Under the pieces are notes generated by a model. That model was not told where the DNA came from, searched no databases, and saw only the letters and a program-made list of their open reading frames with translations. From positions 1 to 47,620 of the forward strand of contig CAMDMY010000010.1 in the NCBI GenBank assembly GCA_945902775.1: 47,620 nt of DNA. Direction: 5' to 3'. This stretch comes from Chryseobacterium gleum (GTDB taxonomy: Bacteria > Bacteroidota > Bacteroidia > Flavobacteriales_D > Crocinitomicaceae). The position numbers and the translations under genes are program-made. Below, piece after piece: positions 1 through 47,620 of the stretch (position 1 is its first letter; every line of letters starts with the position of its first letter).

Positions 1-73
1 CTGTTTGAGCATAAGAATTCAGGCTAATTAGCGCTACTAAAGGTAATATTAAGTACGTAAAAAGTTTATTCAT
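1..73 (-). CDS. Partial secreted protein (N-terminal signal peptide only)
   Basis: An ATG at 73-71 on the minus strand opens a frame that runs off the left edge. The 24 visible residues form a textbook Sec signal peptide: MNK, a hydrophobic core (LFTYLILPLVALISL) and an NSYA-Q cleavage context. Nothing of the mature protein is visible, so no function can be given. The ORF is real on the strength of the signal peptide; the gene is divergent from nothing, the next gene on the right being a minus-strand gene more than 330 nt away. Confidence 0.7.
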   Translation of the reverse strand, partial: MNKLFTYLILPLVALISLNSYAQT

Positions 74-408
74 GATAACAGTATTATTAAATATAACGGA
101 TAAATATAAAAACAATATTTCTTATAGAAGGTAATTTTAAAAAAAGTAATCTTAATTTGAATGTTAAACTAATGTAAAAATAGAAATAATCAAATCTTAA
201 CAATTAACTTAATCAATTGAAAAACTGAGTATTAAAAATCAGGAGGCGAATTAATATTGGATACTTTATTAAAATTCATTTTTTTAGTTTTAGTGAATGA
301 AAATAAATCATTCATTATTCGATTTATGACAAACCTACAAATCTTTTTTTCAAAAAAATAATTTTAAATCTATTGTTGATTAAAGTGTCATTATTTGTAT
401 GTGAAATG
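74..408. other. Intergenic region, nothing identified
   Basis: AT-rich stretch of 335 nt between the start of the partial secreted protein and the end of the GGGP synthase gene. It presumably holds the promoter of the left-edge gene, but I see no convincing TAnnTTTG box, RNA gene, hairpin with T-run, or small ORF with coding character. Confidence 0.5.
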
Positions 409-1149
409 TTAATTCTTAGTTAAATTATAAGAATGAATATCTAATAAAAAATCGATATTTTCTTCTATATGATTACCTATTACTATTACATTAACTCCTT
501 TTTTTGTTAATATTTCAATTTGTTCAATGGTGCGAATTCCACCTCCTACGATTATAGGTGTGTCTAAAAATTGGACTTCTTTAATAATTTTAGGATTTAC
601 AGAAAATTCTGCTCCACTACCCGCATCAAAATAAATTATTTTTTTTCCTTGCAAAACTCCAGCAGTTGCAGTATTCTTAATAATTGAAATTTGATCTCTA
701 GGTATTGGAATGGTCTGACTTACATAAGCAACAGAAGATTGAGTCCCACCGTCAATTAAAATATATGCCGTAGGTAAAACTTCTAAATCCATCTCATACA
801 CCTCTAATGCTGTTTGAACATGGTGACCAATTAAAAAATCTGGATTCCTTCCTGAAAGGAGGCTCAAATATAAAATAGCATCTGCCTTTTCTGATATTTG
901 ATGTGAAGCTCCAGGAAAAATAACTAAAGGAAGATTTGAATGTGATTTAATAAAATCGATCGTTTTATCGAACTCATTTTTAGTTACCGTACTTCCACCT
1001 ATAAATAAATAGTCAACTTTTGAGAACTCAGCTTTTTTTAAAATTTCTTTTAAGTTCAAAATAGTTGAACATTTTTCAGGATCAATCAATAAGGCAATCT
1101 GTCCTTTTTTAGAAATTAGCTTTTCGAAAATTTTATTAGTGTTTTTCAA
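409..1149 (-). CDS. Geranylgeranylglyceryl phosphate synthase family protein (group II, PcrB-like)
   Basis: TIM-barrel prenyltransferase of 246 aa that joins a polyprenyl diphosphate to sn-glycerol-1-phosphate. Family motifs are present in order: LLIDPEK (about 20-26), GGSTVT (51-56), FPGASHQIS, ILIDGGTQSS, FDAGSGAE and IIVGGGIRT near the C-terminus, which build the phosphate-binding end of the barrel. Flavobacterial homologues form a distinct group of GGGP synthases; the lipid product in bacteria is not established from sequence. The start is TTG: upstream in frame there is only a stop (TAG at 1170-1168) and no ATG, and the next Met is far inside the barrel. It overlaps the end of the upstream phosphopantetheinyl transferase gene by 14 nt, so the two are probably translationally coupled. 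Confidence 0.9.
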   Translation of the reverse strand: MKNTNKIFEKLISKKGQIALLIDPEKCSTILNLKEILKKAEFSKVDYLFIGGSTVTKNEFDKTIDFIKSHSNLPLVIFPGASHQISEKADAILYLSLLSGRNPDFLIGHHVQTALEVYEMDLEVLPTAYILIDGGTQSSVAYVSQTIPIPRDQISIIKNTATAGVLQGKKIIYFDAGSGAEFSVNPKIIKEVQFLDTPIIVGGGIRTIEQIEILTKKGVNVIVIGNHIEENIDFLLDIHSYNLTKN

Positions 1150-1759
1150 GTGCAGAAGTATTAATTGCTATCATCCTGTTTTGGTATTCAAATATATTCA
1201 AATCTGTCTTCAAATAAGCATCTTTATCAAGAATTTTTCCTTCCCAAAGTTGATCAGACTTTTTATTTAAAAATAATTCTGTCCTGAAATTTATTCCATT
1301 TCTTCCAGACACTTTGTAAAGCGCCTCTTTAGCCGTCCATACTTTTGTCAATTCAGCAATAGATTCAGTATCAATGAATTTTAATTCTTCTAAAGATAAA
1401 AATTTATGTTTAATGTTAAGAATTTTAGGACGAACAACTTCTATATCTAATCCTAATTTAAACTTTTCACTCACGGCAATTCCAACCGTATTTAATGTGT
1501 GGCTAATTGAAATGTATCCTTCTCCTTTTATATATGGTGCTCCAACCGAATCATAATGGATGTGTTCAAAACCTACTACTTCGTGACGTAATATTCTTGA
1601 AGCAACAAACTCTCTTTTTCTGTGAAGATTTGAAAATGACATGTAGCGTTCAATTTCAATTTCAGTTAACTTGTCTAAAAAATCAGATGGTTCAAAATCA
1701 TTAAAATCCATTAGATGAACTTTAACGTTTCCAAAATCAAAATCATTTCTTATAAACAT
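1136..1759 (-). CDS. 4'-phosphopantetheinyl transferase superfamily protein (Sfp-like)
   Basis: Transfers the phosphopantetheine arm of CoA to carrier-protein serines. The Sfp-type fingerprint is clear: SISHT (the His of the family), GLDIEVVRP (Mg-binding acidic residues) and FxxxE...KVWTAKEALYK (catalytic Glu/Lys). About 207 aa, a two-subdomain Sfp-type length rather than the short AcpS form. I place the start at ATG 1759; a TTG nine nt further upstream would add three residues. A TAAATTTG -7 box ends only 6 nt before this ATG, supporting this start and suggesting a near-leaderless mRNA. First gene of a two-gene unit with the GGGP synthase downstream. Confidence 0.88.
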   Translation of the reverse strand: MFIRNDFDFGNVKVHLMDFNDFEPSDFLDKLTEIEIERYMSFSNLHRKREFVASRILRHEVVGFEHIHYDSVGAPYIKGEGYISISHTLNTVGIAVSEKFKLGLDIEVVRPKILNIKHKFLSLEELKFIDTESIAELTKVWTAKEALYKVSGRNGINFRTELFLNKKSDQLWEGKILDKDAYLKTDLNIFEYQNRMIAINTSALEKH

Positions 1760-1765
1760 TGTATC

Positions 1766-1773
1766 CAAATTTA
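1766..1773 (-). promoter_or_regulatory. Predicted -7 promoter box (TAAATTTG) of the phosphopantetheinyl transferase gene
   Basis: Exact match to the Bacteroidota -7 consensus TAnnTTTG on the minus strand, ending 6 nt before the ATG at 1759. A TTG-containing segment lies upstream but not at an ideal spacing, so the -33 element is uncertain. Confidence 0.5.
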
Positions 1774-1901
1774 TCGCAAAATAAGCAAGAAAGTCTTGAG
1801 TAATAACGAAATATTTATGTTAACTTAATATTTTTTATTAAATTTCACAAAACAACTAATATTTATTAAATTTACACACGAAAAAAGAAACATAAGATAG
1901 A

Positions 1902-2642
1902 ATGAAAATACTAGTTTGTATCAGTAAATCGCCAGACACAACTTCAAAAATTGCTTTCACTGAAGGTAATACGAAATTTGATGAAAACGGTGTCCAATAC
2001 ATTGTGAATCCATATGATGAGTGGTATGCACTTGTAAGAGCGTTAGAATTAAAAGAAACTTTAGGAGGAAATGTAACGATTATCACTGTTGGAACAGCAG
2101 GAGATGATGCAATTATCCGTAAAGCATTGGCCATTGGTGCTGATGATGCTGTAAGAATTGACGCTGATGCAACTGATGCTTATTTTACAGCAAGTCAAAT
2201 TGCTTCATATGCAAAAGAAAATGGTTTCGATATCGTTTTAACTGGAAAAGAAACTATTAACTATAATGGTTCTCAAGTTGGAGGAATGATTGCTGAAGAA
2301 TTAGATTTACCTTTCATTTCTTTAGCTACTAAATTAGATATCAATGGAACTACTGCGACATTAGAAAAAGAAATCGTTGGTGGTGTTCAAGTTGTTGAAG
2401 TTGAAATTCCATTTGTAGCTTCTTGCGCAAAAGGGATGGCTGAACAAAGAATTCCAAATATGAGAGGTATTATGGCTGCAAGAACAAAACCACTGACGGT
2501 TATTCCTGCAAATGGAGCGAATGCACTAACTAAATTTACTTCATACACTACACCTGCTGCAAAAACAGCTTGTAAAATGATTGATCCAGCAAATATGGAT
2601 GAATTAGTTGCTTTGTTACATAATGAAGCTAAAGTTATTTAA
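1902..2642 (+). CDS. etfB: Electron transfer flavoprotein subunit beta
   Basis: Small ETF subunit (246 aa) that binds AMP and, with EtfA, shuttles electrons from acyl-CoA and related dehydrogenases to ETF:quinone oxidoreductase. Family features: MKILVCISKSPDT N-terminus, IVNPYDEWYAL, the nucleotide-binding region with GADDAVRID and VLTGKETINYNGSQVGGMIAEELDLPF, and the C-terminal EtfB signature region around VEVEIPFVASCAKGMAEQRIPNMRGIMAA. Followed 15 nt later by etfA in the same orientation, the usual operon order. A weak TAAATTTA sequence lies about 28 nt upstream of the ATG. Confidence 0.97.
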   Translation: MKILVCISKSPDTTSKIAFTEGNTKFDENGVQYIVNPYDEWYALVRALELKETLGGNVTIITVGTAGDDAIIRKALAIGADDAVRIDADATDAYFTASQIASYAKENGFDIVLTGKETINYNGSQVGGMIAEELDLPFISLATKLDINGTTATLEKEIVGGVQVVEVEIPFVASCAKGMAEQRIPNMRGIMAARTKPLTVIPANGANALTKFTSYTTPAAKTACKMIDPANMDELVALLHNEAKVI

Positions 2643-2657
2643 TTTAAATTTTAGAAA

Positions 2658-3608
2658 ATGTCTACATTAGTATATATCACAAGTAGTAATGGAATTGGAA
2701 AGAGTGCTTTCGAAGCTGTTACATACGCGAAAAAAATTGGAGATGAAGTTGTTGTTTTAACGACAGGTACTGCTGATTTTTCTAAACTTTCTGTTTTAGG
2801 AGAATATGGTGCAACTAAAGTAATTGTTGATAAATCTGTAACAACAAATGATGCTCAACAAGTTACAAGGGTAATTGCAACTGCCGTTGAAGCTACTGGA
2901 GCAAATACTATAATTTTCTCTCACGATATTAATGCAAAAGCAATTGCTCCTCGTTTATCAGTAAGATTGAAAGCAGGTTTAGTTGCTGGCGCTACAAGTT
3001 TACCAACTTCAGATGGTGGTTTTACTTGTTCAGTAAATGTTTTTTCTGGAAAAGCTTTCGGAAATGTAAATGTTCAAACGGAAAAGAAAATCATTTCTTT
3101 ATTACCTAATAGTATTCAACCTGAAGTTTCTGGTGCTGCTTGTTTAGTAGAAGATTTCAATGGTAATGCTGGTGAATCTAGAGTGAAAGTTTTATCTACA
3201 AAAAAACCAGAAGGTGAAATTCCATTGCCTGAAGCTGAATTAGTTGTTTCTGCTGGTAGAGGGATGAAAGGTCCTGAAAATTGGGGGATTGTTGAAGATT
3301 TAGCAAAAGTTTTAGGGGCTGCTACAGCTTGTTCTCGTCCAGTTGCTGATATTGGTTGGAGACCTCATCACGAACACGTTGGTCAAACAGGTGTAGCAAT
3401 TCGTCCAAATTTATATATTGCTGCTGGTATTTCTGGTGCAATTCAGCATTTAGCTGGAGTAAATGGATCCAAAGTTATTGTTGCTATCAATACTGATGCT
3501 GAAGCTCCATTTTTCAAAGCTGCTGATTATGGCGTTTTAGGGGATGTATTCGAAGTTTTACCTCGTTTAACTGAAGCTTTAAAAAAATTCAAAGCATCAA
3601 ACAATTAA
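2658..3608 (+). CDS. etfA: Electron transfer flavoprotein subunit alpha
   Basis: Large ETF subunit (316 aa). The C-terminal FAD-binding domain is unmistakable: VVSAGRGMKGPENW, then CSRPVADIGW, the GQTG phosphate loop (HVGQTGVAI), LYIAAGISGAIQHLAG and VIVAINTDAEAPFFKAADYGVLGD, residues about 195-305. The N-terminal half has the Rossmann-like domain that pairs with EtfB. Length is normal for the family. Second gene of the etfBA unit; a strong hairpin follows the stop, so transcription probably ends there. Confidence 0.97.
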   Translation: MSTLVYITSSNGIGKSAFEAVTYAKKIGDEVVVLTTGTADFSKLSVLGEYGATKVIVDKSVTTNDAQQVTRVIATAVEATGANTIIFSHDINAKAIAPRLSVRLKAGLVAGATSLPTSDGGFTCSVNVFSGKAFGNVNVQTEKKIISLLPNSIQPEVSGAACLVEDFNGNAGESRVKVLSTKKPEGEIPLPEAELVVSAGRGMKGPENWGIVEDLAKVLGAATACSRPVADIGWRPHHEHVGQTGVAIRPNLYIAAGISGAIQHLAGVNGSKVIVAINTDAEAPFFKAADYGVLGDVFEVLPRLTEALKKFKASNN

Positions 3609-3651
3609 TAATTTAGAAATAAATATTATTTTTACAACGATAGAAGTATAC

Positions 3652-3685
3652 AATTAAGGAAGCACTATTGCTTCCTTAATTATTT
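3652..3685 (+). terminator. Intrinsic terminator after etfBA
   Basis: A perfect 12-bp stem, AATTAAGGAAGC (3652-3663) with GCTTCCTTAATT (3670-3681), a 6-nt loop and a short T-rich tail (ATTTTACTT). It separates etfA from the next gene. Confidence 0.75.
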
Positions 3686-3715
3686 TACTTCAATTCCAAC
3701 GCGTTAATCAAGGGA

Positions 3716-4312
3716 ATGGAAAAAGTAAAATTAGAAATAATCGGCTTATCTTATAGCCAAACACAATCTGGAGCTTATGCTTTAGTATTGGCTGAGGCTG
3801 GTGGAAAAAGAAGGCTTCCGATTATAATCGGTGGATTTGAAGCTCAAGCAATTGCTATTGAATTGGAAAAAATGACGCCTACTAGACCTCTAACCCATGA
3901 TTTATTTAAAAGCTTTGCACAATCTTTCGACATTGAAGTTAAAGAAGTAATTATTTATAACTTAGTTGAAGGTATTTTTTATTCAAAATTAATTTGTGAA
4001 AGAGACGGTCAGGTAACAGAAATTGATGCTAGAACTTCGGATGCTATTGCTATTGGAGTTCGATTTAATTGCCCCGTTTATACTTTTGAATCTATTCTAA
4101 CAACTGCTGGAATTATACTTGAAGATGGAGAAAAAGAAGATAGTCTAAACTTGTTAGAAGATGAAAATTCAGAAGACGAGATTGAAGTTGAAGAAAGTCC
4201 TGAAAATTTAACTGTTCAAGAATTAGAAAATCAATTAAATGATGCGATTGAAAATGAGGACTATGAATTGGCTTCAAGATTAAGAGATTTGATCAATAAA
4301 AAGACTTCTTAA
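3716..4312 (+). CDS. Bifunctional nuclease family protein (DUF151) with C-terminal UVR motif
   Basis: 198 aa. Residues about 1-130 match the DUF151/BFN fold (KLEIIGLSYSQTQSGAYALVLAE, RLPIIIGGFEAQAIAIELE, RPLTHDLF, ARTSDAIAIGVRFNCPVY), a family credited with RNase/DNase activity in some members. An acidic linker (about 135-160) leads to a UvrB/UvrC-type helical hairpin (LENQLNDAIENEDYELASRLRDLI, given here only as a motif region about 166-194), usually a protein-protein interaction element. This fusion is common in Bacteroidota. Follows the etf terminator, so it probably has its own promoter; 52 nt separate it from the LuxE-like gene. The exact substrate is unknown. Confidence 0.87.
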   Translation: MEKVKLEIIGLSYSQTQSGAYALVLAEAGGKRRLPIIIGGFEAQAIAIELEKMTPTRPLTHDLFKSFAQSFDIEVKEVIIYNLVEGIFYSKLICERDGQVTEIDARTSDAIAIGVRFNCPVYTFESILTTAGIILEDGEKEDSLNLLEDENSEDEIEVEESPENLTVQELENQLNDAIENEDYELASRLRDLINKKTS

Positions 4313-4364
4313 TTCTCTATTCAAATTTAATATTCTGATTTAACATTATACTGTCCTTTTAATT

Positions 4365-5336
4365 ATGATACAGTTAGAAAATCAGATTTTTACTATTTCT
4401 TCAAAAGAAGATTTTAGCAATACTGCCCTTGAAGTTTATCGATTTCAAAAAAAAAATTGTAAAGTTTATCGAGAATACTTAACTATTTTAAATCATCCTG
4501 AACCAAAAACAATAAAAGAAATTCCTTTTCTTCCTATCTCTTTTTTTAAAACTCATACCATCATAAACGATTATCTACCAGTAAAATTTGATTTTTTAAG
4601 TAGCGGTACTACTGATATGATTAGAAGTAAACATTCTGTTCAGGTGCCAAATTTATATGAAAGGGCGTTTAATAAAATTTATGATGAATTCATTGGGAGT
4701 CCAAACAATCAAGTAATATTAGCATTGTTACCAAATTACATCGAACAAGGAAATTCTAGTTTAGTGTATATGGTCGATCATTTAATTAAGCGAAGTAATT
4801 CTCCCTTATCAGGTTTTTTCTTAGAAGATTATCAAAAATTGATTTCAAATTATACAGCAGCAATTGAAGATGGTAAAAAGGTTGTTCTTTTTGGTGTCTC
4901 ATATGCTTTATTAGATTTAGCAGAATCAAACATTGAATTCTCAAATGCTCAGATAATTGAAACTGGCGGAATGAAAGGTCGAAGAAAAGAAATGACCAAA
5001 GAAGAGTTACATAAAATACTGAAAAAAGGTCTGAATTGTGAGACTATATCATCTGAATATGGTATGACTGAATTATTTTCTCAATCTTATAGTGATAAAG
5101 ATGGATTATTTGAAATCCCTAAGACAATGGAGATCTTAATTCGTGAAACAAACGATCCTTTTTATTATCTTGACGATGGAAAAACAGGAGGTATAAATGT
5201 GATTGACCTTGCAAATTTATATAGTTGTAGTTTTATTGCAACGCAAGATTTAGGTCAGAGAATAGGAAATCAATTCAAGTTAATGGGTAGATTTGATAAT
5301 TCAGACATTAGGGGTTGTAATTTAATGTTGGAATAG
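4365..5336 (+). CDS. LuxE-like acyl-protein synthetase (adenylating, ANL-type)
   Basis: 323 aa. Resembles the LuxE/phenylacetate-CoA-ligase-like family that adenylates carboxylic acids: FLSSGTTD (residues 78-84) resembles the ANL phosphate loop, EYGMTE (231-236) is the conserved aromatic/Thr-Glu motif, and ATQDLGQRIG plus MGRFDNSDIRG give the hinge region. LuxE in luminous bacteria supplies activated fatty acid to a reductase, but no luxCDAB genes are nearby, and stand-alone members are common in Bacteroidota with unknown substrate. The SSGTTD ending in Asp rather than Gly is a small deviation. The stop codon is followed at once by a TTGAGG-type hexamer array. Confidence 0.8.
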   Translation: MIQLENQIFTISSKEDFSNTALEVYRFQKKNCKVYREYLTILNHPEPKTIKEIPFLPISFFKTHTIINDYLPVKFDFLSSGTTDMIRSKHSVQVPNLYERAFNKIYDEFIGSPNNQVILALLPNYIEQGNSSLVYMVDHLIKRSNSPLSGFFLEDYQKLISNYTAAIEDGKKVVLFGVSYALLDLAESNIEFSNAQIIETGGMKGRRKEMTKEELHKILKKGLNCETISSEYGMTELFSQSYSDKDGLFEIPKTMEILIRETNDPFYYLDDGKTGGINVIDLANLYSCSFIATQDLGQRIGNQFKLMGRFDNSDIRGCNLMLE

Positions 5337-5338
5337 GA

Positions 5339-5386
5339 TTTAGGTTGAGGTTAAGGTTGAGGTTGAGGTTGAGGTTTAGAATTAGG
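5339..5386 (+). repeat. TTGAGG hexamer array (8 in-phase units)
   Basis: Starts 3 nt after the stop codon of the LuxE-like gene. Eight consecutive hexamers in register: TTTAGG, TTGAGG, TTAAGG, three TTGAGG, TTTAGA, ATTAGG. No C occurs on this strand in the whole array, and six GG pairs are spaced exactly 6 nt apart. Related arrays lie at 36361 and 38265, both also on the sense strand just after a stop codon. Confidence 0.9.
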
Positions 5387-5407
5387 GCGATTAACAATTA
5401 AAATAAA

Positions 5408-5800
5408 ATGACATTACAAACAATTATAATATTATTATCAATAGGACTTTTTGCAGGAATACTGAGTGGATTTGTTGGTGTAGGTGGAGGGGTAATTATT
5501 GTGCCTGCATTGGTTTTTTTCTTAGGATTGACACAACATCAAGCTCAAGGGACTTCCTTATTTATTTTATTACTTCCTGTAGGTATTTTAGCTGTAATGA
5601 ATTATTCTAAAACTGCAAATATTAACTGGTCATACGGAATTGTAATTGCACTTGCATTTATTGTTGGTGGATTTTTAGGTTCTAAACTATCTTTAAAACT
5701 TTCTCCATCAGTTGTAAAACTAGCTTTCGGAGTAATTATGGCTTTCGTTTCTTTTAAATTAATTCTTTCAGGGTATAATTCTATTTCTAATGGAAAATAA
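5408..5800 (+). CDS. Half-size TauE/SafE family membrane transporter
   Basis: 130 aa with four predicted hydrophobic segments (about 6-28, 40-62, 73-95, 103-122). The first carries the family's glycine-rich motif GFVGVGGGVIIVPAL followed by HQAQGTSLF. Full-length TauE/SafE exporters have two such halves (about 250 aa); this one is a single half and would have to dimerise. Family members move sulfonates, sulfite or organic anions; the substrate here is unknown. Its last 11 nt overlap the start of the M20 amidohydrolase gene, so the two are probably translationally coupled. Confidence 0.85.
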   Translation: MTLQTIIILLSIGLFAGILSGFVGVGGGVIIVPALVFFLGLTQHQAQGTSLFILLLPVGILAVMNYSKTANINWSYGIVIALAFIVGGFLGSKLSLKLSPSVVKLAFGVIMAFVSFKLILSGYNSISNGK

Positions 5801-6977
5801 TATTACAAGTACTATCCGAAATAAATCGGAACTTCTTTTTGAAAAAGTAAAAGGGTATAGAGAATTTATGCACAAATATCCTGAACTTTCTTATCAAGAG
5901 CACAAAACGATGGCTTTTGTATCTGAAACATTAACAAAATTAGGTATTGAACATACTACAAATGTTGGAGATACGGGTGTTGTCGCTATAATTAGAGGAA
6001 AAAACCATTCGAAAGAAGATGAATGCATAGGTTTAAGATCTGATTTAGACGCACTGCCAATACAAGAAGAAAACGACACTTCTTATGCGTCTACAGTTCA
6101 GGGAGTTATGCACGCTTGTGGTCACGATGTACATACTTCTATTCTTTTAGGTGTAGCAGAGATATTGAATGATTTAAGAGATGAGCTACCTCAACCTGTT
6201 AAATTAATTTTTCAACCTGGTGAAGAAAAAAATCCAGGTGGTGCGACATTAATGTTAAGAGATGGGGTTTTACAAAATCCTAAAGTTAAAGAGATGTATG
6301 CATTGCACGTTTTTCCAGATATGGAAACTGGCAAAGTTGGATTTAGAGAAGGTTTGTATATGGCCTCGTGTGATGAAATTTATGTTACTATTCATGGGAA
6401 AGGTGGGCATGGAGCAACACCTGATAAAACTATTGATCCAATTACAATTGGTGCAAACATTATTACATCCATACAACAAATTGTAAGTAGAAAATGTGAC
6501 CCTACCGTTCCTTGTGTATTATCGTTTGGCCACTTTGAAGGTATAGGAGCTTCCAACGTTATACCTTCAAAAGTAATATTAAAAGGTACATTCAGAACAA
6601 TGAATGAAAAATGGAGAAAAGAAGCTTGGGAATTAATTAAATCACATATTATTTTAACTGCTCAAGCGAATGGAGGAACTGCTGAAGTTGAAATTAGTGA
6701 AGGTTATCCTTATTTAGAAAATAATCCTAAAATCACTTCTATCTTGAAAGAAAAAGCAAAATCCTTTTTGGGTGATTCCTTAGTAGAAGATTTACCTATA
6801 AGAATGACTTCTGAAGATTTCGCTTTTTATTCTCAAGAAATTCCTGTTTGCTTCTTTAGACTTGGTGTAAGAAATGAAGCCAAAGGAATTATTCACGGCG
6901 TTCACAATTCAAAATTTGATATTGATCCTGAAGCGCTTAAAATTGGTATACAAGTAATGTGTTTAGCAGCTTTCTAG
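5790..6977 (+). CDS. M20 family metallopeptidase / amidohydrolase
   Basis: 395 aa, normal for the M20D (IAA-amino-acid hydrolase / N-acyl-amino-acid amidohydrolase, carboxypeptidase) family. Metal ligands and catalytic residues lie in the expected motifs: MHACGHDVHTS, FQPGEEKNPGGA, LHVFPDMETG, GKGGHGATPD (lid-domain His), MTSEDFAFY and IHGVHNSKFDID. Acts in the cytosol as judged by the absence of a signal peptide. The start ATG lies inside the end of the TauE/SafE gene (11-nt overlap). Its stop is one nt from the stop of the convergent DAHP synthase gene, with no room for a terminator between them. Substrate uncertain. Confidence 0.9.
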   Translation: MENNITSTIRNKSELLFEKVKGYREFMHKYPELSYQEHKTMAFVSETLTKLGIEHTTNVGDTGVVAIIRGKNHSKEDECIGLRSDLDALPIQEENDTSYASTVQGVMHACGHDVHTSILLGVAEILNDLRDELPQPVKLIFQPGEEKNPGGATLMLRDGVLQNPKVKEMYALHVFPDMETGKVGFREGLYMASCDEIYVTIHGKGGHGATPDKTIDPITIGANIITSIQQIVSRKCDPTVPCVLSFGHFEGIGASNVIPSKVILKGTFRTMNEKWRKEAWELIKSHIILTAQANGGTAEVEISEGYPYLENNPKITSILKEKAKSFLGDSLVEDLPIRMTSEDFAFYSQEIPVCFFRLGVRNEAKGIIHGVHNSKFDIDPEALKIGIQVMCLAAF

Positions 6978-6978
6978 A

Positions 6979-8061
6979 TTATTTTACATTATTTTGAACT
7001 CTAATACTCTCAATATGAACTGCTTCCATATATGATTTCACAAACGTTTCTCCCAAATCTAATTTTTTAGACTTTTGAACCATTCTTTCTAAAATTTCAT
7101 TCCATCGGTTAGATTGTAGAACTGTAATATCATTTTCAATTTTAATTTCTCCAATTTTTCTAGCTACTTTCATTCTATTAGAAATCAAAGCTAAAAGTTC
7201 GTCATCGTAACAATCGATTTGAGTTCTCAAGTGATTCAATTCATCAACAAAATCTTTTTTACCTGTTGAAATAGTTTTAAGAACCATTGCATCTAATAAT
7301 TCAACCAATTGATTAGGAGTAACTTGCTGCTCTTTATCTGTCAAAGCTATACTTGGATCACAATGAGATTCAATAATTAATCCGTTATATGCTAAATCAA
7401 TACTTTTTTGAGAAATTTCTAAAAGCGTTTCTTTTTTACCGCAGATATGAGAAGGGTCACAAATCATTGGCATATCAGGGAATAAGCGTTTCATCTCAAT
7501 TGGAATTTGCCACAACGGCGCATTTCTGTATTCTGAATTTCCATAGGATGAAAATCCTCGATGTATCAATCCTATATTTTCAATTCCAACATTTTGAAGT
7601 CTTTCAATCGCGCCGATCCATAATTTAATATCTGGATTAATTGGATTTTTAATCAAAACAGTTGTATTTGTACCTTTCAAAGCATCCGCAATATTTTGTA
7701 TACTGAAAGGATTAACAGTAGTTCTTGCACCAATCCATAAAATATCTGTATCGAAACTCAATGCATCTTCAACGTGTTTACTTGTCGCAACTTCAACTGC
7801 AGTTGGTAATCCTGTTATTTTTTTTGCTTGTAAAAGCCAAGATAATGCTTTTCCTCCTGCTCCTTCAAACCCACCTGGATTTGTTCTTGGTTTCCAAACT
7901 CCTGCTCTTAAAATGTCAACTCTACCTGTTGCTTTTAACTCTAAAGCTGTGCGAAGAACTTGTTCTTCATTTTCAGCACTACAAGGTCCCGAAATGATTA
8001 AATTCTGTTTTTTAATTAAATCTGACATTGCTATATTTTTGATATCTGTTGTTGCTACCAT
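6979..8061 (-). CDS. Bifunctional 3-deoxy-7-phosphoheptulonate synthase / chorismate mutase
   Basis: 360 aa. Residues about 20-260 are a type I-beta (KDO8P-synthase-like) DAHP synthase, which condenses PEP with erythrose-4-phosphate at the entry of the shikimate pathway: SGPCSAE, AGVWKPRTNPGGFEG, WIGARTTVNPF, VLIKNPINPD, HRGFSSY, CDPSHICGKK and ESHCDP (metal ligands Cys, His, Glu, Asp). Residues about 272-355 are an AroQ-type helical chorismate mutase (RTQIDCYDDELLALISNRM, then VARKIGEIK). Such fusions usually make the synthase feedback-sensitive to a mutase ligand. It lies 11 nt downstream of pheA and shares its attenuator, so entry step, chorismate mutase and prephenate dehydratase are controlled together. 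ATG at 8061 chosen; an internal ATG at residue 12 is possible. Confidence 0.95.
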   Translation of the reverse strand: MVATTDIKNIAMSDLIKKQNLIISGPCSAENEEQVLRTALELKATGRVDILRAGVWKPRTNPGGFEGAGGKALSWLLQAKKITGLPTAVEVATSKHVEDALSFDTDILWIGARTTVNPFSIQNIADALKGTNTTVLIKNPINPDIKLWIGAIERLQNVGIENIGLIHRGFSSYGNSEYRNAPLWQIPIEMKRLFPDMPMICDPSHICGKKETLLEISQKSIDLAYNGLIIESHCDPSIALTDKEQQVTPNQLVELLDAMVLKTISTGKKDFVDELNHLRTQIDCYDDELLALISNRMKVARKIGEIKIENDITVLQSNRWNEILERMVQKSKKLDLGETFVKSYMEAVHIESIRVQNNVK

Positions 8062-8072
8062 AATTTCTTTTT

Positions 8073-8903
8073 TTAAATAGGTAATGATTCTCCTTTGTAA
8101 ACCCCTAATACTTTTATAGATTCTACTAAGTGTGCTAATTTTGTAATTGTTTCGTCGAAAACTTTTTTATCTTCAAATTCTATATCCAAATGGAAAGCAT
8201 AAGAAGAAGGGTTTTTAGGAATTGGTACACTTTGTATTTTTGTCAAGTTTAAATTCTTCTCTTTCAAAACAACCAAAATATCACTCAATCCTCCCACATG
8301 ATTGTGCGTCTTCAATGTTACTGATCCTTTATTTGGATGTGTATCGAAATCAGCTCCTTTGCTTAAAATATAGAATCGTGTGAAATTTGGATTTTCATCA
8401 CCTACATTATCTTTAACAACTTCTAAACCGTATGTTTTTCCTACTGTTGGACCAGCAATAACAGCTAATTTATTTTCTTTATCTCCAGCCACTAATTTAG
8501 CAGATGTTGCGGTGTCTTTAAATTCAGAAACAACAACATTGTCTAGACTTGAAAGAAATAATTGAGATTGACCTAACGCCATGGGATGAGAAATAATTTC
8601 ACGAATATCTCCAAATTTTGTTCCTGGTTTTGCTAACAATTGTAACTCAATCGGTAGATAGGTTTCGCCTATAATATGAAGATTATGTGTGTCAATTAGC
8701 TGATAATTTAGAAGAATACTTCCTGCTACTTTATTCTCAATAGCAATTATTCCATAATCAACCTGATTTTTGGCTAATTTATCACACACTTCTTTGAATG
8801 AATTACATTCTACTGTAGTAACTTCTTCACCAAAGTACTTTTTCGCTGCTAAATCATGGAAAGAAGATACTGATCCTTGAATTGCAATTAAATGATTTCT
8901 CAT
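8073..8903 (-). CDS. pheA: Prephenate dehydratase
   Basis: 276 aa. Converts prephenate to phenylpyruvate, the committed step to phenylalanine. The PDT domain (about 1-180) shows IAIENKVAGSI and the catalytic TRF motif in NPNFTRFYIL. An ACT regulatory domain follows (about 190-270: VTLKTHNHVGGLSDIL, then LTKIQSVPIP), the usual Phe-binding allosteric site; its ESRP motif is changed to QSVP and GALV to GGLS, so feedback behaviour may differ from enterobacterial PheA. No chorismate mutase domain here; that activity is fused to the DAHP synthase next door. Preceded by a Phe-rich leader peptide and terminator. Confidence 0.95.
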   Translation of the reverse strand: MRNHLIAIQGSVSSFHDLAAKKYFGEEVTTVECNSFKEVCDKLAKNQVDYGIIAIENKVAGSILLNYQLIDTHNLHIIGETYLPIELQLLAKPGTKFGDIREIISHPMALGQSQLFLSSLDNVVVSEFKDTATSAKLVAGDKENKLAVIAGPTVGKTYGLEVVKDNVGDENPNFTRFYILSKGADFDTHPNKGSVTLKTHNHVGGLSDILVVLKEKNLNLTKIQSVPIPKNPSSYAFHLDIEFEDKKVFDETITKLAHLVESIKVLGVYKGESLPI

Positions 8904-8928
8904 AGTTTATTTTATTTAAAATTTAGAC

Positions 8929-8959
8929 AAAAAAAAAGACCTTCCAATTGGAAGGTCTT
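8929..8959 (-). terminator. Attenuator terminator upstream of pheA
   Basis: On the minus strand a perfect 24-nt palindrome (8959-8936, half AAGACCTTCCAA) is followed by nine consecutive T (8937-8929), 25 nt before the pheA ATG. Because it stands between the promoter/leader peptide and the structural gene, it fits an attenuator, not an end-of-operon terminator. Its CCTTCC left arm can also pair with GGAAGG at 8992-8987, the start of an alternative antiterminator. Confidence 0.9.
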
Positions 8960-8986
8960 AAAATTATTTATGGGTATAACAATTCT

Positions 8987-8992
8987 CCTTCC
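8987..8992 (-). promoter_or_regulatory. Antiterminator arm GGAAGG overlapping the leader stop codon
   Basis: The hexamer GGAAGG begins with the G of the leader's TAG stop and is complementary to CCTTCC (8945-8940), the left arm of the attenuator terminator; it copies the terminator's own right arm. A ribosome that finishes the leader would cover it and let the terminator form; a ribosome stalled at Phe codons would leave it free to pair. Confidence 0.7.
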
Positions 8993-9045
8993 TAGTCACA
9001 TTTGTGAAAGAAACTAAAAAAGAAGAAATTGAAATTCTGTGTCAT
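8992..9045 (-). CDS. pheL: Phenylalanine leader peptide of the pheA operon
   Basis: An 17-residue ORF (MTQNFNFFFFSFFHKCD, then TAG) lies between a predicted promoter and the pheA terminator. Seven of 17 residues are Phe, including a run of four and a pair, with both TTC and TTT codons used. This is the composition of classical Phe attenuator leaders (pheL, pheST leader), where low charged tRNA-Phe stalls the ribosome. The ATG is about 22 nt downstream of the expected transcription start and the stop codon overlaps the antiterminator arm. The symbol is given by functional analogy, not by homology to the enterobacterial peptide. Confidence 0.88.
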   Translation of the reverse strand: MTQNFNFFFFSFFHKCD

Positions 9046-9073
9046 TTTGTATTTAATTTGTTTTTAATTTGGT

Positions 9074-9081
9074 CAAATATA
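9074..9081 (-). promoter_or_regulatory. Predicted -7 box (TATATTTG) of the pheA operon
   Basis: Exact TAnnTTTG match on the minus strand in the 59 nt between the recQ stop and the leader-peptide ATG. Its position puts the transcript start about 20 nt before the leader ATG. Confidence 0.55.
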
Positions 9082-9104
9082 TAACTTTATTTTAATAAAA
9101 AAAA

Positions 9105-11282
9105 TTAATTTGCCATTTCACTCATAAATTTAATTCTCATCAGTCTTAATTCTTCTTCCGAATAATCACCGTCGAATTCATGATACGCAGTCGTTAAATC
9201 GTCTGATTCAGCTTCAGAAAAATAACCGTAAATTTCTTCCTGATTATCTGAATCTAAAATATCTTCAATGTAATAATTGATATTTACTCTAGTTCCAGAA
9301 GAAACTATTGCTTCAATTTCTTCAATTACTTCATCAATTGATTTCCCTAAAGCTCTACCAATGTCTTCTAAAGGTAATTTTCTATCAATATTTTGAATCA
9401 ACTGAACTTTCAATATCGACTTATTTACCAAAGATTTTACGATTAAATCATTCGGACGTTCAATTTCGTTATCAATTACATAATTATTTATCAAATCTAC
9501 AAATGGAGCGCCATATCTAGCTGCCTTACCATTTCCAACCCCTTGAATGTTAGTTAATTCCTCAATAGTGATCGGGTAATGAAAACACATATCCACTAAA
9601 GATGGTTCTTGAAAAATAACAAAAGGAGGAATATTATTTTGCTTCGATAATGATTTTCTTAAGTCTATAAGCATATTGTATAATACTTCATCAAATGCTC
9701 CACCACCACCTATGATAACAGGAGTTTCATCATCAATTGTGGAATAATCGTGCTCTTTAACAATCGTAAAAGAAACAGGATTTTTAATGAATTCATGGCC
9801 TTTTTCTGTTAATTTCATTACTCCATATGACTCAATATCTTTTGAAATATAACCATAAACCAAAGCTTGACGAATCAATGAGTTCCAGAAATTCTCATCT
9901 TTTTCTTTACCTATTCCAAATCGAGGAAGTTGGTCATGCTTATAACTCTTAATATCAGAAGTTAAATTTCCAACAAGGTAAGAACAATAGTGTTTGCATT
10001 TTTGTTGCTCTTGAAGATCAATTAGCGATTCAAGTAACATTTTCATGTATTCTTTTCCTTCACTCTTCTCTTTAGGATGTTTACAATTATCACATAATTC
10101 TTGGCAATTCTCCTCATTGAATTCCTCACCAAAATAATGTAAAATAAATTTACGTCTACAAACTGAAGTTTCAGCAAAAGAAACCATTTCATTCAATAAT
10201 TGCTTTCCAATTTCTTGTTCAGCAACAGGTTTTCCCTGTAAGAATTTCTCTAGTTTCTCAATATCCTTATAATTGTAAAAAACTAAACAATCTCCTTCAC
10301 CACCATCTCTTCCGGCTCTTCCGGTTTCTTGATAATAACTTTCTAATGATTTTGGAATATCATGATGAATTACAAATCGTACATCTGGTTTATCAATCCC
10401 CATTCCGAATGCAATAGTAGCGACAATTACAGAAGCGTCTTCCATTAAGAACATATCTTGATGTTTAGCTCTTGTAGAAGCATCTAAACCAGCATGATAT
10501 GGAAGAGCATTTATTCCATTCACTTGTAAAAGTTCTGAAATTTCTTCTACTTTCTTTCTACTTAAACAATAAATAATTCCACTTTTACCTGGCTTTGTTC
10601 GTATGTAACGGATGATTTCTTTTTCGACGTCTTTCTTAGGTCTAATTTCATAATACAAATTATCTCTATTAAACGAAGATTTAAAGACCTTTGCGTCTAG
10701 CATATTCAAATTCTTTTGAATATCATATTGTACTTTAGGAGTAGCTGTAGCTGTTAGAGCAATTACTGGAACATTAGAAATTTTCTCGAAAATCTCTCGC
10801 AGTCTTCGATATTCTGGCCTAAAATCATGCCCCCATTCTGAAATACAATGCGCTTCATCTATAGCGAAAAACGAAACATTTACTGAAGTCAAGAAAGCAA
10901 TGTTTTCAGCTTTTGTAAGAGATTCTGGTGCAACATACAGTAATTTTGTCAATCCTTCTTTCACATCATTTTTTACTTTCGTAATTTCAGTTTTAGTTAG
11001 TGAAGAATTTAAAAAATGAGCTATATTTTCATCATCGCTAACATTCCGTATTGCATCGACTTGGTTTTTCATTAAAGCGATAAGGGGTGAAACGATTACT
11101 GCTGTTCCTTCACGAAGCAACGCAGGTAATTGATAACACATAGATTTCCCACCACCTGTAGGCATTATGACGAAGGTGTTATTTCCATCTAAAACATTTG
11201 TAATGATTGCTTCCTGTGTCCCTTTGAAACTATCGAAACCAAAAAATTTACGTAATGCAACTTTTAAATCATACTGAGCCAT
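9105..11282 (-). CDS. recQ: ATP-dependent DNA helicase RecQ
   Basis: 725 aa. 3'-5' helicase of recombination and fork repair. Order of parts: helicase motif 0/I with MPTGGGKSMCYQLP (Walker A about 42-48), DEAH box in AIDEAHCISEWGHDFRPEYR (142-145), second RecA lobe with GIIYCLSRKKVEE and the QETGRAGRDG motif VI, a zinc-binding RQC region with Cys residues around CRRKFILHYFGE and CQELCDNCKHP, a winged helix (about 410-510), and an HRDC domain near 530-610. About 100 further residues form an acidic C-terminal tail, as in other long Bacteroidota RecQ proteins. Single gene, its stop 60 nt from the pheA leader on the same strand. Confidence 0.96.
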   Translation of the reverse strand: MAQYDLKVALRKFFGFDSFKGTQEAIITNVLDGNNTFVIMPTGGGKSMCYQLPALLREGTAVIVSPLIALMKNQVDAIRNVSDDENIAHFLNSSLTKTEITKVKNDVKEGLTKLLYVAPESLTKAENIAFLTSVNVSFFAIDEAHCISEWGHDFRPEYRRLREIFEKISNVPVIALTATATPKVQYDIQKNLNMLDAKVFKSSFNRDNLYYEIRPKKDVEKEIIRYIRTKPGKSGIIYCLSRKKVEEISELLQVNGINALPYHAGLDASTRAKHQDMFLMEDASVIVATIAFGMGIDKPDVRFVIHHDIPKSLESYYQETGRAGRDGGEGDCLVFYNYKDIEKLEKFLQGKPVAEQEIGKQLLNEMVSFAETSVCRRKFILHYFGEEFNEENCQELCDNCKHPKEKSEGKEYMKMLLESLIDLQEQQKCKHYCSYLVGNLTSDIKSYKHDQLPRFGIGKEKDENFWNSLIRQALVYGYISKDIESYGVMKLTEKGHEFIKNPVSFTIVKEHDYSTIDDETPVIIGGGGAFDEVLYNMLIDLRKSLSKQNNIPPFVIFQEPSLVDMCFHYPITIEELTNIQGVGNGKAARYGAPFVDLINNYVIDNEIERPNDLIVKSLVNKSILKVQLIQNIDRKLPLEDIGRALGKSIDEVIEEIEAIVSSGTRVNINYYIEDILDSDNQEEIYGYFSEAESDDLTTAYHEFDGDYSEEELRLMRIKFMSEMAN

Positions 11283-11621
11283 TCGTTTCTGTTTATTTGT
11301 GTTACCTCTCTAAGGTAAAAAAGGTGTTGTTTTACGAAAGTACAAAATTAATAGCTTTTTAACTAACAGATTTTCCGATTTTTTTTATGATTTTCGATAG
11401 GTTAAACAATTTACTAGATAGGTCTAATTATTAACACCATAAGATATATTCTTAACTTTTTTGTCAAATTTATTTTACGCCGTTTTAATTCGTAAAAGTT
11501 TAAAATTATAAAAAACACTTAATTATTTTAATCAAATTCATTCTTTGATAATTTAAGTTAAAAACTTCTGAAAAAATATCAATGAAAAGAAATAATCAAC
11601 TTCATAATTCATTCGAATCAT
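11283..11621. other. Divergent intergenic region between recQ and tatC
   Basis: About 340 nt of AT-rich DNA separating divergent recQ and tatC, so it should hold both promoters. The recQ leader contains a short inverted repeat, TTACCT (11302-11307) with AGGTAA (11313-11318), which could be an operator or a weak hairpin. An ORF opening at 11582 in another frame overlaps tatC and has no coding character. No RNA gene recognised. Confidence 0.4.
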
Positions 11622-11629
11622 TAACTTTG
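11622..11629 (+). promoter_or_regulatory. Predicted -7 box (TAACTTTG) of tatC
   Basis: Exact TAnnTTTG match ending 7 nt before the tatC ATG at 11637, so the transcript would start at or within a few nt of the start codon. No clear -33 TTTG at standard spacing. Confidence 0.5.
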
Positions 11630-11636
11630 CAATTCT

Positions 11637-12428
11637 ATGGAAGAACAAAAAAATATTTCCTTTTTGGATCATTTAGAGGAATTAAGGTGGCGATTGGTGC
11701 GATGTGCAATAGCGGTCCTTATTTTTTCAATAGCAATTTGGTGCTATCAGGAATGGATTATGGACAATCTATTTTTGTCAATGAGTAAATCCTCTTTTAT
11801 AACATACCAATTAATGTGCGAATATTTAGGAATGTGTACAGAGGATTTAAATATTAAAATGCAAAGCACTACCTTATCGGGTCAATTTTCTTATGCTTTG
11901 ATGATGAGCATAATGGGAGGTGTTGTTTTTGCATTTCCTTACATTTTTTATCAAATATGGGCCTTTGTTAAACCAGGACTTAAACAAAATGAAAAGTCAA
12001 TGGCTTCTGGTTTGGTTTTTTATGTAAGTATTCTTTTCTTTTTGGGGATTTTGTTCGGGTATTTTATTGTAACCCCTCTCTGCGTTCAATTCTTTGCCGT
12101 TTTTTCAATGAGTAAACAAATTGAAAATATTCCAACGATTAGTTCTTATATGGGACTTATTCTTTCTACCATTTTCTATACTGGATTGTTGTTTTTATTA
12201 CCCGTTGCTTCTTACCTATTGGCAAAACTTGGAATTATCACATCAGAATTTTTAAAGAAATACAGAAAACATGCTATTGTTGGAGTTTTGATTTTAGCTG
12301 CTGCTATTACACCACCTGATATTGTTAGTCAAATTGTTGTTTCGATTCCTATACTGTTACTATATGAAGTTGGTATTTTTGTTGTTTCAAGAGTAGAAAA
12401 AAACAAAAGAAAAAAAGGTGAATTTTAA
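11637..12428 (+). CDS. tatC: Twin-arginine translocase subunit TatC
   Basis: 263 aa inner-membrane protein that recognises twin-arginine signal peptides of folded exported proteins. Typical N-terminus FLDHLEELRWRLVRC with the conserved Glu of the signal-binding site, six predicted membrane helices, and AFPYIFYQIWAFVKPGL in the region of the conserved first-loop/TM3 motif; the C-terminal part has AAAITPPDIVSQIVVSIPILLLYEVGIF. tatA/tatB are not nearby, as is usual in Flavobacteriales. The start at 11637 is chosen because the family N-terminus begins here and a -7 box lies just upstream. The DUF5686 gene follows after 5 nt. Confidence 0.95.
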   Translation: MEEQKNISFLDHLEELRWRLVRCAIAVLIFSIAIWCYQEWIMDNLFLSMSKSSFITYQLMCEYLGMCTEDLNIKMQSTTLSGQFSYALMMSIMGGVVFAFPYIFYQIWAFVKPGLKQNEKSMASGLVFYVSILFFLGILFGYFIVTPLCVQFFAVFSMSKQIENIPTISSYMGLILSTIFYTGLLFLLPVASYLLAKLGIITSEFLKKYRKHAIVGVLILAAAITPPDIVSQIVVSIPILLLYEVGIFVVSRVEKNKRKKGEF

Positions 12429-12433
12429 TTACA

Positions 12434-14896
12434 ATGACTAAATTTTTAAGTTCGTTTATACTTCTTTTACTCCCTTTCCTTTTTTTAGGTCAGACTACTA
12501 AAGTGACTGGAAATGTCAAAGATGCGCTAACCGGTGAAAGTTTACCTTTTGTCAAGGTGCAGTTTTTAAATTCTAAAATAGGTTCAATTACAGATAGTCT
12601 AGGAAACTATACTATTGAAAGTTACTATGCAACAGATTCTCTACAATTTATATTTTTCGGATACCTCACGAATACATTGGAAGTTAAAAAGGATCAAGAA
12701 CAAGAAATTAACTGTAGACTTTCTATTCAAATCACTGAAACTGAAGAAGTTGTCATTAGGCCTCCAGATGAATTTCCTTCAACAAAATTACATAAACGAA
12801 TTATTGCTAATAAAGACATAAATAACAAAGAAAAGTTAAAGTCGTTTGAGTATGAATTATACAATAAAATTCAATTTGACATAAATAATTTAAGTGATAA
12901 ATTTACTGATAGAGGAATTCTTAAAAAGCTGGATTTAATAATGAATTACCTTGATTCGACAAAAGATGGCAATAGTTATCTTCCTGTAATTATAAGTGAA
13001 TCTATTTCAGAATATTACTTTAAAAATAACCCTAAACGAAAAAAAGAAATCATAACTGCTTCTCATATTACAGGAATCGAAAATATAAAGCTTGATCAAT
13101 TTGTTGGGGATATGTATTTAGACATGAATATATATGATAACTACATCAACATTTTTAATAAAGCATTTGTTAGTCCAATAGCCAATTTTTCAAGAACATT
13201 CTACAAATATTACCTCGAAGATTCTACTTTCATAGATTCAAGATGGTGTTATAAACTTCGTTTTACTCCCAAAAGGACGGGTGATCTAACTTTTGAAGGT
13301 GAAATGTGGATTACAGACACGACATATGCTATCAAAAAAATCAGTGGAAATATTTCTCCCGGTGCTAATATCAATTATATTAAAGATTTATATTTTATTC
13401 ACGAATTTAATCTCGTTGCTCCAGAAGTTTGGATGCTAACCAAAGAAGAAATGATTGCTGATATCAATATCACTGAAAATGGAAAAACTTTTGGCCTTTT
13501 TGGAAGAAAATATTCTTCAAGAAAAAACTTCAAAATAAATGAAGTTTATCCAACTGATTTTTACAAATCTGATAATACTGTTGAAATCCATCCTCAAGCC
13601 GGTAATCGAGATGAAGTTTACTGGAAAGATCATAGACATATTCCATTATCTATCCAAGAAAAAGGAATTGATGAAATGGTTGACTCTCTAAACAACTTAA
13701 CTGTTTTCAAATCAATAAAAAACATAACATTCTGTTTATCAACTGGTTACTACCCTGTCAATAAACTTGAAATAGGGAGTTTAAATAATCTTTTCAGTGT
13801 TAATCCTATTGAGCAATATCGTTTTGGGCTTGCAATTAGAACATCAAATAAATTCTCTAAAAAAATTGAATTTGGAGGTAAATTAGCTTATGGTGTTGGT
13901 GATGAGCGTTTTAAATACGGCGTCACATTTAGAGCAAATCTACCCTCTAAAAAAAGAAGTTTTCTAAATGCTTATTATAATTATGATATTCAACAAATAG
14001 GCCAATCCTTAAATGCATCAACAGTTGGTTCTACTTTCGGAACTTTATTTAGAACTGGACCTCTAGATAAATTAACATTTGTAAATAAAGCAGGTGTAAA
14101 TATTGAGAAGGATGTAAAAAAAGATTTAGTATTATTTGGCGGCTTTGAATGGAAAGAATACACAGCATTGGGATTGGCAAATTATGTAAAATATAATACT
14201 AAAACATTTGCCAATGATACAATAAACAAAATTTGCTCAAGTGAATTTACTGCCAGAATACGTTGGGCTAAGGACGAAGAATATATTAATGCAACATTTG
14301 ATAGAACATCCATTACGTCAAGATATCCCATTTTCATATTACAAGGTACATTTGGCGTAAAAAATTTACTAGGAGGAAATTATAATTATCAAAAAATTGA
14401 TTTTATAATGGATCATACTCGACAAGTTGGTGTATTAGGAAATATAAGTTACGGAATAAATGCTGGTTATGTTTTTGGATCTGCTGCTTATCCATTTTTA
14501 AAAATTCACGAAGGAAATCAATCTTATTGGTTAATGACAACTACTTTTAATAAATTAAATTATTTTGAATTTATTTCAGATAAATATGTTGGTGGATATG
14601 TTGAACAACATTTTGGTGGTTTAATTTTAAATAGAATTCCTGGTATTAAAAATTTAAAATGGAGACTTGTGGGTTCAGCGCGCGCTACTTATGGATCAAT
14701 ATCTTCAAAAAGTACTAGAGAAATAGCATTACCTACTTTTACTAAAACATTTGGGAACATACCTTATGCTGAAGCAACTGCGGGTATAGAAAATATTTTT
14801 AAATTAATACGCATAGATTTAGTTTGGAGATTAACTCATCTAGATCCAGGCGCAAAACCATTAGGCATTAGGGCTAGAATGACATTTAATTTTTAA
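12434..14896 (+). CDS. DUF5686 outer-membrane protein with carboxypeptidase-like regulatory domain
   Basis: 820 aa. A signal peptide (about 1-19, ending LFLGQ) is followed by a CarboxypepD_reg-like beta-sandwich (about 22-98: VTGNVKDALTGESLPFVKVQF, SITDSLGNYTI), as on TonB-dependent receptors, and then the long DUF5686 region predicted to end in an outer-membrane beta-barrel (alternating hydrophobic strands, last residues RARMTFNF with terminal Phe). No TonB plug domain is visible. Function is unknown; the family is widespread in Bacteroidota. A second, diverged member lies at 29824-32352. It sits 5 nt after tatC and 24 nt before lptB, so the three may be co-transcribed. Confidence 0.85.
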   Translation: MTKFLSSFILLLLPFLFLGQTTKVTGNVKDALTGESLPFVKVQFLNSKIGSITDSLGNYTIESYYATDSLQFIFFGYLTNTLEVKKDQEQEINCRLSIQITETEEVVIRPPDEFPSTKLHKRIIANKDINNKEKLKSFEYELYNKIQFDINNLSDKFTDRGILKKLDLIMNYLDSTKDGNSYLPVIISESISEYYFKNNPKRKKEIITASHITGIENIKLDQFVGDMYLDMNIYDNYINIFNKAFVSPIANFSRTFYKYYLEDSTFIDSRWCYKLRFTPKRTGDLTFEGEMWITDTTYAIKKISGNISPGANINYIKDLYFIHEFNLVAPEVWMLTKEEMIADINITENGKTFGLFGRKYSSRKNFKINEVYPTDFYKSDNTVEIHPQAGNRDEVYWKDHRHIPLSIQEKGIDEMVDSLNNLTVFKSIKNITFCLSTGYYPVNKLEIGSLNNLFSVNPIEQYRFGLAIRTSNKFSKKIEFGGKLAYGVGDERFKYGVTFRANLPSKKRSFLNAYYNYDIQQIGQSLNASTVGSTFGTLFRTGPLDKLTFVNKAGVNIEKDVKKDLVLFGGFEWKEYTALGLANYVKYNTKTFANDTINKICSSEFTARIRWAKDEEYINATFDRTSITSRYPIFILQGTFGVKNLLGGNYNYQKIDFIMDHTRQVGVLGNISYGINAGYVFGSAAYPFLKIHEGNQSYWLMTTTFNKLNYFEFISDKYVGGYVEQHFGGLILNRIPGIKNLKWRLVGSARATYGSISSKSTREIALPTFTKTFGNIPYAEATAGIENIFKLIRIDLVWRLTHLDPGAKPLGIRARMTFNF

Positions 14897-14920
14897 CTTT
14901 AACTTTTTTAGACTCAAAAA

Positions 14921-15649
14921 TTGAAACTACACACAAATTTAATTCAAAAATCATACAAAGGTAGAGCCGTTGTTAAGGGAGTAACTGTTGAGGTAAATCA
15001 AGGGGAAATAGTTGGTTTATTAGGTCCTAATGGAGCCGGTAAAACAACTTCATTTTATATGATTGTTGGACTAGTAAAACCTGATCAAGGATCCGTATTT
15101 CTTGATGATTTAGATATTACAAACTACCCAATGTATAAAAGAGCTCAATTAGGAGTTGGTTATTTACCTCAGGAAGTTTCCGTTTTTAGAAAATTAAGTG
15201 TTGAGGATAATATTTTAGCCATTCTTGAGATGACAAAATTAAATAAAGCCGAACGTTTAGAGAGACTAGAGCAACTTCTAGAAGAATTTAGTTTAAACCA
15301 TGTACGTAAAAATTTAGGTCATTCTCTGTCTGGAGGTGAAAAAAGAAGAACAGAAATTGCAAGAGCTTTAGCTACCAATCCTAAATTTGTTTTGTTAGAT
15401 GAACCTTTTGCAGGTGTAGATCCAATCGCAGTAGAAGATATTCAAAGTATAATTGCCGATTTAAGAAAAAAGAACATTGGTATCCTAATTACGGATCATA
15501 ATGTACAAGAAACTTTATCTATTACTGATAGAGCTTATTTATTATTTGAAGGAAATATTCTAAAAGCAGGAACGGCTGAAGAATTAGCTTCTGATGAACA
15601 AGTTAGAAAAGTATATTTAGGTCAGAATTTCGAGTTAAGAAGAAAATAG
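14921..15649 (+). CDS. lptB: LPS export ABC transporter ATP-binding protein
   Basis: 242 aa. ATPase that powers lipopolysaccharide extraction from the inner membrane with LptF/LptG. All ABC motifs present: Walker A GPNGAGKT (35-42), Q-loop YLPQEVSVF, signature [15 protein letters not shown], Walker [14 protein letters not shown] and H-loop [10 protein letters not shown]; the [12 protein letters not shown] and [12 protein letters not shown] segments are LptB-specific. The start is TTG: the frame has a TAG stop four codons upstream and no ATG in between, while the protein from TTG aligns with the usual LptB N-terminus ([11 protein letters not shown]). Followed by a strong hairpin shared with the convergent lipoprotein gene. 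Confidence 0.95.
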
Positions 15650-15656
15650 GTATAAA

Positions 15657-15690
15657 AAAAGGTCATCTTTCGATGACCTTTTATATTTTA
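15657..15690. terminator. Bidirectional terminator between lptB and the small lipoprotein gene
   Basis: Stem AAAAGGTCATC (15657-15667) with GATGACCTTTT (15672-15682) and a 4-nt TTTC loop. A-rich sequence on the left and T-rich on the right let it act for both convergent genes. Confidence 0.85.
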
Positions 15691-15703
15691 AAATGATAAT
15701 AAC

Positions 15704-15847
15704 TTATTTTGAAGCTACATCATTGTTTTCAATCGTATTTACACTTCCATAAGCATCGCAATGACCACCACCTTTAGATGAAGCACAAGCTGCAAAAACA
15801 ACGGATAAAACTACTGCGATAATTGATAAAGTTAAAATTCTTTTCAT
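15704..15847 (-). CDS. Small predicted lipoprotein (47 aa)
   Basis: ATG at 15847 opens a 47-residue frame with a lipoprotein signal: MKRILTL, a hydrophobic stretch (SIIAVVLSVVF) and lipobox FAAC, giving acylated Cys21. The mature part is only 27 residues: CASSKGGGHCDAYGSVN and a polar tail with a second Cys. Short lipoproteins of this design occur in Flavobacteriales, with unknown role. It faces lptB and shares the hairpin at 15657-15690 as terminator. Confidence rests on the exact lipobox and the terminator placement. Confidence 0.72.
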   Translation of the reverse strand: MKRILTLSIIAVVLSVVFAACASSKGGGHCDAYGSVNTIENNDVASK

Positions 15848-15989
15848 CGGTTCTAAATAAAAATTTAATGTAACGGTTTTTAATCTGTTATGTAAAATTA
15901 ATCTAAATATTGATAAAAAAATATTTTTTGTATTAATAAAATGAGAAATTAAAATAAAATAACTTAATTTACAAAACGTTAAATCGCTG

Positions 15990-17684
15990 ATGCGCTCAAT
16001 TTTACTGACATTTTCACTGTTTTTATCCTTCCTATTGATAGGTCAAAAAAAATATATTTTAACATTTACAACAAGTGAATATTCCATTTTTAAAAAAAAT
16101 ATTGAATCAAAATTTACAGATAGTCTTCAAGCAAAAAATTACATTCAAAATTTGCAATCATCGGCTATAAAAAATGGGTATGCGCTCGCTTCTATAGATA
16201 CTATTCGCTTTCTAGAAAATGAATTAAATGCATCGTTTTATTTAGGGCCAAAATTTGGCACTGCTAATTTAAAACTGAACGATAATGACTTACGATACTT
16301 CAGGCAATATATGAAGGTCAGTGAGAAATTTTTCACAAATGCTACTTTTTCACCTCATCAAATTTCAGCTATACTAAAAAAAATGCATTCTACATTAGAA
16401 AACAATGGGTATCCATTCTCAAAAGTATATCTAAATAAAATTAAAATAGAAGGAGCTAATTTACAAGCAAATATAGTCGTTCAAAAAAATGAACTTTTTA
16501 AATGGACCGAAATTCATATCAAAGGAGACAGTGCAATTTCTAAATTATTTCTGTCCAATATTATTCGAATTAAACCAGGAGACAAATACAATCAAAATGA
16601 GCTTATTCAAATAACCAAACGACTAAAACAAATTAATTTCATAAAAGAAATCAAGCCACACGAAGTTTTATTTACTAAAAATGGAGCGGAACTATTTTTA
16701 TATGTGAAGTCTAATCCTATAAGTTCAATTAATGGAGTAATAGGACTTCAACCTAATCCAAAAACTAATAGAGTTGACTTTACAGGTGATATCTCTTTAA
16801 AACTTCTGAATACAATAAAAAGAGGTGAATTAATCGAATTGAATTGGAAAAGCATGCAAGCACAAACGCAATCATTAAAGGGAAAAGTGAATTATCCATT
16901 TCTTTTCAAAACTCCATTTGGTGTTGATGGTCAATTCAATTTGTATAAAAGAGATACGACTTATTTAGAATTGAAATCTACAATTGGAATTCAATATTTT
17001 TTAAAAGGGGGTAATTATTTAAAAGTGTTTTATCAAAATTATTCTTCTAATATTCTTTCTGGAGGATCAAATAATCCAAATTTTAAAAACTTAGGGACAG
17101 TTCATTCAAATGGTTATGGACTTGCTATTTTAAGAAAACAAGTCGATTATATTCCCAATCCATCAAAAGGATTTATTTTAAATACCGAAATCTCCATTGG
17201 GACAAGAAAATCAAGAGCTACCGATACAAGTAAAGTGATTGTTAACAATACCTATCGAAGCGATGTAAGTCTAGAATTTTTTATACCATTAGCTAAAAGA
17301 CACGTTTTTAGATTTGCTTCCCAAACAGATTTTTATTTTGCTCCTAAAATTTATCAAAATGAATTAACTAGGTTTGGAGGATTGACATCCCAAAGAGGAT
17401 TTAACGAAGAAGAATTGTTTTCTACTACAAAATCGTTGATGAGTTTTGAATATCGTTTTCTTGTCGATCAAAACTCTAGAGCTTTCCTTTTTTATGATCA
17501 AAGTTGGTATGAAAATAATGCTACTACCTATTACAAAGATCATCCTTTTGGATTTGGGGCCGGTTTTTCATTCGGAACCATTATTGGGATATTTTCAATT
17601 TCCTATGCTCAAGGAAAACAATTCAATAATCCTATTTTGATTAAGAATGGGAAGGTGCATTTTGGGTATGTAGCTTATTTTTGA
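15990..17684 (+). CDS. Omp85/BamA-TamA family outer-membrane protein
   Basis: 564 aa. Signal peptide about 1-18 (FLLIGQ). Residues about 25-245 hold POTRA-like repeats (for example GPKFGTANLKL, KWTEIHIKGDSAISKLFLSNIIRIKPGDKYNQNEL, FIKEIKPHEVLF), followed by a 16-strand-type beta-barrel to the C-terminal aromatic residue (VAYF). The GLTSQRGFNEEELF segment carries the RGF motif of the Omp85 lid loop. Too short for BamA and without the five POTRA domains, so a TamA-like or Bacteroidota-specific Omp85 member is more likely; the function would be outer-membrane protein insertion or secretion. The stop codon falls at the start of a heptamer ladder. Confidence 0.87.
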   Translation: MRSILLTFSLFLSFLLIGQKKYILTFTTSEYSIFKKNIESKFTDSLQAKNYIQNLQSSAIKNGYALASIDTIRFLENELNASFYLGPKFGTANLKLNDNDLRYFRQYMKVSEKFFTNATFSPHQISAILKKMHSTLENNGYPFSKVYLNKIKIEGANLQANIVVQKNELFKWTEIHIKGDSAISKLFLSNIIRIKPGDKYNQNELIQITKRLKQINFIKEIKPHEVLFTKNGAELFLYVKSNPISSINGVIGLQPNPKTNRVDFTGDISLKLLNTIKRGELIELNWKSMQAQTQSLKGKVNYPFLFKTPFGVDGQFNLYKRDTTYLELKSTIGIQYFLKGGNYLKVFYQNYSSNILSGGSNNPNFKNLGTVHSNGYGLAILRKQVDYIPNPSKGFILNTEISIGTRKSRATDTSKVIVNNTYRSDVSLEFFIPLAKRHVFRFASQTDFYFAPKIYQNELTRFGGLTSQRGFNEEELFSTTKSLMSFEYRFLVDQNSRAFLFYDQSWYENNATTYYKDHPFGFGAGFSFGTIIGIFSISYAQGKQFNNPILIKNGKVHFGYVAYF

Positions 17685-17712
17685 TGTTTGATGTTGAATT
17701 TTTAATGTTTAA
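17683..17712 (+). repeat. Heptamer ladder, single arm (RATKTTK type)
   Basis: Four in-phase heptamers, GATGTTT, GATGTTG, AATTTTT and AATGTTT, fill the whole gap between the stop of the Omp85 gene and the stop of mazF, starting inside the first stop codon. Same consensus as the inverted ladders at 28463, 29757 and 35957, but only one arm is present. Confidence 0.75.
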
Positions 17713-18045
17713 TCAATATTTCATAATATCTTGTAGGCATTTTTGAATTTGTTCTAATTCTTTCGTTGAGATTTTTCCAATTTTTTCTTTTAATCGAAAT
17801 TTTGATAATGAACGAATATGAAATGTCAGTATTTCAGATGTTTCTTTTAATTTGTTACTATCATTAGGGTTTAAAATGACATTTCCGTGATAGTTTTTTA
17901 TTTTGGTTGTTAATGGACAGCATATTAAAACTTGTGCAAAATCATTCAAAGCATTACCACTTATTATAACGACAGGCCTGAAACCTGCTTGTTCACTACC
18001 TTTAATTGGGTTTAATTCGGCAAACCATATTTCTCCTTGTTTCAT
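17713..18045 (-). CDS. MazF/PemK family mRNA-interferase toxin
   Basis: 110 aa, normal for the family. CcdB/MazF fold signatures: MKQGEIWFAELNP at the N-terminus, the conserved FRPVVIIS (catalytic Arg), VLICCPLTTK (catalytic Thr/Ser area) and the C-terminal ISTKELEQIQKCLQDIM helix. Family members cleave mRNA or other RNA at short sequences. It overlaps the upstream RHH antitoxin gene by 4 nt (ATGA), a typical toxin-antitoxin arrangement. Confidence 0.92.
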   Translation of the reverse strand: MKQGEIWFAELNPIKGSEQAGFRPVVIISGNALNDFAQVLICCPLTTKIKNYHGNVILNPNDSNKLKETSEILTFHIRSLSKFRLKEKIGKISTKELEQIQKCLQDIMKY

Positions 18046-18278
18046 TCTTCTTCTGTATCTGTCATATATTCTGCCATTCCTTCTTCAGCAATTTTAAGAA
18101 TATCTTCATCCTCTGAAAGACGTTTATATGACTTAATGTAAGCCGATTTATTGAGTTGGTCTAAATAAATGCGTAATGCTTTTTCAATTAATTTATTTTT
18201 GGGAAGATGCAATTCTTTCGCTTTTAAATTGAGCATTTCTAATAAATCATCTGGAAGTGTGCTAGTGAAAGTTGTCAT
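18042..18278 (-). CDS. Ribbon-helix-helix antitoxin
   Basis: 78 aa. The N-terminal 45 residues (TFTSTLPDDLLEMLNLKAKELHLPKNKLIEKALRIYL region) fit a MetJ/CopG ribbon-helix-helix DNA-binding domain; the acidic C-terminus (ILKIAEEGMAEYMTDTEEE) is the likely toxin-wrapping tail. It precedes mazF with a 4-nt overlap, so it is the cognate antitoxin and, by family precedent, the autorepressor. An AT-rich stretch with TATATA repeats just upstream (18280-18325) is the probable operator/promoter region. Confidence 0.88.
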   Translation of the reverse strand: MTTFTSTLPDDLLEMLNLKAKELHLPKNKLIEKALRIYLDQLNKSAYIKSYKRLSEDEDILKIAEEGMAEYMTDTEEE

Positions 18279-18378
18279 TATATTTGTATTTTATATGTAT
18301 ATATTATAAATATAAAACGAATTTATATATTTTCCAAATTATGAGTAAGAATAGGAAATTACATTTTGATTATGGGGG

Positions 18379-18639
18379 TTATTTTTGAGTTTTAGGAAGT
18401 TGGATACCTTTAAAAAAATCTTCCAATGTGATTTCTAATAATCTACAAACTTTTATTAGTGTTTTAATTTCAAAATTTTTACCTGATTCTAATTTCCAAT
18501 AAGCAGACCTCGACATATTTAATTCAAATGCAATATGCTCATAATTATTATACCCTTTGGATTTTCTTAATTCTTTCAATCTAAGTGAAATTGCTTTAAA
18601 TTCCTCTTCATTATTCACAATTTCAGTACCCTTTTCCAT
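18379..18639 (-). CDS. Small XRE-family transcriptional regulator
   Basis: 86 aa. A single HTH_3 domain, about residues 14-75: ISLRLKELRKSKGYNNYEHIAFELNMSRSAYWKLESGKNFEIKTLIKVCRLL region, with the turn at NMSRSAYWKLESG. No sensor domain. The gene diverges from the LamG/T9SS gene; the 113-nt gap contains an inverted repeat TTTTATA-N9-TATAAAA that could be its operator. It may control itself or that neighbour, but this is inferred from position only. Confidence 0.85.
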   Translation of the reverse strand: MEKGTEIVNNEEEFKAISLRLKELRKSKGYNNYEHIAFELNMSRSAYWKLESGKNFEIKTLIKVCRLLEITLEDFFKGIQLPKTQK

Positions 18640-18664
18640 AAATCAAATTTCAATGGAAAAATTA

Positions 18665-18687
18665 TTTTATAGTACTCCATTATAAAA
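18665..18687. promoter_or_regulatory. Candidate operator for the XRE regulator
   Basis: Perfect inverted repeat TTTTATA (18665-18671) / TATAAAA (18681-18687) with a 9-nt spacer, between the XRE gene and the LamG gene. Dyads of this size suit a dimeric XRE protein, but AT-rich dyads also arise by chance. Confidence 0.35.
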
Positions 18688-18752
18688 TACACTTTATAAT
18701 AGAATTTATTTTATATTTTAGTAAAAATATTTAATCTAAAAAACGAAAATTT

Positions 18753-20246
18753 ATGAAAACAAAAAAAGCTTTTATAATGATTTTAATGAGTGCTTTAGGG
18801 GTACTTAATGCTCATTCGCAATTACCATCTTATGTTCCAACAAATGGACTTGTCGGCTATTGGCCATTTAATGGGAATGCGAATGATGAGAGTGGTAATG
18901 GTAATAATGGGACTGTTAATGGTGCAACTTTGACTGCTGATAGAAATGGAGTTGCTAATAAGGCTTATAGTTTTGATGGAAGCAATAATTATATCGCAAT
19001 GCCAACGATGAATAACATTCCAATGGGCAATAGCGCAAGAACTTTAAGTGTTTGGATGAATCCTTCCAGATTATGGAACCAATGGACTTTAACAGCAATT
19101 GGTTATGGAAGTCCTTCAACAAAAAATGCCTTTATGTTTGGTTTAGGCAACAATATTATTGCAGTTCAAGGTTGGGCAAGTGACTATAGTTCACCTTTAA
19201 TATACACAGTAGGTCAATGGCTGCATGCTGTTTGCACATACGATGGAACAAATATTAAAATTTACGTGGATGGGGTTTTAATTGGCTCAGGTACAAATAC
19301 CTTATGGAATACAAATGGTACAGAATTCTATTTCGGAGCGAGGCCTTCACAGGGTAATAGTTTCTTCCCTGGTCAGTTAGACGATATCGGTATTTGGAAC
19401 CGAGTTTTGACACAGCAAGAAATAACAGCTTTATATAATTCTCAAACTTGTACAAATCCAACAGCAACAATAAATCCTCAAAGCACAACTTCTTTCTGTC
19501 AAGGAGGATCAGTAAATTTAAATGCCTCTACAGGCACAAATTATACATACCAATGGTACAACAACGGTAATATAATCAATAATGCAACTTCAAGTGTTTA
19601 CAATGCTACTACAAGTGGTAATTATACCGTAAAAGTAACCGATGGTACTTGTAATGCAACAAGTTCTACCCAAGCAGTTACCGTAAATACTAATCCTTCT
19701 GTATCTTTAAATGGTTTAAACAATATTGTATTTAAAACAAGTTTACCAATTCAATTAGTAGGTAATCCTTCTGGAGGAACTTATAGCGGTGATGCTGTTT
19801 CTGGAAGTATATTCACACCTACAAATGCATCATTAGGAAAGAAAATAATTTCGTACAACTATACTACTCAACAAGGGTGTAGCGGTTCTACAAGTCAAAC
19901 AACTATTGTTACAGATTCAGTTGGTAACGTTTGTAGCACTTACGATACATTAAAAATCAAAGTGAAATTTACTGCTGGTTTATATGCTAATACAACCAAT
20001 ACCATCAAATTTTACCCAAACCCAACAAAAGATGTATTATTCATTGATAACGGAAATTACCAAGCAATGAGTGGGTATTCTATTAAAATTGTTTCGTTAA
20101 CAGGGACAGTTGTATACAACCAACCTATTACTTCGCAACAAGTTCAAATATCAATGAACCAATTTGCTACAAAAGGTTTATACATCGCACAAATAATAGA
20201 CTCAAACAATGCAATTGTAGATTCTAAAAAAATTGTGTTAGAATAA
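18753..20246 (+). CDS. LamG-domain protein with Ig-like modules and T9SS type A sorting domain
   Basis: 497 aa. Signal peptide (about 1-22, ending NAHSQ). Residues about 30-225 form a LamG/concanavalin-like lectin fold (GLVGYWPFNGNANDESGNGNNGT, AYSFDGSNNYIAMP, HAVCTYDGTNIKIYVDG, LDDIGIWNRVLTQQEI), often glycan-binding. Then an Ig-like module (about 232-312: INPQSTTSFCQGGSVNLNAS, YQWYNNGNII) and a second one, then the C-terminal Por sorting domain (about 415-497: KFYPNPTKDVLFIDNG, GLYIAQI) that targets proteins to type IX secretion and cell-surface attachment. Probably a cell-surface adhesin or glycan-binding protein. A terminator follows. Confidence 0.9.
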   Translation: MKTKKAFIMILMSALGVLNAHSQLPSYVPTNGLVGYWPFNGNANDESGNGNNGTVNGATLTADRNGVANKAYSFDGSNNYIAMPTMNNIPMGNSARTLSVWMNPSRLWNQWTLTAIGYGSPSTKNAFMFGLGNNIIAVQGWASDYSSPLIYTVGQWLHAVCTYDGTNIKIYVDGVLIGSGTNTLWNTNGTEFYFGARPSQGNSFFPGQLDDIGIWNRVLTQQEITALYNSQTCTNPTATINPQSTTSFCQGGSVNLNASTGTNYTYQWYNNGNIINNATSSVYNATTSGNYTVKVTDGTCNATSSTQAVTVNTNPSVSLNGLNNIVFKTSLPIQLVGNPSGGTYSGDAVSGSIFTPTNASLGKKIISYNYTTQQGCSGSTSQTTIVTDSVGNVCSTYDTLKIKVKFTAGLYANTTNTIKFYPNPTKDVLFIDNGNYQAMSGYSIKIVSLTGTVVYNQPITSQQVQISMNQFATKGLYIAQIIDSNNAIVDSKKIVLE

Positions 20247-20283
20247 ATGAGAAGTTAAAAAATTTATCCCAAATAGGTAGATA

Positions 20284-20321
20284 AAAAACGGTTGTTTCAA
20301 TTTGAGACAACCGTTTTTTTT
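20284..20321 (+). terminator. Terminator of the LamG/T9SS gene
   Basis: ACGGTTGT (20288-20295) pairs with ACAACCGT (20306-20313) and the stem extends inward through TCAA/TTGA; a run of T follows, then an unusual run of eight G (20322-20329). Confidence 0.8.
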
Positions 20322-20357
20322 GGGGGGGGATTTGAAATTTTATTTACATTCTAATTC

Positions 20358-20387
20358 CATAGGATAGGGTTTAAACCCTATCCTATG
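20358..20387. repeat. Perfect 30-nt palindrome
   Basis: Each half is CATAGGATAGGGTTT, with no spacer. It stands alone in the intergenic region between two other terminators, and is not followed by a T-run. Palindromes built around GGGTTTAAACCC flanked by a CATAGG-type arm look like a dispersed intergenic element. Confidence 0.85.
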
Positions 20388-20494
20388 TGGATCAAACGAT
20401 CTTTTTTGGCAGTAACGTATTTGAAATTTAACATTTTTAAAACCGCGATACACAGAATTTTAAATTAGAAACACTAATCAATTGAAATAAAAAA

Positions 20495-20519
20495 TCCGCT
20501 TCCTTATTCAGAAAGCGGA
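20495..20519 (-). terminator. Terminator of gcvP
   Basis: On the minus strand TCCGCTT (20519-20513) pairs with AAGCGGA (20501-20495), followed by TTTTTT; 22 nt beyond the gcvP stop codon. Confidence 0.8.
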
Positions 20520-20541
20520 CTTTTACATAATCTATTACTAA

Positions 20542-23406
20542 TTAAGCTACTACATTCGCATAACTTTCAACACTTGGACATGTACATATTAAGTTACGAT
20601 CTCCGAAAGCATTGTCAATTCTACGAACTGGAACCCAATATTTGAATTCTTTTAAGTATGAAACTGGATATACTGCTTCTTGAGGAGTATATGGATATTT
20701 CCAATCTTTATTGATAATACAATCAGCTGTATGCGGTGCATTTTTCAATAAGTTATTTTCTCTATCTGCGTGACCATTTTCAATTTCTTTGATTTCCTTA
20801 CGGATACTAATCATTGCTTCAATGAAACGATCTAATTCTCCTTTGTCTTCACTTTCTGTTGGCTCAATCATCAATGTACTTGCAACTGGGAAAGAAACTG
20901 TTGGAGCATGGAAACCATAATCAATTAAACGTTTTGCCATATCAGCTACTTCAACATCAGAATTTTTCTTGAAATCACGGCAATCCAAAATCATTTCGTG
21001 TGCAACAGTTCCATTTTTACCTGTGTAAAGAATATCGTAGTGACCTTTTAATGATGCAGCTATATAATTTGCATTCAAAATAGCTATTTCAGTTGATTCT
21101 CTTAATCCGATAGCTCCTAACATTTTGATATATCCGTAAGAAATCAAAAGGATTAAAGCACTTCCGTAAGGTGCTGAAGAAACTGCGTGAATAGCTTTCT
21201 CTCCACCTGCAGAAGCTAATAATGGACTTCCTGGTAAGAAAGGAACCAAATGTTTTGCAACACCGATTGGTCCAACTCCTGGTCCACCACCTCCGTGAGG
21301 AATAGCAAATGTTTTGTGTAAGTTCAAGTGACAAACGTCAGCTCCAATATTTCCTGGATTTGTTAATCCAACTTGAGCATTCATATTTGCGCCATCCATA
21401 TAGACTTGACCACCATTTTCGTGAATGATAGAAGTAATTTCATTGATACCTTCTTCAAAAACTCCGTGAGTTGATGGATAAGTTACCATTAAACCGGCCA
21501 AAGTATCTTTGATTTCGATTGCTTTCGCTCTTAATTCTTCAATATTAATGTTCCCATTTTCGTCACATCCTGTAAGAACAACTTCAAATCCTGCCATTAC
21601 TGCAGAAGCTGGGTTCGTTCCGTGAGCTGAAGTTGGAATAATTATTTTTTTACGGTGAAAATCTCCTCTCGATTCATGGTAAGCTTTTATTACCATTAAT
21701 CCAGCATATTCACCTTGGGCACCTGAATTTGGTTGCATTGAAACACCTGCAAATCCTGTACACTCACATAAATCTTTTTCTAATTGAACTATCATTTCGT
21801 GGTAACCTGCAGCTTGATCAACAGGACAGAAAGGATGCATATTCGCAAAAGAAGGCATTGTGATTGGTAATAATTCGCTCGCTGCATTTAATTTCATCGT
21901 ACAAGAACCTAAAGCAATCATCGAGTGAACCAATGAAATATCTTTATTTTCAAGACGTTTCAAATAACGCATCATTTTAGATTCTGAATGATAGCTATTG
22001 AAAACTGTATGTGTAAATACTGCATCCGAACGTAAAACTTTAGTCGAAAGAACAGATTCTACAGAAGTTGAAATTACAGAAGCTGATTTAGAAATTGTTT
22101 TTGCAAATAAATCAAGAACTGTTTGAACATCTTGATCTGTATGAGTCTCACCAAAACTGATAGTTACCTCATTATCATTTACATATCTAAAGTTGATTCC
22201 ATTTTCTTCAGAAATCGTTTTTAAAGTTGAAGTTGCAACACCTTTTACCCAAACAGTATCAAAGAAATCAGTAGATCCTAATTCAAATCCTAATTCTTTT
22301 AATCCTTTAGAAGCTTTCGCTGCTTTCGAATGAACATCCAAAGCAATTTCTTTCATTCCATCTGGTCCGTGATAAACTGCATACATACTGGCCATAACAG
22401 CTAATAATGCTTGAGCTGTACAAATATTTGAAGTTGCTTTATCACGTTTGATATGTTGTTCACGTGTTTGTAAAGCCATACGTAATGCTACGTTATCATC
22501 CGCATCTTTTGAAACACCGATAATACGACCTGGCATATTACGTTTGAATTCATCTTTCGTAGCAAAGAAGGCCGCGTGTGGTCCACCATAACCCATTGGA
22601 ACACCGAAACGTTGAGAAGTTCCCATTACAACATCAGCACCTAAAGAACCTGGAGATTTTAATACAACCAATGATAATATATCTGCTGCAACAGCAACAC
22701 GAATATCATTCTTTTTAACTTTTGTAATAAAACCTTCTAAATCTAAAATTCTACCAAAAGTATCTGGATATTGAACCAAAGCACCAAAGAAAGTAACGTC
22801 ACCCTCAAAAGTTTCTGGATTACCAACAACCAATTTTATCCCTAAATTATTCGCACGACCTTCTAATACGTCGATTGTTTGAGGAAAAGCAAATTCAGAA
22901 ACAAAAAATTGATTTCTTCCTTCTTTCACTTCATTTCTAGAGCGAGAATTGTACAACATTATCATCGCTTCTGCTGCTGCTGTAGATTCATCTAATAATG
23001 AAGCATTTGCGATTTCCATTCCAGTTAACTCAGTTACCATTGTTTGAAAATTCAACAATGCCTCTAAACGACCTTGAGCAATTTCAGCTTGATAAGGAGT
23101 ATAAGCAGTATACCATCCTGGATTAGAAAGAACATTTCTCAAAATCACAGAAGGAACAATTGTTTCATTGTATCCCAAACCAATAAACGACTTGAAAACT
23201 TTATTTTTATTTCCAAGTTCTGTAATATGGTTTAAATATTCTTGCTCTGTTAGAGCAGCATCAATATTTAACTCACGACCTAAACGAATATGCGCAGGAA
23301 TCGTTTTGTCAATTAATTCACTTACTGAACTAATTCCAATTTTTGCCAACATTGCTTTTTTCTCAGCTTCGTTTGGTCCGATGTGTCTTTTTGAAAATGC
23401 ACCCAT
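20542..23406 (-). CDS. gcvP: Glycine dehydrogenase (aminomethyl-transferring), P protein of the glycine cleavage system
   Basis: 954 aa, the fused homodimeric form. Decarboxylates glycine on PLP and passes the methylamine to the lipoyl H protein. Both halves are visible: the N-terminal half (FKSFIGLGYNETIVPSVILRN, MTELTGMEIANASLLDESTAAAEAM region) and the catalytic half with the PLP-lysine motif NLHKTFAIPHGGGGPGVGPIG. gcvT and gcvH are not in the window. It follows pyk by 32 nt on the same strand; no glycine-riboswitch-like sequence fits in this gap. Confidence 0.97.
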   Translation of the reverse strand: MGAFSKRHIGPNEAEKKAMLAKIGISSVSELIDKTIPAHIRLGRELNIDAALTEQEYLNHITELGNKNKVFKSFIGLGYNETIVPSVILRNVLSNPGWYTAYTPYQAEIAQGRLEALLNFQTMVTELTGMEIANASLLDESTAAAEAMIMLYNSRSRNEVKEGRNQFFVSEFAFPQTIDVLEGRANNLGIKLVVGNPETFEGDVTFFGALVQYPDTFGRILDLEGFITKVKKNDIRVAVAADILSLVVLKSPGSLGADVVMGTSQRFGVPMGYGGPHAAFFATKDEFKRNMPGRIIGVSKDADDNVALRMALQTREQHIKRDKATSNICTAQALLAVMASMYAVYHGPDGMKEIALDVHSKAAKASKGLKELGFELGSTDFFDTVWVKGVATSTLKTISEENGINFRYVNDNEVTISFGETHTDQDVQTVLDLFAKTISKSASVISTSVESVLSTKVLRSDAVFTHTVFNSYHSESKMMRYLKRLENKDISLVHSMIALGSCTMKLNAASELLPITMPSFANMHPFCPVDQAAGYHEMIVQLEKDLCECTGFAGVSMQPNSGAQGEYAGLMVIKAYHESRGDFHRKKIIIPTSAHGTNPASAVMAGFEVVLTGCDENGNINIEELRAKAIEIKDTLAGLMVTYPSTHGVFEEGINEITSIIHENGGQVYMDGANMNAQVGLTNPGNIGADVCHLNLHKTFAIPHGGGGPGVGPIGVAKHLVPFLPGSPLLASAGGEKAIHAVSSAPYGSALILLISYGYIKMLGAIGLRESTEIAILNANYIAASLKGHYDILYTGKNGTVAHEMILDCRDFKKNSDVEVADMAKRLIDYGFHAPTVSFPVASTLMIEPTESEDKGELDRFIEAMISIRKEIKEIENGHADRENNLLKNAPHTADCIINKDWKYPYTPQEAVYPVSYLKEFKYWVPVRRIDNAFGDRNLICTCPSVESYANVVA

Positions 23407-23438
23407 TATTATATATATTTATTGTTCTAATTCCTTAT

Positions 23439-24857
23439 TTATTCTACTTCACTTAATTTCAACATATTCGACTTTCCACTTTCCTCAATAGGAATAGAAG
23501 CTATATTGATCACTAAATCACCTTTTTTCACCAAACCTTCTTTTTTCAAGATTTGTTTAATGTCAGCTATACTTTGATCGGTACTAACTCTTTTGTTATA
23601 ATATAAACCCTTTACCCCCCAAATCAAATTCAATTGGGTAAGAATTTGTTTATTGCTAGTGAAAACATAAATTGGTGCCTTCGGTCTTTGAGAAGCAATT
23701 TTATAAGCAGTATATCCTGAAAAAGACATAGTTATAATTGCATCAGCTTCAACTCGTTGAGATAATCTACACGCATTATAGCAAATTGAATCTGAGATAA
23801 ATCGATCTGATTTTTTTTCAGGAAATTCTTCTTTATTGTAGATACCCTCAAAACTTTCCATTTCACTAACGATTCTGGCCATTGTTTTAATAACTTCAAT
23901 TGGATGATTTCCAACAGATGTTTCTCCTGAGAGCATCACAGCATCTGCCCCATCTAAAACTGCATTTGCAACATCGTTAACCTCTGCTCTTGATGGGGTA
24001 AGATTTGTAATCATACTTTCCATCATCTGAGTAGCAACAATAATTGGCTTTGCTTGTAAAGCACATTTTTTAATCAACATTTTTTGAATTAAAGGCACTC
24101 TTTCATACGGCACTTCAACTCCTAAATCACCACGCGCAACCATTAAACCGTCACTTTCAGTTATAATGTTATCAATATCTTCTATCGCTTCAGGTTTCTC
24201 AATTTTGGCAATAACCTTTGCTTTTCCATTCTTTTCGTTGATAATAGCTTTTAATTCTCTAATATCTTGTGCATTTCTTACAAAAGATAATCCTATCCAA
24301 TCTACATTTTGTTCTAATGCAAAATCTAAATCTTCTTTGTCTTTCTCAGTTAATGAAGGCATTGAAATTTTAGTATTAGGAAAGTTGACACCTTTTTTAG
24401 AAGATAGAATTCCACCGTGAATAACAAATGCCTCGATTTCAGCAACACCATCTGTTTTTAAAACTTCCAGAATTAATTTTCCGTCGTCTAACAAAATTCT
24501 CTCGCCTGGATGAACATCTGCTGGTAATTGTTTATAATTGATAGAAAAACGTTCAGCCGTACCTAGAATTTTTTCAGTTACAATAATCACTTTTGAACCT
24601 GAAATCAATTCGACTCCATTGTTAGTCATCTCATTGGTTCTGATTTTTGGACCTTGTAAATCTGCTAAAATAGCGACATTTAATCCTGTCTCAACATTTA
24701 ATTCACGAATTGTTTTGATAACAGCTTCATGAATCTCATGAGCTCCATGAGAAAAATTCAATCGGCAAACATTCAATCCTTCCAAAAACATTTGACGAAG
24801 TATTTCTTTGTCATTTGAAGCCGGACCTAAGGTTGCAACTATTTTGGTTTTCTTCAT
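23439..24857 (-). CDS. pyk: Pyruvate kinase
   Basis: 472 aa. Last step of glycolysis, PEP + ADP to pyruvate + ATP. N-terminal TKIVATLGPAS and CRLNFSHG, the catalytic KIEKPEAIEDIDNI loop with its metal-binding ESDGLMVARGDLGVEVP, and PIIVATQMMESM / LDGADAVMLSGETSVGNHP. The C-terminal domain carries only the basic allosteric fold without an extra PEPS domain. It is 5 nt downstream of the IPExxxVDY gene, so these two are one transcript, with gcvP probably also included. Confidence 0.97.
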   Translation of the reverse strand: MKKTKIVATLGPASNDKEILRQMFLEGLNVCRLNFSHGAHEIHEAVIKTIRELNVETGLNVAILADLQGPKIRTNEMTNNGVELISGSKVIIVTEKILGTAERFSINYKQLPADVHPGERILLDDGKLILEVLKTDGVAEIEAFVIHGGILSSKKGVNFPNTKISMPSLTEKDKEDLDFALEQNVDWIGLSFVRNAQDIRELKAIINEKNGKAKVIAKIEKPEAIEDIDNIITESDGLMVARGDLGVEVPYERVPLIQKMLIKKCALQAKPIIVATQMMESMITNLTPSRAEVNDVANAVLDGADAVMLSGETSVGNHPIEVIKTMARIVSEMESFEGIYNKEEFPEKKSDRFISDSICYNACRLSQRVEADAIITMSFSGYTAYKIASQRPKAPIYVFTSNKQILTQLNLIWGVKGLYYNKRVSTDQSIADIKQILKKEGLVKKGDLVINIASIPIEESGKSNMLKLSEVE

Positions 24858-24862
24858 ATCTT

Positions 24863-25294
24863 TTAGTTAAAAACTAAGTTTTCCGTAGAATGTATTTCTT
24901 TCGGATTAAAATTAAACACTGCTAATACACTCTTTACAGATTTTATTTTCTGAATGATTTCAGCTGTATTTTCTAAATAATTTTCACATAGAAATAAAAA
25001 ATAATCGACATCCTGTTTTTCAGGAATTAAATATTTTCCTTCGTTCTTGTTTTTAATCAAATAATATTCAATTAAATCTTCAGAATCTTTAAATTCATAA
25101 AAAGAATGATGAGATAAACGTTGGCCTTTTTTGTTGACTACAATGAAATCTTCATCCGCTTTTTCTAAATTCAAATTCAAAACAGAATTTATACCCCAAA
25201 CTAAACGGTAATCACTGTGATGTGAACAAATTCCGATCATTTCAAAATCGTATTCACATTCCAGAGTTAAAGTATGTTTTTTCTGTTTTCCCAT
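24863..25294 (-). CDS. IPExxxVDY family protein
   Basis: 143 aa. Named after its own motif, seen here as LIPEKQDVDYFLFL (about residues 96-109). Unknown function, restricted to Bacteroidota and usually next to pyk or fatty-acid genes, as here, 5 nt upstream of pyk. N-terminal HTLTLECEYDFEMIGICSHHSDYRLVWGIN is also conserved in the family. No membrane segments; cytosolic. Confidence 0.9.
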   Translation of the reverse strand: MGKQKKHTLTLECEYDFEMIGICSHHSDYRLVWGINSVLNLNLEKADEDFIVVNKKGQRLSHHSFYEFKDSEDLIEYYLIKNKNEGKYLIPEKQDVDYFLFLCENYLENTAEIIQKIKSVKSVLAVFNFNPKEIHSTENLVFN

Positions 25295-25520
25295 GTAAAC
25301 TTCTTCCTTGCGAAGGTAGTGATTTTTTTGGGAGTTTTTTGTTAATTAACGTAATAATACAATGCGAAATGATAATTCACACTATTTGAAATTTTACCCA
25401 AAATTTTAACGATTACTTTGTTTTAAAAAGGAATTAATTCACACTGAAATAATTAAACATAATTCTCTAAAAAACGTATAAAATAACTTTGTTAAACAAT
25501 AAAATTTAATATAAATTAAG

Positions 25521-26156
25521 TTAAATATCTAATTTATACACCTCTGAAAGTTGACTATTGTTTGAAATAGACACCTTTAAATCGTCTATTATACCATCAT
25601 GAATATCATAAACCCAACCATGAATCTCTAATTCCTGATTTTTTTCCCAAGCCGACTGAACAATAGAGGTTTTTGCTAAATCTAGGACTTGTTCCATTAC
25701 ATTTACTTCGACAAAACGATTGAATCGCTTATCTTCATCTTCAATTTTATTTAATTCTTCTTGATGAAATCGATAAACATCTTTAATATGTCTAATCCAA
25801 TTATCAATCAAACCATAATGTTGATTTCCAAGCGCCGCTTTTACACCCCCACAACCATAATGTCCACAAACAATAATATGCTTTACTCTTAATACATTAA
25901 TAGCATAATCCAAGACACTCAACATACTCATGTCTGTATGAATTACCATATTTGCAATGTTCCTGTGGACAAAAACTTCACCTGGTAGAGCTCCAATTAT
26001 CTCATTTGCAGGGACTCTACTATCTGCACAACCTATCCAAAGTAAAGGTGGTTGTTGACCATTTGATAAGCGTTCGAAAAATTGAGGGTCTCTCTCTAAA
26101 TTTTCAGTAACCCATTTTTTATTGTTTTCTAGTAATTGATTATAATAATTTGACAT
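25521..26156 (-). CDS. Beta-class carbonic anhydrase
   Basis: 211 aa. Interconverts CO2 and bicarbonate. Zinc ligands Cys43 (IGCADSRV), His99 and Cys102 (CGHYGCGG) plus the Asp45-Arg47 dyad are in place, along with HRNIANMVIHTDMSMLSVLDYA. Length and motifs match the plant-type/Can clade. It sits 14 nt downstream of the SulP transporter gene on the same strand, so anhydrase and transporter are co-expressed, which fits bicarbonate handling. Confidence 0.95.
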   Translation of the reverse strand: MSNYYNQLLENNKKWVTENLERDPQFFERLSNGQQPPLLWIGCADSRVPANEIIGALPGEVFVHRNIANMVIHTDMSMLSVLDYAINVLRVKHIIVCGHYGCGGVKAALGNQHYGLIDNWIRHIKDVYRFHQEELNKIEDEDKRFNRFVEVNVMEQVLDLAKTSIVQSAWEKNQELEIHGWVYDIHDGIIDDLKVSISNNSQLSEVYKLDI

Positions 26157-26170
26157 AATCCAAAATGAGT

Positions 26171-27541
26171 TTAGTGAGATGATAATTTCTTTTTAAATGT
26201 AAATTTAACTACAAAATAAATAATTAGAGCCGATAACACTCCTGTTAAAAAATCTGTCATTGGAACCATAACAGCTGTGTAGATCAACATTGAAAATTCA
26301 AATTTTCCATGTTGTTTGATTTCTTTTATTTCGGAGAACTTAATCATATTGCTCGCTACCCATACTAATATCCCTCCAATACATGCCATTGGGATTAACT
26401 CTAAATATTCTGCTAAATAGTAAGCCATTGTCAATTTTAAAATAGCTTTAAAATAACCCGCTAAAGGTGTTTTTGCCCCTGCTTTAATACTTGTAGCTGT
26501 TCTTGCTAATGCGCCTGTACATGGAAATCCTTGCACCAAAGGAACTAATATTTGAACCATTCCTTGTCCGAAAAATTCTTTATCTGGATTGAAAGGTGTT
26601 TTCTTGTTTTCAGCCAATTTATCCGCCATTGAAGAGCAAAGTATACTTTCTACTCCTGATACAAATACTATTGCAGCTACAAAATATAAAATATCTATTA
26701 AAACAGATCCATTAAATGCTGGTAACGCTGGCATTTGTAAAACGAAAAAATTATTAGGAATTGATCCATAAAGATCTTTCACTAAAATAATATGTTTATC
26801 TGCTAATAGTGTTGAAGATAGAATGGTTGCTGTTCCCATCGCTATTACGGGTCCAGGGATGAAAATTGAAATTCTCAACAAGATTTTAGTCATAACAAAA
26901 GTTAATACACCAATAAAAACTGCCCAAATATTTATGATATCAAAATTTTTAATTATATTATTGAATTTCCCCCATACACTTTCTGCTCCATTTGTTAATT
27001 TGTCGAATGATTCAAGTCCTAAAACATCTTTAAAATTGGTCATCGCAATAGCAATAGCAATACCAATGGTAAAACCAACAATAATTGAATTGGGTACTAG
27101 TTTGGCATATTTTCCAAATCCAAATACTCCCATTATAATTAAAATAATCCCAGAAATAATTGATACTAATACTAAAAAACCATGAGCAACTTCAAATTCA
27201 CCTCCACTTGCAGGACCATATTTCGCTATTAATGCTGCAATAATTGGAATAAAGGCAGCTGTAGGCCCGTAAACTTGGTATTTTGAACCTCCAAACGTTC
27301 GACCTATTACACATGCCAATGCACCAGCAATAATACCATGTTCCGGACGCATCCCCATAGCCATAGCAAATCCCATAGCCATAGGGATTGCTGTCATTGC
27401 AACAATAAGTCCCGCGCTAAAATCTTGATACACTACCTTCAACCAACCTTTTTTGGGAAGATCTTCCCATCTTGAATCATTAAATTTGAAAAATAACTTA
27501 ATTCGCCCAATAGGAGTAGTTGGAAATTCTTTATTATACAT
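26171..27541 (-). CDS. SulP family anion transporter lacking a STAS domain
   Basis: 456 aa integral membrane protein. SulP signatures: QDFSAGLIVAMTAIPMAMGFAMAMG in the first transmembrane region, SKYQVYGPTAAFIPI, FPCTGALARTATSIKAGAKTPLAG; about 12-14 membrane segments in the gate/core arrangement. Known SulP proteins normally end in a cytosolic STAS domain of about 100-130 aa; here the chain stops right after the last membrane helix (FKKKLSSH). With the beta-carbonic anhydrase immediately downstream, bicarbonate is a more likely substrate than sulfate, but sequence alone does not decide. Confidence 0.92.
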   Translation of the reverse strand: MYNKEFPTTPIGRIKLFFKFNDSRWEDLPKKGWLKVVYQDFSAGLIVAMTAIPMAMGFAMAMGMRPEHGIIAGALACVIGRTFGGSKYQVYGPTAAFIPIIAALIAKYGPASGGEFEVAHGFLVLVSIISGIILIIMGVFGFGKYAKLVPNSIIVGFTIGIAIAIAMTNFKDVLGLESFDKLTNGAESVWGKFNNIIKNFDIINIWAVFIGVLTFVMTKILLRISIFIPGPVIAMGTATILSSTLLADKHIILVKDLYGSIPNNFFVLQMPALPAFNGSVLIDILYFVAAIVFVSGVESILCSSMADKLAENKKTPFNPDKEFFGQGMVQILVPLVQGFPCTGALARTATSIKAGAKTPLAGYFKAILKLTMAYYLAEYLELIPMACIGGILVWVASNMIKFSEIKEIKQHGKFEFSMLIYTAVMVPMTDFLTGVLSALIIYFVVKFTFKKKLSSH

Positions 27542-27596
27542 TTGAATATTTTATTAAATTAAAAAAATTTTATTACTGATTTAGATGTAAAAACGT

Positions 27597-27905
27597 TTAA
27601 CTTACCTTTGGAGGTGGAACTGTCACGGAATGTTCGATTAATAAATAATCACCTAAAAGATGAAGACTCGAGTTTAGTAAAACATCAAATAAATCTAATT
27701 CAAACGTGAAGTTCAATCCCCAATTTGAAGAAAACATTTTAGAAACCAAAACACTTTCTTCAGCAAAAAAATCTTCTAATACAATTTCAATTCTCCCTTC
27801 AATTTCTTCTTCTTGGCTTAAAATAGATGCCGACGACAAAATCAATAAACTAATGAAAGTAAATAGCAATAATACAGAACCGATATGTAAGATTTTACTT
27901 TTCAA
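27597..27905 (-). CDS. Small exported or membrane-anchored protein, function unknown
   Basis: Not recognised. From the TTG at 27905 it gives 102 aa: MKSKILHIG, a strong hydrophobic segment (VLLLFTFISLLILSSA) and an acidic mature part with alternating hydrophobic residues (WGLNFTFELDLFDVLLNSS...SVTVPPPKVS). There is no ATG in frame; an alternative TTG at 27941 lies inside the upstream FMN-reductase gene, whose stop (27907) is 1 nt before the TTG I prefer. The hydrophobic N-terminus and the short gap to the upstream gene argue for a real gene. Confidence 0.55.
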   Translation of the reverse strand: MKSKILHIGSVLLLFTFISLLILSSASILSQEEEIEGRIEIVLEDFFAEESVLVSKMFSSNWGLNFTFELDLFDVLLNSSLHLLGDYLLIEHSVTVPPPKVS

Positions 27906-27906
27906 T

Positions 27907-28455
27907 TTATTTAACCCCTTCTTCCAAAATTTTACTTTCAAAAAAGGTCAATTGATTTTTTAATTTTTCTAATTCTTCTTGATTTTGAATTTTAGCATCC
28001 GAGAAATTGTGATTGAAACTTGGGAAAGCATATACTCCAGAAACGTCTGCTCCAAATCGGGGTATTACGTTTTCTAAAATTTGTAATGCTGAAACACCAG
28101 CTCTTGGTCCTGTTGATGTACTTAATAAAAAAGTTGGTTTTTCTCCAAAGATTCTTCTTTCAATCCTTGATAACCAATCCAATATGTTTAAAAAAAACGC
28201 AGGTGGAATTCCATTGTGTTCAGGTGTAGAAATAATAAAACCATCGTATGATCTTATTAAATTCATTAATTCTTTCATTTTTTCAGGGGAACCTTGTTCT
28301 GCTTCAATGTCAACACCAAAAATATGAACGCTAAAATCACGTAAACTTAAGACGTCTACTTGTGCAAAATCAATTAATTCAGATGTCGCTAAAACCAATT
28401 GATGATTAATCGAAGTAGAAGAGTTACTTCCTGCAAATGCTAGAATTTTTTTCAT
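27907..28455 (-). CDS. NADPH-dependent FMN reductase-like protein
   Basis: 182 aa flavodoxin-like protein. FMN phosphate loop FAGSNSSTSINHQLV at the N-terminus, the STPEHNGIPPAFFLNILDWLSR segment of FMN reductases / azoreductase-type quinone reductases, and PTFLLSTSTGPRAG. Likely a cytosolic NAD(P)H:FMN or quinone reductase; substrate unknown. The next gene downstream (small exported protein) starts at or just inside its end. Confidence 0.88.
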   Translation of the reverse strand: MKKILAFAGSNSSTSINHQLVLATSELIDFAQVDVLSLRDFSVHIFGVDIEAEQGSPEKMKELMNLIRSYDGFIISTPEHNGIPPAFFLNILDWLSRIERRIFGEKPTFLLSTSTGPRAGVSALQILENVIPRFGADVSGVYAFPSFNHNFSDAKIQNQEELEKLKNQLTFFESKILEEGVK

Positions 28456-28462
28456 TTAAAAT

Positions 28463-28534
28463 GATGTTGAATGTTGAATTATTAATGATGGATGCTTTTT
28501 TCAATCAAACATCCATCATTAACCATCAAAAATT
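28463..28534. repeat. Heptamer ladder with inverted arms (RATKTTK type)
   Basis: Fills most of the gap between the FMN-reductase start and the kbl stop. Left arm in register: GATGTTG, AATGTTG, AATTATT, AATGATG. Right arm, read on the other strand: AATTTTT, GATGGTT, AATGATG, GATGTTT. The core is a perfect 13-bp inverted repeat, TTAATGATGGATG (28482-28494) with its complement at 28510-28522, able to form a hairpin. Confidence 0.85.
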
Positions 28535-29723
28535 ATTTAATTACGTTTAATTCTTTTCCTACTTTAATAAATGCTGCAATAGCTTTATCTAAATCAGCGA
28601 TTGAATGTGCTGCTGAAATTTGTGTACGAATACGAGCTGCTCCTTTTGCTACTACTGGATAGAAAAATCCTACTGCATAAACTCCTTCTTCTAACAATTT
28701 ATTTGCGAAATTTTGAGATAATGCTGCATCGTACAACATAATTGGTACGATAGGAGAATTTCCTGGTTTAATATCAAACCCTGCTTCAACGATTGCTTTT
28801 TTGAAATAAGCTGTATTTGTTTCTAATTTATCTCTTAATTCAGTAGTTGAACTTAAGATTTCAAACACTTTATTTGAAGCTCCAACAATTGCTGGCGATA
28901 ATGAGTTTGAAAATAAATAAGGCCGAGAACGTTGACGTAAAAGTTCAATAATTTCTTTTTTACCTGTTGTATAACCTCCCATTGCTCCGCCTAAAGCTTT
29001 ACCCAATGTTCCAGTTATGATATCAACTCTGTCCATTACGCCACAATGTTCTGGAACACCACGACCTGTTTTACCAATAAATCCTGCTGAGTGACATTCA
29101 TCAGTCATTACTAAAGCGTCATATTTATCTGCTAAATCACAAATTTTATCCATCAAAGCAATATCTCCATCCATAGAGAAAACACCATCAGTTACAATTA
29201 TTCTGAAACGTTGTTTTTGAGCAGCAATTAATTGCGTTTCCAAATCAGCCATATCAGAATGTTTGTATCTGTAACGTTGAGCTTTACACAAACGCACACC
29301 ATCAATAATTGAAGCATGATTTAATTCATCTGAAATAATGGCATCTTCTTCACCAAATAATGGTTCGAAAACTCCTCCATTTGCGTCAAATGCGGCTGCA
29401 TAAAGAATCGTATCTTCAGTACCGTAAAATTTTGCAATCTTCGCTTCTAATTCTTTGTGAATATCTTGTGTTCCACAAATAAAACGAACAGAAGACATTC
29501 CATAACCGTGAGAATCAAGTGCGTCTTTTGCTGCTTGAATTACATCAGGATGAGATGATAATCCCAAGTAATTATTTGCACACATAATCACAACATTTTC
29601 ACCTGATTGAACTGTTACATTCGCTCCTTGTGGAGAAGTGATAATTCTTTCTCTTTTATAGATTCCACCTTCTTCAATTGCTTTCAATTCATTCTGAAGG
29701 TGAGCTTGCATTTTTCCGTACAT
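28533..29723 (-). CDS. kbl: Glycine C-acetyltransferase (2-amino-3-ketobutyrate CoA ligase)
   Basis: 396 aa from the ATG at 29723 (a GTG six nt upstream is possible; homologues start at MYGK). Alpha-oxoamine synthase family: PLP enzyme that splits 2-amino-3-oxobutyrate with CoA to glycine and acetyl-CoA in threonine breakdown. Motifs: [46 protein letters not shown] (cofactor-binding Asp/His) and the PLP-lysine in [18 protein letters not shown]. The tdh partner is not in the window. Flanked on both sides by heptamer ladders. Confidence 0.93.
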
Positions 29724-29756
29724 AATCACAAATTTTTAGTAAAGATAGTTTTTTTT

Positions 29757-29823
29757 GATTTTTGATGTTGAATTTTGAATGTTAGATTCAATTAATCATC
29801 AAAAATTAAACATTCAACATTAA
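29757..29823. repeat. Heptamer ladder with inverted arms (RATKTTK type)
   Basis: Between the kbl start and the stop of the DUF5686 gene. Left arm in register: GATTTTT, GATGTTG, AATTTTG, AATGTTA, GATTCAA. Right arm on the other strand: AATGTTG, AATGTTT, AATTTTT, GATGATT. Both arms use the same words, so the ladder can fold on itself in several registers. Confidence 0.85.
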
Positions 29824-32352
29824 TTAAAAGTTCCATTTCATGTTTCGAATATCCAAAACTGCGAATGAGATTTTCCACGTTGTGGTTGGTTTAATGTTAT
29901 TTCCATCGGATAAAACGCCATAAATTCCAATTCTTAATTTTCGTTTTGAAAATTTAAAGTTTCGTTCTAAACCTGAAAATACTTCGTAGTGTTGCCAATT
30001 AAACTCTTTTACATATAAAGCTCCACAACCTATGACTAATCCAACTCCTGTTTTTTTCATAAACGGAATTTTATTCAGAATTGCTCCGTTGTCGTGGTGT
30101 ATAAAATGTCCTTCGATGAAAAACTTTTTAGATGGAAGAGAAACGGATAAACCTTGAAAAGAATACAATGGATTTGAAAACCAAAATGGATCACTTCTCC
30201 TATTGTATTTAAAATCAGCATCTTTCAACGATTTAGAACTAAAAAATTCTCCTGCTTTAATATGATAATTTGAAGTTCCTAACGTCCCGATTTTAAACGT
30301 TTGCATCATTCCAACTAAACCATAATCGTGACTAACATCGCTTCCTAAAAAAGCAGGAATCCCTTTTTCATAATATGCATAAAAAGTGGGCCATTTGGAG
30401 CCTAAAAGGACTTTTCTGTTTGGTTCTCTCATATAGCGCTGACCTGGTATATAGCTTATCGTTAGCGCACCAATAAAAGCTTGATAGGTATCAAAAACTG
30501 TTGGTTCATTGTTTGCTAATTCTTTTTGAAGCAACTTGACAAACGTGTATTTATCAATGTTTCTTCTCTCTGAAAAATTAACTTCTGGCTTGATATAAAA
30601 CCCGTTAAACAGTTCTCTGTCATATGATAGTTCTAACTTCGTGACTTCAATAAAATTGCTTCTTTTGTAAATTTGAGTTATGGCGTCATAACTTCTAATT
30701 GCATCAAAATCATGGAAAAAATTGGCGGATATTGTTCCAAAATGAAATGGATCGTGCAAATAGTGCCAATAGGTTCTGCATTTTACATCCTTGTTAATGA
30801 AGCCAAATGTTACTTCCGAATAAGAGTCCAAGGATTTTTGATTTTCCCATTTTTTAAAAAAATTAAATCCAGGTGCAATTCGTGGTCCGGCAATATATAA
30901 AGGACGAACAATTGCACCCAACGAATTAATTGTCCATTGTGTTTTTTTGGCTCTATTTCTATGATCAACTCCAAACCAAAGTGTTTTTTGAACTGTAATT
31001 TGATTGAAAATTTTATCGATTGAATCCAAATATTCTTTTTTATTTTGATAATCTCGAATACTATCTTTCGCAATGATGAACTTCTTTTCTTCTAACGTCA
31101 ATTCCACTCCTCTAATCTGATTCCAATAAGAAGTATCTTTATCATACGCTTCTTGTTCTGTTACAGATAGTTCTTTATTGAAAAATTTGGTAGTGAATTT
31201 AGGCTGAAAGTTGTAATCTGTAAAATGAGCTACTGTGGAACAGTTTGAAATTTGATCTTTGTATTTCACTCCATAGGTCAAAATTTGATTCTTTAAAACA
31301 CAAAGTGAATCACCTTGATTATCAAAGTCTTGGTGAATTGTGAAGTAATCATATTTTAATAAATTTCCTTTTGAAAGCGTTAATTCTAATTTTTGAACTA
31401 ACCATGTTGAATCGACTATCCAAATAAAACCTTCCAAAGTAGAAGTTGACGAAGAACGAGAAGTAATTTTAATTTTATGTATCTTCTTTCCGTTTTCTTC
31501 AAATTGTTCAACTAACCTGTATTTATAGGAAAGAATTCCAGGGACAGAAATGGGAGAAGTAACAGGTGTTTGATGTAAATCATCTAAATGCAATAAGTTT
31601 TGAAAAAAATTAAAATTCGATTTTACAGTGGTTGTATAATACAAATTCATCGTATTTCCTCTCACTTCATAGGCATTTCTTATTTCTTTTACTTGATTGA
31701 GTGGCGCAAAATTTCGAGTGAACTGAACTTCTATCAAATTCATATTTGAAGTCAAGTCGTTTACTTTTTTCTGTTCATCGCTAAAAGGCTCAACTTCTTT
31801 TTCTGGTAGATTTAAAGTGTCTTTTTTTTCTTTCTTTTTCGCTTTTTCAAGTTGCTTTTCTTCCCTCTCTATTTGTTTTTTCGTTTTAGCAACTTCTTCT
31901 AATTTTTCAGTTGCCTTGATATAGCCTTGACACGAATGAGGATAATTCCAAAGATTTATTTTATCTCTTTTTTCAACTGTCTTTAATATAATTTCTCGTC
32001 CAATATTTCTTTTCTTTACAGCTACTTCAACTTCCTCTAAATCATTTGTTTTAATTGGGAATAATTGAATTGTTCTAACAACGTTACTGTCTACAATAGA
32101 AATGTATGTTTCCCTATCTTCATAACCAACTGCCGTAATCACTAAATAATACTCCCCTTGAAAAAGTCGCATTTCGAAGTAACCATTATTGTCCGCAATA
32201 GTTCTTAAATCAGCATTGTTCTTAACAAATAATTGCGCCGAAGGAATAGGTGATTTATTTTCATCCAATACAGTTCCACTAAATAAATTTTGACACATCA
32301 AATTTGATGAGAAAAATAATAGAAAAAAAAGTATGTTGGATGTTTTAATCAT
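29824..32352 (-). CDS. DUF5686 outer-membrane protein with carboxypeptidase-like regulatory domain (second copy)
   Basis: 842 aa from ATG 32352; a TTG 15 nt upstream exists but MIKTSNILFFLLFFSS is the natural signal peptide. Then a CarboxypepD_reg domain (about 22-100: FSGTVLDENKSPIPSAQLFV, TIADNNGYFEMRLFQGEYYLVITAVGYEDRETYI) and a highly charged Lys/Glu-rich linker (about 155-200: KKQIEREEKQLEKAKKKEKK), then the long DUF5686 barrel region ending at the aromatic terminus KWNF. Same architecture as the protein at 12434-14896 with low similarity; the charged linker is specific to this copy. Function unknown. Confidence 0.85.
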   Translation of the reverse strand: MIKTSNILFFLLFFSSNLMCQNLFSGTVLDENKSPIPSAQLFVKNNADLRTIADNNGYFEMRLFQGEYYLVITAVGYEDRETYISIVDSNVVRTIQLFPIKTNDLEEVEVAVKKRNIGREIILKTVEKRDKINLWNYPHSCQGYIKATEKLEEVAKTKKQIEREEKQLEKAKKKEKKDTLNLPEKEVEPFSDEQKKVNDLTSNMNLIEVQFTRNFAPLNQVKEIRNAYEVRGNTMNLYYTTTVKSNFNFFQNLLHLDDLHQTPVTSPISVPGILSYKYRLVEQFEENGKKIHKIKITSRSSSTSTLEGFIWIVDSTWLVQKLELTLSKGNLLKYDYFTIHQDFDNQGDSLCVLKNQILTYGVKYKDQISNCSTVAHFTDYNFQPKFTTKFFNKELSVTEQEAYDKDTSYWNQIRGVELTLEEKKFIIAKDSIRDYQNKKEYLDSIDKIFNQITVQKTLWFGVDHRNRAKKTQWTINSLGAIVRPLYIAGPRIAPGFNFFKKWENQKSLDSYSEVTFGFINKDVKCRTYWHYLHDPFHFGTISANFFHDFDAIRSYDAITQIYKRSNFIEVTKLELSYDRELFNGFYIKPEVNFSERRNIDKYTFVKLLQKELANNEPTVFDTYQAFIGALTISYIPGQRYMREPNRKVLLGSKWPTFYAYYEKGIPAFLGSDVSHDYGLVGMMQTFKIGTLGTSNYHIKAGEFFSSKSLKDADFKYNRRSDPFWFSNPLYSFQGLSVSLPSKKFFIEGHFIHHDNGAILNKIPFMKKTGVGLVIGCGALYVKEFNWQHYEVFSGLERNFKFSKRKLRIGIYGVLSDGNNIKPTTTWKISFAVLDIRNMKWNF

Positions 32353-32449
32353 AATATATAAGTGCAAATATAAAAATTGAAAAAGACTTGAATTTAGAAA
32401 AAGTGTTAAAAGGAAGAATCAATATAAGAAAGGCTAAATTCAAATTTCG

Positions 32450-32457
32450 TATCTTTG
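32450..32457 (+). promoter_or_regulatory. Predicted -7 box (TATCTTTG) of thiL
   Basis: Exact TAnnTTTG match 19 nt before the thiL ATG, followed by CAC as often seen at the start region. Confidence 0.55.
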
Positions 32458-32476
32458 CACTCCAAACAGAAAAATT

Positions 32477-33511
32477 ATGAGCGAGCAACGTACAGAATTA
32501 AATCAATTAGGTGAATTTGGATTAATTGATCATTTAACTAAAGGATTTGAAAATAAGGTCCTATCTACTGTTAAAGGAGTAGGTGACGATGCAGCTGTAG
32601 TTTCTATTTCTGAAGAAGAATCGATGTTAATTTCTACCGATATGCTATTAGAAGGTGTGCATTTCAATTTGATGTATATGCCTTTAAAACATTTAGGATA
32701 TAAGGCTGTAGCAGTTAACGTTTCTGATATTTGTGCAATGAACGGTGTTACTGAACAAATTACGGTTTCTATTGCTGTTTCTAGTCGTTTCCCAGTTGAA
32801 GCGTTAGAAGAATTATATATCGGAATTAAATTAGCTTGTGAAAAATACAATGTGGATTTAGTAGGTGGTGATACTACAACTTCTTTAACTGGATTAATGA
32901 TTAGTGTAACTGCTGTTGGTAGAGCGAAAAACACTGAAATTGCCTACAGAACTGGAGCGAAAGAACACGATTTATTAGTTGTGACTGGAGATTTAGGTGG
33001 TGCTTATATGGGACTTCAAGTTTTAGAGAGAGAAAAAGAAGTTTTCAATGCTAATCCAGCAATTCAGCCTGATTTAGATGGACATGATTACATCATCGAA
33101 CGTCAATTAAAACCAGAAGCGCGTAAAGATATTATTGGCTTTTTAAAAGAATTAGAAGTAATCCCAACTTCGATGATTGATATTTCGGATGGTTTGGCTT
33201 CTGAAATTTTACATTTATGCAAAGCGAGTAATGTTGGTTGTCATGTTTACGATGAGAAAATTCCGATTGATGCGCAAACTTCTGTTGCTGCTATCGATTT
33301 TAATTTAGACCCAAATACGTGTGCATTGAATGGCGGTGAAGATTATGAATTATTATTCACGATTTCTCAGTCTGATTTCGAAAAGGTAAAAGGAAGTCCG
33401 CATATGACAATTATTGGACATATGACTGATGCTGCTGATGGAGTATATTATGTTGACAAAAATGGATCTGCAATCGAATTAACTGCTCAAGGATGGAATC
33501 ACTTTAATTGA
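32477..33511 (+). CDS. thiL: Thiamine-phosphate kinase
   Basis: 344 aa. Phosphorylates thiamine monophosphate to the diphosphate cofactor. ThiL/AIR-synthase fold motifs: GVGDDAAVV, STDMLLEGVHFN, VGGDTTTS, VTGDLGGAYMGLQVL, MIDISDGLASEILHLCK and CALNGGEDYELLFTIS; Asp residues for Mg-ATP are in place. Cytosolic, single gene, with its own -7 box and a terminator after it. No thi-box riboswitch is visible in the 124 nt upstream. Confidence 0.95.
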   Translation: MSEQRTELNQLGEFGLIDHLTKGFENKVLSTVKGVGDDAAVVSISEEESMLISTDMLLEGVHFNLMYMPLKHLGYKAVAVNVSDICAMNGVTEQITVSIAVSSRFPVEALEELYIGIKLACEKYNVDLVGGDTTTSLTGLMISVTAVGRAKNTEIAYRTGAKEHDLLVVTGDLGGAYMGLQVLEREKEVFNANPAIQPDLDGHDYIIERQLKPEARKDIIGFLKELEVIPTSMIDISDGLASEILHLCKASNVGCHVYDEKIPIDAQTSVAAIDFNLDPNTCALNGGEDYELLFTISQSDFEKVKGSPHMTIIGHMTDAADGVYYVDKNGSAIELTAQGWNHFN

Positions 33512-33542
33512 TTGATATTTAGGTTATTATATAATTAGGGGT

Positions 33543-33567
33543 GGGATTTATTTTCATCCCTTTTTTT
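33543..33567 (+). terminator. Terminator of thiL
   Basis: GGGAT (33543-33547) / ATCCC (33556-33560), an 8-nt loop and seven T. The stem is short but the T-run is good. Confidence 0.6.
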
Positions 33568-33763
33568 AGTTTTAAAATAATAGGTTATCACTAGAGAATG
33601 ATATCCTTATTATGATTGAGAATAAAATAAAACTAACTATGTAGATGTATTTTTTCAACGTGTTATTTTAAAAACATAATTTGATTATAATCAATATAAA
33701 ATTGATTACACAGAAATTCATCTAAAAATAAAATATCAATTAAAATACAAATGTATTTAATTT

Positions 33764-33862
33764 TTATTTTTCTTTTTTATCAGATTGCATAATGGAGAAA
33801 GCAAACCCCAAAGCAAAAAGTAGAGTTATGAATCCAGCAAAATATGGAATTATTTCAGTCAT
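33764..33862 (-). CDS. Tiny membrane protein (32 aa)
   Basis: ATG at 33862, inside the end of the next gene. The 32 residues form one transmembrane segment (IPYFAGFITLLFALGFAFSIM) and a charged tail QSDKKEK. The overlap with the upstream 61-aa gene is the 8-nt ATGACTGA, where the last codons of one gene contain the start of the other, a translational-coupling arrangement, which is the best evidence that both are real. Unknown function. Confidence 0.65.
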   Translation of the reverse strand: MTEIIPYFAGFITLLFALGFAFSIMQSDKKEK

Positions 33863-34040
33863 TTTTTGAATTATTTATTAATTTTAAATATATTCCAAAA
33901 GCCAATATCGAAGGAACCCATAATCCTATGAAACTTCCATCTGCTTTTTCTCCTTTAAAGTAAAGTAATTCTGAAAACACTAATGATAATAAAGCAGCTA
34001 CAAATAAAAGTTTGTCCGCAGTCGTAAATTTTTTAAACAT
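33855..34040 (-). CDS. Small two-helix membrane protein (61 aa)
   Basis: MFKKFTTADKLLFVAALLSLVFSELLYFKGEKADGSF... has two hydrophobic segments (about 10-27 and 38-54) joined by a polar loop, ending LINNSKND. Not recognised; its partner is the tiny 32-aa membrane protein overlapping its stop codon. They probably form a two-gene unit of membrane subunits or regulators, divergent from sufS. Confidence 0.7.
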   Translation of the reverse strand: MFKKFTTADKLLFVAALLSLVFSELLYFKGEKADGSFIGLWVPSILAFGIYLKLINNSKND

Positions 34041-34278
34041 ATTTTTTATTTTTAATAAGTCACTCAGTAAAAATAGACTTTTTATAATTAATCACCAAAA
34101 GTTTATTGATTTATATTTAACCATTAAAAGATACTATTTTTAACCTTTCTTAGATAATTAAACTGAGTTCGATTAATATTTTGCAATCAGATTTAATTTC
34201 AAAAATTTAACAATACAATTTCCTATGTTTTAATAAGAAAATAATCTCCAATTTAGAAGGATTCAAAATAAGGATTTA

Positions 34279-34286
34279 TATCTTTG
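34279..34286 (+). promoter_or_regulatory. Predicted -7 box (TATCTTTG) of the suf operon
   Basis: Exact TAnnTTTG, 11 nt before the sufS ATG at 34298, implying a leader of only a few nt. Confidence 0.55.
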
Positions 34287-34297
34287 TACTTGTGATT

Positions 34298-35530
34298 ATG
34301 GAAGCAAAGAAAAAAACATTCAGAGTAAGAGAAATTAGAGAGCAATTTCCTGTATTAAGGCAGACTGTCTATGGTAAAAATTTGATTTATTTTGATAACG
34401 GTGCAACCTCTCAAAAGCCTCAAATTGTTTTAGATGCGATCAATCATTATTACTCGAAAGATAACGCAAATATTCACAGAGGTGTTCATTACATGAGTCA
34501 AAAAGCGACTGATGGATATGAAGGCGCACGTGTTATTATTCAAAAATATTTGAATGCTGAAAAATCAGAAGAAATTATTTTTACGAAAGGTACTACTGAT
34601 GGAATTAATTTAGTTGCTTTCTCATTCGGTGAATTACTTTCTCCTGGCGATGAAATTCTTATAACCGCAATGGAACACCATTCCAATATCGTTCCTTGGC
34701 AAATGCTATGTGAACGAAAAGGTTGTGTTTTAAAAGTTGCTCCAATCAATAAAAAAGGAGAACTTATAATGACCGAATTTGACGCGCTTCTTTCTCCTAA
34801 AACAAAATTAGTTTCTGTTACCCATATTTCAAATGCTTTAGGCACAATTAATCCTGTTAAAGAATTAGCTAAAAAAGCACATGCTGTTGGTGCTAAAATT
34901 TTAGTGGATGGCGCTCAAAGTATACAACATACAAAAATCGATGTTCAAGATATGAACTGTGATTTCTTTGTTTTTTCTAGTCACAAAGTTTTCGGACCTA
35001 CTGGGGTTGGGGTACTTTATGGAAAAGAAAAATTATTGAATGCTATGCCTCCTTACCAAGGTGGTGGAGATATGATTTTAAAAGTTACTTTCGACCGAAC
35101 AACTTATAACGAATTACCATACAAATTTGAAGCAGGAACACCGCATATCGCAGGTGTAATTTGTCTTGCTACAGCTATTCAGTTTTTAGATGCAATGGAT
35201 ATGGACGCCATACAAAAACATGAAAAGGAATTGGCTGAATATGCACAAGATATGCTTACGACTTTTGAAGGTGTTAAAATTATTGGTGAAGCGAAAAATA
35301 AAACAAGTGTTGTTTCATTTGTAGTGAAAGGTTTACATCCATTTGATATTGGAACATTGTTAGATAAACAAGGTATCGCAGTTAGAACAGGGCATCATTG
35401 TACACAACCCTTAATGGATTTCTTTAAAATACCAGGAACGGTTAGAGCTTCTTTTGCCTTTTATAATACGAAAGAAGAGATAGATATTTTCATTACTGCT
35501 GTTGAAAAAAGTATTAATATGTTACGTTAA
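34298..35530 (+). CDS. sufS: SufS-type cysteine desulfurase
   Basis: 410 aa. PLP enzyme that removes sulfur from cysteine for Fe-S cluster assembly. FDNGATSQKPQ, FTKGTTDGINLVAFSFG, EHHSNIVPWQ, LVDGAQSIQHT, the PLP-lysine in FSSHKVFGPTGVGVLYGK and the catalytic persulfide Cys in VRTGHHCTQPLMDFF (class II/SufS loop). Start set at ATG 34298, not the GTG two codons earlier. First gene of a sufS-sufE-sufT cluster. Confidence 0.95.
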   Translation: MEAKKKTFRVREIREQFPVLRQTVYGKNLIYFDNGATSQKPQIVLDAINHYYSKDNANIHRGVHYMSQKATDGYEGARVIIQKYLNAEKSEEIIFTKGTTDGINLVAFSFGELLSPGDEILITAMEHHSNIVPWQMLCERKGCVLKVAPINKKGELIMTEFDALLSPKTKLVSVTHISNALGTINPVKELAKKAHAVGAKILVDGAQSIQHTKIDVQDMNCDFFVFSSHKVFGPTGVGVLYGKEKLLNAMPPYQGGGDMILKVTFDRTTYNELPYKFEAGTPHIAGVICLATAIQFLDAMDMDAIQKHEKELAEYAQDMLTTFEGVKIIGEAKNKTSVVSFVVKGLHPFDIGTLLDKQGIAVRTGHHCTQPLMDFFKIPGTVRASFAFYNTKEEIDIFITAVEKSINMLR

Positions 35531-35536
35531 TTGACT

Positions 35537-35953
35537 ATGACATTAGAAGATAAACAACAAGAAATAATTCAAGATTTTGCCATTTTCGATGATTGGATGG
35601 AAAAATATGAATACATTATTGAATTAGGCAAAGACTTACCTATTATTGAAGAAATTAATAAAACAGATGACAGACTGATTGAAGGATGTCAATCAAGAGT
35701 TTGGTTAGATTCTAAAGTTGAAGATAGTAAAATGAAGTTTTATGCAGATTCAGATGCTATTATTACTAAAGGAATTATCGGATTGTTAATCAGAGTGTTA
35801 AATAACGAATCTCCAGAAGTTGTTGCGAAAGCTGATTTACATTTTATCAAAGACATAGGATTACAAGAACATTTGTCAATTACTCGTTCGAATGGGTTAT
35901 TGAGTATGGTTAAAAAAATGAAAATGAGTGCATTGATTGCAGTTGGAAAGTAA
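35537..35953 (+). CDS. sufE: SufE family sulfur acceptor
   Basis: 138 aa from the ATG at 35537; a TTG start just after the sufS stop would add two residues. Takes persulfide sulfur from SufS. The acceptor Cys is in LIEGCQSRVWL (about residue 52), and DFAIFDDWMEKYEYIIELGK is the conserved helix. 6 nt from sufS, so clearly one operon. Confidence 0.93.
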   Translation: MTLEDKQQEIIQDFAIFDDWMEKYEYIIELGKDLPIIEEINKTDDRLIEGCQSRVWLDSKVEDSKMKFYADSDAIITKGIIGLLIRVLNNESPEVVAKADLHFIKDIGLQEHLSITRSNGLLSMVKKMKMSALIAVGK

Positions 35954-35956
35954 AAT

Positions 35957-36048
35957 GATGTTGAATGTTAAATTATTGATGTTGGATTTAAAAATTGAAA
36001 TTCAAAAATTAAAAATCAAAAATTTAGCATTCACAATTCAACATTAAT
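35957..36048. repeat. Heptamer ladder with inverted arms (RATKTTK type)
   Basis: Interrupts the suf cluster between the sufE stop (35953) and the sufT start. Left arm in register: GATGTTG, AATGTTA, AATTATT, GATGTTG, GATTTAA. Other-strand arm: AATGTTG, AATTGTG, AATGCTA, AATTTTT, GATTTTT, AATTTTT. The two arms can pair to a long imperfect hairpin. Confidence 0.85.
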
Positions 36049-36056
36049 AAAAGAAA

Positions 36057-36359
36057 ATGGAATTAGAAAATACGATAGTAACTGTTTTAAAAACGATTTA
36101 CGACCCTGAAATACCTGTTGATATTTATGAATTAGGACTTATCTATGAAGTAAAAATCGACAAAGAGGGAAACGTAGAAATCGAAATGACTTTGACTTCA
36201 CCAAATTGTCCTGTTGCTGAAACGATGCCGAAAGAGGTAGAAACGAAAGTGGCTGAAATTGAAGGGGTTAAATCTTCAAAAGTGAATATTGTTTTTGATC
36301 CTACTTGGGATAAAGACATGATGAGCGAAGAGGCGAAATTAGAATTAGGGTTTTTGTAG
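36057..36359 (+). CDS. sufT: SUF system Fe-S assembly protein (MIP18/DUF59 family, SufT-like)
   Basis: 100 aa. MIP18 family (PF01883): EIPVDIYELGLIYEV near the N-terminus and the conserved LTSPNCPVAETMP motif with Cys (about residue 57). Family members help Fe-S cluster maturation; here the gene follows sufS-sufE, separated by a heptamer ladder. No SufBCD genes in the window. The stop codon leads straight into a TTGAGG hexamer array. Confidence 0.88.
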   Translation: MELENTIVTVLKTIYDPEIPVDIYELGLIYEVKIDKEGNVEIEMTLTSPNCPVAETMPKEVETKVAEIEGVKSSKVNIVFDPTWDKDMMSEEAKLELGFL

Positions 36360-36360
36360 A

Positions 36361-36390
36361 TTGAGGTTAAGGTTAAGACTGAGGTTGAAA
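36361..36390 (+). repeat. TTGAGG hexamer array (degenerate, 5 units)
   Basis: Starts 2 nt after the sufT stop: TTGAGG, TTAAGG, TTAAGA, CTGAGG, TTGAAA, all in phase. Only a single C. Same word as the array at 5339 and at 38265. Confidence 0.7.
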
Positions 36391-36420
36391 TTGGTGTCTT
36401 GATAAATTAAAAAAGATAAG

Positions 36421-37665
36421 ATGAAAAGAGTTGTAATTACTGGGATAGGTGCTTTGACACCGATAGGAAATAACTTAAATGAATTTTGGACAAATTTAAA
36501 AAATGGAGTTAGCGGTGCTGGTCCTATTACGAAATTTGATACTGAAAAATTCAAAGTGAAATTTGCGTGTGAATTAAAAGGATATGATCCAAAAGATCAT
36601 TTTGATGTGAAAGAAATCAGAAAGTATGATCCCTTTTCTCAATATGCCTTGGTAGCTGTTGAAGAGGCTGTAAAAAATGGAAATATTGATTTCAACACAT
36701 TAAACAAAGATAGAATTGGAGTTATTTGGGGGTCTGGAAATGGCGGAATACAAACCTTTCAAGATCAAACCAAAGAATATTGTGAAGGGGATGGAACTCC
36801 ACGTTTTACTCCTTTCTTTATACCTCGTATTTTAGTAGATATTGCTTCTGGTATCATTTCAATTAAATATGGTTTAAGAGGTGTGAATTTCTGTCCAGTT
36901 TCTGCTTGTGCAACTTCAAACACGGCTATTATTGAAGCATTTAACTACATCAAATGGGGGAAAGCGGATATGATTATTACGGGTGGTTCTGAAGCTGCAA
37001 TTACGGAATCTGCTATTGGAGGTTTCTCTTCAGCAAAAGCCCTTTCTCAAAGAAATGATTCACCAGAAACTGCTTCTAGACCTTTCGATGTCAACAGAGA
37101 TGGATTCGTTATGGGCGAAGGCGCTGGTGCTTTAATCGTAGAAGAATACGAACACGCAATCAAACGTGGGGCAACTATCTATGGTGAAATTGTTGGTGGT
37201 GGAATGGCTGCTGATGCTTACCATTTGACAGGTACACATCCTGAAGGTGACGGTGCTGTTTTAGGAATGAACGAAGCATTACGTGAGGCTGGAATCACAG
37301 CAGATCAAATTGATCACATCAATATGCACGCAACATCAACTCCTCAAGGTGATAGTAGTGAATTAATTGCTGCTCAACGTGTTTTCGGACGTCGTAAATC
37401 ATTAGCTGTTTCTGCTACAAAATCAATAACAGGACATTTATTAGGTGCAGCTGGTGCGATTGAAGGTATTGCCTGTGTAATGGCATTACTTGAAAACACA
37501 GTGCCTCCGACGATAAATACAACTGATTTTGAGCCAGAATTTGCAGATTCTTTCACTTTTCCAATTGGTAAATCAATCGAAAAAGAAATGACGTATGCAA
37601 TGAGTAACACTTTCGGATTCGGTGGTCACATCGCTTCGATTGTTTTTAAGAAATATACTAAATAG
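36421..37665 (+). CDS. fabF: Beta-ketoacyl-ACP synthase II family protein
   Basis: 414 aa. Condenses acyl-ACP with malonyl-ACP in fatty-acid elongation. Thiolase-fold motifs: VVITGIGALTPIGN, nucleophile Cys in PVSACATSNTAI, DVNRDGFVMGEGAGALI, first active-site His in NMHATSTPQGD, second His in SATKSITGHLLGAAGAI, and GFGGHIASI at the end. As acpP is absent nearby, and Bacteroidota often carry more than one fabF, this may be a paralogue. The fabF stop codon begins a TTAGAYW heptamer ladder. Confidence 0.93.
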   Translation: MKRVVITGIGALTPIGNNLNEFWTNLKNGVSGAGPITKFDTEKFKVKFACELKGYDPKDHFDVKEIRKYDPFSQYALVAVEEAVKNGNIDFNTLNKDRIGVIWGSGNGGIQTFQDQTKEYCEGDGTPRFTPFFIPRILVDIASGIISIKYGLRGVNFCPVSACATSNTAIIEAFNYIKWGKADMIITGGSEAAITESAIGGFSSAKALSQRNDSPETASRPFDVNRDGFVMGEGAGALIVEEYEHAIKRGATIYGEIVGGGMAADAYHLTGTHPEGDGAVLGMNEALREAGITADQIDHINMHATSTPQGDSSELIAAQRVFGRRKSLAVSATKSITGHLLGAAGAIEGIACVMALLENTVPPTINTTDFEPEFADSFTFPIGKSIEKEMTYAMSNTFGFGGHIASIVFKKYTK

Positions 37666-37754
37666 ACTTTAGATTGTTAGATGATAGACATTAGACTTGG
37701 TAAATTTACCTAGCACTTCGTCTAAAATCTAATGTCTAAAAATCTAATATCTAG
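37663..37754. repeat. Heptamer ladder with inverted arms (TTAGAYW type) around a palindrome
   Basis: Starts within the fabF stop codon. Left arm, in phase: TAGACTT, TAGATTG, TTAGATG, ATAGACA, TTAGACT. Right arm on the other strand: TAGATAT, TAGATTT, TTAGACA, TTAGATT, TTAGACG. Between them lies GGTAAATTTACC (37700-37711), a perfect 12-nt palindrome. It ends 4 nt before the start of the DUF2480 gene. Confidence 0.85.
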
Positions 37755-37758
37755 AATA

Positions 37759-38262
37759 ATGACAGATATAATTAATCGTGTAACAGAAAGTGGGTTAATC
37801 AGTTTAGATTTAGCTGATTATAAACCAACTCAATCAATTCTTGGAATAGATCTTTCTGAGCAACTTTGGCAAGGACTAGTATTAAAAGAAAAGGATTTTC
37901 GTCAATGGATCAAGGACAATAATTGGGATCAATACAAAGATACTACTGTCTTTATTCACTGTTCTACAGATGCGATTATTCCTACTTGGGCATTTATGTT
38001 AATCGCTTCTAAATTAGAAAATAACGCTGCTCTTTTTCTAGTCGGGACTAAAGAAGATGTTCAAAAACAATTAATTATACAAAATATTAAAAATGAATCT
38101 CTTACTCCATTTATCGATGGAAGAGTGATTGTAAAAGGATGCTCTGATATTCCTTGTCCTGATTTTGCAATGGTTGAATTATTGAAACATTTACAACCTG
38201 TTGTGAAAACGTTGATGTATGGGGAACCTTGTAGTACGGTTCCGATTTATAAGAGGAAGTAA
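37759..38262 (+). CDS. DUF2480 family protein
   Basis: 167 aa from the ATG at 37759 (MTDIINRVTESGLISLDL); an upstream in-frame ATG at 37732 lies inside the TTAGAYW ladder and is rejected. DUF2480 is a Bacteroidota family of unknown function. Conserved features: ESGLISLDLADYKP at the N-terminus, DLSEQLWQGLVLKEKDFRQWIKDN, and DIPCPDFAMVELLKHLQPVVKTLMYGEPCSTVPIYKR at the end with two Cys (DIPC and EPC) that could bind a metal. The stop codon is followed by a TTGAGG array. Confidence 0.88.
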   Translation: MTDIINRVTESGLISLDLADYKPTQSILGIDLSEQLWQGLVLKEKDFRQWIKDNNWDQYKDTTVFIHCSTDAIIPTWAFMLIASKLENNAALFLVGTKEDVQKQLIIQNIKNESLTPFIDGRVIVKGCSDIPCPDFAMVELLKHLQPVVKTLMYGEPCSTVPIYKRK

Positions 38263-38264
38263 TT

Positions 38265-38324
38265 TTGAGGTTGAGATTGAGGTGAAGAATAAGGTTGAGG
38301 TTGAGAATAAAATTGAGATTGAAA
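38265..38324 (+). repeat. TTGAGG hexamer array (10 in-phase units)
   Basis: Starts 2 nt after the DUF2480 stop and ends next to the stop of the convergent deacetylase gene. Ten hexamers in register: TTGAGG, TTGAGA, TTGAGG, TGAAGA, ATAAGG, TTGAGG, TTGAGA, ATAAAA, TTGAGA, TTGAAA. No C on this strand. Keeping one phase over 60 nt despite point changes argues for divergence of a former perfect array. Confidence 0.85.
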
Positions 38325-38326
38325 AT

Positions 38327-38941
38327 TCAATCCTTTATCTTTTCAAATTTTAAACCTTTTTGCTCTATAATATCAATCAATTTTGGTAATAATTCTTTCA
38401 CTCGATCAGTAACTTTTGGATTATCGTGAAGTACCAAAATATCACCTGCTTTGATTTGTTTTTTTGCTTTTTCTAAAATAGCTGAAATTGGAATAGTAGG
38501 ATCAAAATCATACGAAAGCCATGACCACATAATCAATTTATACTCTTTTGATAACTCCTTCGATTTCAATGAATTAATTCTACCATAAGGTGGCCGAAAT
38601 AATTTAGTATCCACTAGTTTTCTAGCTTCTGAAATTGAAGCTTTATACTCTTTAAACGAAACTTTTGTGCCTTTATCGTGATTCATTGTGTGATTTCCTA
38701 CTGAATGACCCTCTGCCTTTATTCGTTGAAATAATTCAGGATATCGTTTGACATTACTTCCTACACAAAAAAATGTAGCTGGTATATTTTTCTCTTTTAA
38801 AAAATCCAATATCCAAGTTGTGATTTCTGGATTTGGACCATCATCAAAAGTTAAATAAACGGAATCTATTGAACGCGAAAAACCCCACGTTCTTCTAGGA
38901 AAAATCCATTTAAAAATACGTGGGGTTTTAAAAATTTTCAT
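38327..38941 (-). CDS. Polysaccharide deacetylase family protein (NodB fold)
   Basis: 204 aa. NodB-domain motifs: VYLTFDDGPNPEIT (catalytic base Asp and metal Asp), HSVGNHTMNHDKG (metal His pair), RPPYGRINSL and ILVLHDNPK. Probably removes acetyl groups from a glycan (peptidoglycan or exopolysaccharide) and is extracytoplasmic by context, although no cleavable signal peptide is evident; the basic N-terminus KIFKTPRIFKWIFPRRTWGF could act as a membrane anchor-like stretch. It follows the DUF2723 gene by 16 nt and is probably co-transcribed with it. Confidence 0.9.
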   Translation of the reverse strand: MKIFKTPRIFKWIFPRRTWGFSRSIDSVYLTFDDGPNPEITTWILDFLKEKNIPATFFCVGSNVKRYPELFQRIKAEGHSVGNHTMNHDKGTKVSFKEYKASISEARKLVDTKLFRPPYGRINSLKSKELSKEYKLIMWSWLSYDFDPTIPISAILEKAKKQIKAGDILVLHDNPKVTDRVKELLPKLIDIIEQKGLKFEKIKD

Positions 38942-38957
38942 TAATAAAAGCTTCTGC

Positions 38958-41900
38958 TTATTTTAAAACAGAATCACCTTTATCCATTTGCTGCATCATT
39001 TGCTCTAAATTCATTGAACCTGAATTATCAACTGCTGGAGAAGTATTGGCCGGAGCTTTCATAAGATTATAATGAATTCCAATTGCTTCAATATTGTCTT
39101 GTAAGTTGAACAACATCGTTGCATATCTTCCTGCTGTTGAACCTCTTCTAGCGCTCTCACCGTTATCTTCAGCTCTTACTTTTAAATCAGCATACATTTT
39201 AGGGAAAACCACTTTGTAAAGTGCATTGATTCTAGCTTGAGTTCGTTTTGCTAATGGTCCTGAAGGATCTCCAAAAGCAGGATTCGTTGCTGCTGCTGAC
39301 ATTTTAATATAAATATCTAACGTTGCAAATAAATCTTTTGAATTTCTTCCTGCATAAACAGCATCACTCTTCTCAAAATAAGCTAAAATAGACTCTAACT
39401 GACGAGCTATTTCTAATCCTAATTCATTCGCTGCTTTTTTATCTCCTGCTTGGAAAAGTAAGCCAACATAATCATGTAAAATTCCGTCACCATATGCCTC
39501 ATATGTCATTGATCCAACATTGTATTGATCTCTTGTTGGACCAGGCTCTCCGTAATCAATTACCACATTTGCTGGCATCACTTCTAATGAACGTTTCAAT
39601 AAATTAGCTGCTTTCTTTTTGTATACAGGAATATCTCTATCCGCTGTTTTCAAGATTATAGTCATATCATTTGCATCTGCAACATTTCCTGACTGTCTCA
39701 ATAAATTGATGTAATTCATTCCTCTTTCCTTGATGTCTGCTGCTTCATCCGCTTTACGCAAGAAATCTTCAGCCAAAGTAGCAAATTGAGATCTGTATTG
39801 AGATGTATGACGACGTGTATAATAATCAGTTAACACATTTGTATTACTCATCTCTCCGAATAAATATTTAGTCATCAAGTTGTTATACATTTTATCAGAC
39901 ATTAAACGCTCACTTCTATCATTTAAAGGAGTTAATTCAAAAGCCATTCCATCTTGTTTCAAATATCCACGTTTATACAACGCCATCGAAACATCTGATC
40001 CACCCGGAGATGAGAAGAAAATTCCTCTTTTCCAATCGTTGTTCGCTAATACATCTAACATCATCACTTGTTCACGTGTGATTCCTCTTGCTTCAAAATT
40101 GAATCTTAATTCATCAAAACATTTTGATTTTTCTCCTTTGGAAATAATTCCTGATTTAACTGCATTTTCAGCATTAACAGGTAAAATAATTCCTGTTGAA
40201 GGGAAGAAACGAACGATTTGTTCTGAATTATAATTAATCAAATTTTTATCATCTCTTGTAAAAGCCATCACCTCATCGATGTTAGCAAAATCCCACGGTT
40301 TTTCAAACTCTAATAATAAGTTTTGGAAATTTTGCGCTTCACCTTCTCCAAATTTAATCATACCACTTTGTACACCAGAAAGTAACTCAAAACCAGCTTG
40401 GTATTTCGCAAATACTTCTTGTGCTAAATCTGTTTTAGTAGTTGTCGATAAAATCGTTTTCAATTGGTCTAAACGAGCCGAAACATTCGCTTGATCAGTT
40501 GAAACAGAACCTAAAATAGAAGATGCCTGTGCATTTAATGTAGCCAATGCATTTGTTACTTCCGTTTTATTGTTTTTTACACGCATTGCAATTACCTCAT
40601 TGATAATTCTTTCGCCTGCATTCATATAAAACAATTCAAACAAACCTGTAAATAATACTTGATCCGTATATCCAGCATACATTAAAGTTTGATCTTCTGT
40701 AAATTTAATTGGTAAAGCATCAGACTCATACGCTTTCATTTTCATTTGATCTGTGTACCAATCCGTTTGCATTAAGGATAAATTACATACACGTACATCT
40801 GTTCTAACACCTTCTACCTCTTGCATATACCACAATGGGAACGTATCATTATCACCATTAGTAAAAATGATAGAATTTTTAGTACATGTTTCTAAATAGT
40901 TGTAAGCCAAATCTCTAGCAGAAGTCTTTAAACTTCTATCGTGATCATCCCAACCTTGCATTCCCATAATTATAGGAACAAAAAGACCTAAACCAACTGC
41001 AACAATTGCTCCTTGTGATTCACTTTTAAAAGCTTTCTTCAATGCTGACATTAAAGCTAACACCGCAATACCAATAGTTGAAATAAAAATCCAAGAAATA
41101 GCAGTTGGTTTTGAAACATCACTACTTAAATCTAAGACCAATGAAATCAATAAGCCTCCACCAATAACGAATGTAATTTTCTTGTACTCTTTCTTTCCAA
41201 ACGAAGTAAATGCTTCATATAAGCCATAAACTCCCATTCCAATCCACAACGCAAAGAAATAGAATGAACCTGCAAATGCATAATCTCTTTCACGTGGTTC
41301 GAACGTTCGTTGGTTCAGATAAACAACAATTGCAATACCTGTAAAGAAGAACGCCAAGAAAACAACAAATGCATCTTTTGGTGTTCTATAGAAATGGAAA
41401 ATCATTCCGATGAATCCTAAAATTAAAGGCAAGAAGAAAAACTTATTATTTCCTTCATTTTCACTTGTATAATAAGGTAAATCTTGTTCTCCTAATCGTG
41501 CGTTATCAACAGTTGAAATTCCTGAAATCCAGTTCCCTCTCATGTGTTCACCTCCATGTCCCTGAATATCATTCTGTCTTCCAGCAAAATTCCACATGAA
41601 ATATCTCCAATACATCCAATTGACCTGATAGCGACCAAAATACGTTAAGTTTTCACCAAAAGTGGGTAAACGTTGTTCGTCTCTTCCAATTTCAGTTCCT
41701 GCATCAACAGCTGCATCATATCCTGACCAAGATTTATATCCTTCTACCTTACTTGGCTCATCACCACTATACATACGAGGAAAAAAAGTATTTTGAGAAT
41801 ACGTCGGAACTACATCTTCTTGTTGTCCAACATTTGATTCAAAATATTTCTCATTTACTTCTAAACCTGGACCATTAGCTTTAGCATATTGAGTCGCGTC

Positions 41901-43082
41901 TTTTTCGCTTCTGAATGCTTTGACAACTGCTTCACCTTTAGTTACTTCAAATCTTCTCAAGAAAATGGCTGAACGATCATCAAATAATCCTCTTTCATTT
42001 TCTGTTGAATTCCAATATGGACCTTTGAAAATTGGAGAAGAGCCATATTGCTCACGTTTCAAATACGATTTTAATGTTACTAGATTTTCAGGGTCATTTT
42101 CATCCAAAGGTGTATTCGCATTTGAACGAATAACAATTACTGCAAAAGATCCGTAACCTATTAACAACATGATTAATCCCATTGTTGCATTGTAAAGAAT
42201 AGAATTCCCTTTCTTACGTGCATATCTAATTGCATATATACATCCAACAACTAAAATTGCGAAAAAGAATACTGTCCCACTAAAGAATGGTAAACCCAAC
42301 GAGTTTTTAAACATTACTTCAAAAGAAGAAGCCATCGAAATGGAACCTGGTATAATCCCTTCTTGAATGAATCCTAATACGAAAACTGAAAGTACACCCG
42401 TTAATAGAATCCCTTTTATATCAACCACTTTTGCATGTTGGAAATAAATGACAAATCCAATTGCAGGAACAACCAAAATACCTAATAAATGGACTCCAAT
42501 TGCTAATCCTAACAAGAACATAATCAATAACAACCATCTATTTGGTGCATATTCTACATCTAATTCACCGTGTCGAATTGCTGACATTTCCTCATCCCAC
42601 TTTAAAATAGCCCAAAATATAGCAGCTGTAAAGAAAGAAGCCATCGCATATACCTCACCCTCAACAGCTGAGAACCAAAATGAATCCGAAAAAGTATACG
42701 CCAAAGATCCAATAAAACCACTTCCTAAAATTGCGATCATTTCACCTTTCGAAAGTTCAGATTTATTTTTTAACGCCACTTTTTTAGCCAACATTGTAAT
42801 TGACCAAAACATAAACAAAATAGATAACGAACTACAAAGTGCCGAAACTCTATTGATACAAACAGCCACATTTACTGGATCAGCAAAGAATGAGAACAAA
42901 CGTCCAATAATCATAAACAAAGGCGCACCTGGAGGGTGTCCAACTTCTAATTTATAAGCTGTTGTAACATATTCGCCACAATCCCATAAACTTACTGTGT
43001 CTTCTATAGTGATAAAGTAAACAGCTGTTGAAATTAAAAAAACCAGCCATCCAAGAGTTTGATTCAACTTTTTATAGTTCAT
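38958..43082 (-). CDS. DUF2723 large membrane protein (GT117-like family)
   Basis: 1374 aa. N-terminal DUF2723 domain (residues about 1-330): FITIEDTVSLWDCGEYVTTAYKLEVGHPPGAPLF matches the family motif; roughly twelve or more membrane segments fall in two groups (about 10-330 and 530-700), followed by a large soluble C-terminal part (about 750-1374), probably periplasmic, with repeat-like helices. The family has a multi-pass fold like C-type glycosyltransferases/O-mannosyltransferases (GT117) and is nearly restricted to Bacteroidota; protein or lipid glycosylation is the likely role, not proven here. The downstream deacetylase would fit envelope-glycan work. Confidence 0.9.
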   Translation of the reverse strand: MNYKKLNQTLGWLVFLISTAVYFITIEDTVSLWDCGEYVTTAYKLEVGHPPGAPLFMIIGRLFSFFADPVNVAVCINRVSALCSSLSILFMFWSITMLAKKVALKNKSELSKGEMIAILGSGFIGSLAYTFSDSFWFSAVEGEVYAMASFFTAAIFWAILKWDEEMSAIRHGELDVEYAPNRWLLLIMFLLGLAIGVHLLGILVVPAIGFVIYFQHAKVVDIKGILLTGVLSVFVLGFIQEGIIPGSISMASSFEVMFKNSLGLPFFSGTVFFFAILVVGCIYAIRYARKKGNSILYNATMGLIMLLIGYGSFAVIVIRSNANTPLDENDPENLVTLKSYLKREQYGSSPIFKGPYWNSTENERGLFDDRSAIFLRRFEVTKGEAVVKAFRSEKDATQYAKANGPGLEVNEKYFESNVGQQEDVVPTYSQNTFFPRMYSGDEPSKVEGYKSWSGYDAAVDAGTEIGRDEQRLPTFGENLTYFGRYQVNWMYWRYFMWNFAGRQNDIQGHGGEHMRGNWISGISTVDNARLGEQDLPYYTSENEGNNKFFFLPLILGFIGMIFHFYRTPKDAFVVFLAFFFTGIAIVVYLNQRTFEPRERDYAFAGSFYFFALWIGMGVYGLYEAFTSFGKKEYKKITFVIGGGLLISLVLDLSSDVSKPTAISWIFISTIGIAVLALMSALKKAFKSESQGAIVAVGLGLFVPIIMGMQGWDDHDRSLKTSARDLAYNYLETCTKNSIIFTNGDNDTFPLWYMQEVEGVRTDVRVCNLSLMQTDWYTDQMKMKAYESDALPIKFTEDQTLMYAGYTDQVLFTGLFELFYMNAGERIINEVIAMRVKNNKTEVTNALATLNAQASSILGSVSTDQANVSARLDQLKTILSTTTKTDLAQEVFAKYQAGFELLSGVQSGMIKFGEGEAQNFQNLLLEFEKPWDFANIDEVMAFTRDDKNLINYNSEQIVRFFPSTGIILPVNAENAVKSGIISKGEKSKCFDELRFNFEARGITREQVMMLDVLANNDWKRGIFFSSPGGSDVSMALYKRGYLKQDGMAFELTPLNDRSERLMSDKMYNNLMTKYLFGEMSNTNVLTDYYTRRHTSQYRSQFATLAEDFLRKADEAADIKERGMNYINLLRQSGNVADANDMTIILKTADRDIPVYKKKAANLLKRSLEVMPANVVIDYGEPGPTRDQYNVGSMTYEAYGDGILHDYVGLLFQAGDKKAANELGLEIARQLESILAYFEKSDAVYAGRNSKDLFATLDIYIKMSAAATNPAFGDPSGPLAKRTQARINALYKVVFPKMYADLKVRAEDNGESARRGSTAGRYATMLFNLQDNIEAIGIHYNLMKAPANTSPAVDNSGSMNLEQMMQQMDKGDSVLK

Positions 43083-43338
43083 ATTCTAAAATAAAACGCG
43101 TTAAGATGTGCGAATTTAGTAAATTAATGTAGTTTGAGAAGAGAATAGTCGCTAAAAAATGTGAAAATGAGACGTTAACAAATTATTAAGTTGAAATAAG
43201 TGAGATGTAAAACAATTTCACAAATAAGCGTCTTGTATCAAAACATTATTAATCAACGCATTACAAAAAACAAAAAAGTTGTCCTGAAAAAAATTACATT
43301 ATTTTTGAAAAATTGCTTTCAAATTTAAATTTTGTTTC

Positions 43339-43346
43339 TAACTTTG
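43339..43346 (+). promoter_or_regulatory. Predicted -7 box (TAACTTTG) of the tRNA-Gln gene
   Basis: Exact TAnnTTTG, 11 nt before the tRNA 5' end; a TTG at 43313 is the only -33 candidate and its spacing (23 nt) is longer than usual. Confidence 0.6.
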
Positions 43347-43357
43347 CATCCACAAAT

Positions 43358-43430
43358 TGACCCATGGTGTAACTGGCAACACGTCTGTTTTTGGTATAGA
43401 AGAGTCTAGGTTCGAGCCCTAGTGGGTCAA
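43358..43430 (+). tRNA. tRNA-Gln (anticodon TTG)
   Basis: 73 nt, full cloverleaf: acceptor TGACCCA/TGGGTCA (7 bp), D-stem GTGT/ACAC, anticodon stem TCTGT/ATAGA with loop TTTTGGT (anticodon TTG at 43391-43393), variable AGAGT, T-stem CTAGG/CCTAG with TTCGAGC loop, and discriminator A at 43430. CCA is not encoded. A terminator follows immediately. Confidence 0.97.
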
Positions 43431-43431
43431 C

Positions 43432-43463
43432 AAAAAGTCTTTCAGAAATGAAGGACTTTTTTT
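43432..43463 (+). terminator. Terminator of the tRNA-Gln gene
   Basis: Stem AAAAAGTCTTTC (43432-43443) / GAAGGACTTTTT (43450-43461) with one G-T pair and a 6-nt loop, directly after the tRNA, ending in a T-run. Confidence 0.9.
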
Positions 43464-43479
43464 ATGGGTTGACTTCGAG

Positions 43480-43515
43480 TGCCTCAGTCAACAATCGACT
43501 ACTGCCTCAGTCAAC
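43480..43515 (+). repeat. Direct repeat TGCCTCAGTCAAC, two copies (third copy of the 12-mer at 44676)
   Basis: TGCCTCAGTCAAC occurs at 43480-43492 and 43503-43515. The first copy is preceded by TTCGAG (43473-43478), giving TTCGAGTGCCTCAGTCAAC, a degenerate match to the tRNA-Gln 3' end (TTCGAGCCCTAGTGGGTCAAC is the tRNA version, in two parts). The core 12-mer GCCTCAGTCAAC recurs at 44676-44687 next to the integrase remnant. Possibly attachment-site footprints. Confidence 0.65.
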
Positions 43516-43602
43516 TATAGTACTCTATGCAAATTGGCGGATTACTTCAAAGTTGGTTTGGGTGAGTTGAGGTAAATGAAGTAATTATAAGTTTAATTAC
43601 CC

Positions 43603-44220
43603 TTAAGAATTGATATACTTAAATATATCTGGAAATCTTCGTTCAACATATTCCGGTAATTCATCTAATAGTTGCACAAAGCTATAATTTAGACTGCTAA
43701 ACTTTTCTAATTCAAACATAATAACGGGTATACTATCCTTTGAATTGTCAATAAATGAAATAAAATCGAATTTTGAAAAATTCAAATTAAGATTTTTATA
43801 ACCTTCTTTCCACTTATATTTTATTATGTCGTCAGAAACAAAGTGACCATTGTTTTTTGTTCTAATTGCTACTCTCTGTTTTGCTAAATCAATGTTGTCC
43901 AAACAGAAAAAATGCATATCAATTAAGAAATTCAATTCTTTAGCTCTTTCTATCCACTGGTATGGAAAAATGTGAAGATTGGTTTCAAAACAAAACGATT
44001 GATTTTTCAAAAATGAAGTTTCTATCAATGTGTTTAATTCTGTGGTAGTTTTATTGAGGGCAATTTTTTCTCTTAATTCAGAATCTGGTAACGATTGGTA
44101 GATTTCTAAATATTTTTTATCGTAATCAAACGGAATTACTCCGTCCACTAACATAGGAGAATAAGTAGATTTTCCAGCACCATTACAGCCGGCAATAATA
44201 ATTAAATGGGGTTGTTGCAA
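43603..44220 (-). CDS. Zeta-toxin-like P-loop kinase
   Basis: 205 aa. P-loop GCNGAGKST at residues 11-19, ETNLHI (about 79-84) at the position of the zeta-toxin nucleotide-sugar pocket, and RVAIRTKNNGHFVSDDIIKYKW (Arg/Lys lid) are typical of zeta-type kinases in Bacteroidota, a family related to UDP-GlcNAc kinases. The only possible start is TTG at 44220: TAA lies in frame just upstream and no ATG occurs before the P-loop. It overlaps the small upstream gene by 19 nt, the order antitoxin-toxin on this strand. The 3' end is next to the tRNA-Gln terminator repeat region. Activity is inferred from family only. Confidence 0.85.
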   Translation of the reverse strand: MQQPHLIIIAGCNGAGKSTYSPMLVDGVIPFDYDKKYLEIYQSLPDSELREKIALNKTTTELNTLIETSFLKNQSFCFETNLHIFPYQWIERAKELNFLIDMHFFCLDNIDLAKQRVAIRTKNNGHFVSDDIIKYKWKEGYKNLNLNFSKFDFISFIDNSKDSIPVIMFELEKFSSLNYSFVQLLDELPEYVERRFPDIFKYINS

Positions 44221-44384
44221 TTTTGAACTTCTTTTTTAATTAAATTCAAATCGCTTGAATTCGCATATTCTATTTGAGATTTTACAATAGTATTATATAC
44301 TATAGTTGCTTTCTCCTCAAAAGAATTGATATTAATTCTTGAAGATTTTACTTTTTTTGCTTGGTTTCTCGTAATTTTTATCAT
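44202..44384 (-). CDS. Small partner protein of the zeta-like kinase (putative antitoxin)
   Basis: 60 aa from ATG 44384. Basic N-terminus (MIKITRNQAKKVKSSR), then mostly polar helix (NINSFEEKATIVYNTIVKSQIEYANSS). Not recognised by sequence; assigned by position, being upstream of and overlapping (19 nt) the kinase gene on the same strand, as epsilon-type antitoxins are. It is shorter than classical epsilon (about 90 aa). Confidence 0.6.
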   Translation of the reverse strand: MIKITRNQAKKVKSSRININSFEEKATIVYNTIVKSQIEYANSSDLNLIKKEVQNCNNPI

Positions 44385-44486
44385 CACATTTAAAAATTAA
44401 AATTCGTTATAAACAAAGTTAATGCATTTGTAGGATTAAACAAAATATTTTTATCTGGTTTTAGTGAGTAAAGGTAGGTTGATTAT

Positions 44487-44675
44487 TTATGCTATTCTAA
44501 TTGTAAAGAATGGATGTTCACTAGACAACATTGCGTGTTCTTCTTTAGTTACCTTAATGTAATGTAGAAACTCCTTTTCTGTTCGATGTCCAGTAATAGC
44601 AATTATCACCAAAGATGGAACAACTGCTTTGTATGTATTAGTAGCGAAACTTCTACGAGCAGTATGCGAAGAAAC
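44487..44675 (-). pseudogene. Tyrosine-recombinase (phage integrase family) C-terminal remnant
   Basis: On the minus strand 62 codons plus a stop are left of an integrase. They encode SSHTARRSF (the HxxR catalytic box), ITGHRTEKEFLHY (the GH box with the catalytic Tyr two turns further) and the tail IKVTKEEHAMLSSEHPF. The catalytic Arg1, Lys and the whole N-terminal domain are gone. The break is at 44675/44676, exactly where the repeat GCCTCAGTCAAC begins. Dead, but marks a former mobile element at tRNA-Gln. Confidence 0.85.
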
Positions 44676-44687
44676 GCCTCAGTCAAC
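44676..44687 (+). repeat. Third copy of GCCTCAGTCAAC at the integrase breakpoint
   Basis: Same 12-mer as at 43481 and 43504. It abuts the first surviving base of the integrase remnant and bounds the island on the right, 1195 nt from copy 1 to copy 3. Confidence 0.75.
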
Positions 44688-44750
44688 ATTTGGTTGCTCA
44701 GTTATCAATTTATATGACTTAAAATAAAATAGATAATTAACTTTACTCCT

Positions 44751-47147
44751 ATGAAATCAATACTTGTAATTGCTTTTTTAGTCAGTTTTTATTCTAGTGC
44801 TTTTGGAACAATCGTTTCAACTCAAAAAATCAATTCCACTATTCAACAATCAATCGTTCTTGGATATTACCCTAAAGCCATTCATCAAATCAATACCGAA
44901 TTAAAAAAGAAAAGCAATTCTGTTGAACAGCAAATATTTCTTTATAAAACCAAAGGGGACATCTATAAATCTAGAGGCGACCTAGATGAGTGTCTAAAAT
45001 ATTGGCTTATAAGCAATAAACTTCGTTCTAAAATTTATAAAAAGGGGGATTATCATTTAGCCTGGAATTATGCTTTGATTTCAAATTATCATTACGAAAA
45101 AATTGAAATTCCTTTAACAAAATTATATGCTGATTCATGTTTAGAATTAATTCAGAATTTATCAATTAAAGAACAGAAAGAAATTGAAATATTTAAAATA
45201 TGGAATATTTTAGGACAAAGCTTAAAGCAAAGTTATTCTGATTTATCTTCAGCTGAGAAACTTAAAAGTTATGAATTAATTAGGGAGTATTATTTCAAAT
45301 CAGAAAAATTTATTCAAGAAAACTCAATTAATCAAATCTATTTAGCAAAAACCTATCATTTAATTGCAAACTCTTATTTTGATAACATACATGAATTCTT
45401 TAAACCCAAAAATAAAAAGGGAGCTGATGCTTATTTCAAAAATGGATTGAAATATTATAAAAAGGCAATTACAATTTGGAATAAAAAATATGGCGTAATT
45501 TGTCATGGTAAGGCCGCAAGTTATTATTTAATAGGTATGATGTATACTTGCTTTTCGAAAGAGGTAGTACCTGATGATCACATAGAAGCTAATTATTATT
45601 TTGATCAGTCTCTAAAAGCATATGGAATTGATGAAAAGAAAACAAATCTAAACTACTTATCATCACTACCAACAAAAGAATCTGTTCTTCAATGCATTAG
45701 ATATTATACGCAATATGAAATTCAGAATATTAACATAAATAACCACAAGCAAAAAATTCAAAAAGTTGAAAGCTTAACTAAAATTGCAATTAAAATCTGG
45801 CAATCTTTATACCTTGAAAGTAAATCAAATAACACCAATTTACTCCTTTCTACTTATAATCTAATACCCTACAAAGAAAGTATTGAATTAGAGTTACTTA
45901 AAAGGAAATATGGAGAAAAATGGTCACTCAAAACTATTTTTAATGCCAATCAATTTTTAAAGTACTATGATCTTGTAAAATTTAAACATGAAAAGCATTT
46001 TGATGCAGTAACTAGTATAGAAAATATTCAGAAAAAACTAACTAAAAATGAACTTTTCCTTGATTTTATTTCATCGCAATACGATAGAAATTATGTCATA
46101 GAAATTAGAAAAAACAAATCAAAAATAATTGAAATTAATCAATTAACTCATTTATATACAGACAGTTTAAAAAGTTCAATTACCGAAATTAATTATCAAA
46201 ACTACATTAAACAAGCGAGTGAAATGTATCAATTAATTTTTAAAAACATACATTTAAAATCCATTAATCGTGTTATAATTTGTCCAGATGGTAGCATAAA
46301 TGAAATTCCTTTTGAAGCATTACTTTATTCTAATAAAAATAAATTTTCAAATGATTATAGGAAACTAGATTACCTAATTTATCATACTCAAATAGAGTAT
46401 ATACTTGCTCCTCGTTATTTTATAAAACCAATTCCAAAAATAAATTTAAATGGTTCTGTGTTTTGTCCTTCCTATAAAAACACAAATTTTTCTGAATTGC
46501 CTTTTTCTGAAAAATTTGCTTTATCTATCGAAAAAATAGCTGGATTAAAAACTTTTGTTGGGAAGAAGGCTGAAAAAAAGAATCTATTAAAGATTAAAAC
46601 CCCCATTTTACATATTAGCGGACACGGAATGATTGACACTAAAAACAGTGTTTTTTCTAAAATAATTTTGACCAATTCAACTCTTTCTATTGGGGATATT
46701 TACAAATGGAAGAAAAGTCCAGAGTTTGTAGTAATTAATTCTTGCAATTCAGGCAATGGTAAAATTAGAGTGGGTGATGGAGTTGATGGAATAATTAGAG
46801 CTTTTCACACTTCTACAACAAGTGCCTCTATCAGTAATTTTTGGGAAGTAGATGACAAAGCTTCAAATGAATTATTTACTTTATTTTATGAAAGAATAAA
46901 TGAAAAATCATCGATCAGTAATTCATTGAGGAAAACTAAAATCGATTGCATAAAAAAAGCTGCAAGTTCTATTCTTGCAGCTCCTTATTTTTGGTCGGGT
47001 TATAAAATGATTGGAGAAATTGAAATCAATGCGAAAAAAAGATCTTTTGAAAATGAATTTTACTTTATTTCTGGGATATGTATAATTATGCTTTTCATAC
47101 TACTTTTTATGTTTAAAAAACTATTTTTTAAAAGGAACATCTTTTAA
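44751..47147 (+). CDS. Secreted TPR-CHAT protein with C-terminal membrane anchor
   Basis: 798 aa. A signal peptide (about 1-18, LVSFYSSAFG) sends it across the inner membrane; residues about 25-400 are Tyr-rich helical repeats of TPR type (YYPKAIHQINTELKKK, AKTYHLIANSYFDN, ASYYLIGMMYTCF), and residues about 480-770 are a CHAT domain, a caspase-like fold. The catalytic dyad is present: His625 (LHISGHG) and Cys665 (NSCNSGNGK). A transmembrane helix at about 770-790 (FISGICIIMLFILLFMF) and a short basic end anchor the C-terminus. The protease would face the periplasm. Adjacent to the tRNA island but not clearly part of it; ends tail-to-tail with the next gene with a 27-nt overlap. Confidence 0.88.
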   Translation: MKSILVIAFLVSFYSSAFGTIVSTQKINSTIQQSIVLGYYPKAIHQINTELKKKSNSVEQQIFLYKTKGDIYKSRGDLDECLKYWLISNKLRSKIYKKGDYHLAWNYALISNYHYEKIEIPLTKLYADSCLELIQNLSIKEQKEIEIFKIWNILGQSLKQSYSDLSSAEKLKSYELIREYYFKSEKFIQENSINQIYLAKTYHLIANSYFDNIHEFFKPKNKKGADAYFKNGLKYYKKAITIWNKKYGVICHGKAASYYLIGMMYTCFSKEVVPDDHIEANYYFDQSLKAYGIDEKKTNLNYLSSLPTKESVLQCIRYYTQYEIQNININNHKQKIQKVESLTKIAIKIWQSLYLESKSNNTNLLLSTYNLIPYKESIELELLKRKYGEKWSLKTIFNANQFLKYYDLVKFKHEKHFDAVTSIENIQKKLTKNELFLDFISSQYDRNYVIEIRKNKSKIIEINQLTHLYTDSLKSSITEINYQNYIKQASEMYQLIFKNIHLKSINRVIICPDGSINEIPFEALLYSNKNKFSNDYRKLDYLIYHTQIEYILAPRYFIKPIPKINLNGSVFCPSYKNTNFSELPFSEKFALSIEKIAGLKTFVGKKAEKKNLLKIKTPILHISGHGMIDTKNSVFSKIILTNSTLSIGDIYKWKKSPEFVVINSCNSGNGKIRVGDGVDGIIRAFHTSTTSASISNFWEVDDKASNELFTLFYERINEKSSISNSLRKTKIDCIKKAASSILAAPYFWSGYKMIGEIEINAKKRSFENEFYFISGICIIMLFILLFMFKKLFFKRNIF

Positions 47148-47620
47148 AATAGGCGCAATAGTAGGCCTTTTTGACCTTTGTTTATTGAATTCGGACTTTT
47201 GATCGTCTTCATTGAAAAGTTCAGGGTGTAAAAGTGTTCCTTTTTCAATTTTATCTTGTTCAGGAATAATTCTATTTTTATCTGCATATTTGTCTGCTCT
47301 TACAGTCATTACTTGCCAACTTACTTTTATGTTAGCCTCTGAAGTCTTTACAACAAAAGAATTGTTATTAATTTCTTCAAAAACGATTGCTTGAGCGAAT
47401 TTTCCAATTACTGTTAATTGATATTTAAAATCCTTGTTGGCAGCTTGAAAATAATCGGGTAATTTAACTACTGCTGTTGAATCGGAATCAGTTGTAATAT
47501 TACCTGAATATATATTCATCATTTCCGGTGATTCAACAAAACTATGTACCAAATATTTGTTATATGGATCTAATGGATGATCAATCTTAAACTTACCTCC
47601 GCCTTTTGATATATTGCCCG
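47121..47620 (-). CDS. Partial large surface protein, conserved C-terminal module
   Basis: The frame is open to the right edge, so 167 C-terminal residues are visible. They contain the widespread terminal module GGGKFKIDHPLDPYNKYLVHSFVESPEM, AVVKLPDYFQAANKDFKYQLTVIG, and the VKTSEANIKVSWQVMTVRADKYA part, which is seen at the end of large repeat-rich or tail-fibre-like surface proteins in several bacterial phyla. The 3' end is after the last charged stretch (DVPFKK). Its stop lies 27 nt inside the CHAT gene, on the opposite strand. Function of the module is unknown. Confidence 0.8.
   Translation of the reverse strand, partial: GNISKGGGKFKIDHPLDPYNKYLVHSFVESPEMMNIYSGNITTDSDSTAVVKLPDYFQAANKDFKYQLTVIGKFAQAIVFEEINNNSFVVKTSEANIKVSWQVMTVRADKYADKNRIIPEQDKIEKGTLLHPELFNEDDQKSEFNKQRSKRPTIAPILKDVPFKK

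Follow-up and report, generated by a model that had tools for sequence, protein, structure and literature searches.

A probable leader-peptide attenuator before pheA in a member of the Bacteroidota, and asparagine-phenylalanine leaders in its relatives

The pheA locus and its leader

The stretch of DNA analysed here (the window, 47,620 nt) carries on its minus strand pheA, for a prephenate dehydratase of 276 aa (8903-8073; PF00800, 4e-52) whose PDT domain is accompanied by a sub-threshold ACT domain, and, 11 nt after it, a gene for a DAHP synthase/chorismate mutase type II fusion of 360 aa (8061-6979; DAHP_synth_1, PF00793, 9.5e-34, and CM_2, PF01817, 8.3e-20). These matches uphold the identities given to the two genes in an earlier note on this DNA. 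pheA is the first structural gene, and the two would presumably be transcribed as one operon. The upstream neighbor on the same strand, recQ (725 aa, 11282-9105), lies outside the unit; it ends 201 nt upstream of pheA, and in other relatives the upstream genes are different.

Downstream of recQ is a -7 box, TATATTTG (9081-9074), read from the sequence by its fit to TAnnTTTG, the Bacteroidota-type form, whose partner element would be a -33 TTTG; no clear -33 TTTG was found upstream of the box by eye. The promoter evidence for a leader transcript consists of this box, whose position would put the start of transcription at about 9067. There follows a leader ORF of 17 codons, MTQNFNFFFFSFFHKCD (9045-8992, with its ATG at 9045 and TAG at 8994-8992), of which seven are Phe and two Asn. 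A Shine-Dalgarno sequence was not seen before the ATG at 9045, and translation in the Bacteroidota is described in a review as proceeding without SD pairing (PMC10931766). The strand GGAAGG (8992-8987), which shares the G of the leader stop codon, pairs with CCTTCC (8955-8950) in the left arm, AAGACCTTCC (8959-8950), of a terminator whose right arm is GGAAGGTCTT (8945-8936), the left arm being common to antiterminator and terminator. The terminator, AAGACCTTCC-AATT-GGAAGGTCTT (8959-8936), has a 10-bp stem and a run of nine T (8937-8929). All of these structural parts, the overlap of GGAAGG with the leader stop and its pairing with the left arm included, had been placed by the earlier note, and were found again letter for letter at the same positions. 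The leader of relative G006, MVQNFNFFFFSFFHKRD, is the conserved counterpart of MTQNFNFFFFSFFHKCD, and the GGAAGG segment is also present in G006, G005, G008 and G010.

None of 200 shuffles gives a terminator equally stable (energy z = -5.3). For the leader, p is 0.027 for the count of F, Y, W and N codons (300 dinucleotide shuffles) and 0.040 for F, Y and W (dinucleotide shuffles, as in the blind rule given below), and for the pairing of GGAAGG with the left arm it is 0.04 (300 dinucleotide shuffles); in the window alone leader and antiterminator pairing are moderately beyond chance. Seven of one residue in a leader occur at one of the window's 21 terminator-like sites, that of pheA, the next best having four to five.

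The suggestion that phenylalanine would govern the shikimate entry enzyme would hold for one isozyme but not for the whole step. The organism's own genome encodes three PF00793 proteins (the window's, one on contig C68 and one on contig C27), and that on C68 is a second DAHP synthase/chorismate mutase fusion (L040, 1831-2901, with an EPSP synthase frame after it), so that the attenuator would govern one isozyme. Next to the C68 fusion gene and divergent from it is a Trp leader, MERNISNTNFWWRTTVSWCAWC, with a terminator (L040, 1480-1607), a site that scores 43.6 bits for Bacteroid-trp, below the cut-off of 49; after it comes an N-terminal frame of anthranilate synthase I (L040, 865-1440) that meets stop codons after 191 residues and is either a broken gene or an assembly error. 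The family-wide search for AsnA found none in this genome.

Folding and the proposed switch

The geometry proposed earlier, with stalling freeing GGAAGG and completion of the leader hiding it, works in folding when a 13-nt lead is assumed as the ribosome footprint. A ribosome held at the last Phe codon leaves GGAAGG free before the right arm exists, and the hairpin of GGAAGG with the left arm (8992-8950, with an extended stem) comes to -10.1 kcal/mol. A ribosome that has moved on to the stop codon covers GGAAGG, and the terminator then forms (-15.5 kcal/mol, compared with -15.1 kcal/mol for the terminator alone). When no ribosome is present, the Phe codons, which are U-rich, base-pair with the GGAAGG segment, plausibly as a protector helix. 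In the cases computed, the minimum-energy structure includes the terminator as soon as the right arm exists, even with the ribosome at Phe13, and the switch must therefore be kinetic.

The element very probably attenuates transcription in a ribosome-mediated way, with charged tRNA-Phe as the signal. RNA polymerase would initiate near 9067, and a ribosome would translate the 17-codon leader behind it. When Phe-tRNA is abundant, this ribosome would reach the stop codon and cover GGAAGG, the CCTTCC/GGAAGG terminator would form and transcription would end at 8929. With Phe-tRNA scarce, the ribosome would stall within the seven Phe codons, leaving GGAAGG free to pair first with the left arm, and polymerase would continue into pheA and the fusion gene after it. 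Should no ribosome load, the Phe codons could pair with the GGAAGG segment and the terminator would stay. Transcription of the leader, stalling and read-through are here deduced from the letters. Several features expected of such an attenuator are found at the locus: an intrinsic terminator ahead of pheA (z -5.3, with nine T after a 10-bp stem), a short ORF rich in codons for the product (7/17 Phe), an antiterminator exclusive with the terminator (-10.1 kcal/mol; p 0.04; better with its own arm than with the average other arm in 75/87 of the attenuators compared below) and, under the assumed 13-nt lead, a stall position that frees the antiterminator together with a stop position that hides it. 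Counting against the attenuator reading are this terminator-on fold of the whole free RNA and the need for transcription-translation coupling, on which, outside E. coli and Bacillus, a review states that 'we do not know yet' (PMC10931766).

A different possibility is that the leader acts via translation of pheA, through re-initiation or Rho rather than by intrinsic termination, and re-initiation has indeed been proposed for leader genes near structural genes (PMC4833913). That proposal involves a distance of ~10-14 bp, whereas the leader stop is here 88 nt before pheA, and a strong terminator with nine U, which the antiterminator excludes, also speaks against such action, which we hold to be improbable.

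Recurrence at pheA loci and known systems

Further evidence for the attenuator comes from a phylum sample made up of the window and the best 80 of at least 581 confirmed PheA loci in a public genome collection, which is not a random sample and is nearly all Bacteroidota. A blind rule called for a terminator no more than 260 nt from the first gene, preceded by an ATG frame of 8-40 codons that ends 8-65 nt before the left arm and has at least five F, Y or W codons (p <=0.05 on 200 shuffles). The rule was passed by 59/81 of these pheA loci versus 5/455 control terminators. The controls come from elsewhere in these loci, on either strand and well away from where pheA begins, whether or not a gene starts nearby; each had 60 shuffles, which gives a coarser p. 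A terminator is present before 64 of the 81 loci, and it is 59 of these 64 that pass. The 55 distinct passing leaders have 20% Phe and 17% Tyr, compared with 6.5% and 2.9% in 151 control frames, the passing set being one selected for aromatics. A comparative search of this type was a check put forward by the earlier note, and its outcome favors the attenuator. The companion check, for relatives that keep the terminator without Phe codons, came out mostly the same way: relatives keep aromatic codons, but L135, within the sample of 81, keeps a terminator with no aromatic ATG leader before it, and is a case against an attenuator.

Failure to pass, in 22/81, has several forms. By eye the unit can be made out in L075, L086, L087 and L146, where the start is not ATG or the loop is long; the leaders of L070 and L071 are of the Asn+Phe type, and L073 and L148 are without upstream DNA. 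No attenuator unit was seen in the other 14 of the 81 loci, 10 of these 14 having been read by eye; six are pheA-x-aminotransferase operons (L110, L120, L131, L135, L136, L143), three are titled Flavobacteriales (L094, L096, L099) and the remainder are L085, L112, L117, L141 and L145. (L072 and L157 represent a single locus, L071 is probably genome G319, and L072, L117 and L130, whose record titles name other phyla, are probably mislabelled assemblies.) Control by Phe only is not general, as many relatives encode Phe+Tyr+Trp or Asn+Phe. That Tyr codons track tyrA as a single rule was considered and dropped, pheA-aroG-aroA-aroC operons without tyrA in the chain having, by eye, Tyr-rich leaders too. 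Tandem attenuators occur before pheA in L162, L163, G193 and G277 (one G277 leader with an N base was replaced in the final leader set). Separately, L014 (G041) and L015 (G048) display two aromatic-rich leaders in series before pheA, each with its own terminator.

How well the antiterminator matches the left arm was assessed with an ungapped pairing measure in 87 attenuators that were selected on the presence of a leader and comprise 74 different left arms. The antiterminator scores 17.6 with its own arm, with means of 13.5 for the other arms and 11.2 after shuffling; its own arm exceeds the mean of other arms in 75/87 (p 6e-14, which overstates independence because the 87 rows are related) and the shuffle mean in 79/87. 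By this ungapped measure the 5% shuffle level is reached in 56/87 and not in 31/87. The median distance from the last F, Y, W or N codon to the antiterminator is 11 nt across the 87. Among the pairs are GGAAGG/CCTTCC in the window, CAGGGTT/AACCCTG in L158, AGCCAGGGCT/GGTCCTGGCT in L102 and TCGGGGTTT/AAATCCCGA in L147.

These results bear on another reading, in which the hairpin is the recQ terminator and the Phe-rich frame a product of chance in T-rich DNA. With recQ ending on the same strand 201 nt upstream of pheA, the region AT-rich and the leader at p 0.027-0.040 in the window alone, the locus taken singly offers it something. It was nevertheless rejected: the unit is retained at loci that have another gene, or a divergent one, upstream. 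With the excess at pheA loci over control terminators and the fit of antiterminator to own arm also against it, its probability is very small. The strength of the attenuator case is owed to the relatives, where 59/81 stands against 5/455, and not to the window alone.

Leader-peptide attenuation of pheA is textbook knowledge for enterobacteria. The window's element is like the enterobacterial one (pheL, RF01859) in its Phe-codon leader, its terminator and antiterminator, and the prephenate dehydratase downstream; it is unlike it in having the antiterminator on the leader stop codon, in an operon that adds DAHP synthase/chorismate mutase, and in scoring 31.8 bits for Phe_leader RF01859 against a threshold of 55. 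(pheL is mentioned in PMC5009743.) Within the window's own phylum, Bacteroid-trp (RF01692) was catalogued in 2010 as an RNA of Bacteroidetes that is likely to regulate in cis (PMC2864571) and has been likened to the E. coli trp leader (PMC6414381), but it involves Trp codons and trp genes, and an Rfam scan gave no match to it at the window's pheA locus. A 2021 transcriptome of F. psychrophilum reports, before pheA and in other Flavobacteriaceae too, a conserved structured 5' element with no Rfam hit, and, ahead of amino-acid operons, strong signs of attenuation by leader peptides, pheA being unnamed in that sentence; its main text, in the parts available, is without asnA, asparagine or phenylalanine and gives no leader sequence (PMC9723704). 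Earlier, Naville and Gautheret (2010) considered leader peptides to have been shown, to their knowledge and the ermC leader aside, in Proteobacteria and Actinobacteria only, and added Firmicutes (PMC2965389). To call attenuation less often described in the Bacteroidota, as had been done for this DNA, is then fair, but with Bacteroid-trp and the F. psychrophilum pheA element it is not undescribed.

Terminator and antiterminator logic is also common in riboswitch and T-box classes, and an RNA of that type, with the ORF incidental, could be imagined. The window has one tRNA as its sole Rfam match at threshold, and 20 related loci have one S15 leader (L129), away from pheA, so no family reaches threshold at the pheA locus; moreover, what the loci have in common is their codon content, and this changes with the genes of the operon. 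We regard such an RNA as exceedingly improbable. Sub-threshold matches at the locus, to tsr26 (35.4 vs 141 bits) and to Phe_leader (31.8 vs 55 bits), were set aside as chance or bare terminator, that to Phe_leader being probably the palindromic terminator because it is also matched on the opposite strand.

Asparagine codons and asnA in the window's family

In a census of 240 genomes of the family, prephenate dehydratase is present in 29, AsnA in 24 and both in 21 (hypergeometric 1e-20, with genomes treated as independent). Phenylalanine synthesis is patchy here, with PheA in just 29/240 genomes and in 21/24 of those having AsnA, and it may move as a module with its own attenuator. asnA ends within ~10 nt of pheA, or overlaps it, in 13/29 of the genomes with pheA. 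Upstream DNA is readable for 26 of the 29 pheA operons, the contig ending inside asnA in the other three, and in 26/26 the first gene is preceded by a terminator together with a leader in which F, Y, W and N codons number four or more (16 without and 10 with asnA in front). Where asnA is directly 5' of pheA, as in L004, L005, L006, L019, L049 and L053, the leader has Asn as well as Phe codons.

Leaders before asnA-pheA have a mean of 4.6 Asn (11 genomes, being the 10 of the census and the named contig L070), compared with 2.1 before pheA without asnA (16 genomes; p 5e-5, or 7.6e-5 for 10 vs 16 genomes without L070). Tyr+Trp moves the other way, with a share of 3% vs 11% (p 7e-4). Genomes whose asnA is cut by contig ends (G247, G253, G304) were left out of the Asn statistics, as was G009, with asnA at a contig end and the leader MKTMNINFFNFNNNHIR; the asnA leaders of G003 and some pheA leaders were shortened by hand to an inner ATG. 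All of these p values treat related genomes as independent, the exception being a test with one value per branch. In a single PheA clade with support 100/99 (20 rows) the Asn contrast has p 7e-4 for 10 vs 7 genomes, L070 being absent from the tree and not counted here; taking each branch once (6 vs 4) gives p 0.016. The PheA tree, to which a long-branch warning applies, requires five changes of the asnA-pheA arrangement, three of them forced by well-supported branches. An illustrative sister pair is G219 (asnA-pheA), with MISSRNNNSFFNYNSM, and G120 (pheA alone), with MNSRNNMSFFYYNSM. G120 is also among the exceptions, having, like G181 and G232, four Asn with no asnA in the operon (G163 and G271 have three); conversely, G259 has asnA in the operon and only three Asn. 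As judged from these leaders, codons follow operon content, though not as a clean rule.

asnA apart from the pheA unit has Asn-rich leaders of its own in four genomes (G003, G004, G133, G254), tandem in three of them. In G003, where asnA neighbors a pheA that has its own attenuator, they are MKTTNYNFFFNHNRFR and MKAQKNGNNQFK; in G004 they begin with MKTLNNNFFNTNSNSIR (GTG start) and MQKLNRNNNNNNSPPDGG. The second leaders of G004 and G254 are less typical, their frames ending inside or beyond their own terminator. The aromatic share is 12% in leaders of separate asnA and 27% in those of asnA-pheA (p 0.008). By eye, tandem attenuators are discernible before asnA in L041, L045 and L052 and before asnA-pheA in L049 and L070, and several second leaders run into Pro codons (L041 NNNKAPPW, L045 NNNNSPPD, L049 FFFGPPP, L070 FFNTPP), which, being CC-rich, may form a hairpin. 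At the family's lower-scoring AsnA (272-284 bits) no attenuator was seen by eye in five loci (L055-L059), and a divergent AsnC-type regulator is beside asnA in all three that were checked (L056, 857-1312; L057, 2396-2851; L058, 781-1242). Among ten asnA loci elsewhere in the phylum, Asn leaders were seen by eye in two (L209 and L211, of one genus in another family) and none was seen in seven, L205 and L212 with less upstream DNA, their starts having been placed too far within the gene; L214 was unreadable.

It seems rather likely that a leader before asnA-pheA, such as MKMMSNNFFFNNNNHIR, senses both Asn and Phe, a shortage of either opening both pathways, that with asnA lost the Asn codons shrink, and that a separate asnA has Asn-rich attenuators, tandem in three of four genomes. 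The window's Phe-only leader may stem from a loss of asnA, which would have been lost in the window's lineage rather than gained by the others. A single leader for several amino acids of an operon has precedent in the E. coli thr (Thr+Ile) and ilv (Leu, Val, Ile) leaders. The resemblance lies in sensing several amino acids; the difference is that in the relatives Asn is combined with Phe, whose pathways come together in the asnA-pheA operon. Neither asparagine attenuation nor an Asn+Phe leader is described among the matches listed, as far as the texts available go, and earlier predictions are possible; Asn+Phe leaders before asnA-pheA and asparagine attenuators were not met in the literature searched.

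The element of the window is very probably a sound attenuator, ordinary in kind and belonging to a known class, and comparison supports it well; what is less expected is found in its relatives. The architecture of leader-peptide attenuation is present at most of the 81 sampled pheA loci, in a phylum without SD-based initiation where, according to a review, coupling is not established (PMC10931766); a working attenuator would demand transcription-translation coupling and so provide a direct assay for it. The asnA-pheA relatives amount to a natural experiment in which leader codons would be re-tuned as operons are rebuilt. The distribution within one family suggests that asparagine attenuation is an alternative to AsnC-type regulation of asnA and, if the proposal for the asnA-pheA leaders is true, one attenuator would in the window's family serve two unrelated pathways, those of asparagine and phenylalanine.
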